Notes under the pieces: generated by a model
Told to the model about the DNA's origin: nothing
Seen by the model: only the letters and a program-made list of their open reading frames with translations
Databases searched by the model: none
Source of the DNA: Bifidobacterium animalis subsp. animalis ATCC 25527
GTDB lineage: Bacteria > Actinomycetota > Actinomycetes > Actinomycetales > Bifidobacteriaceae
Direction: 5' to 3'
Length of the DNA stretch: 64,000 bases
Assembly: GCF_000260715.1 (NCBI RefSeq)
Contig: NC_017834.1
Span: 1,674,001-1,738,000 of the forward strand
Part shown: positions 1 through 64,000 of the stretch, piece after piece
Numbering within the stretch: the first letter of the stretch is position 1
How the letters are laid out: every line of letters starts with the position of its first letter
Made by a program: the position numbers and the translations under genes

Positions 1-834
1 GAACCACACGTCGAAGTGCACGCGGAATTCCTTCATGGACTGGCGAATCTCGTCGAACATCATCGGCACCGCGCGCTTGCGGAACTCCTCACGCTGCTCG
101 GAGTCGCCTTCGCCCAGCGGCTCGCCCTTCTCGTCGGTGCCGCCGTCGATGCGCGGCAGATTGAGAATATCGATGCCTTCGGCGTTGGCCTCCACGATCA
201 CACGGCGTGCGATTTCGTCGATGTAGGCGCCCTTGTATCCGTCGACGGGCGTCGGCTCGTCGTGGGCGGCGGCCACGAGCGACTTGGCGAAGCGGTTGAT
301 CTGCTCGCCGTGGTCATTGAAGTAGTATTCGCGCACCACGGTGGCGCCATTGGCCTGGAGAATTCGGGCCATCGAATCGCCCACCGCGGCCCAGCGCGTG
401 CCACCGATGTGGATCGGGCCGGTCGGATTCGCGGAGACGAATTCCAGATTGAGCGTCTTGCCGCCCAGATGATCGTTCTTGCCGAATCGATTGCCCTCGT
501 CGAGCACCTGATCCACCACTGCGGCCGCCGATGCGGAATCGAGCGTGATGTTGATGAAACCGGGCCCTGCCACTTCGACGGCGGCGATGCCATCGGTGCC
601 GTTCAGCGCGTCGGCGAACAGTTGGGCGAGATCACGCGGTTTCATGCCCGCTTTCTTCGCCAACTGCATGGCGGCGTTCGACGCCCAGTCGCCATGCGCG
701 CGATCCTTGGGGCGCATGACGGCGAACTTGGCGGAATCCGGGAGTTCCTCGGCCGTCAACGTGCCGGCTTTGCCCTCGGAAACAAGGTTGTTGGCAATGG
801 TGAAGATCAATTCCTGTAGCGCTTCTGGACTCAT
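1..834 (-). CDS. argS: Arginyl-tRNA synthetase, N-terminal part (cut by window edge)
   Basis: This charges tRNA-Arg with arginine in the cytoplasm. Translating the minus strand from the ATG at 834 gives MSPEALQELIF, then an ArgS-type N-terminal additional domain, then the class I ATP-binding site as NPTGPIHIGGTRW (HIGG replacing the usual HIGH, common in ArgS) near residue 135. The reading frame is open to base 1, so roughly the last half of the enzyme, including the KMSKS loop and anticodon-binding domain, lies outside the window. The start is supported by a TAGACT hexamer seven bases upstream with no ribosome-binding site, suggesting a leaderless mRNA. It is unusual only in lying beside the CCCGTA repeat array. 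Confidence 0.95.
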   Translation of the reverse strand, partial: MSPEALQELIFTIANNLVSEGKAGTLTAEELPDSAKFAVMRPKDRAHGDWASNAAMQLAKKAGMKPRDLAQLFADALNGTDGIAAVEVAGPGFINITLDSASAAAVVDQVLDEGNRFGKNDHLGGKTLNLEFVSANPTGPIHIGGTRWAAVGDSMARILQANGATVVREYYFNDHGEQINRFAKSLVAAAHDEPTPVDGYKGAYIDEIARRVIVEANAEGIDILNLPRIDGGTDEKGEPLGEGDSEQREEFRKRAVPMMFDEIRQSMKEFRVHFDVWF

Positions 835-841
835 TCCAACA

Positions 842-847
842 AGTCTA
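842..847 (-). promoter_or_regulatory. Probable -10 element of argS (leaderless type)
   Basis: TAGACT on the minus strand, separated from the argS ATG by seven bases (835-841). Initiation 6-7 bases downstream would place the first transcribed base at or next to the A of the start codon. No convincing -35 box is visible. Confidence 0.5.
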
Positions 848-910
848 CCGGCAACGGCGACAGATTCCCGTTGTTCGTATGCCACGACCATGGGTATTAT
901 CGCTTATCCT

Positions 911-1185
911 CTTACGGGATAAGATTCTCTGTTAAGGGCTACCAATTCCCTTACGGGCTAGGATTTTCTGTTACGGGATAGGGAAAACCCTCATCATCGC
1001 ACGCAAAACAATATAAAACCATTGATATTCCATGGATTCCAACGGTCGAATACCTGTGCAGCCCTATCCCGTAACAGAAAATCCTATCCCGTAGCCAAAA
1101 TCCTAGCCCGTAAGGGAATTGGTAGCCCGTACGAGGATTGCTGGCCCGTAAGAGGAATCCCCCTATGGGAATCAGCGCGTAAAGG
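911..1185. repeat. Facing arrays of ~19-20 bp CCCGTA/TACGGG units (large imperfect inverted repeat)
   Basis: This fills most of the gene-free stretch between argS and the GH30 gene. On the left, TACGGG (once TAAGGG) occurs at 913, 933, 952 and 972. On the right, CCCGTA occurs at 1068, 1088, 1107, 1126 and 1145, so the spacing is 19-20 bp. The sequence between cores is also related: units read like ATCCTAGCCCGTAAGGGA or CAGAAAATCCTATCCCGTA. The left array is the reverse complement of the right one, around an A/T-rich centre near 980-1060. There is no spacer diversity as in a CRISPR and no coding potential. It could be a protein-binding iteron array, a decayed mobile repeat or a very large RNA hairpin. 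Confidence 0.8.
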
Positions 1186-1198
1186 AGTTAACGGGAAA

Positions 1199-2629
1199 TC
1201 ACCGGCGGAGCACGGTGGTCAGCGATCGGGAGGGCAGGCGCACCCCGATCCCGCTGTCATCCACTTCGCATTGCACCCATATGGATTCCGCACGCTCGTT
1301 GGCGAGAACCGCAACCAGCGTGCCGGTCGGAGTGAGGAAGGCGGCGGCACGCACTCCTTGCGCATGGTCGAGCGCGCATTCCACGCAATGTGAGCCAATC
1401 GGCACGTATTTGGAGAAGTGGCCGAGCGCGTAGTAGTCTGCATTGCGGCGTATCGAACCGTCGTCACGCACGGTGATCAGACCGCGGTTCTCGGAATGCC
1501 GGCGATCGTTGCGCAGGTAGTAGTAGTCGGGACCGCCGTGCTCGTCGAGCGCGATGTTCCACAACACGGCGCTCCTCGCCCAGTTGTTCATCATGTCAAT
1601 GACCGCCGTGCCTAGCGAGAGCAGCGCGGGTGTGAAATTGCGTGGTCCCCAGTCGCCGCCGCTCGCCTCGGTCACCCAGATGCCCTTGTTCGGAAACGCG
1701 TCGTGAATGCGAGACATCGTGCGCGCGGATCCGCCGTAATAATGCCATGCGGAGCCGGCGCAGGCAGCGAGTGCGGCGGAATCGGCGTACATGTCTCGCA
1801 CGAAGGCGCCGTCCGGGTAATGGTCGGTGGAGTAGTTGTGGTCCCAGCACAGAATGCGCGTGCCGTCCAATCCGGCGTGGTCGAGCATGGGGCGCAGATG
1901 GCGCGCGACGAACTCTGCCTGCTCGCGCGGGGTCATTGCCATCGATGGCCATCGCGACTGCGGGTAGTCGGGTTCGTTCGTCACGGTGAGCGCGAACAGC
2001 GGCAGTCCGCGTTGCGCATACAATCGTGCAAAACCGGTGATATAGCGCGCATAGGCGGCATACATGCCGCGCCGCAGATGGCCGGTGATCCGCGTGTAGC
2101 GCCGTTTGCCGAGCACGCTGAGATTCGTTTTCATCCACCATGGCGCGCTCCACGGGCTCGCCATAATGTTGAGCGCATGCGATTGCGTGGCGAGCGCACA
2201 GTTGTTCGCGGCCTCGACCATGGGCAACACGCGCTCCATCTCGGGCGTGAAATTGAGGGAGCTGAGCTTGCGGTCGGGGAATCTGCGCACGAAGCGGTAC
2301 GGCGCGCTCACATGGTCGCTCGGGCCGATTGGCTGACGGAGCATCGAGATGCCTATGCCGTCGCGCGGGCTGAACAGATCGCGGATGCATCGCTCTTTGT
2401 CTGTGACGCGATTGTGCCACAGCCAGCTCGTCGCCTCGGTGATCGATGCGCCGAAGCCGTCGATGGGCTGGCGCACGCGAGTCGTGTCGATGCTGAGCGT
2501 GGGGGCGCTGGCGTGTGCCGTGCTCTCCGGAGTGCGTCCCACACGCAAACAGGCATTCCCAAGCGGCGCGAACGCGGCGGCGAGCGTGGTGCCCTGCGCA
2601 TTCGCGTATGTTGAGAATGCCTGAATCAT
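1199..2629 (-). CDS. Glycoside hydrolase family 30 protein (glucosylceramidase/beta-glycosidase-like)
   Basis: A 476-residue retaining beta-glycosidase. GH30 hallmarks are present: the N-terminal beta-strand motif QPIDGFGASITEATSW near residue 60, the acid/base region LTVTNEPDYPQS near 215, the nucleophile strand GIWVTEASGGDW near 320, and a C-terminal beta-sandwich that completes the fold. Length fits the family (about 450-500). No signal peptide is visible, so it probably acts in the cytoplasm on an imported beta-linked glycoside. The substrate (beta-1,6-glucoside, beta-glucosylceramide or beta-xyloside) cannot be read from sequence. The ATG is preceded by TAGACT and six bases, suggesting leaderless translation. 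Its 3' end abuts the CCCGTA array. Confidence 0.88.
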   Translation of the reverse strand: MIQAFSTYANAQGTTLAAAFAPLGNACLRVGRTPESTAHASAPTLSIDTTRVRQPIDGFGASITEATSWLWHNRVTDKERCIRDLFSPRDGIGISMLRQPIGPSDHVSAPYRFVRRFPDRKLSSLNFTPEMERVLPMVEAANNCALATQSHALNIMASPWSAPWWMKTNLSVLGKRRYTRITGHLRRGMYAAYARYITGFARLYAQRGLPLFALTVTNEPDYPQSRWPSMAMTPREQAEFVARHLRPMLDHAGLDGTRILCWDHNYSTDHYPDGAFVRDMYADSAALAACAGSAWHYYGGSARTMSRIHDAFPNKGIWVTEASGGDWGPRNFTPALLSLGTAVIDMMNNWARSAVLWNIALDEHGGPDYYYLRNDRRHSENRGLITVRDDGSIRRNADYYALGHFSKYVPIGSHCVECALDHAQGVRAAAFLTPTGTLVAVLANERAESIWVQCEVDDSGIGVRLPSRSLTTVLRR

Positions 2630-2635
2630 AGCCCC

Positions 2636-2641
2636 AGTCTA
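2636..2641 (-). promoter_or_regulatory. Probable -10 element of the GH30 gene (leaderless type)
   Basis: TAGACT on the minus strand, then GGGGCT, then ATG. The same arrangement with nearly the same spacer (TGGGGCT) precedes gatC. Confidence 0.5.
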
Positions 2642-2696
2642 GCGCTGCGAGAAACGGCATGCGCAGCCGTGCGCCGACGGCGGGGCAAACGTGGCG

Positions 2697-3095
2697 TCAG
2701 TTCTGCGGGCAGACCGCTATGACGTCGATCTCGACGAGCGCCCCCTTGGGGATCATGTTGTTGCCGAACGCCACTCGTGCGGGCTTGACCGTGCCGGTGA
2801 ACACTTTCGCATACTCGGTGTCGACCTCTTTGAAATCCTCCACATTGCGCAGGTAGATCGTGGCGCGGCAGACGTGCTCGATACCGCATCCGGCTGCATC
2901 GAGGATCGCCTTGATGTTCTTGAGCGCGCGTGCCGCCTGGCTGGCTGCGGTGACACCGTCGAGGTCGCCGGTGGACGGGTCGATGCCGAGCTGGCCGGAG
3001 ACGAACACGAATCCGTTCGCCTTGACGGCCTGGCTGTATGCGCCGAGCGCGGACGGCGCTTCCGTGGTTGCCACTGCCTGCAGATTCTCGTACAT
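2697..3095 (-). CDS. ridA: RidA family reactive-intermediate deaminase
   Basis: A small (132-residue) cytosolic YjgF/YER057c/UK114 protein that hydrolyses reactive enamine/imine intermediates produced by PLP enzymes. Family motifs are clear: APSALGAYSQAVKANGFVFVSGQ, GDLDGVTAASQAARALKNI, and the C-terminal KPARVAFGNNMIPKGALVEIDVIA; the active-site Arg aligns with the R of KPARVAF. The start at 3095 (MYENLQAVATTEAP) is chosen because GAAAGGA lies just upstream; the longer frame to 3155 adds 20 residues without family similarity. It lies 67 bp upstream of the GH30 gene in the same direction and could be co-transcribed with it. Confidence 0.93.
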   Translation of the reverse strand: MYENLQAVATTEAPSALGAYSQAVKANGFVFVSGQLGIDPSTGDLDGVTAASQAARALKNIKAILDAAGCGIEHVCRATIYLRNVEDFKEVDTEYAKVFTGTVKPARVAFGNNMIPKGALVEIDVIAVCPQN

Positions 3096-3224
3096 GATGT
3101 TCCTTTCGCTCGCTGGCGTGAATCTATGCTCTGGTTTAGCACCTCGAGTGTGCACGTGGGCTCATGTTTCATATTGCAGACTACTTGCGGCGGCCCAGGC
3201 CGCTTCCCCACTGCCCTACGCGAA

Positions 3225-3240
3225 TGTTTCACGTGAAAGA
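3225..3240. promoter_or_regulatory. parS-like palindrome (ParB-binding site candidate)
   Basis: TGTTTCACGTGAAAGA differs from the classical bacterial parS consensus TGTTTCACGTGAAACA at a single base. It lies in the intergenic gap between ridA and the truncated permease, not in coding DNA. ParB/Noc-type proteins bind this 16-mer during chromosome segregation. One site alone does not establish function. Confidence 0.6.
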
Positions 3241-3289
3241 TTGGGGAACCACGCATCTTCGATGTTCTGCGGATTGCGGATATGGAAGA

Positions 3290-3321
3290 GGCCGGGGTGC
3301 AGAATGAACTGCACCCCGGCC
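3290..3321 (-). terminator. Hairpin downstream of permease remnant
   Basis: A 12-bp perfect stem (GGCCGGGGTGCA with TGCACCCCGGCC) and an 8-nt loop, about 20 bp beyond the permease stop codon. Confidence 0.7.
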
Positions 3322-3341
3322 GTATGAGAGGAGGGAACGAA

Positions 3342-4040
3342 TCAGCCCTTCACGGCACCGGCCATGATGCCGGAGACCAGTTGCTTGCCGGCGAAGAAGA
3401 ACAGCAGCAACAGCGGGGCGGTGGTGAGCACGACGCCTGACATCACGATTGTATAGTCGGTGAAGTAGGCACCCTTGAGCGTTGCGGCCGCCACGGTGAG
3501 CATCTTGTTCTTGTTCGGACCGAGAATGAGCATGGGCCAGAAGTAGTTGGTCCACTGGGCAATGAAGGTGAAGAGGAACAGCATCGCGGCCGCCGGGCGT
3601 GCGGCGGGGATGGCTACGTGCAGGAAGGTGCAGAACATGGAGCACCCGTCCACGCGAGCGGCCTCGATGAGTTCGTAGGGCAGTGCATCGCCGATGTACT
3701 GGGTCATCCAGAACACGCCGAATGCGCTGACCAGTCCGGGGATGATCACGGCCCACAGCGAGCCGAACAGGCCGGCTTTGTTGGCCATGATGTACAGCGG
3801 GACGACGCTGAGCTGCTGCGGGATCGTCATCGTGGCGACGACGAGCATGAGCAGCGCGTTACGGCCGCGGAAGCGCAGTTTCGAGAACGAGTAGCCGGCG
3901 AGCGTCGAGAAGAACACGGTGGAAATCGAAACGATGGTGGCCACCAGGAAGGTGCCGCCGAGCGCCTCCCAGAACTTCATGGCACCGAAGGCGCGGGCGA
4001 TGTTCCTGAACAAGTCGGTGCCCGGAATCATCGCCGGCAT
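3342..4040 (-). pseudogene. Carbohydrate ABC transporter permease, 5'-truncated (MalG type)
   Basis: The C-terminal ~230 residues of an inner-membrane permease of the MalG/CUT1 class. Visible are four to five membrane helices and the ATPase-coupling EAA loop (GDALPYELIEAARVDGCSMFCTFLHVAIPAARP). Similarity begins around PAMIPGTDLFRNIARAFG; upstream the frame runs into reverse-strand GH94 sequence, so the first helix and native start are missing. The ATG at 4178 that opens the frame lies within the GH94 fragment and is an artefact. The gene was probably one subunit of a sugar importer whose other genes were deleted in the event that joined it to the GH94 remnant. The junction lies at about 4035-4045. 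Confidence 0.8.
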
Positions 4041-4939
4041 GTTCGTGCTGTACGGCGAGCAGTATGCGCAGATTCTCGAGCAATTCGGCGAGGCCTGCGG
4101 CATGGGTGCCGACGAGGTGGCGAACGAGACCGCCGAGGTGCGCAAGGCGATCGCCGAAGTGCGTGAGACCACGCTCACCGCTGGCTGGGACGACGCCTGG
4201 TTCCGTAGGGCCTACGACGCCAACGGCAACCCGGTGGGCACGAATGAAGACAGCGAAGGCAAGATCTACATCGAACCGCAGGGCATGTGCGTGATGGCCG
4301 GCATCGGCGTCGACGACGGCAAGGCGGCCAAGGCGCTCGAATCGACGAAAGGAGCTACTCACCTGCCGCTGGGGCACCGCGATCCTCGCGCCCGTATACT
4401 CCACCTACCGCATCGAGTTGGGCGAGATCTCCTCATACCCACGCGGCTATAAGGAGAACGGCGGCATCTTCTGCCACAACCACCCGTGGATCTCCATTGC
4501 GAATGCCGAGATTAACAACAACGACGAGGCCTTCAACGTGTACAAGCGCACCTGCCCTGCCTACACCGAGGAGTATTCCGAGATTCACCGCACCGAGCCG
4601 TACGTGTACTGCCAGATGGTCGCCGGCCCCGAGGCGCCGAACCCGGGCGAGGGCAAGAACAGCTGGCTCACCGGCACCGCGGCATGGACCTTCGTGGACG
4701 TCTCCCAGCATCTGCTCGGCGTACAGCCCACATTCGACGGCCTGAAGATCGAGCCGCACCTGCCGCCCAACTTCGGCGAGCTGCATATCGAGCGCACATG
4801 GCGTGGCACACGGTACATCATCGACGTCACCCGCACCGGCGAACAGTCGCTCACCGTGGACGGCCAGCCGGTCTCCGGCACCGTTGTCCCAACCGCAGCA
4901 ACAGGAACCGAGGAGGTGCATGTAGCTCTGACAATCTGA
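4036..4939 (+). pseudogene. GH94 phosphorylase (cellobiose-phosphorylase-like), C-terminal remnant with frameshift
   Basis: Only the C-terminal third remains of an enzyme that splits beta-linked disaccharides with phosphate. Frame one runs from FVLYGEQYAQILEQFGE through YIEPQGMCVMAGIGVDDGKA. Near 4345-4365 the frame changes, and similarity continues from TAILAPVYSTYRIELGEISS through YKENGGIFCHNHPW and EIHRTEPYVYCQM to a stop at 4939. GH94 proteins are about 800 residues, so the 5' two thirds are absent and the rest is frameshifted. It abuts the truncated permease head-on, suggesting one deletion/inversion through a glucoside-use locus. Confidence 0.85.
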
Positions 4940-4966
4940 CTCTGATTTTTTCTTCTTCCACTTCCG

Positions 4967-5000
4967 CGAGGTCCGCAGGGCGCCATCCCTGCGGACCTCG
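4967..5000 (+). terminator. Hairpin terminator after GH94 remnant
   Basis: A 14-bp stem CGAGGTCCGCAGGG / CCCTGCGGACCTCG with a 6-nt loop, followed by a short T-containing tract. Confidence 0.7.
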
Positions 5001-5109
5001 TTTGCAATCCGGGTGGCCGAAATCCATGTGGCCGATTGCGTGCCCACGCCACGAGCCAAAACGAAAAAGTCTGGAATATCGGCATTTCGGTATTCCAGAC
5101 TTCTCAACA

Positions 5110-5185
5110 TGGTGGGCTCAATGGGATTCGAACCCACGGCCTTTCGCTCCGGAGGCGAACGCTCTATCCACTGAGCTATGAGCCC
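5110..5185 (-). tRNA. tRNA-Arg (anticodon CCG)
   Basis: The minus strand folds as a 76-nt cloverleaf: acceptor GGGCTCA with TGAGCCC, discriminator A, and an encoded CCA (5110-5112). The anticodon stem is CGTTCGC/GCGAAAG with loop CTCCGGA giving anticodon CCG, and the T-arm has GTTCGAATC. It reads CGG arginine codons. Confidence 0.95.
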
Positions 5186-5275
5186 ATGCCTGCACTACTT
5201 TACACGTTCGCCTGACTTTCCGCCAGCAGGCGCGTATGTAATGCGGACACCGAATGGCGGTCGCGATACGACCGA

Positions 5276-6232
5276 TCAGTACATGAGCGTGGCCAGGCGG
5301 CGACGTGCACGTGCGAGACGCTCGTCGGCGGCCTCGGGAATGAGGAAGTACTCGAGCATGCGTTCGCGAATCGGCTCCACCGCATCCGGATGAGCTGCCA
5401 GGTAGTCGAGCAGACGGTCGAAGGCATCCTGAATCTGGCCGCCGATCATATCGACGTCGGCCACGGCCAGCTGCGCGTCAAGGTCGTCCGGATTTGCCGC
5501 GGCCTTCTCGCGTGCCTCACGCACGTCCGCATTCGCGGAACGGGCAAGCAGCAGCGCCTTCGCACGCTCGCGCTTGGCGAGTTCGTCGTCCGGCTCACGT
5601 TCGAGAACCTGTTCGTAGGCGTCGGCAGCGCCCGCATAATCGCCCTCCTGGGCCAAACGGTGCGCTTCGGCGTGCTCAGGCGGCACGGCGGGTTCCTTCT
5701 GCGTGTCTTCCTTGCCGTCGTCGGCGTTCTGCAGCGTGATGTACGGCGCGGTACCGGTGACACCGGCCTGTGCCGCGACCTGCACGAGTTGCGGGAGCAC
5801 CTGCGTGGTGATCTGCGTCATTTCGTCACCTTGCGGCATGCCCTGCAGAATCGGCATTGGTCGGCCGCCAATCAGCGCGAACAACGCGGGCGCACCCTGC
5901 ACGCCGAATGCCTGCGCGATCTCGGGTTCGCGGCTCACGTCGATGCGCGCGAGCTGCAGCTTGCCGTCCATGCCGTTGACCGCGTCGCCGAGTTCGCGGG
6001 CCATGTCGAACAGGCGATTGTCGGTGGGCACCCACATGAAGATGACAATCGGGTAGGTCGCCGACGCCTGCGCCACGGCCTGGAAATTGCTCTGTGTCAC
6101 ATCGATCACATAGCCACCCGCGGCCGGTGCGCCACCTGCTTGCCCCGGCTCCGCCTTGACCTGATGCTTGAGTCCCTCGAGGTCGATGGCCCCTGCCAAT
6201 GAGATTCCCGGCTTGATTTCACGTTCCGGCAT
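5276..6232 (-). CDS. Thioredoxin-fold/TPR protein (CnoX/YbbN-like co-chaperone)
   Basis: A 318-residue cytoplasmic protein. Residues about 45-155 form a thioredoxin-like domain (YPIVIFMWVPTDNRLFDMA, LARIDVSREPEIAQAFGVQG), but the redox CxxC is replaced by VPTD, so it cannot act as a disulfide reductase. After a linker rich in D, E and K come TPR-like helical repeats (HAEAHRLAQEGDYAGAADAYEQVL and onwards). This architecture is that of CnoX/YbbN, a holdase working with DnaK or GroEL; the role here is inferred. The start at 6232 (MPEREIKPG) is preceded by AAAGGGG; the frame to 6277 has no better site. It is followed by tRNA-Arg. Confidence 0.8.
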   Translation of the reverse strand: MPEREIKPGISLAGAIDLEGLKHQVKAEPGQAGGAPAAGGYVIDVTQSNFQAVAQASATYPIVIFMWVPTDNRLFDMARELGDAVNGMDGKLQLARIDVSREPEIAQAFGVQGAPALFALIGGRPMPILQGMPQGDEMTQITTQVLPQLVQVAAQAGVTGTAPYITLQNADDGKEDTQKEPAVPPEHAEAHRLAQEGDYAGAADAYEQVLEREPDDELAKRERAKALLLARSANADVREAREKAAANPDDLDAQLAVADVDMIGGQIQDAFDRLLDYLAAHPDAVEPIRERMLEYFLIPEAADERLARARRRLATLMY

Positions 6233-6297
6233 GATGCCCCTTTCCGCGCGTGTTCGCGCGCTGTTGAACGTTTGCAATATGCGTGTGCAAAAAACTG

Positions 6298-7308
6298 TTA
6301 GATCGCCTCGACCTTGACTGGCTGGCGTTCCGCGCCCACCGCCGTGATCTTCGCGTTCGCCTTGGCCGACGGTATGTAGAGTGCGACCACGTTCACATAG
6401 GTGACGCGCATCGTGCTCGTGGCCTTCGCGTCGCCGAACAATGCCTTCTCGGAATCCGACGCCGGCTGGGACTCACGTCCCTCGCCCGCTGCGCGCGTCC
6501 ACACCGAGTTGATCTGCGCCACTACCAGATCGCCGCCGTCAGCCGCACGCATGATGCGCATCTGGCCGTCCACCGGTTCGAAGGTCTGCGTTTGCGTGCC
6601 CTTGTTGCGCTCCATGCCCTGTTGCACGGTCTGCGAAAGCGTGGCGAGCTCCTGACGCAGGTAATCGTTGTCGAAATCGCCTGCATACTGGCTCTTGTCG
6701 CCGTTCTGCAGCACGTCCGCGTAACGCTTCACCGCTTCCTTCGGCGTCATCTTGAGATTGTCGTCGTTGTCGGCGCCCATCTGCGCGCCGATCTGCGGCA
6801 CGGTGAACTTCGGCATCTGCACGCCTTGGAACAGGCGCGCGACTCCCCACAGCTTGTAATTCTGCCGTGCGCTTTCCTGATCGAACACGAGCAGGCGCTT
6901 CGACTGCTGGTCCTGCGTGGTCGTGGTGATCGTGAACACGCTGCGCGGCCATCCGCTATCGGTCGGGATGATCGTCTGTGTGATCGCATCGGGAATCTCG
7001 GTCTTCGGATCGAGATTGCCGGTTTTCTGCGCCACGGCGAGCTCGCTTCTGCGAATCTCGAGTTCCGGGCCCGACATCGCACGGTCGAGGCCGTCTGCCG
7101 ACTTTGCATTGTTGCATTGCTGGATCGCGTCGAGCAGCTTCTTGCGTATCGCTTTTTCCTGCTCGGTGGTGAGATTCGGCGACGCCGAAGCTGAGGCGGT
7201 CGCCTGCACTGGTTCCGGCAATTGCCCTTCGCATGCGCCAAGCGTCACGCACATGCACAACGCAAGGCCGGCTGCACCCAGAGAAACGGCTTTCCTATGC
7301 GTGTTCAT
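6298..7308 (-). CDS. Putative secreted lipoprotein of unknown function
   Basis: A 336-residue protein with a lipoprotein signal peptide: basic MNTHRKA, a hydrophobic stretch, and a lipobox LGAC (Cys about residue 26). The mature part starts with an A/S/T-rich linker, then a mixed alpha/beta domain without a family I recognise. Its ATG overlaps the stop codon of the gene upstream (ATGA, 7305-7308), so the two are translationally coupled and probably work together at the cell surface. Similar lipoproteins of bifidobacteria carry only hypothetical names. Confidence 0.75.
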   Translation of the reverse strand: MNTHRKAVSLGAAGLALCMCVTLGACEGQLPEPVQATASASASPNLTTEQEKAIRKKLLDAIQQCNNAKSADGLDRAMSGPELEIRRSELAVAQKTGNLDPKTEIPDAITQTIIPTDSGWPRSVFTITTTTQDQQSKRLLVFDQESARQNYKLWGVARLFQGVQMPKFTVPQIGAQMGADNDDNLKMTPKEAVKRYADVLQNGDKSQYAGDFDNDYLRQELATLSQTVQQGMERNKGTQTQTFEPVDGQMRIMRAADGGDLVVAQINSVWTRAAGEGRESQPASDSEKALFGDAKATSTMRVTYVNVVALYIPSAKANAKITAVGAERQPVKVEAI

Positions 7309-8654
7309 TTGCCCTCCTTGTCGCCCGACTCGGCGGCCGCGGACTGCTCCCCTTCGGTTTCTTCCTGAGAGGCTTCCCCGCCCTCGCTCGTCTCGGTGAC
7401 GTCTTCGGGTTCCGTGGATTCAGTGGATTCATTGGACTCCGCAGACTGCTCGTCTTCGGAGGATTCAGATTCGTCGGTATCCTGCACGCGCTCGGCCTCC
7501 GGCTTGCCCTGCTCGGACGGCGTGGACGATTCCATGCCGACTTCGCGGGCCAGACGTGTGAAGTAGTCCTGCAGCTCGGCTTCGGTGATCACCGAAGTGG
7601 TGGTGCCATCGGTGGCAGACCCGTCGTTGGAGACCGTTCGCGTGCCCGTTTCGCTCGCCTCATCGGAGCCATTCGCCACGGAGACCTCCACGCTGGCGTT
7701 CTCATTCGCCTGCTGTGCCTGTTCCGCTACCAGATTTCGTGCGTGCGGATCCACGATGGTCGGGGTTGTCGGCTGCTCATCCTCCTGCTTGCCGGCATGC
7801 CTGCCGTGACGTGGACCATCCTTGGTCTTGGACTTGCCCTTGCTCCGCGGTTTCAGCGCCGCGAGGGAGCCTGCAAGCGCCTCGCCTATCTTCGGTTCGT
7901 CCTTGCGCTGTTCCTGCCGTTCCTGACGGGCACGTTCGGCGTCTTCGCTCACTTTCTTGCGGCGCGCACTCATGTCCATGGCGAACACCGAGGCGCACAG
8001 CACGGCGAGCACCGCACACAGGCCGCCCGCGAAATACCACGGGATGGAGAAGTTCGGAATGTCATGACGGGTCCAATGCATCTCAAGCGAGCCATCGGAA
8101 ACCTTCTGACCGAAGTCCGCGAGCACCACATCGGTGTCGGAGGCATTCTTGAGGTCGAGCGATGCCTTGCCGGCACCGCAGTTGACCTCTTTCCACATAT
8201 TCGAATCCTTGAAGGCGACGTCGGCGTCGGAGGTGTTCGCCTCGCCTTGTGCACCCTGTTCGGCGTAAGACAGTGTGGACCAATTGGAAAGTCCGGTGAT
8301 GCGTTCGTATGACTGCCCCGCCAGCCAACCAGCCGCATCCTTGGGCGATGTGAGCGCCATGCACACGCCGTCGTTGGCGGTGGCGCTCGGGCTCGCGGCT
8401 TCAATTCGAACGTTCTTGTCAACCAGATTGGCCACGCCCTGGTCGATGAGCAGGTATTGCGTGTTCCGTACCGGCGCGGTCGCGGTAATCTGCGGATTCG
8501 GCTGCCAGATGGTCTGGTTGAGAATACCGAAAACGATGCAGGCGACCGCCAGGAGGCCAAAGATCGGCGTCACCACGCCGCGCATGATTTTCGCGTGGCG
8601 CGTCGGCTCTTTCTTGGTGCGAGTCTGCTCTCGCTGTTCGTGTATGTCTGTCAT
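7305..8654 (-). CDS. Bitopic/two-pass membrane protein with long acidic tail, unknown function
   Basis: 449 residues. The N-terminal cytoplasmic segment is basic, then a membrane helix (GVVTPIFGLLAVACIVFGIL) near residues 26-45, an extracellular domain of about 150 residues with two cysteines (GVCMALTSP, EVNCGAG), a second helix (IPWYFAGGLCAVLAVLCASVF) near 205-230, then a long cytoplasmic tail. The tail begins strongly basic (RRKKVSEDAERARQERQEQ) and ends with about 90 residues dominated by E, S, T and D. It is translationally coupled to the downstream lipoprotein. I do not recognise the family; the layout suggests an envelope-associated scaffold. Confidence 0.75.
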   Translation of the reverse strand: MTDIHEQREQTRTKKEPTRHAKIMRGVVTPIFGLLAVACIVFGILNQTIWQPNPQITATAPVRNTQYLLIDQGVANLVDKNVRIEAASPSATANDGVCMALTSPKDAAGWLAGQSYERITGLSNWSTLSYAEQGAQGEANTSDADVAFKDSNMWKEVNCGAGKASLDLKNASDTDVVLADFGQKVSDGSLEMHWTRHDIPNFSIPWYFAGGLCAVLAVLCASVFAMDMSARRKKVSEDAERARQERQEQRKDEPKIGEALAGSLAALKPRSKGKSKTKDGPRHGRHAGKQEDEQPTTPTIVDPHARNLVAEQAQQANENASVEVSVANGSDEASETGTRTVSNDGSATDGTTTSVITEAELQDYFTRLAREVGMESSTPSEQGKPEAERVQDTDESESSEDEQSAESNESTESTEPEDVTETSEGGEASQEETEGEQSAAAESGDKEGK

Positions 8655-8735
8655 ATCTCTCCTATTCTAGCGCTGTATGCAGATTCAGCTTCTTGCCTGA
8701 GCGCATATACATTCGGCGAAATACATGCGCGCGGA

Positions 8736-8741
8736 TATTCT
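8736..8741 (+). promoter_or_regulatory. Possible -10 element of the FKBP gene
   Basis: TATTCT followed by eight bases and the ATG at 8750. The spacer TGGCAGGT could also serve as a weak ribosome-binding site, so leaderless status is less certain than for argS or valS. Confidence 0.4.
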
Positions 8742-8749
8742 TGGCAGGT

Positions 8750-9718
8750 ATGACACAAGCCAAATCAGCAGGAATCCACAAACGGGCGGTGCGAGCCGTG
8801 GCCGCGATGTGCGTGGCCGCGACATGTTTTGCGTTCGCCGCCTGCGGAAATAGCAATACATCCGAATCCACCGAAAAATCTTCCGCATCTTCCTCCGCCG
8901 GCTCGGGCCTGACGAAGATCGAGGGCGTGAAGGACACCGCGAAGGTGGGCGAGAAGCCGGTCCTCGAGTTCAAGAAGCCGCTCAATGTTCCTGATAATTC
9001 CTATGCCATCTTGCAGGAAGGAGACGGCGAGGTAATTAAGCCAGGCAACCGCGTATGTGCACAGGGAATGGCCGTGGACGGTAAAACGGGCGATATCAAG
9101 ATGAGCACTTGGGAGACCAACCAGATGGATTGCTCACTAGTGGCGCCTAAAAAAGGTGAAAAAACATCTGCGTTGCTGTCGGTGATTGATGGCCTCAAGC
9201 TTAACTCCACCGTAGTATTCGGCAGCAATGACAGCACCGCCGACTCATCCAATCTCATAGTGATGACACTCAAGTCGCAGTCCACTGACCTCACGAAGGC
9301 CGAGGGCACGAAGGTGAAGAACATTCCGTCGAATCTGCCGAAGGTGACGAACGCCGCCGACGGCAAACCCTCCATCGACATGAACGGCTACAAGGGCAGC
9401 GACAAGCTCGTGGTGCAGCCGCTCATCGAAGGCAACGGAGACAAGCTCGAATCGAACAGCTACGCAGTGGTCAAATACACCGGCTGGCTGCTCGACGGCA
9501 AGCAGTTCGACTCGTCGTGGGACCGCAATTCGACCTTCGACGTGAACATGCAGGGCGGCGTGATCGAGGGATGGCTCGAAGGACTCAAGGGCCAGAAGGT
9601 CGGTTCCGAGGTGCTGCTCGTGGTTCCGCCGTCGCTCGGGTATGGGGACCAGGCGCAGGGCGAGATCCCGGCGAACTCGACGCTCGTGTTCGTCGTCGAC
9701 ATTCTCGCGAAGTACTGA
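8750..9718 (+). CDS. FKBP-type peptidyl-prolyl isomerase lipoprotein
   Basis: A 322-residue membrane-anchored lipoprotein: MTQAKSAGIHKRAVRAVAAM signal with lipobox FAAC, then an S/T/E-rich linker. Residues about 60-190 look like a degenerate FKBP domain (LQEGDGEVIKPGNRV and onwards). The C-terminal ~110 residues are a canonical FKBP domain: VVKYTGWLLDGKQFDSSW, GVIEGWLEGLKGQKVGSEV, and PPSLGYGDQAQGEIPANSTL. It should catalyse proline isomerisation in exported proteins outside the membrane. The start at 8750 was chosen over 8693 because it places the signal peptide at the N-terminus. It is transcribed divergently from the acidic-tail membrane protein. Confidence 0.92.
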   Translation: MTQAKSAGIHKRAVRAVAAMCVAATCFAFAACGNSNTSESTEKSSASSSAGSGLTKIEGVKDTAKVGEKPVLEFKKPLNVPDNSYAILQEGDGEVIKPGNRVCAQGMAVDGKTGDIKMSTWETNQMDCSLVAPKKGEKTSALLSVIDGLKLNSTVVFGSNDSTADSSNLIVMTLKSQSTDLTKAEGTKVKNIPSNLPKVTNAADGKPSIDMNGYKGSDKLVVQPLIEGNGDKLESNSYAVVKYTGWLLDGKQFDSSWDRNSTFDVNMQGGVIEGWLEGLKGQKVGSEVLLVVPPSLGYGDQAQGEIPANSTLVFVVDILAKY

Positions 9719-9742
9719 TCGGCAACCTCGCATATCGCATTG

Positions 9743-9788
9743 ATATGGAAGCGCCCCGTGGGTCTCAGGCCCACGGAGCGCTTCCATA
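9743..9788. terminator. Bidirectional hairpin between FKBP gene and nucS
   Basis: A near-perfect ~20-bp stem (ATATGGAAGCGC...GCGCTTCCATAT with an inner GTGGG/CCCAC stem) lies between two convergent genes. Confidence 0.7.
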
Positions 9789-9808
9789 TTCGGGCAGATA
9801 CCGGCCAT

Positions 9809-10513
9809 CTAGAACAGGCGCAGTGCGCCATCATCGGTGCCCTTCATGTCGTCGTAATCGAGCAGCAGGCAGTCGAAACCGCGGTCCTTGGCAAGCACCT
9901 GCGCCTGCGGGGTGATCGTCTGTGCGGCGAAGATGCCGCGAACAGGGGCGAGCAGGGGGTCGCGGTTGAGCAATTCGCAATAGCGTGTGAGCTGTTCCAC
10001 GCCGTCGATGCCGCCGTGCCGTTTGATCTCGATGGCCACATGCGTGCCGTCGGCGTCGATGGCCATGATGTCCACCGGGCCGATTGCGGTCGGGTATTCA
10101 CGGCGCACGAGCTTGGCGCCCTCCCCTATGCGCTCGATCTGTTCGGCGAGATACCGCTGCAAGTGGTCTTCCACGCCATCTTTGCGCAGTCCCGGATCGG
10201 TTCCCAAATCGTGCGTCTCGTCGCTGTAGATGTGCTGCAGCGTCACTTCGAGCACATCGTTCGTTTTCGTGGACTGCACGCGAATGATCTTCTCCGGCGT
10301 GGGTGTTGCCGGGTCATCGTCGGCGTCCTGTGGGGTGATGTCTTTGATCGTGCACGGGGACAGCATCCAGTTGAGCGGCTTGTACGAGCCGATCTCCGAG
10401 AAGATGAGCAAGCTGTTGTCTGCCTTGATGAGCAGGACTCGTTTGGCGAGCGGAAGGGAGGCCGAAAGGCGTCCAGTGTATTCGGCGCAGCAGTCTGCAA
10501 CAATGATTCGCAT
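9809..10513 (-). CDS. nucS: Mismatch-specific endonuclease NucS/EndoMS
   Basis: A 234-residue nuclease that makes double-strand cuts at mismatches and replaces MutS/MutL in actinobacteria and some archaea, acting with the beta clamp. The N-terminal half is the beta-sandwich binding domain (RIIVADCCAEYTGRLSA, LLIFSEIGSYKPLNWM). The C-terminal half is the restriction-endonuclease-like domain with GPVDIMAIDADG and AIEIKRHGGIDGVEQL, giving the catalytic D-ExK residues. The start at 10513 (MRIIVADC) is preferred to 10558 because family members begin MR[IL]VIA and a TAGCCT hexamer lies seven bases upstream. Downstream is a strong hairpin; upstream lie the twin hairpins. Confidence 0.95.
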   Translation of the reverse strand: MRIIVADCCAEYTGRLSASLPLAKRVLLIKADNSLLIFSEIGSYKPLNWMLSPCTIKDITPQDADDDPATPTPEKIIRVQSTKTNDVLEVTLQHIYSDETHDLGTDPGLRKDGVEDHLQRYLAEQIERIGEGAKLVRREYPTAIGPVDIMAIDADGTHVAIEIKRHGGIDGVEQLTRYCELLNRDPLLAPVRGIFAAQTITPQAQVLAKDRGFDCLLLDYDDMKGTDDGALRLF

Positions 10514-10520
10514 GCGCTCA

Positions 10521-10526
10521 AGGCTA
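10521..10526 (-). promoter_or_regulatory. Possible -10 element of nucS (leaderless type)
   Basis: TAGCCT on the minus strand, seven bases from the ATG at 10513; no ribosome-binding site is present in the spacer. Confidence 0.4.
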
Positions 10527-10566
10527 GCGACCCCTCTCCCCCAACCCTGCTCGCCCATGCCTCTAA

Positions 10567-10681
10567 CCGGTGATTGGTGTCGGATGCGGGGCCGCCCGGG
10601 AAGGCTTCGTCACTGGATCGCAAGCGCCCTTTACGTTCCTCAACCTTTCCGGGCGGCCCCGCATCCGACACCAATCACCGG
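10567..10681. repeat. Long hairpin 1 of a twin pair (38-bp stem, 39-nt loop)
   Basis: The left arm 10567-10604 and right arm 10644-10681 are complementary over 38 bp with one mismatch. The 39-nt loop is 10605-10643. The loop is almost the exact reverse complement (38 of 39) of the loop of hairpin 2, while the stems are unrelated in sequence. It lies in the gene-free interval between atpC and nucS and encodes no recognisable protein. Confidence 0.9.
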
Positions 10682-10723
10682 CAGCAACGCCTCAAGACTT
10701 CCGCCAATTCCATACGTTGACGT

Positions 10724-10834
10724 GTGGTTGCCGTGGGACGGATTGGGCGGGCGGCAGGGTTGAGGAACGTAAAGGGCGCTTGCGATCCAGTGACGAGGCC
10801 CTGCCGCCCGCCCAATCCGGCCCACGGCAACCAC
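10724..10834. repeat. Long hairpin 2 of a twin pair (36-bp stem, same 39-nt loop inverted)
   Basis: The left arm 10724-10759 and right arm 10799-10834 pair over 36 bp with one mismatch; the loop is 10760-10798. A 42-bp non-repeated spacer (10682-10723) separates it from hairpin 1. Arms and loop are very G+C-rich compared with the flanking A/T-richer sequence at 10840-10880. Confidence 0.9.
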
Positions 10835-10885
10835 CAAGGTCTGGGAATCGTTATCTGAACGGCATATTCTGTCACCCAATATGCG

Positions 10886-10918
10886 AGTGGGCCACCCGGA
10901 AAGCCCGAGTGGCCCACT
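10886..10918 (-). terminator. Terminator of the ATP synthase operon
   Basis: AGTGGGCCAC...GTGGCCCACT with extended G/C pairing around a short A-rich loop, 18 bp beyond the atpC stop; one bulge in the stem. Confidence 0.75.
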
Positions 10919-10936
10919 GAAGGGATTGGCGTTGGG

Positions 10937-11244
10937 TCAGCCCACGATGCCGCTCTGGTCAGCGCCCTCCGCCTGGAACGCGATGGAACGCGCGTTTTCA
11001 ACAACCACGGTGAGTTTGTTGGAGTCGAAGGAGATGAAGCCACCCGTCACTTCGAACGAGAACTTCTTGCCGTTCGGATCGGTGATGTCCAAACGACCTT
11101 CCTCGATCACCGAAAGCACTGGCTCATGGCCGGGCAGAATGCCCATGCCACCCGCGTAGGCGGGAACCACCACCTGCTTCGCCTCACCGCTCCAGACCGG
11201 GCGCTCCGACGAAACGATGTTCACTGCAATTGCTGCGCCTGTCA

Positions 11245-11245
<1 letters not shown>
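10937..11245 (-). CDS. atpC: ATP synthase F1 epsilon subunit
   Basis: A 102-residue subunit of the rotor stalk that couples gamma to the c-ring and regulates ATP hydrolysis. The typical motifs VNIVSSERPVWSGEAKQVVVPAYAGGMGILPGHEPV and GFISFDSNKLTVVVENA are present. It is short: the C-terminal helical hairpin of the longer E. coli form (about 138 residues) is mostly missing, as in other actinobacteria. Its ATG overlaps the atpD stop by one base (TGATG), indicating coupled translation. Last gene of the operon. Confidence 0.95.
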
Positions 11246-12741
<1,496 letters not shown>

Positions 12742-13662
12742 CTACTCTTCCTTTTTGTTCAACGCATCGGCGCTGCCGATGATTTCGGTAAGTTCCTGGG
12801 TGATCGACGCCTGACGTGAAGCATTGAGCTTGCGGGTCAGGTCGTTGATCAGATCACGCGCGTTCTCCGTAGCGGTATGCATGGCGTTCTGCCTGCAGGC
12901 CACCTCGGAGGCCGCCGCTTCAAACAGGCATTCATGGATACGCGAACGCACGTACCTTGGCAGCACGGTGTCGAGCACCTCGTCCAGGCTCGGCTCGAAG
13001 GAGTACAACGGGCGCACCTGCGGCGCAGTGGTCGTGTCCGGCACATTCAGATGCGACTTGTCTTCCTCGATCACCTCAACTGGCAGCATGCGCAGCACGC
13101 GCACCTTCTGCACCACCATGTTGATGAACTCGGTGTAGACGATGTACAGCTCGGAGACGCCGCCCTTGTCGGCCGGTTCCATGTATGCCTTCAGCAACGC
13201 ACGGGAGATGGCATCGGCGACCTCGACGCCAGGCTTCTCGGTATCGCCTTCCCAAGACTGCGCCAACGGACGGTTGCGGTAATGGTAGTAAGACACCCCG
13301 CGACGTCCATACACGTACAGCTGCGGCTGCTTGCCCTTGCTTTCCAAACGGGCGAGCAGATCTTCGGTCTCACGAATAATCGACGAAGTATAGGCACCGG
13401 CCATACCTCGATCCGCCGTCAGGGCGAGCACGGCGACCCGTGGGTTGCCTTCGCCCTTCTTGACGATCGGATGCGAGATATGCGTGTGTGATACCAAGGT
13501 CTGGACGGCATCGAAAATCGCATCAGTGTACGGCTTCGAATCCAGCGCCAGCTGGCGGGCTTGCGCGATGTGCGAAGCCGCGATCATCTCCTGAGCGTTG
13601 AAGATCTTCTCCAACGAACCCGTGGAGGCGATCCTGCTTTTTAATGCGAGTTGCGATGCCAT
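12742..13662 (-). CDS. atpG: ATP synthase F1 gamma subunit
   Basis: A 306-residue central rotor shaft. It starts MASQLALKSRIASTGSLEKI and ends with the conserved helix ATENARDLINDLTRKLNASRQASITQELTEIIGSADAL. Its start is only three bases from the atpA stop, so translation is probably coupled, and it is followed by atpD after nine bases. Length is normal for actinobacteria. Confidence 0.97.
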   Translation of the reverse strand: MASQLALKSRIASTGSLEKIFNAQEMIAASHIAQARQLALDSKPYTDAIFDAVQTLVSHTHISHPIVKKGEGNPRVAVLALTADRGMAGAYTSSIIRETEDLLARLESKGKQPQLYVYGRRGVSYYHYRNRPLAQSWEGDTEKPGVEVADAISRALLKAYMEPADKGGVSELYIVYTEFINMVVQKVRVLRMLPVEVIEEDKSHLNVPDTTTAPQVRPLYSFEPSLDEVLDTVLPRYVRSRIHECLFEAAASEVACRQNAMHTATENARDLINDLTRKLNASRQASITQELTEIIGSADALNKKEE

Positions 13663-13665
13663 AGG

Positions 13666-15306
13666 TTACTTCTTTTCTTGCGCTGTGCTGGCCTTGATCT
13701 GCTCCTGGTCGACAGGGGTGACGCTCTTGGGAGCGGGCTTCTTGTCGACGAGCGGCTTGCCTGCCTTGGTGACGTAGGTTTCACGGAAGGCGTCCACGGC
13801 CTTGTCGAGGGCCTCTTCGGTCTCCTTCGTGAAATCGCCGGTGTCACGGATCGTCGTGAGAATATCCGTGTTGCGATCCACATACTCCAGCAGGCCATGT
13901 TCGAACGGCAGTACATCGGCGATTGCGAGATCGTCGAACTTGCCGTGCGTGCCGGCCCACACCGAGACGACTTCCTGCTCCATCGAGTACGGCGAGAACT
14001 GCGGCTGCTTGAGCAGCTCGGTCAGGCGCGCACCACGGTTGAGCTGTGCCTTCGAGGCCGCATCCAAATCGGAGGCGAACATGGCGAAGGATTCCAGCGA
14101 ACGGTAGCGGGCGAGCGAGATCTTCAGCGTGCCGGAGACCTTCTTCAATGCCTTCGTCTGTGCAGCACCACCGACTCGGGACACCGAGATGCCGACGTCA
14201 ACGGCAGGGCGCTGGCCTGCGTTGAACAGGTCGGACTGCAGGAAGATCTGGCCGTCGGTGATGGAGATCACGTTGGTCGGAATGTATGCGGAGACGTCGT
14301 TTGCCTTGGTCTCGACAATCGGCAGGCCGGTCATGGAACCGCCGCCCAGATCGTCGGACACACGTGCACAACGCTCCAGCAGGCGCGAGTGCAGGTAGAA
14401 GACGTCGCCAGGGTACGCTTCACGCCCCGGCGGACGACGCAGCAGCAGCGAGATCGAACGGTAGGCTTCGGCCTGCTTCGACAGATCGTCGAACACAATG
14501 AGCACATCCTTGCCGTTGTACATCCAGTGCTGGCCGATGGCCGAGCCGGTGTATGGCGCGATGTACTTGAAGCCGGCGGAATCGGAGGCCGGGGAGGCGA
14601 CGATTGTCGTGTACTCCATGGCGCCGGCCTCTTCCAGGCTCTGCTTCACCGAGGCGATGGTGGAGCCCTTCTGGCCGATGGCCACGTAGATGCAACGCAC
14701 CTGCTTCTTCGGGTCGCCCGACTCCCAGTTCTTCTTCTGGTTGATGATCGTATCGATCGCGATTGCCGTCTTGCCCGTCTGGCGATCGCCGATGATGAGC
14801 TGACGCTGGCCGCGGCCGATAGGGGTCATTGCGTCGATTGCCTTGAGACCGGTGGACATTGGCTGGTCGACCGGGTGACGGTGCATGACGTCCGGGGCCT
14901 GAGCCTCGAGAATGCGCCTTCCCTCGCTCTTGATCTCGCCCAGACCGTCGATGGGCCGGCCCAGCGGGTCGACCACACGGCCAAGGAACCCGTCGCCGAC
15001 CGGCACGGACAGCACCTCGCCGGTACGGCGAACTTCCTGACCTTCCTCAATGCCTACGAAATCGCCGAGAATAACCACGCCGATCTCGCGAGCGTCAAGG
15101 TTGAAGGCCAGACCAAGGGTGCCATCCTCGAAGGTCAGCAGTTCGTTGGCCATGCAACCAGGCAGTCCCGTCACATGCGCGATACCGTCACCGGCAGTCG
15201 CCACATGGCCCACTTCCTGGGTCGGCGTCTCCGATGGCGTATAGGCTTCGACGAAATCATCGAGCGCCTTACGTATCGTGGCGGGATCAATGGTCAATTC
15301 TGCCAT
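13666..15306 (-). CDS. atpA: ATP synthase F1 alpha subunit
   Basis: A 546-residue non-catalytic nucleotide-binding subunit of the F1 head. The Walker A motif [17 protein letters not shown] near residue 175 and the signature [18 protein letters not shown] near 375 are clear. The ATG at 15306 (MAELTIDP) follows AAGGAG with good spacing; an in-frame GTG six bases earlier overlaps that site and is unlikely. The C-terminal tail of about 30 residues is K/P/A-rich. Confidence 0.98.
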
Positions 15307-15369
15307 GATCACTCCTTATGTTTGTGTATACATTCAATCGGCCAGCCTTGCGGGCCGGCCACGCGCAGC

Positions 15370-16203
15370 CTACTCGCCCACTCCGGCTTTCACCTTGCGC
15401 TTGAGGTTCTCCAGCTGTGCGACAACCGTGTTGTCGGTGACCTCATCGCCGACCTGGACTCGCATGCCGCCCATGACGGTGGGATCGACCACCGAGTGAA
15501 TATGGACCGGGTGCCCGGTCTTCTTCGAGTAGATCCGCACCAGCTTGTCAACCTGCTCGTCCGAGAGCGGGGTCGCCGTGGTGACGGTGACCATCGATTC
15601 GCCCATGTGGCGCGAGAACTTGTTGATGAGCCACTGCACCGACTCCAGGTAACGGCGGTTACGCGGGTTGCGTGTGCAATGCTCTGCCAAGCGCACGGTG
15701 ATGCGGTCGAAATCCGCACCATCGATGAGCGAGTGCAGCAGTTCGTAGCGGACGTTCAGGGGACCCTGGTCGTCGGACAGATCGGCACGGACGACCGGCA
15801 GGTTGAGCAGCGCGGACTGGAGCTGCGCCAGCTGGATGGAGACCTCGAGGGTCTTCTTCTCATCGTCGGCCTGATACATCATGGCATCCACGGCGAAATC
15901 CTCGATCGCGTTGTCGATGTCTCGGGCACGGCTCCAGCTGCGGCTGACGAGATCGGTGAGAATCTCCATCGTCAGCGGCAACGCCTGCTTGCCAAGCAGA
16001 TTGTTGAGCAGCGCCACCTTGTCTTCCGTGGGTCGGCCAGGATCAGTGAGCGCACGCGGAATGCGGGGATTGTGGTCGAACACGTATGTGATGGTGAACA
16101 GCTCATTGCCGATCTCCCATGCATCGTTGCCCGACTCACGCAGCTTGGCGGCAAAGGAATCGCGCGATTCGCGATCCGCCAAGCGTGACGCCTCTCCTTG
16201 CAT
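15370..16203 (-). CDS. atpH: ATP synthase F1 delta subunit
   Basis: 277 residues, the peripheral-stalk cap joining F1 to the b subunits. The C-terminal domain carries the OSCP/delta pattern (HMGESMVTVTTATPLSDEQV, VDPTVMGGMRVQVGDEVTD). It is about 100 residues longer than the E. coli delta, with the extension at the N-terminus, as in other actinobacteria. GGGAGGTGACC precedes the ATG. Confidence 0.95.
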   Translation of the reverse strand: MQGEASRLADRESRDSFAAKLRESGNDAWEIGNELFTITYVFDHNPRIPRALTDPGRPTEDKVALLNNLLGKQALPLTMEILTDLVSRSWSRARDIDNAIEDFAVDAMMYQADDEKKTLEVSIQLAQLQSALLNLPVVRADLSDDQGPLNVRYELLHSLIDGADFDRITVRLAEHCTRNPRNRRYLESVQWLINKFSRHMGESMVTVTTATPLSDEQVDKLVRIYSKKTGHPVHIHSVVDPTVMGGMRVQVGDEVTDNTVVAQLENLKRKVKAGVGE

Positions 16204-16260
16204 CGGTCACCTCCCTTTCTTCACTCATACGTACGCCAAGCGCACGTGGGTGACGTAGCA

Positions 16261-16788
16261 CTACTTCTTGCTTTCGTCGTTTTCCATGTCGGCGAGCATC
16301 TGGTCAATCATCTGCGTCTGCACAGCAGAATCTTGAAGCTCGGAGCCGAGAATCTTGGAAGCGAGCGAGGTGGCCAGAGAACCGACCTCACCCTTCAGAT
16401 TCACCATGGCCTTCTGCTGCTGGGATTCCAGCGAGCGTTCGGCATTCGCGGTGATCTGCGCGGCCTCGGTCTCGGCACGCGAACGGGCGTCCGCGATGAT
16501 ATGCGAAGCCTCTGCGCGAGCGTCGTCGCGAATCTTCGAAGCCTCGACGCGAGCGGTGCTCAACTGAGCCTGGTACTTCTTCTTGGCCTCTTCGGCATCT
16601 TTCTGGGCTTGCTCCGCCTTGGCGAGGCCGCCCTCGATTTTTGCGGTGCGCTCATCGAAAACAGACTGGAACTTCGGCAGGAAGAACTTATAGAAGAACA
16701 GAGCCACAATGATCAGAATGATCAGCGACCAGACGATGTCGTATGTTTCCGGCAGAAACAGGTCCACGCCGTTAGCAGCAATGGTCAC
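16261..16788 (-). CDS. atpF: ATP synthase Fo b subunit
   Basis: 175 residues. One N-terminal membrane helix (IVWSLIILIIVALFFYKFFLP, about 19-40) is followed by a long charged coiled coil (FDERTAKIEGGLAKAEQAQK, EARAEASHIIADARSRAETE) that forms the peripheral stalk with delta. It starts with GTG after a strong AGGAGGAGG. Confidence 0.96.
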   Translation of the reverse strand: MTIAANGVDLFLPETYDIVWSLIILIIVALFFYKFFLPKFQSVFDERTAKIEGGLAKAEQAQKDAEEAKKKYQAQLSTARVEASKIRDDARAEASHIIADARSRAETEAAQITANAERSLESQQQKAMVNLKGEVGSLATSLASKILGSELQDSAVQTQMIDQMLADMENDESKK

Positions 16789-16841
16789 GTCCTCCTCCTT
16801 TCTTGTCCTCGTATGATGTGCTTCGGATTAGTCTGACTCGA

Positions 16842-17099
<258 letters not shown>

Positions 17100-17123
17100 T
17101 CAGCAACAGTTATTTGCCGGTGG

Positions 17124-17936
17124 TCAGTCGATCTCCGGGTAGCTCATATTGATGTACGCGGTGGTGAGAATCGCGAAGATGTAAGCCTGCAGGCAGCTCA
17201 CCAGCACCTCGAACAGGTACATGAACATGCCGGCGGCAAAGGTCACGACGCCGAAGGGCATCATGAACTTGTTCACCACGTCAATGAGGAAGTACTGCGT
17301 GGCCGACAGGCACAGCGCAAGAATGAGATGGCCCGACACCATGTTCGCGAAAAGTCGGATCGTCAGCGAGAACGGGCGGATGATCAACAGCTCGAGCAGC
17401 TGGATCGGCGACAGCAGAATGTAAATCGGCCACGGCACGCCCTTCGGGAACAGCTCGTCGCGCAGGAAGTGGCCGAGTCCCTTCTCGCGAATGCCCGCAA
17501 TCCAATACTGGGCGAAGCACCACATGGCGAAGACGAGCGGCAGCGTGATCGTGGCGCTCGCCGCGATGTTCATGCCAGGAATCTCACCGCACAGATTGAA
17601 CACCAGCAGCGTGAGGAACACGGTGGTGATCATGGGCACGTAGCGCTTGCCACGCACCTCGCCCATCACCTGGTACACGATGTCTTTCTTGATGAACTCG
17701 ATGAGCCATTCGACGGCACCCTGCCAGCGGCCAGGCACCAACTTGGCACGCGCAGCGGTGATTCCCAGCACCAGCAGCATGATGATCGTGGCCAGAATAC
17801 GCACGAAGATGATGCGGTTGATTGCGAACGGCGTCCCTTGGAACAGGATCTCCGGGGGGAGGAAGTCGTCGATGCTCGGCATTTCCATCGATGACTCTGC
17901 AAGCGTCAGTGCGCCTGCGCTGAATACATCAACCAT
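17124..17936 (-). CDS. atpB: ATP synthase Fo a subunit
   Basis: A 270-residue stator channel subunit with five to six membrane helices. The essential arginine lies in LLIIRPFSLTIRLFANMVSGH near residue 180, and the C-terminal helix AILTTAYINMSYPEID is conserved. It is the first gene of the operon, preceded by AGGAGG. No atpI is seen upstream. Confidence 0.97.
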   Translation of the reverse strand: MVDVFSAGALTLAESSMEMPSIDDFLPPEILFQGTPFAINRIIFVRILATIIMLLVLGITAARAKLVPGRWQGAVEWLIEFIKKDIVYQVMGEVRGKRYVPMITTVFLTLLVFNLCGEIPGMNIAASATITLPLVFAMWCFAQYWIAGIREKGLGHFLRDELFPKGVPWPIYILLSPIQLLELLIIRPFSLTIRLFANMVSGHLILALCLSATQYFLIDVVNKFMMPFGVVTFAAGMFMYLFEVLVSCLQAYIFAILTTAYINMSYPEID

Positions 17937-17965
17937 TCATGCCTCCTGATTGTCTCTCTGCTGCA

Positions 17966-17971
17966 AGTCTA
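17966..17971 (-). promoter_or_regulatory. Candidate -10 of the atp operon; rest of 17937-18228 holds no gene
   Basis: TAGACT on the minus strand, about 30 bases upstream of the atpB ATG. A TTGTCA lies further upstream but at a non-canonical 22-base spacing. The remaining gap to metA shows no reading frame or clear repeat. Confidence 0.35.
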
Positions 17972-18228
17972 TGCCTTGGCGCCGCGGCGATTGTGACAAG
18001 TCTGTTACACCCGTACGGCATTGCCCACGGCAATCTACTGCATACCTTACTTCGCATACGCTACGGTCACCGTTGCTTACGCTCAACGAACAGTTCTCGC
18101 CGGTCGCCCGGCAGGCCACCGGACAACTGAACAGCGATTATTAGCCCGATAGTGGACATAGCGACACGGCACCGACACCGCCGTGTCACAACACCAGTTC
18201 GGCGGTGGGCGGCAAGGGACGGCGTGCC

Positions 18229-19257
18229 TTATTTGAGGCCGTAACCCGACGTGTCGAGCGGTAGGAACTGGTCATCGCGCGGCGAGCATGGGGCGTGTCG
18301 AATCGAACGGTCGGTGCCGAGTCTGCGTTCGGCACGCAGCTGCGGAACCTCGGACAGATCGTACGGGGTTGTCTGGTATACCCAGTTGAGCCAGTTGCGC
18401 CACAACAGGTTCGCATGCGCGCGCCAGGAGAACAGTGGGGCCAAGGCAGGGTCGTCGTTCGGGAAATAGTTCTGCGGGAATGGTACATTGCTCATGCCCT
18501 TCGCCATATCGCGCCGGTGTTCCTCCGCCAGCGTGTACTTGCCGTACTCCCAGTGCCCGAGTGCAAAGACCTCCGAAAAATCCCGCGTGGCGATCAGCCC
18601 GGGACCGGCCTGCGGCCCCCAGGTGAGCACCTGCAGCTCCGGATTCGCGGCGATGTCGGCCTCGTTCACCCCGGCCAATCGGGAATGCGGCTGCAGCGCG
18701 ATCTCATCGAAGCCGTTCGTGAGGAAGCAGTACTCATCTTGCAGGAATTGCGGGAACACGCCGAACAGCTTCTCGTCGAGATCCATCTTGTGCACGCCGT
18801 AGCGCTGGTAGAGCGCCGCCATGGCGCCCCAGCACATGTACATCGTGGAAAACACATGCGTGGAGGCCCAATCGAGCACGCGCTTGAACTCATCCCAATA
18901 ATCGACGTCCTCGAACCGCAGATGCTCGACGGGGGCGCCCGTCACGATCAGACCGTCGTAGCAATTGCCCTCGTATGCCTCAAGCGGTTCATAGAACTTC
19001 ACCAAGTGGTCCGCGCTCACATGCTTCGACTCATGCGTGGAGGTCTTCATGAAGTCGATCTCGACCTGCAACGGCGACTTCGAGATGAGGCGCAACAGCT
19101 GCGTCTCCGTCTCGATCTTCTTCGGCATGAGGTTGAGAATCACCATTTTGAGCGGACGCACACGCTGGCGCTCCGCCTCCGGCTTCTCGAGCGCGAAGAT
19201 GCGTTCGGAGTCGAGAATGGCGCGGGCGGGCAGTCCGCCGGGAATCTTGATAGGCAT
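18229..19257 (-). CDS. metA: Homoserine O-acyltransferase (MetA family, predicted acetyl-CoA dependent)
   Basis: 342 residues. Activates homoserine for methionine synthesis. It has the catalytic Cys in STMYMCWGAMAALYQRYG near residue 142, and His/Glu in ALGHWEYGKYTL near 235. The specificity position in TGAPVEHLRFEDVDYW carries Glu where E. coli MetA has Gly; in this family Glu there favours acetyl-CoA. A C-terminal extension of about 40 residues beyond TPYDL is unusual. The start at 19257 (MPIKIPGG) is supported by CATAAT plus six bases; the longer frame to 19446 is reverse-strand tRNA sequence (MDLNHGPLGYEPSELPSC) and is an artefact. Confidence 0.95.
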   Translation of the reverse strand: MPIKIPGGLPARAILDSERIFALEKPEAERQRVRPLKMVILNLMPKKIETETQLLRLISKSPLQVEIDFMKTSTHESKHVSADHLVKFYEPLEAYEGNCYDGLIVTGAPVEHLRFEDVDYWDEFKRVLDWASTHVFSTMYMCWGAMAALYQRYGVHKMDLDEKLFGVFPQFLQDEYCFLTNGFDEIALQPHSRLAGVNEADIAANPELQVLTWGPQAGPGLIATRDFSEVFALGHWEYGKYTLAEEHRRDMAKGMSNVPFPQNYFPNDDPALAPLFSWRAHANLLWRNWLNWVYQTTPYDLSEVPQLRAERRLGTDRSIRHAPCSPRDDQFLPLDTSGYGLK

Positions 19258-19263
19258 GTTCCC

Positions 19264-19269
19264 ATTATG
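19264..19269 (-). promoter_or_regulatory. Probable -10 element of metA (leaderless type)
   Basis: CATAAT on the minus strand, GGGAAC spacer, then ATG. Confidence 0.45.
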
Positions 19270-19381
19270 TTCATATATAAGAACAGAGCGGTCGCCCATC
19301 CCAACACACGGGAAACGACACGCCGACTTGACCTGCTCTCGAATCTGAGTAATATTATCTTTTGCTGTTTGAAACAGTCGA

Positions 19382-19458
19382 CGCGGGGTGGAGCAGCTCG
19401 GTAGCTCGCTGGGCTCATAACCCAGAGGTCCATGGTTCAAATCCATGCCCCGCTACCA
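19382..19458 (+). tRNA. Initiator tRNA-fMet (anticodon CAT)
   Basis: A 77-nt cloverleaf with encoded CCA. The first acceptor pair C1-T72 is unpaired and the anticodon stem has three consecutive G-C pairs (CTGGG CTCATAA CCCAG); both mark an initiator rather than an elongator tRNA. It is followed at once by a terminator. Confidence 0.95.
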
Positions 19459-19460
19459 CT

Positions 19461-19497
19461 GAGGGCTAGGAATCGAATTCCTAGCCCTCTTGCTTTT
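19461..19497 (+). terminator. Terminator of tRNA-fMet
   Basis: A perfect stem GAGGGCTAGGAAT/ATTCCTAGCCCTC followed by TTGCTTTT. Confidence 0.85.
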
Positions 19498-19716
19498 CCA
19501 GCGCGAAACCGACTCCGCGCACCAATCGGATCTACGGCACCGTACACACTCCCCGTTTCATTGGCCAGATTGGGAACGCCAGCGAAATACAGCCACTGGC
19601 GAGCACGATTCAGCGGCCACTTTCTGACACACAGCACGGAACAGCCAACGGACGATGGTGCAGACCAGGAAAACGCGGGAACAATCTGCTTTCATCGGCC
19701 AATTTGGTATCGTCAG

Positions 19717-19760
19717 CACAAAATGGCCAGCGAGTAAGCGCTTACGGCGGTCATTTTGTG
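19717..19760. promoter_or_regulatory. Dyad centred on GTAAGCGCTTAC upstream of frc (LacI-family-like operator)
   Basis: A 12-bp perfect palindrome GTAAGCGCTTAC (19734-19745) is flanked by the outer inverted repeat CACAAAATG / CATTTTGTG (19717-19725 and 19752-19760). The core matches the general LacI/GalR-family operator pattern. The surrounding gene-free stretch 19498-19962 also contains several (T/C)GGCCA words (near 19560, 19698, 19724, 19779). The frc ATG lies about 200 bp downstream. Confidence 0.5.
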
Positions 19761-19962
19761 AACAAACAACCTCAATGGCCAACAAAACACGGGAAAACAC
19801 AGGACCGCGCACATGAAGTGAGAAGCGACCCATACACCGAAAACTATTCTCGGGAAAGACCCTTCCTCCACGGGCTGGAACTTGCCCCTAGTAGCTGAAA
19901 CAAGTCTCAATAACAACGTTTCGTGCATATATTGAATGCAACTGACTACAAGGAGGTCATGT

Positions 19963-21294
19963 ATGGCTGACAAAAGCACTGCCCCACTGGCAGGCATCAA
20001 GGTAATCGACTGGACGCAGGTTCAGTCCGGCCCTTCGTGCACCCAGATTCTCGCATGGCTGGGCGCCGAGGTCATCAAGCTCGAGAAGGTGCATGGCGGC
20101 GACCCGACCCGTAACGAGATGAACGACGTCGATGGATCGTACTCGCTGTACTTCCTGCAGCTCAACGCCAACAAGAAGTCGATCACGCTCGACATGAAGG
20201 ACCCGGAAGGCAAGAAGATCCTCACCGACCTGCTCAAGGACGCGGACGTGTTCGTGGAGAACATCGGCCCGGGCGATGTGGAGAAGCTCGGCTTCGGCTG
20301 GGACGAGGTCCACAAGATCAACCCGAAGTGCATCATGGCCTCCCTGAAGGGCTTCAACCAGGGCAGCCGCTTCGAGCATGTCAAGGCCTTCGAGCCTGTC
20401 GCCCAGTGCGCAGGCGGTGCCGCCTCGACCACCGGTTGGTGGGAAGGCGACGAGAACGTACCGACCCAGTCCGGTGCAGCCCTCGGCGATTCGAACACCG
20501 GCATGCACCTGACGATCGCCATCCTCACCGCACTGCTGCAGCGCGAGCGCACCGGCGAAGGCGTATTCGTGTACCAGTCCATGCAGAATGCAGTGCTCAA
20601 CCTGTGCCGCATCAAGCTGCGTGATCAGCTGATTCTCGATCACCTGCACCAGCTTTCCTACTACGACTGCTACCCGGGCTACAAGTTCGGCAAGGCGATT
20701 CCGCGCGCGGCCAATGCCGAGGGCGGCCTCGTGCTCGGCTGGTGCTATCGCGCCAAGGGCTGGGAGACCGATCCGAACGCTTACGTGTACATCGTCATTC
20801 AGCAGTCCCAGAAGGGCTTCGAAGAGTTCTGCAACGCCATGGGCTTCCAGGATTGGCTCACCGATCCGCGATTCAACACCGCGAACGCCCGCGATGAGCA
20901 CAAGCAGGAAGTGTACAAGCGCGTCGAGGAATACACGATGCAGTACGACAAGTACACGCTCACCAAGGAACTCGGTGCCAAGGGCGTTCCGGTGGGCCCG
21001 GTGCTCGACTGGAACGAACTCGAGAACGATCCGGATCTCAACGAGGACGGCACGCTGATCACGATCGACCAGGGCGACGCCCGCGGCAAGTTCAAGACGA
21101 TCGGCCTTCCGTTCACGATGAGCAACTACGCGCCGGACTACCAGCGCGCACCGAAGCTCGGCGAGAACAACGAGGAGATTCTCAAGTCCCTCGGCTACAC
21201 CGACGAGCAGATCGCCGATCTGGCGACCAAGGGCGTCATCGGCTCGAACGATGGCGTCAAGGCAGACCTCACCGCCGCTCCGGCACAGGCCTGA
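19963..21294 (+). CDS. frc: Formyl-CoA:oxalate CoA-transferase
   Basis: 443 residues, class III CoA-transferase that moves CoA from formyl-CoA to oxalate. The N-terminal PLAGIKVIDWTQVQSGPSCT, the catalytic Asp in GAALGDSNTGMHLTIAI near residue 170, and the C-terminal GAKGVPVGPVLDWNEL fit Frc. The start at 19963 (MADKSTAPLAG) follows AAGGAGG; an earlier in-frame ATG at 19936 is not needed. It converges with the transporter/oxc pair 3 kb away and is separated from it by a dead IS and a dead gene. Product oxalyl-CoA feeds Oxc. Confidence 0.95.
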   Translation: MADKSTAPLAGIKVIDWTQVQSGPSCTQILAWLGAEVIKLEKVHGGDPTRNEMNDVDGSYSLYFLQLNANKKSITLDMKDPEGKKILTDLLKDADVFVENIGPGDVEKLGFGWDEVHKINPKCIMASLKGFNQGSRFEHVKAFEPVAQCAGGAASTTGWWEGDENVPTQSGAALGDSNTGMHLTIAILTALLQRERTGEGVFVYQSMQNAVLNLCRIKLRDQLILDHLHQLSYYDCYPGYKFGKAIPRAANAEGGLVLGWCYRAKGWETDPNAYVYIVIQQSQKGFEEFCNAMGFQDWLTDPRFNTANARDEHKQEVYKRVEEYTMQYDKYTLTKELGAKGVPVGPVLDWNELENDPDLNEDGTLITIDQGDARGKFKTIGLPFTMSNYAPDYQRAPKLGENNEEILKSLGYTDEQIADLATKGVIGSNDGVKADLTAAPAQA

Positions 21295-21388
21295 TTGCGC
21301 TGCTATGATCGCTCGTCCGCGATCATGATGTGTATGCGAAGGGGCGCCCACCATTGTGAACTGCGCCCCGTTTGTTGGACGTTGTTTA

Positions 21389-22775
21389 TTAGGATAGTCC
21401 TTTCGCTTGGACCGTGAGGAACATGTCCCGGTATTCCGCCGGGGTGTGTCCGCCGAGTCGTTCCTGGCGTCGTTGGGTGTTCCAGTGCACGATGTAGGCG
21501 TTGAGCTCGGCTTCGAACTGTTCGTACGAATCGAAGCTGTGCCCGCGGTAGAACTCGTCCTTGAGATGGCCGAACACCTGCTCGGTGGCGGCGTTGTCCA
21601 GGCAGTTGCCCTTGCGGCTCATGGACCGGCGTATGCCGAGCCGTTCGAGTTCCCCGCGCCACCAGCGGTGCTGGTACTGCCATCCCATGTCGGAGTGCAG
21701 GACGGGCCGGGCGTCCCGGGGCAGGCGGTCGGCGAGCCGGGCGAGCAGCCGCCTCTGCTGGCCCAGGTCCGGTCCTGCGGACGTGTCCCAGGCGACGATT
21801 TCCTTGCTGGCCATGTCGTAGACGGGGGCCAGGTACGCCTTGGAGCTGGCGACCTTGAACTCGGTCACGTCGGTGCCCAGTTTCATGAACGGGGCCACAG
21901 CGGCGAAGTCGCGCCGCTACAACTCGTACCGGGGCGCCGCTCTCGCCCCGGTACGAGTTGTAGCGGCTCCATGAGTTGGGACGGCGTATGACGCATCGAA
22001 GGCCCATGCGGCGCATGACCCTGAGCACGCTCTTGGCCGACACCCTCTGGCCGAACTCATGCACCAGGCACATGCGCACCTTCCGGTGCCCGCACCCGTT
22101 GGGAGTGCGCTCCCACACCCTCCTGACCAACGGCTCGAGGTCGGGCCGGGTCACGTGCGCCGGACGCGAGAGCAGCCGGTAGTACGTCGACCGGGCAAGC
22201 CCCGACACGGCCAGCAGATGCGCCAGCCGGTGCCCTTGCCCTGCAAGCCGTTTCACGAGCGCGGCCTTGTCGCGCCTCGTGACCTCGACACCTGCAGGGC
22301 ATGCAATTTTTCCAGGTAGGCGACCTTCGCCTCCAGGAACGCGAGCTGCTCGGCCAGCTCCTGCTCGCGCGTGGCAGCCGGCGCCGGCCCGTTGGATGAA
22401 CCCCGGGGCCGGCCCTTGGCCCGGGGCCGCAGCGCCTCGGCGCCCCCCCCCCGCACGGTACTCGCGGCACCAGCGCTCCAACGGCGCGATGCTGGCTATA
22501 TGGTGCCTGGCCATGGCCTCCGCCTTGCCCACACCCCGGTCCACCACATCACGCACCGCCGCGACCTTGGTCTGCCAATCGTAGCTGCGTCTGCCCCCGG
22601 CTCCCATCACGGCACTCCTTCCACCGGACCGATACAACACGATCCATTTTCCCGCAGTGCCCCGCGGAACCGCAAGCCGACGGGCCAGCTGCCTGACCGA
22701 CACCCCCGCCCCGATCAGCGCCACGGCCCGGCGACGCACGTCATCGCCATGCCGCCTCCTTCGATCCACTCCCAT
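21389..22775 (-). pseudogene. IS3-family transposase (OrfA + OrfB), broken
   Basis: The helix-turn-helix of OrfA (VALIGAGVSVRQLARRLAV) is followed by a second helical segment. The frame then changes at a run of ten C (22443-22452), after which the OrfA leucine zipper continues (TREQELAEQLAFLEAKVAYL). OrfB starts in another frame (RRDKAALVKRLAGQGHRLAH; NGCGHRKVRMCLVHEFGQRV), as normal for programmed frameshifting in this family. It is broken again at 21914-21966, where a perfect 22-bp hairpin replaces expected codons. The rest of the DDE core (LGTDVTEFKVASSKAYLAPV, HSDMGWQYQ, NCLDNAATEQVFGHLKDE) lies in a third frame. The transposase is therefore inactive. Confidence 0.85.
21914..21966. repeat. 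Perfect 22-bp hairpin inside the transposase gene
   Basis: Arms 21914-21935 and 21945-21966 are exact reverse complements with a 9-nt spacer. The arm nearer OrfB's N-terminus encodes conserved residues (RYNSYRG); the other arm is its mirror copy and disrupts the frame, as expected from a template-switch error. Confidence 0.85.
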
Positions 22776-22868
22776 CGAACGAACCACACCTCCGACCATC
22801 GAATCTGAATTCCACCAGTCCCACAATCGGGGTGCAGTTCACCCAAGCTCCGCATCCGCGCTCTGCAT

Positions 22869-22918
22869 CTGCGTAAAAAGAGACAGGTGGAGAACGCCAC
22901 ACGTCCCCAATTACGCAG
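22869..22918. repeat. CTGCGTAA hairpin element (single copy)
   Basis: CTGCGTAAAAAGAGACAG (22869-22886) faces GTCCCCAATTACGCAG (22903-22918). First of several copies in this window, between the IS end and the next pseudogene. A DnaA-box sequence TTATCCACA lies at 22975-22983. Confidence 0.8.
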
Positions 22919-23032
22919 AGGGAGGCTGCGACAGAGGAGAATAACCTGTCGGTTTTGATGTGATAACCGCGAAGTTATCCACATGACCCCGTCGAGCTTG
23001 TATCTGCATTCAACGCCCCATAGCGTCGAAAT

Positions 23033-23984
23033 ATGAAATGTAGCAAAGCTTTGGCAACAATCGATGCTCAGGCGTGCACCGAACAACGTTGCATTCTGCC
23101 GCGGAATCCGCGCGAAAAGCGCCTGCTCACCCGGCGGTGTTCGGCAGGCGCCCTCACGCGCCTCTACCCGGGCTTGTACATGCATCCGCAGTATCTGGCG
23201 CAGCTGAATCCATTCGAACGAAAGATGCATCTCGTACGCGCATTGCATCTGCTGCACAAACAGTGGGTTTTCGCGGGGTCGACAGCAGCGTGCATCCATG
23301 ACCTGCAGATTCCGTACATGGCGCTTGGCAGTAAAATCCACATTGCGAGCCCTTCGAAGCCGCATCACAACGACTGCGCGCAATTGCAGCGTATACATAA
23401 TCCGAATGCGGAGTGGGACTTCGTGAATGGCGTTCCTGTGACATCGCTGACGCGCACCGCCGTAGATGGCGTGAACACGATGGAGGATTGCTGCTCGATT
23501 ACGGTGCTCGACTCGTGCCTACGCTCCGGTGTCGGCGAGGAAGACCTGCTCGCGGCATGCAGTCTGCCGAACGACAATGTCAATCTGCTCCGCGCCATGC
23601 TGCCATATACGACCATTGCAAGCGAGAACGGCGGGGAGGCGTACACGCACGCTGTGATAACCTTCCGCTTGGGTTTCGCGAGACCTCGCCAACAGGTGGA
23701 GATCGTCGACCCGCTCACCAGACGCATATATCGCACAGATTATTATTAGGAGACCGAAGACGGCCTCATCATTGTCGGCGAGCTGGATGGCGAGCAGAAA
23801 TACACAGACCCATCCATGACGCGCGGAAGATCGGTGAGCGAGGTCATCGACGCAGAACGCGAACGCGAGGCCGCTTTGCACCGTGCCGGCGTGGATGTGA
23901 TTGTACGGTTCACCTTCAGTGATGTGCTCAACGGCGAGTCGTTGCGCCGAAAAACTCAAACAGGTTCACGTACCTCGCGCGTAG
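23033..23984 (+). pseudogene. Nuclease-fold protein of the AbiEi-like/DUF559-like type, inactivated
   Basis: An intact version would be about 316 residues. The N-terminal part resembles a winged-helix domain (EKRLLTRRCSAGALTRLYPGLYMHPQYL), as in AbiEi-type antitoxin-like proteins; the C-terminal part resembles a restriction-endonuclease-like core (EIVDPLTRRIYRTDYY, IIVGELDGEQKY, RAGVDVIVRFTFSDVL). An in-frame TAG at 23747-23749 sits where relatives have Trp, consistent with TGG to TAG. Near 23950 a run of five A shifts the frame; without one A the protein would end RRKLKQVHVPRA at the TAG at 23982-23984. Function unknown; family assignment is tentative. Confidence 0.7.
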
Positions 23985-23990
23985 CGTACA

Positions 23991-24272
23991 GACATCCCCA
24001 ATTACGCAGTGGACAACGACTACCGCCCGGCTCTCCTCTGCGTAAAAGGAGACAGATGGGGACGCTTGATGTCTCCAATTACGCAGGCAAGCAGTCTAAA
24101 AGCCCATATCCTCAGATTCCATCCGCGTAAAAAGAGACAGATAAACGGAGCCTTATGTCCCCGATTACGCAGGAGACTGACAATGCAGCCTACAACTGCG
24201 TAAAAGGAGACAGCTTGGGCACACAAAATGTCTCCAATTACGCAAGCGAAGCGCATGTCCCCAATTACGCAG
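23991..24272. repeat. Cluster of CTGCGTAA hairpin elements (three pairs and two half-sites)
   Basis: Forward arms are at 24038-24055, 24123-24140 and 24196-24213; facing arms at 24071-24086, 24157-24172 and 24230-24245. Lone facing arms are at 23991-24009 and 24257-24272. In several pairs an AA/AA internal loop separates CTGCGTAA/TTACGCAG from GGAGAC/GTCTCC. The cluster fills the gene-free interval between the dead nuclease-like gene and the terminator of the AEC transporter gene. Confidence 0.85.
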
Positions 24273-24305
24273 GAGAAGATGGTGCCGGAACCGGGCCACC
24301 AATGC

Positions 24306-24341
24306 AAGGAACCCCGGCCACATACATGGTCGGGGTTCCTT
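24306..24341 (-). terminator. Terminator of the oxc-transporter operon
   Basis: An 11-bp stem AAGGAACCCCG/CGGGGTTCCTT, flanked by A/T-rich sequence, 18 bp beyond the transporter stop. Confidence 0.8.
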
Positions 24342-24358
24342 ATTTATATAGGGCTGAA

Positions 24359-25462
24359 TCAGTGGCAGCACAGCGGCACGAGCCAGATCCACAGCAGGCA
24401 GGTGACGGCGAACGCAACCGTGGAGACCGCGGTGGTCGACGCGCCTTCCTTGACGTAGATGTTGTAACGGCTCGAGATGATGATGCCGGAGAATGCAGGC
24501 GGCAGAGCGACTGCCATGACGAGCATGGAGAGCTTGTTCACATTGCTGCCCATGCCCAGCAGCAGGCCGACGCCGAGGAATGCCGCAGGGGTGACGATCA
24601 GGCGGTAGAACGTGTTCCAGATCGTCTCCCAGCCCAGCGAGAACTTCACAGTGGAGAGCGCGAGACCGGCGGCCAGCACGGCGACACCTGAGTTCGCCTT
24701 GGCGATCAGGTCGAAGGTGGGAGCGAAGCCGGACGGCACGCGCACGCCGATGAGCACGAGCACGATGGCGAGCAGCGGAGCCCAGCATACAGGCTGCTTG
24801 AGAGCGTTGATGAGCGCTTCGAGGTTCTGGTTCTTCTTCTTGCCCATGTTCGACGACTTGGAGATCATCACCTCTGCCGTCTTGTCGGTCTTTGCATCCT
24901 TGTTCGGGTCGACGGCGACATCGTCCTTCGGATTGGCGATGCTGACCTGACCCTTCGAGTTCGTGACGGCGGCCTTCGACAGGCGCTCGCGATCCTTGCT
25001 CTGGCCGAGGTTGATCAGGTACATGCCGATTGGGATCGTGACGGCGTTGACGACGATCGAGATGATTGCGATGACGAGGTTGGTGCTCACGGTATCGCCG
25101 TAGATCGGATCGAGCACCGCGAAGCCGAGGAAGCCGATGGTCGGCGAGCCGGCGATCAATGCACACACTGCCGCTTCCTGGATCGAGTGGTGGAACATGA
25201 GACGGCACAGGTAGTAGCTCAGCATGAACATCACGATGATGCCGACGAAGCCGAGTATGGTGAGCACCGCATCCTGTGCGAGCATCTCACGGGTCGCCTT
25301 GACGATCGAGATGAACAGCGCGGAGGGGAGGGCGATATTCAGCACGAGCTTGTTGAGGCCCTGACGCTGGTCGTCGTCGAAATAGCTGAATTTGCCGCAG
25401 ACATAACCCAACGCCATGATGACGATGATAGGGATGATGTCGTCTATCAATATCTTTGTCAT
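24359..25462 (-). CDS. AEC-family membrane transporter (possible oxalate/formate or organic acid carrier)
   Basis: 367 residues, auxin-efflux-carrier fold: five N-terminal helices (IIPIIVIMALGYVCGKFSYF, LNIALPSALFISIVKA, GSPTIGFLGFAVL), a hydrophilic cytoplasmic loop of about 60 residues rich in K and D, then five C-terminal helices (AKANSGVAVLAAGLALSTVK, ALPPAFSGIIIS). The start at 25462 (MTKILIDDI) is chosen because it begins directly before helix 1. It lies just downstream of oxc in the same direction, so an oxalate-in or formate-out role is the best inference; AEC members also carry malate or malonate. Confidence 0.85.
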   Translation of the reverse strand: MTKILIDDIIPIIVIMALGYVCGKFSYFDDDQRQGLNKLVLNIALPSALFISIVKATREMLAQDAVLTILGFVGIIVMFMLSYYLCRLMFHHSIQEAAVCALIAGSPTIGFLGFAVLDPIYGDTVSTNLVIAIISIVVNAVTIPIGMYLINLGQSKDRERLSKAAVTNSKGQVSIANPKDDVAVDPNKDAKTDKTAEVMISKSSNMGKKKNQNLEALINALKQPVCWAPLLAIVLVLIGVRVPSGFAPTFDLIAKANSGVAVLAAGLALSTVKFSLGWETIWNTFYRLIVTPAAFLGVGLLLGMGSNVNKLSMLVMAVALPPAFSGIIISSRYNIYVKEGASTTAVSTVAFAVTCLLWIWLVPLCCH

Positions 25463-25503
25463 TTGTCTTCTCTTGTCTTCTGGTGGAGTGGGCGGGAGCA
25501 CCG

Positions 25504-25547
25504 GTGCCGCGGCGCGGATGACTTGCCGTCACACCACGCCGCGGCAC
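25504..25547 (-). other. Intercistronic hairpin between oxc and the transporter gene
   Basis: An 11-bp stem GTGCCGCGGCG/CGCCGCGGCAC with a 22-nt loop and no T tract. It could attenuate transcription or stabilise the oxc message. Confidence 0.5.
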
Positions 25548-25566
25548 TCCGGGGCACCGGGGCGAA

Positions 25567-27339
25567 TCACATGTGAGCGCCCTTGAGGTAGGGGTTCTTG
25601 GTCATTTCCGAGGTGGCAAGCGGACCGACGACGGGCTTCGGGTTCAGATTGGAGATGTGCCCGGACTCCTTGCCCGCATAATCGGCGAGCTGCACGTGCA
25701 CGAGGCTTGGCTTGCCGGAGGCGACGGCCTCGCTGACCATCTGCTCGACCTCCGCAGGGGTGGTCGCGTAATAGCCGTTGCCACCGAACGCCTCGATCAT
25801 GCGCTCGTAGTGGGCGTCGTAGCTCAGCGTCAGCGGCGACGGGTCGCCGTCGTCGCCAAGATTCTCGAAATCACCGCGGTAGATACCACCGTTGTTGAGC
25901 ACGACGAAGGTGATCGGCAGATTGTAGCGGCAAGCGACCTCGACTTCCATGCCATCGAAGCCGAAGCCGGAATCACCGCCGACGTACAGAACAGGCTTGC
26001 CGGTGGCCACTGCGGCGCCGATCGAATAGCCGACCGCACAACCCATGACGCCCCAGGTGCCGCAGTCGAGACGATGGCGCGGCTGGTAGATGTCGATGAT
26101 GTTACGGCAATCGTCGAGCGTGTTCGCACCCTCGTTGGTCAGAATCATGTCCTTGTGCTGATCGTACACCTTCTTGATGGCGCCGAGTGCGTCGTAGTGA
26201 CCCATCGGCACGGTGTTCGAGTTCACGCGGGCGGCGAACTTGGCATCGTTCTTCTCAGCGTCGGCCTTGAGCATGTCGAGCCACTGAGCAGAAGCCTTCA
26301 CTGGTGTCTTCTCGAGACCGGCATTGATCATCTGCATGGCAGACTTGATGTCGCCGACCACCGGGCATGCGATGGAACGGGCGTTCTCGATCTCGTTCGG
26401 GTCGATGTCAATCTGGATGAACTTGACGTTCGGGTTCCATTCCTTGCCCTCGCCGAAATTGAGCATCCAGTTCAGACGAGCGCCGACAAGCAGCACGACG
26501 TCGGCGGTGCGCAGCGCGAGGCCGCGGCAGCTCGCCGTGCAGTGCGGGTCGTCGTCCGGAATGACGCCCTTGGCCATTGACATCGGCTGGAATGGCATGT
26601 CGGTCTTCTCGACGAATTCACGCAGCTCGTCCTCAGCCTGGGCCAGCGCCGCACCCTTGCCCACAAGCATGAGAGGGTTCTTGGCCTCGGAGAGCAGCTT
26701 GAGCGCTTCATCCACAGAGGACTGCGCCGGCGGCATCGCCGGAGTCGGCTGGTTCGCAACCCACAGCTGCGACTCGGCAACATCCTTGTCAAGCGTCTGC
26801 GCGACGGCGTCATCCGGGAAATCGATGTAGACACCGCCCGGACGGCCGGAGCATGCGATGTGCATGGCGCGGGCCACAGCAAGCGGAATGTCTTCGATCT
26901 TGTCGATGCGGAACGATTCCTTGCAGAACTGCTTCGCATAGTTCATTTGGTCGAGGCCTTCGTATTCGCCTTCGTGCATGTCGACGACATGGCGGGTGGA
27001 CGAGCCGCCGATCATGATGACCGGGAAGCCGTTCGTGGTGGCTTCAAGCAGCGGTGCCAGACCGTTGAGGAAGCCCGGCGCGGAAACGGTGAGCGCCACA
27101 GCTGGGCGACCGGTGAGGAATCCTTCGGCAGCGGCAGCGTTCACCGCGTCCTCCTCATGGCGCATGCCGATGAAGCGGATGCCCATGCCCTGTGCGATAC
27201 GTGCGAAATCAGTGACCGGGATTCCGACGACGCCGTACATATGCTTGACACCGTTCTTGATGAGCGTCTCGGCGAGGTAGTGGGGAGAATCCGTGAGATT
27301 CTGGTCCGAGCTTGTAGCAGTTGCAGTTACATCAACCAT
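25567..27339 (-). CDS. oxc: Oxalyl-CoA decarboxylase
   Basis: 590 residues, ThDP- and Mg-dependent; converts oxalyl-CoA to formyl-CoA and CO2, consuming a proton. N-terminal PYR domain with the activating Glu in GMRHEEDAVNAAAAEGFLTG; central ADP-binding domain; C-terminal PP domain with GGDSGFGFDGMEVEV and VVLNNGGIYRGDFENLGDDG. The start at 27339 (MVDVTATATSS) has AGGAGG nine bases upstream; the ATG ten codons earlier overlaps that site and the frame to 27426 has no support. Formyl-CoA is reused by Frc. The next gene is the AEC transporter. Confidence 0.96.
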   Translation of the reverse strand: MVDVTATATSSDQNLTDSPHYLAETLIKNGVKHMYGVVGIPVTDFARIAQGMGIRFIGMRHEEDAVNAAAAEGFLTGRPAVALTVSAPGFLNGLAPLLEATTNGFPVIMIGGSSTRHVVDMHEGEYEGLDQMNYAKQFCKESFRIDKIEDIPLAVARAMHIACSGRPGGVYIDFPDDAVAQTLDKDVAESQLWVANQPTPAMPPAQSSVDEALKLLSEAKNPLMLVGKGAALAQAEDELREFVEKTDMPFQPMSMAKGVIPDDDPHCTASCRGLALRTADVVLLVGARLNWMLNFGEGKEWNPNVKFIQIDIDPNEIENARSIACPVVGDIKSAMQMINAGLEKTPVKASAQWLDMLKADAEKNDAKFAARVNSNTVPMGHYDALGAIKKVYDQHKDMILTNEGANTLDDCRNIIDIYQPRHRLDCGTWGVMGCAVGYSIGAAVATGKPVLYVGGDSGFGFDGMEVEVACRYNLPITFVVLNNGGIYRGDFENLGDDGDPSPLTLSYDAHYERMIEAFGGNGYYATTPAEVEQMVSEAVASGKPSLVHVQLADYAGKESGHISNLNPKPVVGPLATSEMTKNPYLKGAHM

Positions 27340-27377
27340 TGCAAACATCCTCCTAGTATGGTTATTCACCTCGATAC

Positions 27378-27398
27378 TAAGACGGCTTTTTCGTGCCG
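27378..27398 (-). terminator. Small hairpin between the ClC gene and oxc
   Basis: AGACGGC and GCCGTCT around CACGAAAAA on the minus strand, 145 bp beyond the ClC stop and about 40 bp before the oxc start; it may end the ClC transcript or lie in the oxc leader. Confidence 0.4.
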
Positions 27399-27542
27399 TC
27401 TCGGCAGAAAAGCGCTCAGCGTACATTTATTTGAGCTTTACGCTTGTCGCGGCAATTGCTCGGATTACATTTGACAGACGTCCGTGAATTGCCTATTGAC
27501 AAACCTGCAGACAACGTATGGCACACACGGAACTCGAACCGA

Positions 27543-29201
27543 CTACTTCGTCTTCGGCTCCCGCTCTTGCGTGCCGTTTGCATTTGCAGACTGCGCAGGT
27601 CGCGTCGGTGCCTCAGGATGATGCGGCTTCGCAGGCGCGTGCTGCGCCTTGCGCACATCCGCATGCCGCTCCTCCTCACGTTCCATACGCTCCTGCATGT
27701 GTTCCTCATGTTCGCGCTGATGTTCGGCGATCCAAGGATCGGCGAACACCCGTGTGCGATCGGTGGCCTTCTTGAACGCGGCGGTGGCGCTCAACACATA
27801 ATCGAACAGATCGGGATCGTGATTGGCGGCATTCTCCATGGCACGCCTATGCTGTCGCAATACGAACTTGCGCCAGCCGGAGGTCATGAGCAGATCGATG
27901 CTCGCCCCGTACATGCCCGCCGGATAGCCGAACATGAACGAAACCGTCACACCCACGGCCAGGAACGGTGCCATGCCCCACCCGAAAATCTCGCATCCCA
28001 ACAGGAACGCACTCACGGGACAGCGGTTGAATGCCGCCAGGAAACACAAAGCGCCAACCGCCACACCCATCTGCGGGCTCGAGCCGGTCATGGCGAAACA
28101 CGCGCCTCCCAGCAGACCACCTATGCACAACGACGGCATGATCTCACCGCCCTTGAACCAGAAACCGAGGCAGATGAAGGTGAGCAACCCCTTGATCGCG
28201 AAATCCCACGACACATTGGGCTGTGCAAGCATGTGGTTGAGCATTTCGCCGCCCGAACCGGTGAGCCTCCACCAACCGAACACGGAGACCAACGTGGCCA
28301 TGATCAGACCGCCGACAACCACCCACAGGTAGTAGTTGCGCACAATCTGCATCGTCGTGTTCTGCAACAGACGGATGCACAGCGCGAAGATGGAGCCGGC
28401 CACCGCACAGGCGATGCCTATGACAAGGCAGATGCCCACGGCACGCCAGGTGAATTCGGGAATCGGCACCGTGCGAATCACATCGCCAATGCCGAAATGG
28501 TGTGCAATGAAGTAGGCGACGAAGCAACCGACGAGCATCGACGCCACATACCTCAACTCACTGAAGCGCATGAGTTCCAATACCAGCATGCAGGAACCGA
28601 GCGGGGCAAAGAACAATGCCGAAAAGGTGGCGGCCATGCCCATGGATGCGGCATAGGAGTGCATGCTACGCTCCTCGGATGCGCCTTCCTGAACCCGCAG
28701 CACATCGTGCAACTTAAACGGTTTGGCAATGGTGGCACCTAGACTCGCTCCAATCTGAAGCGCTCCAGCCTCCTTGCCAACGGAGCCGCCAGCCAGAATC
28801 GACATGCCGGTGGTGAGGAAGATGCCGGGTGCCAGCAACCCTCGCACCGGCCGACCGTGCCTCATGCGCGCGATCACCGATTCGGTGGTCTCCCCCAGCG
28901 GGATGCGGAACATCTTGTAGAGGAGCAACTCGAGCAATCCAGCCACCGGCAGCAACCAGATCAGCCAGGTGTTGCGCACGAAGACACTACGCATGGCATC
29001 GACGAACAGGCAGAGCAGAATCGACCCGAAGCCTCCGGCCACGCCACACACCACGGCGAACAGCAAATGCTTGAATGATTCCCGCCAATCGAACCGTGCC
29101 GCACTGCCCTTCACGCGTCCCGACAGGCCGTTTCCCTCCTGCGTCAAGGGCTCAGAAGGTCCGGCGGCATTGCCATTGTGAGGCGATTGCTCGCTGGTCA
29201 T
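27543..29201 (-). CDS. ClC-family chloride channel/antiporter
   Basis: 552 residues with about ten membrane helices. The anion-pathway segment GGSVGKEAGALQIGASLGATI near residue 150 corresponds to the family's GREGP site and keeps the gating Glu; GGEIMPSLCIGGLLGGACF and AAFNRCPVSAFLLGCEIFG match later conserved helices. The C-terminal ~95 residues are a charged cytoplasmic tail (H, E, R, K-rich), with no CBS domain. The start at 29201 (MTSEQSPHN) follows GGAGG. ClC exchangers help resist acid or move anions; the ion cannot be told from sequence. Confidence 0.9.
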   Translation of the reverse strand: MTSEQSPHNGNAAGPSEPLTQEGNGLSGRVKGSAARFDWRESFKHLLFAVVCGVAGGFGSILLCLFVDAMRSVFVRNTWLIWLLPVAGLLELLLYKMFRIPLGETTESVIARMRHGRPVRGLLAPGIFLTTGMSILAGGSVGKEAGALQIGASLGATIAKPFKLHDVLRVQEGASEERSMHSYAASMGMAATFSALFFAPLGSCMLVLELMRFSELRYVASMLVGCFVAYFIAHHFGIGDVIRTVPIPEFTWRAVGICLVIGIACAVAGSIFALCIRLLQNTTMQIVRNYYLWVVVGGLIMATLVSVFGWWRLTGSGGEMLNHMLAQPNVSWDFAIKGLLTFICLGFWFKGGEIMPSLCIGGLLGGACFAMTGSSPQMGVAVGALCFLAAFNRCPVSAFLLGCEIFGWGMAPFLAVGVTVSFMFGYPAGMYGASIDLLMTSGWRKFVLRQHRRAMENAANHDPDLFDYVLSATAAFKKATDRTRVFADPWIAEHQREHEEHMQERMEREEERHADVRKAQHAPAKPHHPEAPTRPAQSANANGTQEREPKTK

Positions 29202-29398
29202 GCCTGCGCCCCTCCGTTCTGCTCTGTGCTGCGCCTGATTCGTCTCCATTTTTGCAGGCGCCCGACGTGCGCACAACGGAATGCGCAGTTCGCGAATTCA
29301 GCCCGGCGCACCGAACGCCAACCGGTGCCCACGCCGAATGGACTCTGCGACTCACGCATTCCGTCGGCTCCACAAAGGGTGTCATTCAGCGAGCCTAC

Positions 29399-32300
29399 CT
29401 ACAGATTCCGGTTCCTGCGTGCTATGAGCAATCCGGTGAGCACCATGAGGCCAAGCGCGCCGGTGATGACGGCAAAGGCAAGGAACACGTCGGCTATGAC
29501 ACCTGTCGCCGCGACCGACGTGCCCGAACCTGCGTTGTTCCGCGGTTTCTGCGGTTCCGGCGGCTTGGGATAGATCACCGTCTGCCCCGCATCGTCGATG
29601 TCGGCATGCATGGCCACCTGTTTTCCTTCAACCATCAGCCGTTCGAATGCCACAGTCTGCACGTCGCCCGGCACGTTGCCGAGTTCGGCGTCAAACCTCA
29701 ACTCGGCGGTCCCAGTTGGCTTGGCTGCAGTGAATCTGGCGAATGCAGTCACCGGCTGGCCGTCCTTGTTCCTGAGCACACCGCCATCCTCGCCATTGGT
29801 ATCTCGTATGTGCAGTTCTCCCCGCACCTCATATTCTTTGCCTACGGTCAATCCGGTGTAGGCGACCGTATCCACCTGTGAGATTCGGGAGTCCAGCGTT
29901 CCGGAATGCGTACCGGACCGGGCGTCGCGGGCCTGCGTGCCGATATCGACGATGCGCACGGTCTGGCCCTCATCTGCTATGTCGGCATGCTCGGCCGTTA
30001 GCTGTTGCACGTCCTGCATCGGATTGGAGTACAGTCGCTCGTAGGCGACCAACACGACATTGTGCAGATCCCGTTTCGGCACGGTGAATCTGAATTCGAG
30101 CTTCACCGTGCCGTTGGAACGTTTCGGCGTGAATTCAGCAGAGGCAACCGCCGTATTGCCGGCATGGTCTTTGAGCACACCGGCATCACGGGCATGGCCG
30201 GCATTGTCGAAACCGCGCAGATGCAGTTCGCCATCCATCCGATACGGCATATCTGCCAGCAGATTGGCATAGGACACTGTGTCGGTGAGCACCACTTCCA
30301 CCTGTGATACGTCATCGTCGCTTTCGCGCACCTGCATTCCCAGCTGTGCGTCCAGTTGCGCCTGCGAGACCGCCGAAGTCACCTGCAATTCGTGGGCGCC
30401 GCCTTCGGTCGTCAACTGCGTGCCTATGCTCGCGATCTGCACCTCCTGATGCTCGTCGTTGATGTCGGCGTGCTCGGCGAGCATCGTATGGTCGCGCAGC
30501 AGGGTCTCGAACATCACGCATCGTTTGCCTTCCAGTTGCAGATGCCCAACGTCCAACGGGAACTCCACATTGACGGTGCCATCCGCCTGCCCGGGGGTGA
30601 ATGTCGTCGTCGCCGTCAGCGTGTTCCCGTCACCGTCGGTGAGCGCGCCCATGTCGGAAACGGTGCCGTCATCACCCACGACCTTCGCATGAATGGTCGA
30701 AACCAACTCGTACTCATGCCCTGGACTGAGGTTGCGGTACTCCACCACATCCTTCACCACGCCATTCGTGATCGGCAGCAACGAGTCACCGTCAAAGGCA
30801 TCCGAGGCCGATGTCGCGATGGCAGGGAAGCGCACGTCCTGCCGTTCATCGGCGATGTCGGCGTGAGCCGCGAAGTCCACGCCGTTATGCTGCAAGCTTT
30901 CGAAGGCTACTACCGTCTTGCCGGCAAGGTCTTCGGGCGGTTCGAACAGGAAGGTCACGTCAACCGTGCCGTCGGATTGGCTTGGCGCGAATGGCAGCTC
31001 GACGGTCACCTCCTTGCCGTGTCGGTCGTGCACCACTCCCCCGTCACTCACCGCAGCCGTGTCGTCGAACGTGCGGTAGTGGAGCGTTGCCTTCAGCGTG
31101 TAGGGCTTTCCGGCAACGAGATTCGCATAGGACACCGCGTCGGTGATCGTCACGGATTGTGCGCTCGCATTGGCTTCGTCGTCGATGTCGGCCTCAGCAT
31201 TCGTATGGATCTGTGGGAAGCGCAGTTGCTGCTCGGCATCGGCGGCGTCGCGGTGCTCCAGCAACGACGTGCCGTCGGCATTGCGAATCGTGCGGAACGC
31301 CACCACCGTCTTGCCGGCAAGTCGTTCGGCATGGTCAATGGTGAAAGTGAGCTTGGAAGTGCCGCCATGTGGATTGCCAACCTTCAACTGCTTCGTGGCC
31401 TTCGCCACAGCCTCGCCTGAAATCTTGCCGTTCTCGATTACGTAGAGCTCGCCCGAATCGGTGTACGTTCCCGCCGTCACGCCCCAGTATTCAGCCGAAT
31501 CGACCACCGATACCGTTCCGATGGCAGGCGCGAGCTTGTCACCGGCATTACCGTCATCATCAAAGGTATCGGCACCTGCACCGAAGTATGCAAGCCGTGT
31601 GGTCATGCCCATCGCCACATTGCCCAGTGTTCCGTAGTCCATGTCCACGCCGTCGCCGTCCGGGTTCAACGAACCGTCGCCGTTCCTGCTGAATTCCTTG
31701 GCGGTGAGGGTCACCGAAAACATGCGATGCCCATCGTTCGCGCCGGGTGTGGGGAGTTCGACAAGTTCATAGTCGTCATAGGGCAATGCGCGCAATGCAT
31801 CGTTCACCTGTACAGCACGCTTCGCACCATCGCGCGTCACCTCATAGGAGATCGCGGAGGTCCACTGCACCGACTGGCCTCCTGATCTCGGCCCGATGCC
31901 GGTGAACCATATGCCGGCCTCGGCATCGAGTTTCGACGTATCCTTCACCACCGGATTCCCTTGAGAATCCTTGCCAACCGCCCCGTTTGCGTTCACAGCG
32001 TCCGGGTCGTTGGCGTTCGTGTTCCTGCTGTGCGGTCGACATCCGGTGGTGCCGATCCCGGAGTCATTGAACCTGCCGTCGCATGATTTCGTATGCAGCT
32101 CGCCGTTCGCGTCAGAGACGATCACATGGCTTTCGCCGGTCGTCTTCGAGGTGATCCGCCAGGCAATCGGCCCCATGCGCTCCATGGTGTCGGCGCTTTT
32201 CTTGATGAAGTGGAAATCCGCGCGCTGCACTTGGTTGGACGCGGAACCTGCACCCGACACATGCGCCAATGAGGCATACCGATGCGGGTTGCCATTGGCC

Positions 32301-34738
32301 TCATAGGCTCCGGTTGACGCATCACCCCCATCATGGCCTATGGTGAAGCGCTTTGACCATGCGCGCGCGGATGCATCGCGCAAATACCCTGCCGAGGCAA
32401 CGGTCTCACGCACCTCATAGGTTCCGTAGGGCAATTCGTCTATGTCGGTTCTCGCCACGATGCCCTTGCGCCCCGTTGGCTTCCCATTGGAGTCGACTAT
32501 GTCTCCATAGGAGGCAGACAATGTTCGCACCACGTCGCCGGGCTTATAGGTGCGATTGTTCACGACAACCGCATTGGCACTGCGGTTGATCACCTCGAAA
32601 CCCGTGCCGTTCAACGAAGCCGCGCCCAATGGAGTCGCCAACCCCGTCTCACGATCCGCTTTGAGCAATTGGAGCCCACCGCGCTGCACATCGTTGGTAT
32701 TCGCACCCACTCCGCGGATCGTGGCCAGGTTTGCGTCGACGCCATTGGCGTCGAGCGTGTACCGCACGATCATGTTGTCTTCGCGAATCCGGAAGGTCTT
32801 GTCGAACCCAGCCCGGTGGTAACCGGCCGCAGCACTGCGTTCGCGAATCTGATAGGTGCCGTATGGCAGGAGTCTCGCCTCCGTTGCAGCCACACTGTTC
32901 CCCTTCACCGTCTTGGTGGCTATGGTCGCCACCACGGCATCGCGGGGAATCTCCCTGCCGCTCACATGAACCGGCGCCATGGATTTGTTGACGATCTCAT
33001 ACACCGTGCCGTCAAGCGAGGCATCGCCCTGCGGCTGGGAACCATGCAGGTCATCATCGGTCTTGACCACCTCAACGCCGCCTTTGACCGTTTCGTTCGG
33101 GAATGCGATCGTGGTCGCATCGTTGCCGCCCGAGCCGTTGTTCCACGGGTTCAGTGTAGTGCGCATCACCTTGTGGTCACCGCCGTCGGTGAGGGTGAAC
33201 ACACTGCCCGGGTGTTGTGCCGAAGCGGCACGCACCAGCCCTTGCGGTGCGTTGAGCTCGGTAATGCGTACGGTTCCCAGAGGAAACATGGTGCGGCCCG
33301 CTGAATCCGTGTAGGGCCATGTGCCCTCATCCGGCTTCTCATGCAACCGCGCAACGCCATTGGAGTCGGTTCGCCATATGGCATTCGCCTGGGGGTGTTT
33401 GCCCTCAAGGGCGGCTGCATCGGTGGACACCATGCCGAACCACTCCACCCGAAAACGCACCCCCTCCAACGACGCCACATCACCTTCGAGGGAGCCCGGA
33501 GAGCCGGCGTTAGCTATGACTTTGCGCACGTGAAGGTCATCGATGGAGGTCAGCGGCGATTCGGCATGGTCGCCATCCATCGTGATGGTCTGCGTGCCTG
33601 AGCCTTCGGCAATCTCCACGGTTTTGACCTTGGAATTCAGCGTGTAGCCTCTTCGTGGCGCCTGCATTTCCTGCAACGTATAGGTGCCGGGCATCACATC
33701 GACGCTCGAGGTCGCCCTGCCTTCGGCATCGGTGCTGAAGGTGTGCACCAGCGTCCCATTCCGGCGCAATGCATACTCGGCACCGGTCATATCGTATGCC
33801 TCATTGGCGGTGGTGTATGCCGCATTCGTCGCGATCTTACGCATCGTCACCGTCCGCGGGTGCGCTTTCTTCGGCACCCTACGCGCATACAGCATGCGTT
33901 GCAGGGCGCCTGCGGTTCCGACCGGCTCATAGAACACGGCCTCGTATTCGTCGCGATCCTCCGCATTGAGGGCACGCTGCGCCAGGAGCCATGCCAGGCC
34001 AATCATGGTGTAGGGGGCGAAATTCTGCTGGCCTCCGCTCGAATAGCCGGCCCCGGCCACCTGATGCCCCGGGTTTGCCACCGATACCGCCTTCGTGGCC
34101 TTCGATGAGTCCTCTCCACCTTCCACACGCACCTGACCGGAGGCGATCCATATTGCCAGCTGCGTCACAGAACGTGCGTCGACGTCGTCGAGGTTCTTGG
34201 CGAACACGCTCTGACTTTCCACGTTCGGGTACCCCTTCGCCGCGATCCATGCCACGGCACCGGTCTGCGGAGCACCTGCCTTGTGGTATTCCACTGTGTT
34301 GGGCCGGGTCGTGTATTTGAACATGTGGTACCCCGTGACCGGTTCGGCCACCGTCACCGTATTCCGGGCGTCTGCCCAATGGTCGCCGGGGGCTCCTTTG
34401 TCGACGTCCATGCAATAGGCGGCATTGCCGCGGAAGTACGCCTGCGCCTCTTCGAATTGGCTGTTCGTGTACACTGGCACGGTTGGATTCGCCTCCTGGA
34501 ACCCGGAGAAACCGTAGCGGAACGCCGGCAGATCGTTCTCGCTCAAATTCATATTGGCCATAGAGACGGCGAAATGCATGGTTTGCGGGAATTCAGCGGA
34601 TTCTTCGGCCCACGCGGGTGCCGCCCCCACCACACCGACCACTGTTGCCACGGCCATGCAGGCCGAAGCCGCCCTCCTCGCCAATACCGCGAGCGCGCTG
34701 TGCCCGCCATCCAATCGCACGCCATTGTGCTTTCGCAT
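29399..34738 (-). CDS. Large thioester/CnaB/VaFE-repeat surface adhesin with sorting signal
   Basis: 1779 residues. Signal peptide (about 1-45), then a thioester domain: Cys109 in AAYCMDVDKG and Gln193 in VTQLAIWIAS are predicted to form the internal thioester that bonds host surfaces covalently. Then about five SpaA/CnaB-type domains ending in LPYGTYQIRE or LPYGTYEVRE-like strands (isopeptide Glu). Then five VaFE-type modules (VAFESL, VMFETL, VAYERL, VAFERL; DIADEGQ-like ends), a class with Thr-Gln ester crosslinks. The C-terminus has VAATG, a hydrophobic helix and RRNRN: a non-canonical sorting signal. The start at 34738 follows AGGAGG. Cell-wall anchored. Eleven bases after the upstream adhesin. 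Confidence 0.9.
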   Translation of the reverse strand: MRKHNGVRLDGGHSALAVLARRAASACMAVATVVGVVGAAPAWAEESAEFPQTMHFAVSMANMNLSENDLPAFRYGFSGFQEANPTVPVYTNSQFEEAQAYFRGNAAYCMDVDKGAPGDHWADARNTVTVAEPVTGYHMFKYTTRPNTVEYHKAGAPQTGAVAWIAAKGYPNVESQSVFAKNLDDVDARSVTQLAIWIASGQVRVEGGEDSSKATKAVSVANPGHQVAGAGYSSGGQQNFAPYTMIGLAWLLAQRALNAEDRDEYEAVFYEPVGTAGALQRMLYARRVPKKAHPRTVTMRKIATNAAYTTANEAYDMTGAEYALRRNGTLVHTFSTDAEGRATSSVDVMPGTYTLQEMQAPRRGYTLNSKVKTVEIAEGSGTQTITMDGDHAESPLTSIDDLHVRKVIANAGSPGSLEGDVASLEGVRFRVEWFGMVSTDAAALEGKHPQANAIWRTDSNGVARLHEKPDEGTWPYTDSAGRTMFPLGTVRITELNAPQGLVRAASAQHPGSVFTLTDGGDHKVMRTTLNPWNNGSGGNDATTIAFPNETVKGGVEVVKTDDDLHGSQPQGDASLDGTVYEIVNKSMAPVHVSGREIPRDAVVATIATKTVKGNSVAATEARLLPYGTYQIRERSAAAGYHRAGFDKTFRIREDNMIVRYTLDANGVDANLATIRGVGANTNDVQRGGLQLLKADRETGLATPLGAASLNGTGFEVINRSANAVVVNNRTYKPGDVVRTLSASYGDIVDSNGKPTGRKGIVARTDIDELPYGTYEVRETVASAGYLRDASARAWSKRFTIGHDGGDASTGAYEANGNPHRYASLAHVSGAGSASNQVQRADFHFIKKSADTMERMGPIAWRITSKTTGESHVIVSDANGELHTKSCDGRFNDSGIGTTGCRPHSRNTNANDPDAVNANGAVGKDSQGNPVVKDTSKLDAEAGIWFTGIGPRSGGQSVQWTSAISYEVTRDGAKRAVQVNDALRALPYDDYELVELPTPGANDGHRMFSVTLTAKEFSRNGDGSLNPDGDGVDMDYGTLGNVAMGMTTRLAYFGAGADTFDDDGNAGDKLAPAIGTVSVVDSAEYWGVTAGTYTDSGELYVIENGKISGEAVAKATKQLKVGNPHGGTSKLTFTIDHAERLAGKTVVAFRTIRNADGTSLLEHRDAADAEQQLRFPQIHTNAEADIDDEANASAQSVTITDAVSYANLVAGKPYTLKATLHYRTFDDTAAVSDGGVVHDRHGKEVTVELPFAPSQSDGTVDVTFLFEPPEDLAGKTVVAFESLQHNGVDFAAHADIADERQDVRFPAIATSASDAFDGDSLLPITNGVVKDVVEYRNLSPGHEYELVSTIHAKVVGDDGTVSDMGALTDGDGNTLTATTTFTPGQADGTVNVEFPLDVGHLQLEGKRCVMFETLLRDHTMLAEHADINDEHQEVQIASIGTQLTTEGGAHELQVTSAVSQAQLDAQLGMQVRESDDDVSQVEVVLTDTVSYANLLADMPYRMDGELHLRGFDNAGHARDAGVLKDHAGNTAVASAEFTPKRSNGTVKLEFRFTVPKRDLHNVVLVAYERLYSNPMQDVQQLTAEHADIADEGQTVRIVDIGTQARDARSGTHSGTLDSRISQVDTVAYTGLTVGKEYEVRGELHIRDTNGEDGGVLRNKDGQPVTAFARFTAAKPTGTAELRFDAELGNVPGDVQTVAFERLMVEGKQVAMHADIDDAGQTVIYPKPPEPQKPRNNAGSGTSVAATGVIADVFLAFAVITGALGLMVLTGLLIARRNRNL

Positions 34739-34748
34739 GAGATTCCTC

Positions 34749-36845
34749 CTATTCCTTTCCTGTTTCCATGTGTTCGTCGGCGCCTGCGGTCGCCGCGTTG
34801 TGTTCACCGTCTTCCCGTCGCAGTGACATCGCATGTCGACAATGCGCGACCAGTAGCATGGCGATGGCGGTCACAATCACTGCGCCCATCAGGGCGACGC
34901 CGCCCATGCTCACGCCTGTTCTCGCCAGTCGAATAGGTGCGGGCTGCCGTGTGACGCTCTTGGCGGAGTCTGTTCGCACTCCCCGTTGCGTTGGGGAAGC
35001 GCTGGGATCAGCGGTTTTTCGCTCGTCTGCAGGCATCCCCTCTGCAGCCGGTTCGACATGGACGCTCTCACGCACCACGCGGACGCACTCCCAGCTGTCG
35101 CCGTAGGCGCTCTGCTGCGGCATCGCACGGGCGTCACCCTTGAATTTCCAGACGAACACATACCACCCAGGACGGGCGGCTTGCACCGTGACCGCATCGC
35201 CATGTGCATCGGCTTGACCGCCACCGAATCGTAGAGTGCCGTTGCGTGCGGGCACGTCCCAGCTGCCGATCAGCGTGTGGTGTTCGTCTTCCTCCGGCTC
35301 GGCCTCGCCTTGCGGCCGGTACGGTTCGTCGTCACCGCCATTGCCGTCGCCCGCCCACCATACGCTTACCTGGGCGTACGGTTCGTCGGCAGCCAGCCCG
35401 TACTGTTCGTTGCCTCCGAACTCACCGTGGTCATGGGGGAATCCGCTCACTTCGATCACGTCGGTCAGCATGGCGCCCACGTGTGCACTGTGTTCACCGA
35501 CCTGTGACCGCACCTGCACAGGCGTACGGGTCACATTGGTCTCCGACGGCTCCATGAACCCGCTCACCCAATCATGCGTCATCACCTGTTGCACGGCCAA
35601 TGGTTGCTGTTGCCGTTCCACCGCCCACACCCATGTGCCGTAGGCGTCGCCGTCATGTGCCCGGTACGGCTCCGTCCCGTTCTCCTCGCTGACGGCCTGC
35701 ACCTGCCTATGCTGCCCGTCATGGGTGAACGTCGCATTGCCGTATGCGGCGGGTCCGAATCCGAGCCGTTTCAATCTGCCGAGGAAATCCTGTGCGGTCT
35801 CGCCGGAATCCGGGCGTATGACCGAGTCCAAGTTCTCCCCGCGCAGACCGGTGAAGTACCACCCGCTCGCCTCCACTGCGGAATCGGCAGGCCAGTAGTT
35901 GTCGTCACCGTCGAGTCGCATGGTCACGTCATCGGTCACCGCAGATCCGGGATCTGTGGATTTTGGCGTGGTCTGGGTGACCAACGTCGGCGAGAACACG
36001 GTGACCGTGTCGAATGCCGTCCCGGCCGCTTCCACCGTCTTGGCCGCAGCCACGCGCAACAGGTTCTGGGAGCTCACGGCCATCTCCACCGCCGGCACCT
36101 GCATCTGCGCATGGACGCGCACAGCTCCTTCGCCGCTCGCCTTCCATGCGAAGCGGAGGATCTTGCCGTTGGTGCGCCCGATTCGCGTTCTCGCACCGTT
36201 CGCGAACACGGCATCGCCCTCCAGACTCACCGAATATTCCGTGTTCGTGGTGGGCGTGCCCTCGTCGTTGAGAATCTCGAGCACGATGTTTCCCGCGCGT
36301 TTGCCGTCGGTGTATTCGACTCGGGTCGCAATGGACTGCGGCACGACCGGACGCACCTCCTCATAGAGCTCGCGGGCCTTGGCGAGTATGTTCGGGTATT
36401 GGCTTTCGAGAATCCCTCTCGCATGCGGCCAACCGGCATCTCCCTGGCTTGTGTCGAATGCATCGTGCACGATGAACGCCAACGCCGCCTGCAGATCGTC
36501 GACGTTGTGTTCGCGTTGGTGTCGGTTGAGCATCTCGCCCACCAGGCGCGTCACCAACGTGTCCGGCATCGGTTTGGTGACGCCGAGCGTGTAGTTCGTC
36601 TCCTGCGATTGATCCATGCAGTAGTACCGTCTCTGCTGGCCGTCATATCCGATCATTCCGAAGAAATAGATTCGGCCGCCATCGAAGTAGCTTTGGTAAT
36701 CCGAGGCGCTGGCCACGGTGAGTTTCTCCCCTGTGTACGCATTGGCACGAGTCGCACCCCGTATGCCGACAATCGCGCATACGGCCGCCAGCATGGCGAG
36801 CAGCCGCACCACCATGACCCGCATATGTCTTGCCGATCTGTTCAT
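34749..36845 (-). CDS. Second thioester-domain surface protein with LARTG sorting motif
   Basis: 698 residues. Signal peptide 1-36; thioester domain with Cys76 in RRYYCMDQSQ and Gln119 in DDLQAALAFIVHD; several beta-sandwich domains without clear isopeptide motifs; a proline/serine stalk (DPSASPTQRGV); LARTG at about 640, a hydrophobic helix, then an unusually long charged tail of about 28 residues. LAxTG is the class E sortase motif of actinobacteria. It is the first gene of a two-gene operon and could be the tip or partner of the larger adhesin. No sortase gene lies in the window, so a housekeeping enzyme elsewhere is needed. Confidence 0.85.
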   Translation of the reverse strand: MNRSARHMRVMVVRLLAMLAAVCAIVGIRGATRANAYTGEKLTVASASDYQSYFDGGRIYFFGMIGYDGQQRRYYCMDQSQETNYTLGVTKPMPDTLVTRLVGEMLNRHQREHNVDDLQAALAFIVHDAFDTSQGDAGWPHARGILESQYPNILAKARELYEEVRPVVPQSIATRVEYTDGKRAGNIVLEILNDEGTPTTNTEYSVSLEGDAVFANGARTRIGRTNGKILRFAWKASGEGAVRVHAQMQVPAVEMAVSSQNLLRVAAAKTVEAAGTAFDTVTVFSPTLVTQTTPKSTDPGSAVTDDVTMRLDGDDNYWPADSAVEASGWYFTGLRGENLDSVIRPDSGETAQDFLGRLKRLGFGPAAYGNATFTHDGQHRQVQAVSEENGTEPYRAHDGDAYGTWVWAVERQQQPLAVQQVMTHDWVSGFMEPSETNVTRTPVQVRSQVGEHSAHVGAMLTDVIEVSGFPHDHGEFGGNEQYGLAADEPYAQVSVWWAGDGNGGDDEPYRPQGEAEPEEDEHHTLIGSWDVPARNGTLRFGGGQADAHGDAVTVQAARPGWYVFVWKFKGDARAMPQQSAYGDSWECVRVVRESVHVEPAAEGMPADERKTADPSASPTQRGVRTDSAKSVTRQPAPIRLARTGVSMGGVALMGAVIVTAIAMLLVAHCRHAMSLRREDGEHNAATAGADEHMETGKE

Positions 36846-36930
36846 TCCAACCGTCCTTCCCGTATTGTGTTGGCAGATTATGTGCTGTCAGATTCACACA
36901 GTCAGGTCGGCGTGCATAGCCCGACGGGGC

Positions 36931-37100
36931 ATTGTGGACGGAGGACGGCGTTTCAGTCGATTGTGGATAACCGCGCCACTATTCACAATCCACAACGCCT
37001 ATGCGACAACGGCACGGACTTTGTCCATTCCGCATTGAATTCATGAGGGAACGAAGCGGTCTGCGGCCTTCCGCCCGGAAATGCATCCACAATGTGGACT
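36931..37100. promoter_or_regulatory. Cluster of TGTGGA/TCCACA words including one perfect DnaA box
   Basis: TTGTGGATAA at 36961-36970 contains a perfect DnaA box (TTATCCACA complement). Near-matches are ATTGTGGAC near 36933, AATCCACAAC near 36987 and ATCCACAATGTGGA near 37085. They fill the 327-bp gap between the divergent adhesin operon and glgE, which has no gene. It may be a DnaA-responsive control region; it lacks the AT-rich unwinding segment expected of an origin. Confidence 0.4.
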
Positions 37101-37159
37101 ATTGGTAAGGAATTTCCACCGTTTGTGCAGGCTCGTAACCTCAGCCACGAAAAACTCCA

Positions 37160-37165
37160 TACAAT
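37160..37165 (+). promoter_or_regulatory. Probable -10 element of glgE (leaderless type)
   Basis: TACAAT, then GACAGGT, then ATG at 37173. Confidence 0.5.
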
Positions 37166-37172
37166 GACAGGT

Positions 37173-39368
37173 ATGGAAGCACAACACAATGAAACAGAGG
37201 CCACCGAGAAACCGGCGGCGAAGAAAACGACGCGCACGCGCAAGCCACGCGCGGCTAAGCAGGCCACCTTCATGGCCGAGGCGCCGGCCATGCCGATCGC
37301 CGTCAAGGAGCCGGGCCAGTTCGGCCGCGTCAACATCCTGAACTTCCAACCGTCCGTTGAAGACGACGTCTACGCTGCCCGAGTCGAGATCGGGGAGCAG
37401 TTCACCGTTTCCGCCCAGGTGTTCATGGAAGGGCGCACGAAGGTCGGAGCGACCGCCGTGCTGAAGAACCCGCGCGGACGCATCATGGCACGAGTTCCGA
37501 TGACCGTGGAAAACGCAGGCCTCGACCTGTACACGGCGAAGCTGCAGGCTGGCGAGCATTCCACGCTGAACCCGTGGGATGCCGAATTCGCAGAGGTGAA
37601 GAAGCAGCTGGGCAACTGGCGCGTGGCCATCGAAGGCTGGGAAGACACCTACGGGGCATGGCTGCATGACGCCCGCATCAAGGTGGATGTGCTTTCCGAC
37701 GTGGAGAACACCCTGACCAGCGGATCCGAGCTGCTCACCCGCTGGGCCTCCACCCGTGACGCGAATCTCAACGCCGAACAGCGCAAGACGTTGCGCGAGG
37801 CAGCGAAATCGATGATGGACACGTCGCTCGACGCCAAAAGCCGGCTCACCTTCGCCGACAACGCCGGCATCGAGGCGCTGCATGAGACGAATCCACTGCG
37901 CGACGGTCTCACCTCAAGCGGCGACCATGTGTTCCACGTGGAACGCCCGAAGTCGAGCTTCAGCGCCTGGTACCAGTTCTTCCCGCGTTCCGAGGGCGCC
38001 TACCTCGACGACAACGGCAAGAAGGTGCAGGGCAACTTCCACACGGCCGTCAGCGGACTGGAGCGCGCCAAGGCGGAGGGCTTCAACATCGTGTACCTGC
38101 CCCCGATCTTCCCGATCGGCGTGACGAACCGCAAGGGCCCCGACGGTGCCCTCAACGCGGGCCCGGACGACCCGGGCTCGCCGTTCGGCATCGGCAGCGA
38201 ACTTGGCGGCCACGACACCGTCGATCCGCTGCTCGGCACGATGGATGACTTCAAGGCGTTCTGCCGCCGCGCCCACGAGCTGGACCTCGAAGTGGCGCTC
38301 GACTTCGCCTTGCAGTGCTCGCCAGACCACCCGTGGGTGGAGGAGCATCCGAACTGGTTCCGCACCAAGCCGGACGGCTCGATCGCCTACGCCGAGAACC
38401 CGCCGAAGAAGTACCAGGACATCTATCCGATCGACTTCGACAATGACCTCGAGGGCATCGAGCGTGAGGTCGAACGCATCATGAACCTGTGGATCGACGC
38501 AGGTGTGACCATCTTCCGCGTCGACAACCCGCACACCAAGCCGGTGCGGTTCTGGCAGGACGTGATCGCCGCCGTGACGAAGAAGCACCCGGAGGTGCTG
38601 TTCCTCGCCGAGGCCTTCACCCGCCCGGCCATGGTGCGCGCCCTGAGCTATGCCGGTTTCACGCAGTCGCACTGCTATTTCCCGTGGCGCAACACGAAGC
38701 CGCAGCTCGAGGAGTTCCTGCAGGAGACCAACGGCAAGGGCGGCTATTACCAGCACAACACGTTCTGGCCCACCACCCCCGATATTCTCACCGCCTATGT
38801 GCGCGACGGCGGTGTGGCAGCCCACGCCATCCGCGCCGTGCTCGCGGCGCTCGGCTCCCCCAGCTGGGGCATCTACAACGGCTACGAGCTCATCGAGAAC
38901 CGGCAGCGCGCCGATGCCGAGGAGCAGTCGTCGAACGAGAAGTTCGAGATCAAGGTCCGCGACTGGTCTGCGGCAGACAGAATCGGCATCTCCGAACTGC
39001 TCACGTCGCTCAACGAGATCCGTTCGAAGCACGCGGCCACCACGAGCTACCACAATCTGACGATCCTGCCGTCCGCCAACGAGAACATCATCGCCTTCGC
39101 GCGGCAGACGGAAGGCCGCTTCACCGAAGACGGGCACACCGACACGCTCATCGTCGTAGTCAATCTCGACCCATACAACGAGCAGCAGTCGTCGATCCAC
39201 GTCGATGCCAAGGCACTCGGCCTGCCCACCGAGCACCCGTACCATGTGAAGGACCAGCTCACCGGACGGGAATACGACTGGAGCTGGGACAACTTCGTCT
39301 CGCTGGCACCATGGGCAGATGTGGCACATGTGTTCCATGTGGAGACCGAGGGGCAGCCCCTCGACTGA
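37173..39368 (+). CDS. glgE: Alpha-1,4-glucan:maltose-1-phosphate maltosyltransferase
   Basis: 731 residues, GH13_3. Extends alpha-1,4-glucan with maltosyl units from maltose 1-phosphate in the cytoplasm. A K/R-rich N-terminus is followed by an N-terminal beta/helical domain, then the (beta/alpha)8 core: GFNIVYLPPIFPIGVTNRKG, LDFALQCSPDHPWV, the nucleophile in FRVDNPHTKPVRFW near residue 450, and the acid/base Glu in VLFLAEAFTRPAMV near 480; the C-terminal domain ends near HVFHVE. The start at 37173 (MEAQHNETEA) is preferred over 37092 because of the -10 element. It ends in a perfect 24-bp hairpin. Confidence 0.95.
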   Translation: MEAQHNETEATEKPAAKKTTRTRKPRAAKQATFMAEAPAMPIAVKEPGQFGRVNILNFQPSVEDDVYAARVEIGEQFTVSAQVFMEGRTKVGATAVLKNPRGRIMARVPMTVENAGLDLYTAKLQAGEHSTLNPWDAEFAEVKKQLGNWRVAIEGWEDTYGAWLHDARIKVDVLSDVENTLTSGSELLTRWASTRDANLNAEQRKTLREAAKSMMDTSLDAKSRLTFADNAGIEALHETNPLRDGLTSSGDHVFHVERPKSSFSAWYQFFPRSEGAYLDDNGKKVQGNFHTAVSGLERAKAEGFNIVYLPPIFPIGVTNRKGPDGALNAGPDDPGSPFGIGSELGGHDTVDPLLGTMDDFKAFCRRAHELDLEVALDFALQCSPDHPWVEEHPNWFRTKPDGSIAYAENPPKKYQDIYPIDFDNDLEGIEREVERIMNLWIDAGVTIFRVDNPHTKPVRFWQDVIAAVTKKHPEVLFLAEAFTRPAMVRALSYAGFTQSHCYFPWRNTKPQLEEFLQETNGKGGYYQHNTFWPTTPDILTAYVRDGGVAAHAIRAVLAALGSPSWGIYNGYELIENRQRADAEEQSSNEKFEIKVRDWSAADRIGISELLTSLNEIRSKHAATTSYHNLTILPSANENIIAFARQTEGRFTEDGHTDTLIVVVNLDPYNEQQSSIHVDAKALGLPTEHPYHVKDQLTGREYDWSWDNFVSLAPWADVAHVFHVETEGQPLD

Positions 39369-39374
39369 CACGCA

Positions 39375-39442
39375 CCGCATATGCACACGAGGGCCGTTCC
39401 CGCATTCAACTCGCGACGAACGGCCCTCGTGTGCATATGCGG
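39375..39442 (+). terminator. Terminator of glgE, perfect 24-bp stem
   Basis: Arms 39375-39398 and 39419-39442 are exact reverse complements with a 20-nt loop, starting seven bases after the stop codon. Confidence 0.8.
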
Positions 39443-39488
39443 GTATTGTGTTGTTCGTTAGCACAAGTCCATGCAAAGGAGAAATACC

Positions 39489-39998
39489 ATGGCAGAAACC
39501 TTCAATGTCGTCGTGGAGATCCCACGCGGTTCCAAGAACAAGTACGAAGTGGACCAGGCCTCCGGCCGCGTGTTCCTCGACCGCACGCTGTTCACGGCGA
39601 TGGGTTACCCGGATGACTACGGCTACATCGACGGCACGCTGGGCGAGGACGGCGACCCGCTCGACGCGCTCGTGATGCTCACCGACTCCGTGTTCCCGGG
39701 CTGCGTGGTCAAGTGCCGCGCCGTCGGCCTGTACCACATGGTCGACGAAGAGGGCGGCGACGACAAGGTGCTGTGTGTGCCGGACGACGTCCGCTACGAC
39801 AACATCAAGGACATCGATGACGTCTCCAAGTTCCACAAGGCGGAGATCAAGCACTTCTTCGAGCAGTACAAGGCACTCGAGCCGGGCAAGGAAGTCATGC
39901 CGGGAGACTACTTCGCCAACGCCGAGACCGCCGAGAAGGAAATCAAGGAGGCCAAGGAGCGTCTCGCCAAGTCGCAGAATGAAGACATCACGCTCTGA
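39489..39998 (+). CDS. ppa: Inorganic pyrophosphatase (family I)
   Basis: 169 residues. Hydrolyses pyrophosphate to drive biosynthesis. Family I signature and metal site in YGYIDGTLGEDGDPLDALVM; VEIPRGSKNKYEVDQASGRV at the N-terminus and KHFFEQYKALEPGKEV later are typical. The start at 39489 (MAETFN) follows AAAGGAGA. Monocistronic between two strong hairpins. Confidence 0.97.
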   Translation: MAETFNVVVEIPRGSKNKYEVDQASGRVFLDRTLFTAMGYPDDYGYIDGTLGEDGDPLDALVMLTDSVFPGCVVKCRAVGLYHMVDEEGGDDKVLCVPDDVRYDNIKDIDDVSKFHKAEIKHFFEQYKALEPGKEVMPGDYFANAETAEKEIKEAKERLAKSQNEDITL

Positions 39999-40060
39999 CA
40001 CTGCATTGGCGCGCACGCCGTCGCCGTGCCGCGAATAGGCGTCAGGCGCGCACATGAATT

Positions 40061-40099
40061 GAGAATGGGGCCGATCCATGGCGGATCGGCCCCATTCTC
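40061..40099. terminator. Bidirectional terminator between ppa and a membrane-protein gene
   Basis: A perfect 17-bp stem GAGAATGGGGCCGATCC with a 5-nt loop, between convergent genes. Confidence 0.8.
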
Positions 40100-40128
40100 A
40101 TTCCGGACATCTGCAGCCGGCATCAGCC

Positions 40129-40977
40129 TCACACCGTGAGCGTGAGCTGCACGACCAGCGTGGCAAGCGCGACCAGACCACCGGTGAGCATCACCGGCAT
40201 CAGCGCGAAGCCCACCCAGGGAGCCTGCGCACCCTCGAGCGGCCGCGAATCGCGATACCATACGCGATCCATGAATCCGAGCCCGACGGCGAACGCCACA
40301 ATGGCCGCCACACCGGCAATCCACACCCACAATTCGCCATTCGCACTCTCTGCCTTGCTTTCGCCGAAGCCCTGCATGAGCATCGGCAGGAAGCACCATC
40401 CGCTGCACAGCACCGTGCATGCGCCGTCCATCACCATATGCGACAACTGCACAATCAGGTGGCTGCGGTCGAGGCGAGCCATCTGCCTGCCGAACGCGAC
40501 GACCACGAGCGCGATGAGCAATGCGCCCACGCCGGCGAACCACGCGCACACCGCCAGCGCGCCCGGCGAACCCAATTGCGGGCGGGAGGGCGAACCCATC
40601 GAGCCGAACACGAACTCGCCAAGCATGGGCGTGGAGGCGAAGATCATACCGAACATACCGAGAATCACGCCGGTGACACGGCCGGGAATGCCGTCACGCA
40701 ATGGCGTGAAGAACGCGAACAGCATGATCATGACACCCACTACAAAGCTGGTCAGCGAGAACGTGACCGATGAGACGGCATTGCTGCCGGGAATGCACGC
40801 GAGCGCGACAAGCACCACGTAGAGTGCAATCTGCAACCATACGGATCGCGAGAACGGAACCACCGGCGCCACAGGGCGGTAGTCCGGGGCCATCTGCGCG
40901 GTCAGGGCGGAATCCGCGGTCAGTTCGCCGTCTGCCGCGGCATTGCGGGCGTCGGCAACATGTTGTGTCTCACTCAT
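40129..40977 (-). CDS. Multi-pass membrane protein of unknown function
   Basis: 282 residues with about seven predicted helices (WLQIALYVVLVALACIPG, FVVGVMIMLFAFFTPL, VTGVILGMFGMIFASTP, GALAVCAWFAGVGALLIALV, VWIAGVAAIVAFAVGLGFM, GFALMPVMLTGGLVALATLV) after a cytoplasmic N-terminus of about 45 residues rich in A, D and E. No transporter or enzyme motif recognised. AAGGTGAGAG precedes the ATG. The adjacent 289-bp gap to glnR carries a possible -10 (TACACT near 41186) and no gene. Confidence 0.75.
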   Translation of the reverse strand: MSETQHVADARNAAADGELTADSALTAQMAPDYRPVAPVVPFSRSVWLQIALYVVLVALACIPGSNAVSSVTFSLTSFVVGVMIMLFAFFTPLRDGIPGRVTGVILGMFGMIFASTPMLGEFVFGSMGSPSRPQLGSPGALAVCAWFAGVGALLIALVVVAFGRQMARLDRSHLIVQLSHMVMDGACTVLCSGWCFLPMLMQGFGESKAESANGELWVWIAGVAAIVAFAVGLGFMDRVWYRDSRPLEGAQAPWVGFALMPVMLTGGLVALATLVVQLTLTV

Positions 40978-41266
40978 CTCTCACCTTCATATCTCCACCG
41001 TCACGCATACACCCACGCAGGCGGTCACACCAAGAAACAGTGTAATATAGGGCCGTTCCGCCCACAAATCGACGCAACGCGCATGCCCGGCGGCCGTTGC
41101 GATGGGCGCACGTCCGGCACAACGTCCCCTTTTCGGTTTCTCATCGCGAAATGGTCGCAGGCTTTTTTCGTCGCTTCCGCTACACTGACAGCAAAACGTG
41201 CTTGCACACACCATGCACACATCGCTGTTACACAAGCATGGGACCCAACAGGAGAGGATCGGGAAC

Positions 41267-42034
41267 GTGACGGATTTGACTTTGATGACGTTTTCCACGG
41301 ATCCAACCACCGTGCTGCCGTCGCTCACCCTGCTCTCCCACCGTGTGCGCGTGCTGCCGATGGACGCTTCGAGCCTGGTGCGCATGCCCGAGAACACGAT
41401 TCTGCTGCTCGACGCCCGCGACGACCTGGCCTCCGCGAAAACACTGTGCAGACTGCTGCACGCCTCGGGCCTGTCGACGCCGATCGTGCTCATTCTCACC
41501 GAGGGGGGCTTCACCGTAGTCAACGGCGAATGGGGGGTGAGCGATGTGATCGTGAACACCGCCTCGCCGGCCGAAGTTGAAGGGCGTCTGCGACTGGTCA
41601 CCGAACGCGTGACCACGTATAGCGTGATGCCGAATGCGCCGGCGAATTCCGGCCCGGAGGATGAGGACGGCCTCATTCGCTCCGGCGATCTCGTGGTGGA
41701 TACGAACGGCTATACCGCGAATCTGCGCGGCGTGCCCATCGACTTGGCATATAAGGAATTCGAACTGCTCAAATACCTCGTCCAGCACCCCGGCCGCGTG
41801 TTCACGCGAGCGCAGCTGCTGCAGGAGGTGTGGGGCTACGACTACTACGGCGGCACGCGCACTGTCGATGTACATGTGCGGCGACTGCGTGCGAAGCTCG
41901 GCGGCGAATACGAGCATCTGATCGGCACCGTGCGCAACGTCGGCTACCGCTTCGACCCGCCTGAAGAGGAATCTGCAAACAACACCGCCCGCGAAGCCGC
42001 CGAGATGGGCTCGTCTACCCCAGCAGAGGAATAA
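41267..42034 (+). CDS. glnR: GlnR-type OmpR-family transcriptional regulator
   Basis: 255 residues. An atypical orphan response regulator, like the GlnR nitrogen regulators of actinobacteria. The receiver-like N-terminus contains [19 protein letters not shown] and [20 protein letters not shown], close to the GlnR pattern. The C-terminal winged helix includes [20 protein letters not shown] and [20 protein letters not shown]. No histidine kinase is adjacent. The start is the GTG at 41267 (VTDLTLMTF) after GGAGAGG; the frame from 41198 is non-coding upstream. It probably controls nitrogen assimilation genes elsewhere. nth follows after 79 bp. Confidence 0.85.
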
Positions 42035-42113
42035 TTCCGTTCTTCCGGTTACCCTACCCTTAGGGATGTGCGAATTCGCATGAACCCCGATAGCCGAGGA
42101 TTGCGGGAGCGGT

Positions 42114-42857
42114 ATGGCCGGTGAAAGCAGGAAAGCGCGCATCACGCGCATGCACAGGCAATATGAGACGCTGTGCGAGTTCATTCCGACGGTGAAGTGC
42201 CAGCTGGATTTTCACACGCCCTTCGAACTGCTGGTCGCCACGATTCTGAGTGCGCAGACCACCGACAAGCGCGTCAATTCAATTACACCGGAGCTCTTCG
42301 ACACCTATCCCACCGCCGAAGCCCTTGCCGACGCCCGCTTGGAGGATGTCGAGAGCATCATTCGCCCGCTTGGCTTCTACCATGTGAAGGCCGAACACAT
42401 CATTGCCGTGGCACGGCAGATTGTGGAACGGTTCGGCGGCGAAGTGCCGCAGACCATGGAGGAGCTCACGTCGCTGCCCGGCGTGGGCCGCAAAACCGCG
42501 AACGTCGTGCTCGGCAACGCATTCCACGTTCCCGGATTTCCCGTAGACACCCATGTGATCCGTGTGACCGGGCGCCTGCATTGGCGTGATGACTGGATGA
42601 AGGCGAACACGACACCCGAACGCATCGAGCAGGAGATCACCGGCTGCTTCCCCGAAAGCGAATGGACCGACCTGTCGCACCGGCTCATCATCTTCGGCCG
42701 CAACATATGCACGAGTCGCAGCCCCGAATGCGAGACCTGCCCGTTGCTGCCCACCTGCCCGAGCGCCGGCGGGTTCCTCGAGATCGCCGCCGAGCGCAAG
42801 GCGCGCGCCACGCAGCGCGCCCGCAGGAAGCCGCGTTCGCGCAAGACCCCGAAGTGA
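42114..42857 (+). CDS. nth: Endonuclease III
   Basis: 247 residues. DNA glycosylase/AP lyase for oxidised pyrimidines. Helix-hairpin-helix with the catalytic Lys in LPGVGRKTANVV near residue 125, the catalytic Asp in FPVDTHVIRV near 143, and the 4Fe-4S loop C-x6-C-x2-C-x5-C (CTSRSPECETCPLLPTC). The C-terminus is K/R-rich. GGGAGCGGT precedes the ATG. Confidence 0.97.
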   Translation: MAGESRKARITRMHRQYETLCEFIPTVKCQLDFHTPFELLVATILSAQTTDKRVNSITPELFDTYPTAEALADARLEDVESIIRPLGFYHVKAEHIIAVARQIVERFGGEVPQTMEELTSLPGVGRKTANVVLGNAFHVPGFPVDTHVIRVTGRLHWRDDWMKANTTPERIEQEITGCFPESEWTDLSHRLIIFGRNICTSRSPECETCPLLPTCPSAGGFLEIAAERKARATQRARRKPRSRKTPK

Positions 42858-42908
42858 CCCGGCGTGCCCGGCGTGCAAATCTAGCGCGCGAATCCAACGC
42901 GAATCCAG

Positions 42909-43163
42909 CTGCGTAAAAAGAGACAGATACCCATGCAAATCCGTCCCTTTTTACGCAGGAGGCTTGATCTATCCGTGCAGCGGATCTTCGATTTGCAATC
43001 TGCAATCTTCAATCTGCATAAAAAGGGACGTTTATGTGCGCGACCTGTCTCTTTTTACGCAGATGTTTGCGTTGCTGATGCGGTTGATGCAGCTGATGAT
43101 GCGCAATGACCCGTCTGCGTACAAGGAGACAGATTGCATGGATACCTGTCTCCTTGTACGCAG
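42909..43163. repeat. Three CTGCGTAA hairpin elements between nth and the substrate-binding protein gene
   Basis: Pairs 42909-42926/42943-42958, 43014-43030/43045-43062 and 43115-43132/43146-43163. The third pair is a perfect 18-bp stem in which both arms changed together (GTACAAGG with CCTTGTAC instead of GTAAAAGG with CCTTTTAC). This is covariation supporting a selected or copied hairpin. The gap holds no gene. Confidence 0.85.
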
Positions 43164-43190
43164 GGTGGGCAGAGAGGCGCGCCGGATATC

Positions 43191-43196
43191 TATACT
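43191..43196 (+). promoter_or_regulatory. Probable -10 element of the substrate-binding protein gene
   Basis: TATACT, GGAGCC, ATG. The spacer GGAGCC could double as a ribosome-binding site only if transcription starts upstream. The PRTase gene at 63831 has the same spacer. Confidence 0.5.
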
Positions 43197-43202
43197 GGAG
43201 CC

Positions 43203-44738
43203 ATGACTGAGCACGGCAACAGGCACGCACGCAAGATTCGCCCCTGGATTGTATTCCTCGTCATCGTCGCCGTGCTTGGCGCGGCGGCCGGCGTGGGCAT
43301 CACCGCACTGCGCGGCGGCAACAGCGGCCTCAACGCCGTGGTTGGGTCGCTGCGCGGCGGCCGCAAACTCGAAGTGGGACTCCTCGACGAGCCCACGTCG
43401 CTCGACATTCGGTCCAACAGCGAACGTTCGGTGCAGCAGGCACTCATGGGCAATGTATACGAGACGCTTGTCACCTTCAACGACGAGCAGGCAATCGCCT
43501 CCGGACTGGCCGCCCGCTGGACGCAGACCACCGACGGACTGCGCTACACGTTCTTCCTGCGCAACGGGCTCACATTCTCGGACGGCACGCCACTGGACGC
43601 CAGCTCGGTGGTGCGCTCGCTCCAGCAGACGCTCGCCGGCGACCACACGAACGACGGGCTCTCGAACATCACGGCCGTGGAGAACAACGACGCGCGATCA
43701 GTCACGTTCACGCTCTCCTCGCCGAACCCGCGCCTCTTGCCCGCGCTGGCGAGCCAAGCCGGCGCCATCGTGAACCCGAATGCGACGAACCCCGATTTCG
43801 CACGCCATTCCTATGGCTCCGGCCCGTTCATGGTGAACGCGGTGCAGCCGGGTTCCATCAAGCTCACCCGCAACGAACACTATTGGGGAGACAAGCCGGA
43901 GACCTCGCAGGCGACACTGCGCTATTACACGGACGAACAGAAGATGGCCGACGACCTCAAGACCGGCAAGCTCAACGTGGCGCTCCCCCGTTCGGCCCAC
44001 ATTGCCGAACAGCTCTCCCATACGTCCGGCATCACGCTGCAAGACGGTTTCAGTACGCGCAAGACACTGCTGGCGCTCAACAGCAAGAGCGAGAGCCCGT
44101 TCTCCGATGAGCAGGTGCGCCAGTTCACACGCTATGCCATTGACGCACGGCAGATCGCGAATGCCGAGCCGGGTGCCAAAGCCCAGCTGAGTGGGCCAAT
44201 CTCGCAGATGCAGCCCGGCTATGTGGACCTCGACAATCTGTTCCAGCATGACCTCGGCAAGGCTTCGTCGATGCGCTGGTATTTCGCCGCAGATTACTTC
44301 AAACCGTTCACTTTGCTCGCCGATGAGACGCACCGCGAGCTCGCCCAGACGCTGGTGGACCAGATCGCCGCGATTCCGATGCCGGTTTCGTTGGAAGTGG
44401 TCGATTCGGCCACGCTGAACAGTCGTGTGCAGTCCGGCGACTACGCCTGCGCGCTGATTGAGATGGACGATCCGCACGATTACACGCGGTTCGTCGACGG
44501 CAGCGCGATGTTCGGCTATGTGAACGGAGCCGTGCAGCAGCAGTACCGCAAGGCGCTCGAACAAACCGATTTCAAGGACTACCGCGAACAGTTGCGCGAG
44601 TTCGACCGCATGGTGAGCGAGGACGCGGCGAGTGCGTGGCTGTACACGGGCAAGGATTACGTGGCCGCGCAGCACGACGTGCAGGGTGTGGACGCGAATC
44701 TGGCGAGCTCCAGACTTGCGCTCGCCCGACTGAGCTGA
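43203..44738 (+). CDS. Peptide-type ABC transporter substrate-binding protein (SBP family 5), membrane-anchored
   Basis: 511 residues. N-terminal basic segment and one helix (PWIVFLVIVAVLGAAAGVGI) without a lipobox cysteine, so it is anchored by an uncleaved helix or exported. The SBP_bac_5 fold is shown by LEVGLLDEPTSLDIRSN, LRYTFFLRNGLTFSDGTPLD, SYGSGPFMVNAVQPGSIKLTRN and TRYAIDARQIANA. No permease or ATPase genes are adjacent, so it is an orphan solute receptor, probably for peptides. The start at 43203 (MTEHGNRH) is chosen for its -10 placement; the frame from 43134 passes through repeat sequence. Confidence 0.85.
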   Translation: MTEHGNRHARKIRPWIVFLVIVAVLGAAAGVGITALRGGNSGLNAVVGSLRGGRKLEVGLLDEPTSLDIRSNSERSVQQALMGNVYETLVTFNDEQAIASGLAARWTQTTDGLRYTFFLRNGLTFSDGTPLDASSVVRSLQQTLAGDHTNDGLSNITAVENNDARSVTFTLSSPNPRLLPALASQAGAIVNPNATNPDFARHSYGSGPFMVNAVQPGSIKLTRNEHYWGDKPETSQATLRYYTDEQKMADDLKTGKLNVALPRSAHIAEQLSHTSGITLQDGFSTRKTLLALNSKSESPFSDEQVRQFTRYAIDARQIANAEPGAKAQLSGPISQMQPGYVDLDNLFQHDLGKASSMRWYFAADYFKPFTLLADETHRELAQTLVDQIAAIPMPVSLEVVDSATLNSRVQSGDYACALIEMDDPHDYTRFVDGSAMFGYVNGAVQQQYRKALEQTDFKDYREQLREFDRMVSEDAASAWLYTGKDYVAAQHDVQGVDANLASSRLALARLS

Positions 44739-44789
44739 CGCGGCCGCGGAACGGCGGCGGAAACGCATGGTGTTGTCAGCGTAGCTTTT

Positions 44790-44795
44790 TAGACT
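44790..44795 (+). promoter_or_regulatory. Probable -10 element of valS (leaderless type)
   Basis: TAGACT, then TCTTTCT, then ATG; no purine-rich ribosome-binding site exists, the clearest leaderless case here. Confidence 0.55.
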
Positions 44796-44802
44796 TCTTT
44801 CT

Positions 44803-47595
44803 ATGACAGATAGCGAAGATTATTCGATCAACGCCAATCTCACCGCACTCCCCGACCGCGTGGGCGTGGACGGCCTTGAAGCCAAGTGGCGCAAGGTCTG
44901 GGATGAGGATGGCACGTACACGTTCCACGATCCAGGCGAGCGCAAGGCCGTCTATTCCATTGACACCCCGCCGCCCACCGTCTCGGGGCACCTGCACGTC
45001 GGTCACGTGTTCTCGTACACGCATACCGACATCATCGCCCGGTTCAAGCGCATGAACGGCTATGAGGTGCTCTACCCGATGGGTTGGGACGACAACGGCC
45101 TGCCCACCGAGCGCCGTGTGCAGAACTACTACGGTGTGCGCGTCGACACTTCGCTCAAGTATGACCCGGATTTCGTGCCGCCGTTCGAGGGCACCGAGGG
45201 CAAGAAGATCCAGGCCAAGGATCAGGTGCCGATCTCGCGCAAGAACTTCATTGAACTGTGCGAGAAGCTCACCGCGCAGGATGAGAAGCAGTTCGAGGAA
45301 CTGTGGCGTCAGCTGGGCCTGTCGATCGACTGGAAGCAGACCTACCACACCATTGGCGAGCACCCGCAGCGCGTGGCCCAGAAGGCATTCCTGCGCAATC
45401 TGGAACGCGGTGAGGCCTACCAGAAGGACGCCCCGGGCCTGTGGGACGTCACGTTCCAGACCGCCGTGGCCCAGGCCGAGCTCGAATCGCGCGAATACCC
45501 GGGCTTCTACCACCGCATCGCGTTCCGCTTCGAGGAGACCGGCGAGACGATCTACATCGAGACCACCCGTCCTGAGCTGCTGCCAGCCTGTGTGGCGCTC
45601 ATTGCGCACCCAGATGACGAGCGGTACAAGCCGTATTTCGGCAAGATGGTCACCTCGCCGCTGTTCAACGTGAAGGTGCCTGTGCTCGCCCACCCGGCCG
45701 CCGAGAAAGACAAGGGCGCCGGCATCGCCATGTGCTGTACGTTCGGCGACATGACTGACGTCGAATGGTGGCGTGACCTGCACCTGCCCACCCGCTCGAT
45801 CATCCAGCGCAACGGCCGCATTGTCATGGACACCCCGGACTGGATCCACGATGAGAAGGGCCGCGAGTATTTCGCGGGTCTTGCAGGCAAGACCACGTTC
45901 TCGGCCCGCAAGCAGATTGTGGAGGACCTGCAGGAGACCGGCGACATGGACGGCGAACCGAAGCCGACCATGCGTATGACGAACTTCTACGAGAAGGGCG
46001 ACAAGCCGCTCGAGATCGTCACGTCCCGCCAGTGGTACCTCGAGAACGGCGGCACCAACAAGGCACTCAACGCCGAGCTCATCGAGCGCGGCAAGGAGCT
46101 CAACTTCCACCCCGACTTCATGCGCGTGCGCTACGAGAACTGGGTGCATGGCCTCAACGGCGACTGGCTCATCTCGCGCCAGCGCTTCTTCGGCGTGCCG
46201 TTCCCGCTGTGGTACCCGCTCGACGCCAACGGGGAACCGGATTACAGCAATCCGCTCACCCCGAGCGAGGATCGTCTGCCGATCGATCCGACCATCGATG
46301 TGCCGGAGGGGTACAGCGAGGACCAGCGTGACCAGCCGAACGGCTTCATGGCCGAACCCGACATCATGGACACCTGGGCCACGTCGTCGCTCACGCCGCA
46401 GATCGTGACGAAGTGGGCCGAGCCCGGCGAGGAGAACGAGCGGTTCTTCAAGTCCACGTTCCCGATGGATCTGCGCCCGCAGGGTCAGGACATCATTCGC
46501 ACCTGGCTGTTCAGCACAATCGACCGCGCCGACCTCGAGAACCATTGCCTGCCGTGGGCCAATGCCACGCTATCCGGTTGGATTCTCGACCCGGACCACA
46601 AGAAGATGTCGAAATCCAAGGGCAACGTCGTGGTACCGAACAAGCCGATCGAGCAGTTCGGCGCGGACGCCGTGCGCTACTGGGCGGCATCGGCGCGCCT
46701 CGGCCTTGACGCCACGTATGACGAGGGCCAGATGAAGATCGGCCGCCGTCTGGCCATCAAGCTGCTCAACGCCACGAAGTTCGCCCTGGCGATCGGCCGT
46801 GAGGACGAGAACCACCACGTGGGTGAGGGCGCCACGGCCAGCTGGGATCCGAAGGACGTCACCGAACCGCTCGACCGCGCCGCGATGGCGAAGATGGCGA
46901 AGGTGGTCTACGACGCGACCGAATCGCTCAACAACTATGAGCATTCGAAGGCGCTGGAGACAATCGAGGACTTCTTCTGGCAGTTCTGCGACGACTATAT
47001 TGAACTCGTGAAGAACCGCGCCTATGGCACCGCCGAATCTACCGGAGTCGAGCCCAGCCCGCAGGCCGTGAAGTCCGCGCGCACGACGCTCGGACTCGGA
47101 CTCGACGCATTCGCACGCCTGTTGGCGCCGTTCCTGCCCTACACCACCGAAGAGGTGTGGAGCTGGATGCACTCCGGCGAAGGCTCCGTGCACCATGCAC
47201 CATGGCCGAAGCCCATCACGTACGCCACCGCCGCGTTCAAGGCGTCGCCGGAACTGCTCACGCAGGCCGGAGCCGCCCTCACCGCGCTGCGTGGCATCAA
47301 GTCGAAGGCCAAGGTCTCGATGAAGACGCCGATTCTCTCGGTGATGCTCAACGTGAACGACGAGCTGCACGACGCCCTGGCGCCGGCACTTGGCGACATC
47401 GCCGAGGCGGCACGTGTCACCGGTCGCATCTCGCTGCAGAAGGCCAGTGATCTCATGGCGAAGTTCGCCCGTCCAAAGGGTGAGAGCACGGCAACACCGG
47501 CCCCGGCGTCGGACGAGACGGACGTCGAGGAGATCACCGTCGTCGAAAGCGAGCTCGGCGAACCGCCGGCCAAGAAACCGAAGGCCGCGAAGTAA
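44803..47595 (+). CDS. valS: Valyl-tRNA synthetase
   Basis: 930 residues, class I. HIGH motif as GHLHVGHVFSYTHTDI near residue 62, WDDNGLPTERRVQNYYG typical of this ValS subtype, an editing (CP1) domain, and the KMSKS motif as HKKMSKSKGNVVVPN near 605. A C-terminal anticodon-binding domain is followed by an acidic then lysine-rich tail (EVEEITVVESELGEPPAKKP-type). Charges tRNA-Val and proofreads Thr. Leaderless start. Ends at a 26-bp hairpin. Confidence 0.97.
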   Translation: MTDSEDYSINANLTALPDRVGVDGLEAKWRKVWDEDGTYTFHDPGERKAVYSIDTPPPTVSGHLHVGHVFSYTHTDIIARFKRMNGYEVLYPMGWDDNGLPTERRVQNYYGVRVDTSLKYDPDFVPPFEGTEGKKIQAKDQVPISRKNFIELCEKLTAQDEKQFEELWRQLGLSIDWKQTYHTIGEHPQRVAQKAFLRNLERGEAYQKDAPGLWDVTFQTAVAQAELESREYPGFYHRIAFRFEETGETIYIETTRPELLPACVALIAHPDDERYKPYFGKMVTSPLFNVKVPVLAHPAAEKDKGAGIAMCCTFGDMTDVEWWRDLHLPTRSIIQRNGRIVMDTPDWIHDEKGREYFAGLAGKTTFSARKQIVEDLQETGDMDGEPKPTMRMTNFYEKGDKPLEIVTSRQWYLENGGTNKALNAELIERGKELNFHPDFMRVRYENWVHGLNGDWLISRQRFFGVPFPLWYPLDANGEPDYSNPLTPSEDRLPIDPTIDVPEGYSEDQRDQPNGFMAEPDIMDTWATSSLTPQIVTKWAEPGEENERFFKSTFPMDLRPQGQDIIRTWLFSTIDRADLENHCLPWANATLSGWILDPDHKKMSKSKGNVVVPNKPIEQFGADAVRYWAASARLGLDATYDEGQMKIGRRLAIKLLNATKFALAIGREDENHHVGEGATASWDPKDVTEPLDRAAMAKMAKVVYDATESLNNYEHSKALETIEDFFWQFCDDYIELVKNRAYGTAESTGVEPSPQAVKSARTTLGLGLDAFARLLAPFLPYTTEEVWSWMHSGEGSVHHAPWPKPITYATAAFKASPELLTQAGAALTALRGIKSKAKVSMKTPILSVMLNVNDELHDALAPALGDIAEAARVTGRISLQKASDLMAKFARPKGESTATPAPASDETDVEEITVVESELGEPPAKKPKAAK

Positions 47596-47605
47596 ACGCG
47601 CGAAT

Positions 47606-47663
47606 CCGGAACATGAAATGCGGGAAGGCATGAGCATATGCCTTCCCGCATTTCATGTTCCGG
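47606..47663 (+). terminator. Terminator of valS, perfect 26-bp stem
   Basis: Arms 47606-47631 and 47638-47663 are exact reverse complements with a 6-nt loop; longest terminator-like stem in the window apart from the twin hairpins. Confidence 0.8.
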
Positions 47664-47815
47664 CGGCAACCTGCAAGAAACCATCTCCTATTCTCTGAAA
47701 ATTAACGGCCATGTTATTCGTCTCGCGTATAGGCTTTGGGCGAATACAAAAAAGTTGTCGGGGTCTTAAACTCATTGATGAACATATTTTCTATCCTTTG
47801 GAAAAGAACGAGACC

Positions 47816-48295
47816 ATGACTAGCACGCATACCACCACAGAGCGCCGTTATGTTGATGGACGCACTCTCGATGAAAAAGACAACATTATTCTCGACATTC
47901 TCGAACACAATGGCCGTGCCACACTGGCACAGCTTGCGGAGGCGGCTTCACTCTCCATCTCGGCGACGCAGTCGCGTGTACAGAAGCTCGAGAAAAACGG
48001 CGTCATCGTCGGCTACCGTGCGATCATTCACTATCCGGAACAGACCACTGGAACCATCCACGCATTCGTGTCGGTGACTCCGCTCGAATACGACGAGAAC
48101 GCGAACATTCCGGAGAAACTCGAACATATCAACGGCATCGACTCATGCGACGCCGTCTCCGGATCGCAGGTGTATGTACTCACTGTCACCGTGCCCACCG
48201 TCCCGCAGCTTGAGGACCTCGTGACCGAGATCCACCGCATCGTGCCATCGAACGTGGAGACGACGATGGTGCTGCACCGCTATTTCCCGCGCTGA
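47816..48295 (+). CDS. Lrp/AsnC-family transcriptional regulator
   Basis: 159 residues. N-terminal helix-turn-helix (LDEKDNIILDILEHNGRATLAQLAEAASLS with ATQSRVQKLEKNGVIVGYRA) and C-terminal ligand-binding alpha-beta domain (TIHAFVSVTP, CDAVSGSQVYVLTVTV). The start at 47816 (MTSTHTT) matches where the family begins; the frame upstream to 47711 is A/T-rich non-coding. Usually controls amino-acid metabolism; neighbours valS and chorismate mutase are consistent but not proof. Confidence 0.9.
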   Translation: MTSTHTTTERRYVDGRTLDEKDNIILDILEHNGRATLAQLAEAASLSISATQSRVQKLEKNGVIVGYRAIIHYPEQTTGTIHAFVSVTPLEYDENANIPEKLEHINGIDSCDAVSGSQVYVLTVTVPTVPQLEDLVTEIHRIVPSNVETTMVLHRYFPR

Positions 48296-48367
48296 CCCAA
48301 TGCCGAAGGTGTGCGGAATGGCTCGCGCGCCGATTCCGCACGCCTTCGGTCGGTAGCCACAGCACGC

Positions 48368-48373
48368 TACTGT
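48368..48373 (+). promoter_or_regulatory. Probable -10 element of the chorismate mutase gene
   Basis: TACTGT, AGAAAT, ATG at 48380. Confidence 0.4.
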
Positions 48374-48379
48374 AGAAAT

Positions 48380-48784
48380 ATGAGCGAAGAACATATGGAA
48401 CAAGACGCCTCGGGCGTCGACGAGACGGTGATTGATTCCGACCACGAGTGGCGCGACGAACGTACGCGCGACATCGTGAACAAGATAGCGACCCTGCGGC
48501 AGTCGATTGACAACGTGGACATGGCGATTGTCGCATTGCTCGCGGAACGCTTCAAATACACCTCTTCAGTGGGTGTGCTCAAGGCGCAGGCAGGATTCGC
48601 GCCAGCCGACTACAAGCGCGAGGAAGAGCAGATGCGCCGTCTGCGCCGACTCGCAATCGACGCGGGACTCGACCCGGAGATTGCCGAGGAATACCGCGAA
48701 TTCGTGGTCACCGAAGCCAAGAAACGGCATAAGCGCATCGCCGAAACCGGCGAGGATCCGGGCGTGCTCGACATCTTCGCCTGA
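48380..48784 (+). CDS. Chorismate mutase (AroQ class)
   Basis: 134 residues, all-helical. Converts chorismate to prephenate for Phe/Tyr synthesis. The AroQ core is ATLRQSIDNVDMAIVALLAERFKYTSSVGVLKAQAG with the conserved Arg and Lys, then Y-REEEQMRRLRRLAIDAGLD and YREFVVTEAKKRHKRI. A short acidic N-terminal extension precedes it. The start at 48380 follows a -10-like hexamer. Confidence 0.92.
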   Translation: MSEEHMEQDASGVDETVIDSDHEWRDERTRDIVNKIATLRQSIDNVDMAIVALLAERFKYTSSVGVLKAQAGFAPADYKREEEQMRRLRRLAIDAGLDPEIAEEYREFVVTEAKKRHKRIAETGEDPGVLDIFA

Positions 48785-48807
48785 TACTTCCCCACCACAA
48801 CACCGCC

Positions 48808-50823
48808 GTGAGACACTCATCATCACCACACCACGCCAAACCATCTGCAGCCAAAGCCGTGCTCACTGCTGGACTCGCAGCCGCATTGTGCGCCGCGCTC
48901 ACCGTGCCCGCGCTCATGAGCACGCATGCAGATCAGCCCGCCACAACGAATGTGGAGGGCCTGGCGGCCCGGTTCGCCGACGACGATCTGTTCATGGTGA
49001 ACAGCGCCGCGGATTCGTCACGCCGCATGTACGCGGTGTCGCGGAACGGGACGTCGCATATGCAGCTCGACGGCTCGCTGCCGTTCACACTCGACGTCAG
49101 CTACACGCTCAACGGGCCGAATGTGCCGGTCGACAGACTGAACAACGCAAGCGGCATGGCGGGCGTGCATGTCGTGGCACGAGTGAACGACCGGGCCGGC
49201 GATGGCATACAGCAACTCGCCCGTCAGATGCGCCCGTTCGCCTTCTTTTCCATGCCGAGCGCGGTAGTGGGCGACGTCTCGGCCTCCGACGGCGTGGTCG
49301 TGCAACGCGACGGCTCCGCCATCACCGTCGCCGCGACGGCAAATCCCGGATCCACGCTTGACTTCCGCGTGTATGCCGACGCCAAACATTTCTCGATGAG
49401 CCCGGTGGCGCTTGCCGTGCTCCCGCAATCCGCGCCGACCGGCTACACTGCGCAGCTGCAGTCATTGGCTCGGAATTCGACCACCTTGGTCAATTCGATC
49501 ACCGGCGAGAACAACGACGATACGAATGCGAGACTCATCGGCGAACTCGAACGATTGCGTGAGCGGGAACGCGTGCTGGCACAGCAACAGATCGCGCAGG
49601 CCGATGCCGCGCACAAACGCGCATTCCACGAATACATGGCGGCATACGTCAGCTCATATACCGCGCATCTGAGCGGTTCTGTGGGCAATTCCACCCAGTT
49701 GACGGCGCTCGTGGGCACTGCGGGCGAGCTGAACGGAGACACGCCACTGGCGCGCGCGGTCACGAATCTGGCGGGCGCGGTCAATGCGCGCAGCGACGCC
49801 TACCAGCACATTGGCGCGGCAGACGAGGTCGACTGGATCATCCGGCGCATTCGGCAACGCGGCACACAGGGTCTGGCGACCGAACTCTCCCAGCGCGCAG
49901 GCATGAACTCCCGCGACGGTGCGCAGAACTACGCGGCGGGGCAGAAACAGCTGTCAAACGCGATGATTCCGTATTCGATGGCGTATACGGATGCGTATAC
50001 GGAGAATCTCAATACACTGACCGGCGGCGATGTCTCGCGCGCGCAGGCCATGGGTGCGCAGGCTATTGCGCAGACAGACGCGCAGTTCGGTTCGAACAGC
50101 ACGCTCACCAGCGATCAGGCCAAGGTGGACGCGGCGATGAACGAGCTGGCACAGGCGCGCGAGCACACCGGAGCCTCGAGCGCCGACCGACAGATTGCCT
50201 TGCGGTACGCCGACCGTTTCTCAAATGCAGCTGCCAACGCCTCTGGGGCCGCGCAGAACGCTGGCTTGGGCACGCCAGTCTCCGCAATCGCATCGCAGGT
50301 GTACGACGGTTGGCTCGCACATTCGATTGGCGGGAAGATCGTCGGGGCGCGTACCAAGGCGATTGCCGATGCGCAGGCCAAGGAACGTCGCCAGCAAGGC
50401 GAAGATGCTCAGGCAGGAGCGTCACTCGTCGTGGCGTCCGATGACGATGCCGCCGCTGACGTAAGCAAATTCGCCGGCTCTGCGGCCGCTGGACTCGGTG
50501 TGAAGGGCGGCGGAGCGAAGGACGATGCCGCGCATCGCAGCAGTGATGCCGGTGGCAGCGGCACCCCGCATCGCGAGCGCGTTCCCGAAAGCGAGCGCTT
50601 GGCCACGCAGTTCGGCGTCTCCGATCTTGCCAGCGGTCTCGTGCTGCATGCTGACCCCTCACAGGTCGTTGACGAGACCGTGATCATCGGACAAGCGCAG
50701 CCGTTGCTTGAGGCGGGAGCCGCAATGAGCGGGCCATCGGGTGGCTTGGCATCGCAGTTGGCGTACGACACTGCGGACCACTGGCCGAATCTGCGTCTGC
50801 TGCTCGTGCGCCCCACACTGTGA
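48808..50823 (+). CDS. Secreted coiled-coil-rich protein of unknown function
   Basis: 671 residues starting with GTG, 23 bp after the chorismate mutase stop. N-terminal signal (AKAVLTAGLAAALCAALTVPALM) with A-rich cleavage region; a beta-rich part to about residue 210; then long helices with coiled-coil character (ARLIGELERLRERERVLAQQ, TSDQAKVDAAMNELAQAREH); then a disordered A/G/D-rich segment (about 545-600) and a short C-terminal domain. No sorting motif or membrane anchor at the end. I do not recognise the family; the rod-like middle resembles envelope or stalk proteins. Confidence 0.75.
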   Translation: MRHSSSPHHAKPSAAKAVLTAGLAAALCAALTVPALMSTHADQPATTNVEGLAARFADDDLFMVNSAADSSRRMYAVSRNGTSHMQLDGSLPFTLDVSYTLNGPNVPVDRLNNASGMAGVHVVARVNDRAGDGIQQLARQMRPFAFFSMPSAVVGDVSASDGVVVQRDGSAITVAATANPGSTLDFRVYADAKHFSMSPVALAVLPQSAPTGYTAQLQSLARNSTTLVNSITGENNDDTNARLIGELERLRERERVLAQQQIAQADAAHKRAFHEYMAAYVSSYTAHLSGSVGNSTQLTALVGTAGELNGDTPLARAVTNLAGAVNARSDAYQHIGAADEVDWIIRRIRQRGTQGLATELSQRAGMNSRDGAQNYAAGQKQLSNAMIPYSMAYTDAYTENLNTLTGGDVSRAQAMGAQAIAQTDAQFGSNSTLTSDQAKVDAAMNELAQAREHTGASSADRQIALRYADRFSNAAANASGAAQNAGLGTPVSAIASQVYDGWLAHSIGGKIVGARTKAIADAQAKERRQQGEDAQAGASLVVASDDDAAADVSKFAGSAAAGLGVKGGGAKDDAAHRSSDAGGSGTPHRERVPESERLATQFGVSDLASGLVLHADPSQVVDETVIIGQAQPLLEAGAAMSGPSGGLASQLAYDTADHWPNLRLLLVRPTL

Positions 50824-50844
50824 CGTCAATCTTGAGCATAACAC

Positions 50845-50887
50845 GATTGGCCTCTGGCGACCCTTCTGGGCACGTCGGAGGCCAATC
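50845..50887. terminator. Bidirectional hairpin between the secreted-protein gene and rho
   Basis: A 10-bp stem GATTGGCCTC/GAGGCCAATC with a 23-nt loop between convergent genes. Confidence 0.65.
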
Positions 50888-50911
50888 GCGTATATGAACG
50901 GGGCTATGCCG

Positions 50912-52942
50912 TCAGTTGTTCGAGCCGCCGTTCAGCGAGCTGTTGCCTTGCTGCACGATCGCCTTGAAGAAGTCCGCATTCGTCATCGTCTTCTTCAGGC
51001 GCGGCACGAGCGTCTGATAGGCCTGCTCAGGCTCCAGACCGCCAAGCAGGCGACGCAGGCTGTACAGCACCGGAAGTTCCTGCGGGTTCGTGATGAGCTC
51101 CTCACGGCGGGTGCCGGAAGCATTGATGTCCACAGCCGGGAACAGGCGCTTGTCGGCCAGTTCGCGACTCAGACGCAGCTCCATGTTGCCAGTGCCCTTG
51201 AACTCCTCGAAGATCACCTCGTCCATCTTCGAACCGGTCTCCACCAGGGCCGACGAGATGATGGTGAGCGAACCGCCGTTTTCGATGTTGCGGGCGGCGC
51301 CGAAGAACTTCTTCGGCGGGTAGAGCGCCTGGGCGTCCACACCACCGGAGAGGATGCGCCCTGAGGCAGGTGCCGCGATGTTGTAGGCGCGGGCGAGGCG
51401 CGTCATGGAATCGAGCAGCACCACCACATCCTGCCCCAGCTCCACCAGGCGCTTGGCGCGTTCGATGGCGAGCTCGGCAACGATTGTATGGTCGGAGGCC
51501 GGGCGGTCGAAGGTGGACGAGATGATCTCGCCCTTCACGGTGCGCTCCATGTCGGTGACCTCTTCCGGGCGTTCATCGACGAGCACGACCATGAGGTGCA
51601 CCTCGGGATTATTCACGGCGATCGCATTGGCGATGTTCTGCAGCGTGATCGTCTTGCCGGCCTTCGGCGGCGAGACGATGAGGCCGCGCTGGCCCTTGCC
51701 GATTGGCGAGACGATGTCGATCAGGCGACCGATGATGCGGTTCGGCGTGGTCTCCATACGCAGGCGCTCGTCGGGGTACAACGGCGTGAGTTTGCTGAAG
51801 TTCGGGCGATCCTGTGCCTCTTCCACGCTCAGTCCGTTGATGAGCGTGATCGACTGCAACGGCATGAACTTCTGACGCTGGTTGCGGCGCTCCCCCTCAT
51901 GGGGCGCGCGCGTGTAACCGCGCACGGCATCGCCTTTGCGCAGGCCGTACTTCTTGATCTGCCCCATCGACACATAGATGTCGTTCGGTCCGGGCAGGTA
52001 CCCGGAAGTGCGAATGAACGCGTAGGAATCGAGCACGTCGACGATGCCGCCGACCTCCACGAGATCCTCGGTGTTCTCCTCGCGACGCTCGTTGCGGTCG
52101 TTGCGATTGTTGCGCTCATTGCGATTATTGCCACGTTCGTCGCGGGAACGGCGTTCGTTGCCCTCCTCACGCTCCTCGTAATCGCGATCGTTGCGGTTTC
52201 TGCGGTGCTGGCGGTTCTCCCTGTCGGCACGCGCATTCGAACGGTCGTTGGTGCGGCTTCCGCGCTCGGCACGGCGATGCGCATGCTCCTCGTGACGTTC
52301 GTCACCCTCGCCGTCATTCGCACTCAGCGGCAATGACGAGAGAATGTCGTCAAGATCTGGCTTGGCTTCCGCATCCGGTTCACGCACGGCCGCCGCTCCT
52401 GCACGACGTCGCGTGGGCAGTGAGTCCACGGCACCGCGACGACGGCGTGGCTGCTCACCGCCGCGCTCCGCGTGCTCGGGCAGATTCAGCGTGCTCAGCA
52501 GATGCTCGGCGGCGGACGTCTCACCATTGGTCGCAGCCTGATCCACAGATTCCATCTGACGGCGCTTCCCGCGCACGCGGCGACCGCGAATCTGAGTCAT
52601 CTCCTCTTCGGCGGGCAGGACGGCATGGCCCTCCTCCTTCACCTGGGCAGGCTGTTCGGCAGCAGACTCCTCGGCTGCCTTTGGCTCGCCGGCCTTGCGC
52701 ACCACGCGTCGGGCACCGGTCTTGCGAACCGGAACGGAGACTGCATCATCGTGCCCTGCGGGCTGTTCCGGCTGTGCCGGTGCCGTTTCGCTCTTCGCCG
52801 ACGACTGCTTGGCGCGGGCCTCTTCGATCGCTGCCACCAAGTCGCCCTTGCGCTTCGCAGAAAGACCGCGCAAGCCAAGTTCCTTGGCGATCTCCTTGAG
52901 CTCAGGCAGCTTCATCTTACTTAAATCTTGGCTATCGGCCAC
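50912..52942 (-). CDS. rho: Transcription termination factor Rho
   Basis: 676 residues, hexameric RNA helicase. The N-terminal Rho_N helical domain (MKLPELKEIAKELGLRGLS) is followed by about 240 residues of low-complexity R/N/D/E sequence, an insertion typical of actinobacterial Rho. The RNA-binding domain is VVGGIVDVLDSYAFIRTSGYLPG-like (EVGGIVDVLDSYAFIRTSGY); P-loop as PPKAGKTITLQNIANAI near 420; Q-loop/R-loop (LVDERPEEVTDMERTVKGEI) near 455. It starts at a GTG at 52942. Confidence 0.96.
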   Translation of the reverse strand: MADSQDLSKMKLPELKEIAKELGLRGLSAKRKGDLVAAIEEARAKQSSAKSETAPAQPEQPAGHDDAVSVPVRKTGARRVVRKAGEPKAAEESAAEQPAQVKEEGHAVLPAEEEMTQIRGRRVRGKRRQMESVDQAATNGETSAAEHLLSTLNLPEHAERGGEQPRRRRGAVDSLPTRRRAGAAAVREPDAEAKPDLDDILSSLPLSANDGEGDERHEEHAHRRAERGSRTNDRSNARADRENRQHRRNRNDRDYEEREEGNERRSRDERGNNRNERNNRNDRNERREENTEDLVEVGGIVDVLDSYAFIRTSGYLPGPNDIYVSMGQIKKYGLRKGDAVRGYTRAPHEGERRNQRQKFMPLQSITLINGLSVEEAQDRPNFSKLTPLYPDERLRMETTPNRIIGRLIDIVSPIGKGQRGLIVSPPKAGKTITLQNIANAIAVNNPEVHLMVVLVDERPEEVTDMERTVKGEIISSTFDRPASDHTIVAELAIERAKRLVELGQDVVVLLDSMTRLARAYNIAAPASGRILSGGVDAQALYPPKKFFGAARNIENGGSLTIISSALVETGSKMDEVIFEEFKGTGNMELRLSRELADKRLFPAVDINASGTRREELITNPQELPVLYSLRRLLGGLEPEQAYQTLVPRLKKTMTNADFFKAIVQQGNSSLNGGSNN

Positions 52943-53063
52943 GTTGTTGTACCTTCCCTAGGCCATACGCATGCCAGCGTGTTATGGCAGAAAAAGAAAT
53001 TGAACCGCATACACGGGTTCGTGTGAATGAATACTCACACGGTACCTCAATATCGAGACGAAA

Positions 53064-53104
53064 TGCGTGTGGCGCCCATGTTTATAACATGGGCGCCACA
53101 CGCA
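53064..53104 (-). terminator. Terminator downstream of the flavoprotein gene
   Basis: A 19-bp perfect stem TGCGTGTGGCGCCCATGTT with a 3-nt loop TAT, 34 bp beyond the stop codon. Confidence 0.75.
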
Positions 53105-53137
53105 AACGCAGGTATCTGCTTGTATTTTATGGAACCA

Positions 53138-54736
53138 TCACTTGGATTCGTGATACGACTTGTCGGTGTTCACCGACCACACGTTGTTCTTCGAGGTCTT
53201 GTGGGTGCGAATGTTGTCCACCGCCTCCATCGACGTGGCCATCGAATGGTCCATGTTGTTGTAGCGGTGCTGTCCGTTGCGGCCCACACAGTACAGATTG
53301 CCGAACGAATCAAGGTATTCCACGAGCTCGGGCATCTGCTCGTAGGTGTCGAAGTAGGCCGGGTATGCCTTCTTCACACGCTCGCGGTGCGAGTCGAGCA
53401 CGTCGTCCGGGCCTGCGATGACGCCCATGCGGGTGAGTTCGTGAATGGCGAACTTCGTGGCGTCCTCGTCGCTCATGTTCCAGAACTCATCGCCTTCCTC
53501 GCAGAAGTATTCGAGGCCGATCCACACCGTGTCATCCACGTCCTTCACCAGGTATGGGCTCCAATTATTGAAGATCTGCAGGCGACCAACCTTGTAGCCC
53601 GGGTCCTGCACGTAAATCCAGCAGTCCGGTACAATCGGCGGATTGCCCAGCGTCGGGATGTCGGTGGTGTTCTTGAGCTTCAAATGCTTGACCAGCAGGC
53701 CGACCGTGACGAAATCGCGGTATGGCAGGCCTTCGGCAATATGGCGCATGTCGGACGGCACAGGCTGCTGTTCGGTGTCCATGGACTCGACCAGGTCCTT
53801 CACCGGCATCGACGAGATGAACTGGTCGGCCTCGAGGGTCTCCTGCGTGCCATCGGAATGCCTCACGAGCACCGAGGCGATTCGGCCGTCGGCACCACGA
53901 TTCACACCGACCACCTTGGTGCCGGTCTTCACCTTGACCCCACGGGCCTCGCAATTGTCTTTCACCGTCTCCCACAGCTGCCCCGGGCCGAGCTTGGGGT
54001 ACCAGAACTCCTCGATGAGCGAAGTTTCCACCTCGCTGTTGTCGCGCTTCTTCGGCATCAGCTTCTGCACGGCATTCTTGAGCACCTCGGAGATCGAGAG
54101 GCCCTTGACGCGCTGCGAACCCCAATCCGCCGAGATCACCGAGGGGTGACGTCCCCATAGTTTCTCGGTGTAGCCTTCGAAGAACATCGAATAGAGCACG
54201 CGTCCGAACCGGTTGATGTAGAAGTTCTCCAGATTGTCTTCCGGAAGTTTGTGCACCATCGACTTCAGATATGAGAAACCGGCCTTCATGGTAATCTTCG
54301 GGCCCATCGCCTTGAGCGTATCAAGCGACAGCGAGATCGGGTAGTCGAGGAAGTGCTTGTTCCAGTAGATGCGCGAGACACGATGGCGCTTGAGCATCAC
54401 TTTGTCTTCAATCTCAGGGTCCGGTCCGCCAGGCTCCAGATCATGGGTGTCGCGGCCGAGTTTCTTGTCGTCGTATGACGGAGCCCCCTGCAACGGCAGC
54501 GTCTCCTGCCACCAGTCCATGATGCGCTCGTCCTTCGAGAAGAAGCGGTGGCCACCGATGTCCATGCGGTTGCCATCGTGCTTCACGGTACGGGCGATGC
54601 CACCGAATTCCTCGGATTCCTCGAGCAGCGTCACATCATAGGCGTTCGAACCGTCCTTCACCAGCTCCCATGCTGCGGTGAGACCGGCAGGGCCTCCACC
54701 AATGATGACGACCGATTCTGGTTCGCTCGTGGTCAC
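53138..54736 (-). CDS. FAD-dependent UDP-galactopyranose-mutase-like oxidoreductase
   Basis: 532 residues. N-terminal Rossmann site SVVIIGGGPAGLTAAWELVK; GGIARTVKHDGNRMDIGGHR follows as in Glf/protoporphyrinogen-oxidase-like enzymes; ENFYINRFGRVLYSMFFEGYTEKLWG resembles the Glf substrate region; C-terminal FAD contact GRNGQHRYNNMDHSMATS. Longer than classical Glf (about 370). Probably makes or modifies a galactofuranose or related sugar for surface polysaccharide, but the reaction is not certain. The start is the GTG at 54736 after AAGGAGG; the frame to 54805 is unsupported. Confidence 0.8.
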   Translation of the reverse strand: MTTSEPESVVIIGGGPAGLTAAWELVKDGSNAYDVTLLEESEEFGGIARTVKHDGNRMDIGGHRFFSKDERIMDWWQETLPLQGAPSYDDKKLGRDTHDLEPGGPDPEIEDKVMLKRHRVSRIYWNKHFLDYPISLSLDTLKAMGPKITMKAGFSYLKSMVHKLPEDNLENFYINRFGRVLYSMFFEGYTEKLWGRHPSVISADWGSQRVKGLSISEVLKNAVQKLMPKKRDNSEVETSLIEEFWYPKLGPGQLWETVKDNCEARGVKVKTGTKVVGVNRGADGRIASVLVRHSDGTQETLEADQFISSMPVKDLVESMDTEQQPVPSDMRHIAEGLPYRDFVTVGLLVKHLKLKNTTDIPTLGNPPIVPDCWIYVQDPGYKVGRLQIFNNWSPYLVKDVDDTVWIGLEYFCEEGDEFWNMSDEDATKFAIHELTRMGVIAGPDDVLDSHRERVKKAYPAYFDTYEQMPELVEYLDSFGNLYCVGRNGQHRYNNMDHSMATSMEAVDNIRTHKTSKNNVWSVNTDKSYHESK

Positions 54737-54929
54737 GATGAGATCCTCCTTCATTGAGGGTATGCATATTGCAAGGACGATCGGGGAACGCCCTGCCTGA
54801 ATCATTCAAGTCAAACCGTAAAGTCGTTACCAGTCTAGTGCGTGCCATGACCTAGGCATGCGCTCATACCGTTGTGAGTGAACATCGCGGCATATGCCCG
54901 AATGGCATGCTGCGGCGCGCGAATGGTCG

Positions 54930-55244
54930 TCATTGCATGTCTTCGGGTATGTCGATGTCGGTCTGCTGCACCTCTTCGACGTTGACGTCCTTGAACGTCA
55001 CGATGCGCACGTTCTTCACGAAACGACTGGAACGGTATACATCCCACACCCACGCGTCGGAGAGCTGCACATCGAAATACACGTCCTGTCCGGCGGACCG
55101 CACGTTGAAATCGACCTTGTTCGCTAAGTAGAAGCGTCGTTCCGTCTCCACCACGTACTTGAACAGCTTGATCACGTCACGGTACTCGCGGTACAATGCG
55201 AGCTCGGCATCGGTTTCGTAGTTGTCGAGATCTTCGGCACTCAT
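54930..55244 (-). CDS. DUF2469 family protein
   Basis: 104 residues, soluble. MSAEDLDNYETDAELALYREYRDVIKLFKYVVETERRFYLANKVDF is the conserved core of DUF2469, found almost only in actinobacteria and usually near ribonuclease HII/signal peptidase genes. Function unknown. It follows the GNAT gene by eight bases and is probably co-transcribed. Confidence 0.88.
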   Translation of the reverse strand: MSAEDLDNYETDAELALYREYRDVIKLFKYVVETERRFYLANKVDFNVRSAGQDVYFDVQLSDAWVWDVYRSSRFVKNVRIVTFKDVNVEEVQQTDIDIPEDMQ

Positions 55245-55252
55245 GCTTGGGG

Positions 55253-56299
55253 TTACTCTTCCTGTTGAGAATCGTCGGCGTTGCGCGACGACATGCGGTC
55301 ATGGCCGAGACGGCGCCACCAGGCCTTCTTCGATTTGTTGTGCTCCGCATTGTTGTACGGCCACGTGTTCTCCGACTCCACGTTGTCTTGGGCGATGCGG
55401 GCGGAGTCGGACTTCATCTTGTCGCCCATGGTCGTCTCGTCCTCGCCGACGGCACGATGCGTCTCCCCCTGTTGCGGGGAGATGGCGTCGGACAGCGCCT
55501 GCTTGCGAATTGCAGTGGAATGCTGGTGGAGCCGCAACGCCTTCTCCATGCCGGGATTCGTGGTGATCACGTGCATGCCGAAGGCGTCCATGGCACGAAC
55601 CGGGTCGTACTCGTCGACCAACGTGTCAAGCACGTTGAGATCTTGGTACTTGTTGTTGGCTTCGTCCCATAAGGCGTCGCGCGAGGTGCCGGACGGCACG
55701 AACCCCAGCGACTGGTACACCGAGTAGGAACGAGTGTTCTTCTCAGGCACCGCCAACCAGATGCGGTGGAGTCCAAGGCCTTCGGGTTCGTCGGCGAACC
55801 CATATGTCATCACGCGCGGCATCGCATCACGAGAATAGCCGCGACCGCGGTATTCCTTGCCCAGAATCACCTGGATGCGGGCAGAGCGTGCCCAACCGTC
55901 GATGTCGATGAGGAAGATCATACCAATGAACTCGGTGGCGGTGTGCTCGTTGACGGTCTCATCCTCATGCTCCTCGGGAACGGTGAGCATCGCCCATGCG
56001 ATGGTGCGGCGCGATTCCGGGTCACCGATGCCGGATTTCTGGGACTCGATGCCGTCGACCCACGCCTGTGAGCGGCGCACCCAGGCCTGCACGGCGGCGC
56101 GTTCCGCCACGCGGTCCTTTCCCGTCACGCCGGAGGCGTTCACGTAGGCGTCCAATGCGTCCATGGATGCCAAGTCGTCCACCGAAGCCGGTCGCAAGTA
56201 CACCATCTCGCCCTGTATGCACGGGATTGTGATCTGCGATGGCAATTCACGCGAGCGTGCGGTACCTTCCCCCGAGTCTCCGTCCACTACTGCTGTCAT
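55253..56299 (-). CDS. GNAT-family acetyltransferase with C-terminal extension
   Basis: 348 residues. GNAT fold of the RimJ/RimL type: MVYLRPASVDDLASMDALDA, GMIFLIDIDGWARSARIQVI, acetyl-CoA loop GKEYRGRGYSRDAMPRVM, and GLHRIWLAVPEKNTRSYSVY. The last ~90 residues are charged and likely disordered (ESENTWPYNNAEHNKSKKAW). Target unknown; may acetylate an N-terminus or small molecule. The start at 56299 (MTAVVDGD) follows AAGGA; 56332 is an alternative. Confidence 0.82.
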   Translation of the reverse strand: MTAVVDGDSGEGTARSRELPSQITIPCIQGEMVYLRPASVDDLASMDALDAYVNASGVTGKDRVAERAAVQAWVRRSQAWVDGIESQKSGIGDPESRRTIAWAMLTVPEEHEDETVNEHTATEFIGMIFLIDIDGWARSARIQVILGKEYRGRGYSRDAMPRVMTYGFADEPEGLGLHRIWLAVPEKNTRSYSVYQSLGFVPSGTSRDALWDEANNKYQDLNVLDTLVDEYDPVRAMDAFGMHVITTNPGMEKALRLHQHSTAIRKQALSDAISPQQGETHRAVGEDETTMGDKMKSDSARIAQDNVESENTWPYNNAEHNKSKKAWWRRLGHDRMSSRNADDSQQEE

Positions 56300-56468
56300 G
56301 TCGTTTCCATCCTTGTATATGGGCATCCCCATCTTTCAACCTTTATATGTTACCCTAGCGCCTTGTCCGAGGCAACGCCCTCACTCTTGCGAACTATTTC
56401 GCCCGTCACACCGCCTCCATGCGTACAAATCTTCCGTGCCCTCCGCGTCTTCCGTATCTTCCGCTAAT

Positions 56469-56576
56469 CTGCGTAAAAAGAGACAGATGGATGCGTCGAA
56501 TCGTCCCTTTTTACGCAAGGATCGATTTACGTACATGGGGACAAACACATGCAATCAACTGTCCCCTTTTACGCAG
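56469..56576. repeat. Two CTGCGTAA hairpin elements upstream of the GNAT gene
   Basis: 56469-56486 faces 56503-56518; a degenerate forward arm 56526-56543 (TTTACGTACATGGGGACA) faces 56559-56576 (CTGTCCCCTTTTACGCAG). Together with the gat terminator they fill the gene-free stretch 56300-56681. Confidence 0.75.
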
Positions 56577-56618
56577 AGATTCCCTTTCGCAGAAGACCGG
56601 GTGCAGGATGGAACGCAG

Positions 56619-56657
56619 AAGGCGCAGCGGAGGCCATTGAGGCCTCCGCTGCGCCTT
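56619..56657 (-). terminator. Terminator of gatCAB
   Basis: A perfect 17-bp stem AAGGCGCAGCGGAGGCC/GGCCTCCGCTGCGCCTT with loop ATTGA, 24 bp beyond gatB. Confidence 0.85.
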
Positions 56658-56681
56658 ACGGTGTCTGTAGTTGGGTGAGAC

Positions 56682-58181
56682 TCAGCCCTTGATCTTCTCC
56701 ATGACGATCTTGGTGACCGCCTTGGCATCGGCCTGACCCTTCGTGGCGCGCATGACCGCGCCGATGATGGCGCCCATCGGCTTCATGTTGCCGCTCTTGA
56801 GCTTCTCCACCACATCCGGGTTGGCCGCCATGGCCTCATCCACGGCCGTCTGCAGCATGCCATCGTCGGAGACGACCTTGAAGCCGTGCTTCTCCACGAT
56901 CTCGGCAGGAGTGCCCTCGCCCTTGAGCACGAGTGCGACCGTCTGCTTGGCGAGCTTGTCGTTGAGCTTGCCCTCGGCAATGAGCTTCTCCACATCGGCC
57001 ACTTCCTGGGCGTTGATCGGCAGCTCCTCGAGCGAGATGCCCTTGGCGTTCGCCTCGCGGGAGAGCTCGCCGAGCCACCACTTCTTGGCACCGGCAGGCG
57101 ACGCACCGAGCTTCACCGTCTCCTCGATGAGGTCGAGGGCATCGGCGTTGATCACGTCGCGCATTTCCACATCGCTGAACTTCCACTCGGCCTTGAGGCG
57201 GTTGCGGCGCTCACGCGGCATCTCCGGCATCTCGGCCTTGAGGCGTTCGATGTGCTCCGGGGTGATGTGCAGCATCACCAGATCCGGGTCCGGGAAGTAC
57301 CGGTAATCGTCGGCGTCCGACTTCACACGGCCGCCGGCGGTGGCCTGCGAGGCCTCGTCCCAGTGGCGCGTTTCCTGCAGAATCTCGCCGCCGTCGTTCA
57401 GAATGGCGGCCTGACGGCGAATCTCATACTGGATCGTACGTTCGATGCCGCGGAACGAGTTCACGTTCTTCGTTTCGGAACGGGTGCCGAATGGATCGTC
57501 GGGGGAACGGCGCAGCGAGACGTTCACGTCCGCGCGCATATTGCCCTGCTCCATGCGGGCATGCGAGATGTTGAGCGCACGCACAATGTCACGGATGGCG
57601 CGCATGTAGGCGCCTGCGATTTCCGGGCCGCGGTCGCCCACGCCGGTGATCGGCTTCGTCACGATCTCGATGAGCGGCACACCCGCGCGGTTGTAGTCGA
57701 CGAGCGAATGGTCGGCACCTTCGATGCGGCCGTCGGCACCGCCCACATGCGTGTTCTTGCCGGCGTCGTCTTCAATGTGGGCGCGTTCGATCGGCACGCG
57801 GAACACGGAGCCGTCTTCGAGCTCGACGTCGAGGTAGCCCTCGCCGTTCGTCGGCTTGTCGTACTGCGAGATCTGGTAGTCACGCGGCATATCCGGGTAG
57901 AAGTAGTTCTTGCGGGAGAACTGGCTCCACTCGTTGATCTGGCAGTGCAGGGCCAGACCGAGCTTGATCGCGTAGTCCACCGCGGTGGCATTGAGCACCG
58001 GCAGCGAACCCGGCAAACCGAGGCTCACCGGCGTGAGCTCGGTATTCGGCTCGGCGCCGAACGAGATGGGTGCCGGGCAGAACAGCTTGGTGCGTGTGCT
58101 CAGCTCAACGTGGGTTTCCAAACCGATAACCGGGTCGAATTCCTTGACGGCTTCGGAATACTTCATCAACTTTTCAGCCAT
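56682..58181 (-). CDS. gatB: Aspartyl/glutamyl-tRNA amidotransferase subunit B
   Basis: 499 residues. Binds misacylated Glu-tRNA-Gln/Asp-tRNA-Asn and phosphorylates the acyl group. [21 protein letters not shown] at the start, [24 protein letters not shown] motif, [14 protein letters not shown], and the C-terminal YqeY-like tail domain ([20 protein letters not shown]). Follows gatA by 20 bp with GGAGG before its ATG. Confidence 0.97.
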
Positions 58182-58201
58182 AATCTAACTTTCCTCCGCC
58201 T

Positions 58202-59746
58202 TCAGTCGTTGATCGAATCAAGCCATGGGGTCTTCAGCGACTTGAAGATCGGCCCGTTCCACTCATCTTCCAACGCGGCCTCCAATGCGGCGGCCGGCTT
58301 GTACATCACTTCGTCGCGCTGCTGCGGGGCGATGAACTGGATGCCCACCGGCAGGCCGTCGTCCGACAGGCCGGCCGGGATGCTCATGGCTGGCACGCCG
58401 GCGAGGTTGGCCGGAATGGTGGCGATGTCGTTCATGTACATGGCCAGCGGGTCATCCATTTTCTCACCGAACTTGAACGCGGTGCTCGGGCTCGTCGGGG
58501 AGACGAGCACATCGGCCTGCTTGAAGGCGTTCTTGAAGTCTTCGATGATGAGCGTGCGCACCTTCTGCGCGGAGCCGTACCATGCGTCGTAATAGCCTGC
58601 GGACAGCGCATAGGTGCCCAGGATGATGCGGCGCTTGACTTCGTCGCCGAAGCCGGCCTCACGGGTGTAGGCCATCATGTTGGCCGCCGTCTGCGCCACG
58701 TCCTTCGGGGGCATCACGCGCAGACCATAGCGCATGCCGTCGTAACGGGCGAGATTCGAGCTCACCTCCGACGGCATGATGATGTAATAGGCACCCAGAG
58801 CGTACTTGAAGCGCGGGCAGGAGACCTCGACGACCTCGGCACCCATCGCCTCGAGCTTCTTCACGGCCTCGTTGAAGCGTGCCTCGACACCGGGCTGGAA
58901 GCCTTCGCCGCCGAGCTCCTTCACCAAGCCGATCCGCATGCCCTTCAGGTCGCGGTTCATGCCCTCGCGGGCGGCTTTGGCCATGGGGCGCGGCCCCTGC
59001 GGAATCGACGTGGAGTCACGCTTGTCATGACCGCCGATGATCTCCTGCAGCAATGCGGAATCGAGCACGGTGCGCGAGACCGGGCCAATCTGGTCGAGCG
59101 AGGAGGCCATGGCTATGGCGCCGAAACGGGAGACGCCGCCATAGGTGGGCTTGACGCCAACGGTACCGGTCAATGCGCCTGGCTGGCGAATGGAGCCGCC
59201 GGTGTCGGTGCCCAGGGCCAACGGTGCCTCGAAGGCGCTCACGGCAGCCGCGGAGCCGCCGCCGGAGCCTCCGGGCACGCGCTCGACATCCCACGGATTG
59301 GCCGTGTGCTGGTAGGCGGAATGCTCAGTGGAGGAGCCCTGCGCGAACTCATCGAGGTTCGTCTTGCCCAGCAACGGCATATGCGCCGCCTTGAGCTTCT
59401 CGATCACCGTGGCATCGTACGGGGGAACCCAGCCCTCGAGAATGCGCGAGGCCGCCGTGGTCTCGATGCCCTTCGTCACGATCATGTCTTTGATGGCGAT
59501 CGGCACACCGGCAAGCTCCGGCAGTTCGGCCTTCTCGGCATCCGAAAGATTGTCGAAGGCGTCGGCCTGCTCCAGCGCGGCCTCGCCGGCGACCTTGAGG
59601 AACGCCTTAATCGTGGGCTCCGCGGCGTCGATCACCTCGAGCTCGGCGTTCACCAAGTCACGGCTCGACACCTCCTTGGAACGCAACAGTTCGGCCATCT
59701 GAACGGCCGAGAGCTTCACCAGTTCGGTTGTGGCGGTATTCGTCAT
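58202..59746 (-). CDS. gatA: Aspartyl/glutamyl-tRNA amidotransferase subunit A
   Basis: 514 residues, amidase that releases ammonia from Gln. The catalytic Lys is in [20 protein letters not shown] near residue 77 and the Ser-cisSer pair in [20 protein letters not shown] near 150-175. The start at 59746 ([10 protein letters not shown]) has GGAGG and overlaps the gatC stop region by a base or two; the frame to 59797 lies inside gatC. The family usually has about 480-510 residues. Confidence 0.97.
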
Positions 59747-59747
59747 A

Positions 59748-60113
<366 letters not shown>

Positions 60114-60165
60114 TCACAGGCCTCTCCACCTCGGGAGTGCTCATTCACCTCACTTCATTCGCACA

Positions 60166-61113
60166 TCACTTCACATCGCGCCGATCCATCACGATCACAC
60201 CTGCGGCGTAGACCACCACGGCCCAGGCGAGGTAGATCAGGCCAGCCCACCCTCAACTCGGCTGGAACGGATGCGTCGCGCCCATCGACAGTTGCGCGCT
60301 CGCACTGTTCGAGAACGAGTTGGCGCCCACACCTGCGAAATAGGTGAGCGCGTTCGCCGGCAGGCAGTTATTGAGGGAGACCACGCAGGTGAACTTCTCG
60401 CCGAGCAGCTGCACCATCTGCAGCATCGACGGCACAATCATGAACAGCACGACCACGCAGAGCACGCCGCCGACGGTCGAACGGCACAGCGCACCGAAGC
60501 CCATCGACATCACCGCGCCCAACGCCATCGCCAACGGTATGCCCAGCAGCATGACCCACGGCATCGCGGCCGGCATCTCGGCATTGCCGGTGCTCACCGA
60601 CGAGCCCATCATGATCGCCGCGCATCCCCACGCCAGCAGCACGCCGACGAAGGAGGCGAGGAAGGTCACGACGGCGAGTACCAGCGCCTTTGCATTCATG
60701 AACATGGTGCGGCGCGGGTTCACCGTGAGCGACGTGATAATCGACGAACTCGAGAACTCGCTCGTGAGCACCATCACGCCGAGAATACCGACGATCAGAA
60801 GCACGTTGGTCGCACCGGAGCTGACGGCCGACCACAGGTCCTCGTTGCCGAGCGGCGTGCCGCCGCCCTCCGACTCCACGAAGCCCAGCAGCCAGCCCAT
60901 CATCAGACTGTTGACGGCGAAGAACACAATGGCGAGCACCAGCAGCACATAGGTGGACGTCACGCTCCACACCTTGCACCATTCCGCGCGCAATGCGCCG
61001 CCGAAGCCCAGTCTCCTGGCCTGCGCCGCACCATGGGCTGCGCCATGTGCCGCACCGGGAACCGTTCCTGACGGCATTCCCGTTGGATTCGCTGATTGCA
61101 TGGCACCACTCAT
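60166..61113 (-). pseudogene. ABC-2 type permease with in-frame stop near the C-terminus
   Basis: The open frame gives 286 residues (61113-60253) with an A/G/H-rich N-terminus and about five helices (TSTYVLLVLAIVFFAVNSL, NVLLIVGILGVMVLTSEFSS, VTFLASFVGVLLAWGCAAIM, LGIPLAMALGAVMSMGF, LCVVVLFMIVPSM). A TGA at 60253-60255 interrupts it. The same frame then continues for 28 codons with a convincing last helix (GLIYLAWAVVVYAAGVIVMD) and RRDVK, ending at 60166. The final helix is therefore lost unless the stop is read through. It overlaps the ATPase gene by four bases (ATGA). Confidence 0.85.
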
Positions 61114-62125
61114 CGCGCCCCTCCGTTCCCCATGTTCTGCACCGGCATGTTCTGCATTGGCATGTTCTGCGGAATCTGTGCACCGGCCGCCGTCATCGGC
61201 GCGCTCACATACTGTGCATGCGCGTGCGTGAGTTCCATGTATGCCTGTTCGAGCGAGACCTGCTCGCGCATGAACCAGTACGCGACGATCTGCGAGCGCG
61301 CGAAGCCATGCGCAACGGCGGCGAAATCGGCGCCTTCGATTCTGAATGCGCGCGAGTCCGCCGGGTAGCCGTCTTCCACGGCGGTCTCCGTGATGCGCAC
61401 GCTCGGCGAGTTCGCGAACATCGCCTGCATGCGCTTGGCATCGGGCGTCACCACGGAGAGCAGATCGCGCGAATGCTCCTCTACGAAATCACTCACCGTG
61501 GTCGTCTGCAAAATGCGGCCTTCGCCAATGATGACCAGATTGTCGGCCGTGAGCGCCACCTCGCTCATCAGATGCAAGCGCAGCAGCACGGCGCGCCCCT
61601 CGGCCGCGCAATTGCGGCACAGATCGCGCACCCATTTGACGCCTTCGGCGTCGAGTTCGTTCACCGGTTCATCGAGCACGAGGTTCTTCGGGTCGCCGAG
61701 CAGCGATGCGGCGATGGCGAGTCTCTGGCTCATGCCGACGAGAATCTGCCCGCCTTCGTCTTTTTCACACTGGCCAGGCCGGTGAGGTCCATCACTTCGT
61801 CGACGCGCGATTTCGAGATGTTGTTCGTATATGCGAGCGAGCACAGGTATGTGTATGCGGACCTGCTTTTCGGCGCGCATTTTGCGTCGAGCACCGCGCC
61901 CACCGATGTCATCGGGATCGCATGCTTCACATAGGGCACGCCGTCGATGAGGGTCGTGCCGGAATTCGGACGGATCAGGCCAAGCAGCACGCGCATCGTC
62001 GTGGATTTTCCGGCGCCATTGGGGCCGAGGAATCCGGTCACCTTGCCGTCGGGAGCGGTGAAGCTCACGTTGTCGAGCACTTACTTGGCGCCAAACATTT
62101 TCGTAACGCCTTGTATTTCAATCAC
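61110..62125 (-). pseudogene. ABC transporter ATPase with a nonsense codon and a frameshift
   Basis: The start GTG at 62125 gives VIEIQGVTKMFGAK, then TAA at 62083-62081 where relatives have Gln (CAA to TAA), then VLDNVSFTAPDGKVTGFLGP with Walker A GPNGAGKST. The frame is lost near 61745 just before the signature, which resumes in another frame as VGMSQRLAIAASLLGDPKNL, Walker B LVLDEP and the H-loop region. The last ~90 residues (with M/Q-rich repeats) are the usual regulatory tail. With the permease it would have formed a bacitracin/antibiotic-type ABC exporter; function is now lost. Confidence 0.88.
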
Positions 62126-62313
62126 CCGGGCACAGTATCACACCAACGCCGTCGGATGCGGCCACCTGTCCACTTTTGCCAGACACCCGCGGCTGCGAAT
62201 GCCCGTGGCGTACGCCATACGCGTACCGGTGCGAACAGATAACGTCCCACTGCGCAGCGCGGGACACTGCATATGGTCAGACTGTGCAATGTGAGCAGAT
62301 ATACGATGACGGA

Positions 62314-63123
62314 CTACGCAATGTGGGCATGCTGCGCGATCCACGCATGCATGGTCACGGCCGCCGCCGCACCGGCATTGATGGAGCGCACCGAGCCGAA
62401 TTGGCTGATGTACACGACGTCGTCGGCCAACTCGAGCGCCTTCTTCGACAGGCCCGGTCCTTCGGCGCCGAACAGCAGCAGGCAGCGTTCGGGGAAGCGG
62501 TAGGTCTCCATGGGCACCGCGCCGTCGATGATGTCCATGGCGATCACCTTGGCGTTCTGCGCAATGTTCAGGTCGTGCCGCGCGTACACCAGTTCGCGGG
62601 CGGCATCAGCGGGACTCAGCACACCGGCCCGGGCCGCCGTCTGCGCCGTTTCGATGCGCTGGCGCGCCTCGGCACGTTCCTGTGCGATGCGCGCGTGCCA
62701 ATCGTCCACGCAGGCGCGAATCGACGGGTGATGCACCACATGCTGGTACAGCTCGGTCATGAGCGCGCCCTTGCGGTTCCATTTGTGCGGACCCACGATG
62801 TGCACGCGGTTCGCCGTGAAGGCATTCGCCGTGCGCACCATTGAACCGATGTTGAAGTCGTGCGTCCAGTTCTCCACGGCCACTTCGAACATATGGCGCC
62901 CGCGGGCGTCCAAATCGGCCTTAATCGCCTCGACCGACCAGTACCGGTACCGGTCGAGCACGTTGCGGCGGTCGCCTTCGTCGAGCAACGCGGCATCGAA
63001 TCTGGGGTCGTCCGGGCGCGGCTCCTGCGGGTGCTCTTCAATCCACGGCCCCACACCGACCTCACGGAATTCCGGCTCGCCGGAGGCCTTGGCCAGCACA
63101 TCGATCGGATTCGGCTCATGCAT
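62314..63123 (-). CDS. TrmH/SpoU-family RNA 2'-O-methyltransferase
   Basis: 269 residues. SPOUT knot motifs: DFNIGSMVRTANAFTANRVH near residue 90, RCLLLFGAEGPGLSKKALEL near 215, and YISQFGSVRSINAGAAAAVT near 240. Methylates a ribose in tRNA or rRNA; the target is not evident. GGGAGGGAA precedes the ATG. The preceding gap 62126-62313 shows no gene. Neighbour upstream is the PRTase-like gene. Confidence 0.9.
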   Translation of the reverse strand: MHEPNPIDVLAKASGEPEFREVGVGPWIEEHPQEPRPDDPRFDAALLDEGDRRNVLDRYRYWSVEAIKADLDARGRHMFEVAVENWTHDFNIGSMVRTANAFTANRVHIVGPHKWNRKGALMTELYQHVVHHPSIRACVDDWHARIAQERAEARQRIETAQTAARAGVLSPADAARELVYARHDLNIAQNAKVIAMDIIDGAVPMETYRFPERCLLLFGAEGPGLSKKALELADDVVYISQFGSVRSINAGAAAAVTMHAWIAQHAHIA

Positions 63124-63168
63124 GGCCCATTCCCTCCCTTTTCGGCTTCCAGTGCAGATCAGCGCAGC

Positions 63169-63831
63169 TCAGTGCAGCTCGGATTCCCGGAACACCTCGA
63201 TGAACGGCAGTTCCGCCGTGCTGTCGTCTGCCGGATTCACCACGCGGATCACCGGATCCACCATATCCACACCGCCAATAAGCGAGGCCACGGCCACCAC
63301 TTCGGCGCCCTGGGCCTCAACGATGCCGAAGTCGAGGCTCAGTTCGTTGCCGTTGCGCAATGTGACGAGCGAGGAGGTCTGCACATACGACTTCTCCGAC
63401 AGCCATGCGTCGAGCAGCAGCACATGCTTGCCTTCGATGGACGGCCCTTTGATCGAAGGGAACACGAAGTCCATCACGAAACCGTTGAGGTCTTCGCCAC
63501 GTGAGGCGGCCGCGTGCATCATCGCGCACACCATGGGCACGGCCGCGGCGGTCAGCGCACCCACCGCGTCGAAATCATCCACCGAATAACCGGCCTCCTC
63601 GATCGTGTCGAGCAGAATATGGCCAATCAGTGAAGCGCCATGGGAGTCGAACGTGACGTCGGACAATTCGGAGAACGGCCGATCCGCCATATGTTCGCGC
63701 AGCATACGTCTGAGCTGTTCCCGCGGCTCCATGGCGAAGAAATCCACCGCCTCCTCCCGACTGACGGTGCGGCTGGCGGTCTGATCGCTGTTCGAAACGC
63801 CGGTGGGGCGGAATCCCTGTGACTGACTCAT
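63169..63831 (-). CDS. Phosphoribosyltransferase-like protein (PyrE-like fold)
   Basis: 220 residues. Resembles orotate phosphoribosyltransferase: DFDAVGALTAAAVPMVCAMM, GEDLNGFVMDF and the region VLLLDAWLSEKSYVQTSSLV where PRTases have the PRPP loop (VDDxxTTGxT). That loop keeps one acidic residue but not the TTG, so PRPP binding is doubtful. It could be a regulatory homologue. TACTCT, GGAGCC, ATG at the start. Confidence 0.7.
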   Translation of the reverse strand: MSQSQGFRPTGVSNSDQTASRTVSREEAVDFFAMEPREQLRRMLREHMADRPFSELSDVTFDSHGASLIGHILLDTIEEAGYSVDDFDAVGALTAAAVPMVCAMMHAAASRGEDLNGFVMDFVFPSIKGPSIEGKHVLLLDAWLSEKSYVQTSSLVTLRNGNELSLDFGIVEAQGAEVVAVASLIGGVDMVDPVIRVVNPADDSTAELPFIEVFRESELH

Positions 63832-63837
63832 GGCTCC

Positions 63838-63843
63838 AGAGTA
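63838..63843 (-). promoter_or_regulatory. Probable -10 element of the PRTase-like gene
   Basis: TACTCT then GGAGCC then ATG on the minus strand, identical spacer to the gene at 43203. Confidence 0.4.
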
Positions 63844-63963
63844 ATCCGCGAACCCGATTTCGTCACCAGATCTGCAATGCGCATGCTCATTCCCGCGACG
63901 TATGGGAATGCTCAGCGCTTCCGCGTACAGTATGGGTATACACGAAGCCGAACAGGAAGTGCC

Positions 63964-64000
63964 ATGACTCTCAACACATTCATCGCGGTGGTCTGCGTGG
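63964..64000 (+). CDS. 5' end of a gene cut by the window edge
   Basis: ATG at 63964 after AGGAAG; the first twelve codons read MTLNTFIAVVCV, a hydrophobic N-terminus compatible with a signal or membrane anchor (as in RmuC-like proteins). Too short to identify. Confidence 0.5.
   Translation, partial: MTLNTFIAVVCV

Follow-up and report, generated by a model that had tools for sequence, protein, structure and literature searches.

Two hairpins between nucS and an ATP synthase gene

The window, by which we mean the whole stretch of 64,000 nucleotides of the Bifidobacterium animalis subsp. animalis ATCC 25527 genome that was analysed, carries two long hairpins between nucS (9809-10558, minus strand; PF01939 and PF21003) and a gene for the ATP synthase delta/epsilon chain (10937-11245, minus strand; PF02823); the Pfam domains agree with the location given in the preliminary description of this DNA. 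The start of nucS is 8 nt away from hairpin 1, and 102 nt separate the end of the ATP synthase gene from hairpin 2. An ordinary terminator-like hairpin with a 14-bp stem and a 5-nt loop (10886-10918, minus strand) lies just 3' of the ATP synthase epsilon gene and is outside the family described below.

Hairpin 1, on the plus strand, consists of a 5' arm (10567-10604), a 39-nt loop that we call the tip (10605-10643), and a 3' arm (10644-10681) that pairs with the 5' arm in a stem of 38 bp. The tip is of subtype A, and its conserved core (10607-10641) reads TCGTCACTGGATCGCAAGCGCCCTTTACGTTCCTC. A spacer (10682-10723), inside which a repeat search found nothing, separates it from hairpin 2, in which a first arm (10724-10759, minus strand) and a second arm (10799-10834, minus strand) form a stem of 36 bp, unrelated to the arms of hairpin 1, around another 39-nt tip of subtype A on the minus strand (10760-10798, core 10762-10796). 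Together they form a facing pair, with the CGTC ends of the tips outside.

The stem coordinates and lengths first reported are exact to the base, with arms of 38 nt and 36 nt that are each 97% complementary and one mismatch per stem. The reported identity of the inverted loops is likewise borne out: a query made of the loop and two flanking bases on each side (43 nt) matches hairpin 1 perfectly and, on the opposite strand, hairpin 2 with one mismatch, at 0 matches expected from 100 shuffles. RNA folding of 10540-10860 gives z = -11.8, and none of 100 shuffles was equally stable.

A family of tips across the genome

The twin hairpins are members of a dispersed repeat family. The 35-nt loop core occurs 12 times in the genome at up to three mismatches (reversed control: 0), and a second tip subtype occurs seven times. 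A covariance model built from 17 hairpins found 23 copies in the genome; it missed a second tip family, which surfaced in a generic hairpin scan, and a broader model, R2, found 31 copies at E <= 4e-5. The two models combined give 33 copies, that is, the 31 of R2 and two matched by the first model alone, the hairpins used in model building matching their own model by construction. Two further R2 matches, with E-values of 0.37 and 0.73, were left out of the 33. The expectation that the loop would be found elsewhere between self-complementary flanks of differing sequence agrees with what was seen: the loop recurs, most flanks are self-complementary, and the flanks differ between matches.

Tips are 32-62 nt long, and nearly all have the borders TCRTCR...YTCCTC. 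By inspection, the left border contains CGTC in 28 of this genome's 33 copies and in all 11 copies of G017, whose version of one conserved protein is 96% identical, which makes it the nearest relative by this measure (the next reaches 90%). The other left borders here read CGCC (175440) or CATC (1850989, 1925539 and 1925694), or belong to a cut tip (1769960). The interior of the tip is variable between copies, and the second family has a variable inner stem. Such differences between families mean that the interior is under no tight constraint; its identity among subtype-A tips therefore points to recent copying, in which the arms were not copied along.

Searches in wider collections returned little. 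An exact 25-mer of the tip has no match in 84,980 species genomes, a collection that may omit records near this genome, and a gapped tip pattern has 3 matches in species genomes and 13 in viral contigs, none of them with paired flanks. The tip was not found in a phage collection and gave one 24-nt chance match in plasmids, where records near the source may be absent. In Rfam, the window has only two tRNAs above the gathering score; the 14 family loci searched have 43 matches up to E 1, mostly to microRNA hairpins, with all listed scores below the gathering score. Among the article titles listed, in a literature mostly limited to openly available papers, none describes the tip-hairpin family. 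A different, REPIN-like family, in which TTACGGGCTAGGATTTTCTGTTACGGGCTA-like units form inverted pairs and roughly 80-130 nt separate the two units, was seen in several copies (952-1093 of the window, and L088, L089 and L208).

Arms unique to each site

The long arms, unique to each site, are the new feature with respect to known REP repeats. Arm length is usually 24-43 bp, and 25 of the 33 copies are at least 90% complementary over 30 ungapped nt; the copies at 1265.9k and 1928.7k are badly decayed, and the stems of those at 81.8k and 428.5k contain indels. In an alignment of 17 copies (A1, comprising 17 of 19 pattern matches, with two weak-armed copies omitted), each of the 24 stem pairs varies at both of its positions and 92.5% of 402 cells are paired, a level reached by none of 500 shuffles, slid controls giving 40-50%.

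The stems had been called unrelated. This is true of the outer 15 nt of the arms, which show no similarity across copies beyond composition (p 0.20), but not of the innermost 8 nt, which adjoin the loop and in which a loose common motif gives 4.14 identities versus 2.98 in shuffles (0 of 500 as high). Mean arm similarity between copies is slightly higher than in shuffled arms (6.29 versus 5.68), and the best arm match between copies (12) is not raised relative to the mean shuffled maximum (11.1).

Mismatched stem cells in the alignment comprise 12 G-T and 30 others out of the 402, so that G-T is not preferred, as expected if a once perfect copy decays. Given this lack of wobble tolerance, the earlier suggestion of an RNA constrained only to pair is not favoured. 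A G-rich 5' arm, present in 18 of 19 cases, was considered as evidence of orientation and dropped because in a palindrome it is true of both strands. At 1492.1k of the genome (L104:12056-12209) there are three related arm copies and one tip, the third copy being tipless, possibly a trace of repeated local copying.

Facing pairs

The strongest evidence for separate histories of tip and arms is that facing pairs share their tips and not their arms. There are seven facing pairs here and three in G017, with members in opposite orientation and CGTC ends outside; the tags lie outside in all opposite-strand neighbours within 300 bp (7/7 and 3/3, respectively). Same-strand neighbours are also present (1928.5/1928.7k here, 41714/41888 in G017). 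The tip scores of the seven pairs are 0.94, 0.94, 0.88, 1.0, 1.0, 0.83 and 0.38, where all combinations average 0.43 (P 0.0002); the exception (0.38) is the pair at 1925.5k, whose tips are no closer than those of random copies. The G017 pairs score 0.95, 1.0 and 0.63 against a mean of 0.53 (P 0.04). The arms in facing pairs are no closer than those of random copies, either here (P 0.39) or in G017 (P 0.75). This comparison supports the view that tip and arms have had separate histories. Between the members of the pair at 175k lies a third hairpin, which has a shortened tip, TCGTGACTCGATCCGTTCCTC (L002:1580-1650).

How the hairpins may be made

The reading to which we tentatively lean is that the hairpins are copies of a dispersed, REP-like repeat in which the tip would be the unit of inheritance, the tip being copied and the arms being made by snap-back template switching, a process that, in the accessible text of PMC8794818, creates and maintains perfect hairpins. 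The tip would be copied into a new site or taken over from an adjacent copy. The strand that had just copied it would fold back onto the G-rich sequence of its origin, with the inner GG...CC pairs as the foothold, copy some 25-40 nt and then return to its template, the replication machinery doing the work. Through each such copying event the DNA at the site would become a perfect palindrome that bears a tip of the family, and later template switching or plain mutation would repair or erode the arms. Hairpins may be tolerated just 3' of genes, where most copies lie, and putatively also end transcription there. Snap-back copying of this kind would explain why the arms are unique, why their pairing was once perfect and has decayed with no preference for G-T, why there is an inner GG/CC foothold, and why a dedicated enzyme is absent.

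As for that absence, the Y1 or RAYT transposase (PF01797; control positive in 5 of 14) was not found in any of 10 genomes, namely this one and nine relatives, and neither was a reverse transcriptase (PF00078; control positive in 3 of 14), on which retro-insertion by a group II intron, retron or DGR would depend, in any of 10. The preliminary description had proposed that the arms are made anew by snap-back copying or single-strand transposition; the separate behaviour of tips and arms in facing pairs favours the general idea and snap-back copying is compatible with it, but the Y1 transposase that stands behind the other route was not found. Against the snap-back reading are the observations that arms can be inherited, as in a G017 duplication described below, that the tips of the 1925.5k pair are unlike, and that arms are on average slightly more similar between copies than after shuffling; neither a donor nor a copying intermediate was seen.

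With slightly more reserve, we consider that the bare 32-62 nt tip may itself spread and that the host may copy the target back on itself, which would make it a self-spreading template-switch element with neither a transposase nor a reverse transcriptase of its own. Repeats are usually recognised by the parts that are copied together; here the unpaired tip appears to be copied, and the arms that make the structure appear to be new at each site. If the arms are made at insertion, short repeats could spread by the replication machinery alone, and the hairpin family would offer a natural assay for snap-back template switching, in a food-grade species of which many strains have been sequenced.

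Relatives and equivalent sites

Among 112 genomes of the genus, R2 at E <= 0.02 and with strict filters detects the family in just two, this one and G017, which has 11 copies with tip variants of its own and arms of 18-32 bp. A weak match in G038 (E 0.017, stem of 14 with 2 mismatches) was left uncounted. The first covariance model, which misses the second tip family, found nothing in the 111 other genus genomes under strict filters. G017 also has a further dispersed repeat in inverted pairs, TTTGCTGGTGGGGATATAAAAC, whose spacers measure about 56-84 nt (L210-L226). The argument that ordinary duplication would copy the stems as well is confirmed by two G017 copies 2.2 kb apart (C12:51898 and 54139), which are duplicated including arms and flanks and differ by one compensated arm change.

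Eight equivalent slots were compared between the two genomes. Four have hairpins only here: the ATP synthase-nucS slot, with a gap of 375 bp versus 134 bp in G017; the slot at 1758.5k, where G017 instead carries a terminator with an A/T tract and an unrelated sequence; and those at 1928.5/1928.7k and 1929.8k. Two have hairpins only in G017, at C12 18.3/18.6k, which corresponds to a 64-nt gap here, and at C12 62.5k. Family hairpins with unrelated arms are present in both genomes at 1925.5-1925.8k, and at C12 41.7-42.1k G017 has three copies and this genome a variant hairpin. No alignable empty site was found, the intergenic DNA of the two genomes being too diverged for letter-by-letter alignment.

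These comparisons bear on an alternative that we regard as possible but doubtful, namely that the hairpins are ancient and their tips exchangeable, with arms that diverged to saturation as template switching kept them perfectly paired, and tips that were homogenised inside each genome by short-tract conversion or selection. The shared border motif and private tip variants of G017 are what concerted evolution predicts, and the unrelated arms at 1925.5-1925.8k, the copy-to-copy variation of the inner stem in the second family and the compensated change between the duplicated G017 copies also fit. However, six of the eight slots are filled in one genome only and a seventh holds a variant hairpin here, so that many copies are not ancient unless losses are frequent, and a 35-nt conversion tract between hairpins with unrelated arms would itself be unusual.

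Genomic setting and tip-free palindromes

At 14 of 18 family locations, a gene 3' end is no more than 60 nt away. These 18 locations, which leave out seven found later, fall into 8 convergent, 10 tandem and 0 divergent gene gaps (the location at 1218k may be convergent), and the background of gaps of at least 60 nt comprises 142 tandem, 51 convergent and 37 divergent ones. A replication polarity was also considered and rejected: the first 12 of 12 single copies lay along the fork, and with later copies the count became 15 of 19, those at 1185.9k, 1186.8k, 1195.1k and 1806.7k lying against it, which is no stronger a bias than that of genes, 270 of 369 of which are on the leading strand.

There are also long tip-free palindromes, each with a tiny loop and a stem of its own, 25 of them in 870 kb of stretches partly selected for containing family copies, and others in relatives. 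In the window, three perfect palindromes, long, short-looped and each with a unique stem, lie at 21913-21967, 39375-39442 and 47606-47663, two of the three following a gene end. In G026, palindrome stems reach 90 bp, for example upstream of nucS (L028:1310-1496), and both arms contain a repeated unit, AGAAATTGTTCATTTTTTGAACAAAATCTAGG, beside inner or outer portions that are unique, which looks as though the arms had been copied onto each other. Tip-free palindromes per Mb (score >=22, loop <=18) number 22 here, 10 in G006, 58 in G026, 10 in G017 and 33 in G021. Loss of SbcCD was rejected as the cause of stable palindromes for want of a clean link; of six genomes, G006 has SbcD (TIGR00619) and the other five, this one among them, lack it, yet G017, without SbcD, is as palindrome-poor as G006.

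It is unlikely, in our view, that a small REP-like unit was inserted at the centre of pre-existing palindromes, such as long terminators. The tip-free palindromes here and in relatives would provide targets, and REPs within palindromes are described for a few families in the accessible text of PMC3733652. But G+C is 0.75 in tip-bearing arms versus 0.61 in tip-free palindromes (p 1.3e-6), and a run of four A/T occurs in 1 of 22 of the former versus 12 of 25 of the latter (p 0.001), so that, judged by composition, tip-bearing hairpins are different from ordinary terminators. Moreover, the stem is wholly absent at two G017 slots, and the A/T-tracted terminator at another is unrelated.

It is improbable that the hairpins are structured RNAs at mRNA 3' ends (terminators, stabilisers or protein-binding hairpins), selected for pairing and tip and not mobile: the preference for gene 3' ends and the lack of divergent gaps would suit such a role, and on the minus strand the border motif can zip as tandem G-A pairs, with changes that keep wobble 8 versus 1 on the other strand, but this count could come from strand-biased mutation, selection for RNA pairing needs no mismatch-free 25-40 bp and G-T is not favoured, the opposite orientation within facing pairs leaves one member antisense in tandem contexts, and Rfam has no match above threshold.

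Comparison with known systems

The earlier statement that no described family matches was too strong. CGTC-tagged REPs, as presented in the accessible text of PMC3733652, are the closest known kind: the tag, the orientation of the dimers and the location at gene 3' ends are common to both. In both, CGTC stands at one end of the unit, and pairs have their tags outside, HH dimers being said to predominate among the REPs. Both are often found just 3' of genes and between convergent genes, and both comprise species-specific families without a dedicated transposase. The snap-back reading, if correct, would have consequences for an unsolved problem, namely how CGTC-type REPs move without a transposase. 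In contrast, the REP format given there, an 8-9 bp stem starting with A/T pairs, a 4-5 nt loop and a CCA tail, is absent here; judged by eye, the tips here have a YTCCTC end and inner stems that are weaker or longer, and variable. Each unit here also tops a long palindrome with arms unique to its site. Because the format of stem, loop and tail differs, the tip family is not filed as a member of the CGTC REPs; the words Bifidobacterium and Actinobacteria are absent from the main text of PMC3733652.

REPINs and GTAG REPs with RAYT, as far as the accessible text of PMC3116915 describes them, are likewise short palindromic dispersed units that form inverted pairs and a population within one genome, whereas here there is no Y1 transposase and no GTAG tag, and the arms are long and unique to each site. 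Template-switch hairpins and quasipalindrome correction, in the accessible portions of PMC8794818 and PMC8604942, similarly yield perfect arms from one replication event, with no need for RNA selection; those events use local sequence only, and these portions describe no imported family tip. Finally, the mitochondrial hairpin elements RHE and DHE of sponges are also small, spreading, intergenic hairpins, but in the accessible text of PMC2800124 their stems are conserved and their loops variable, the reverse of what is seen here.
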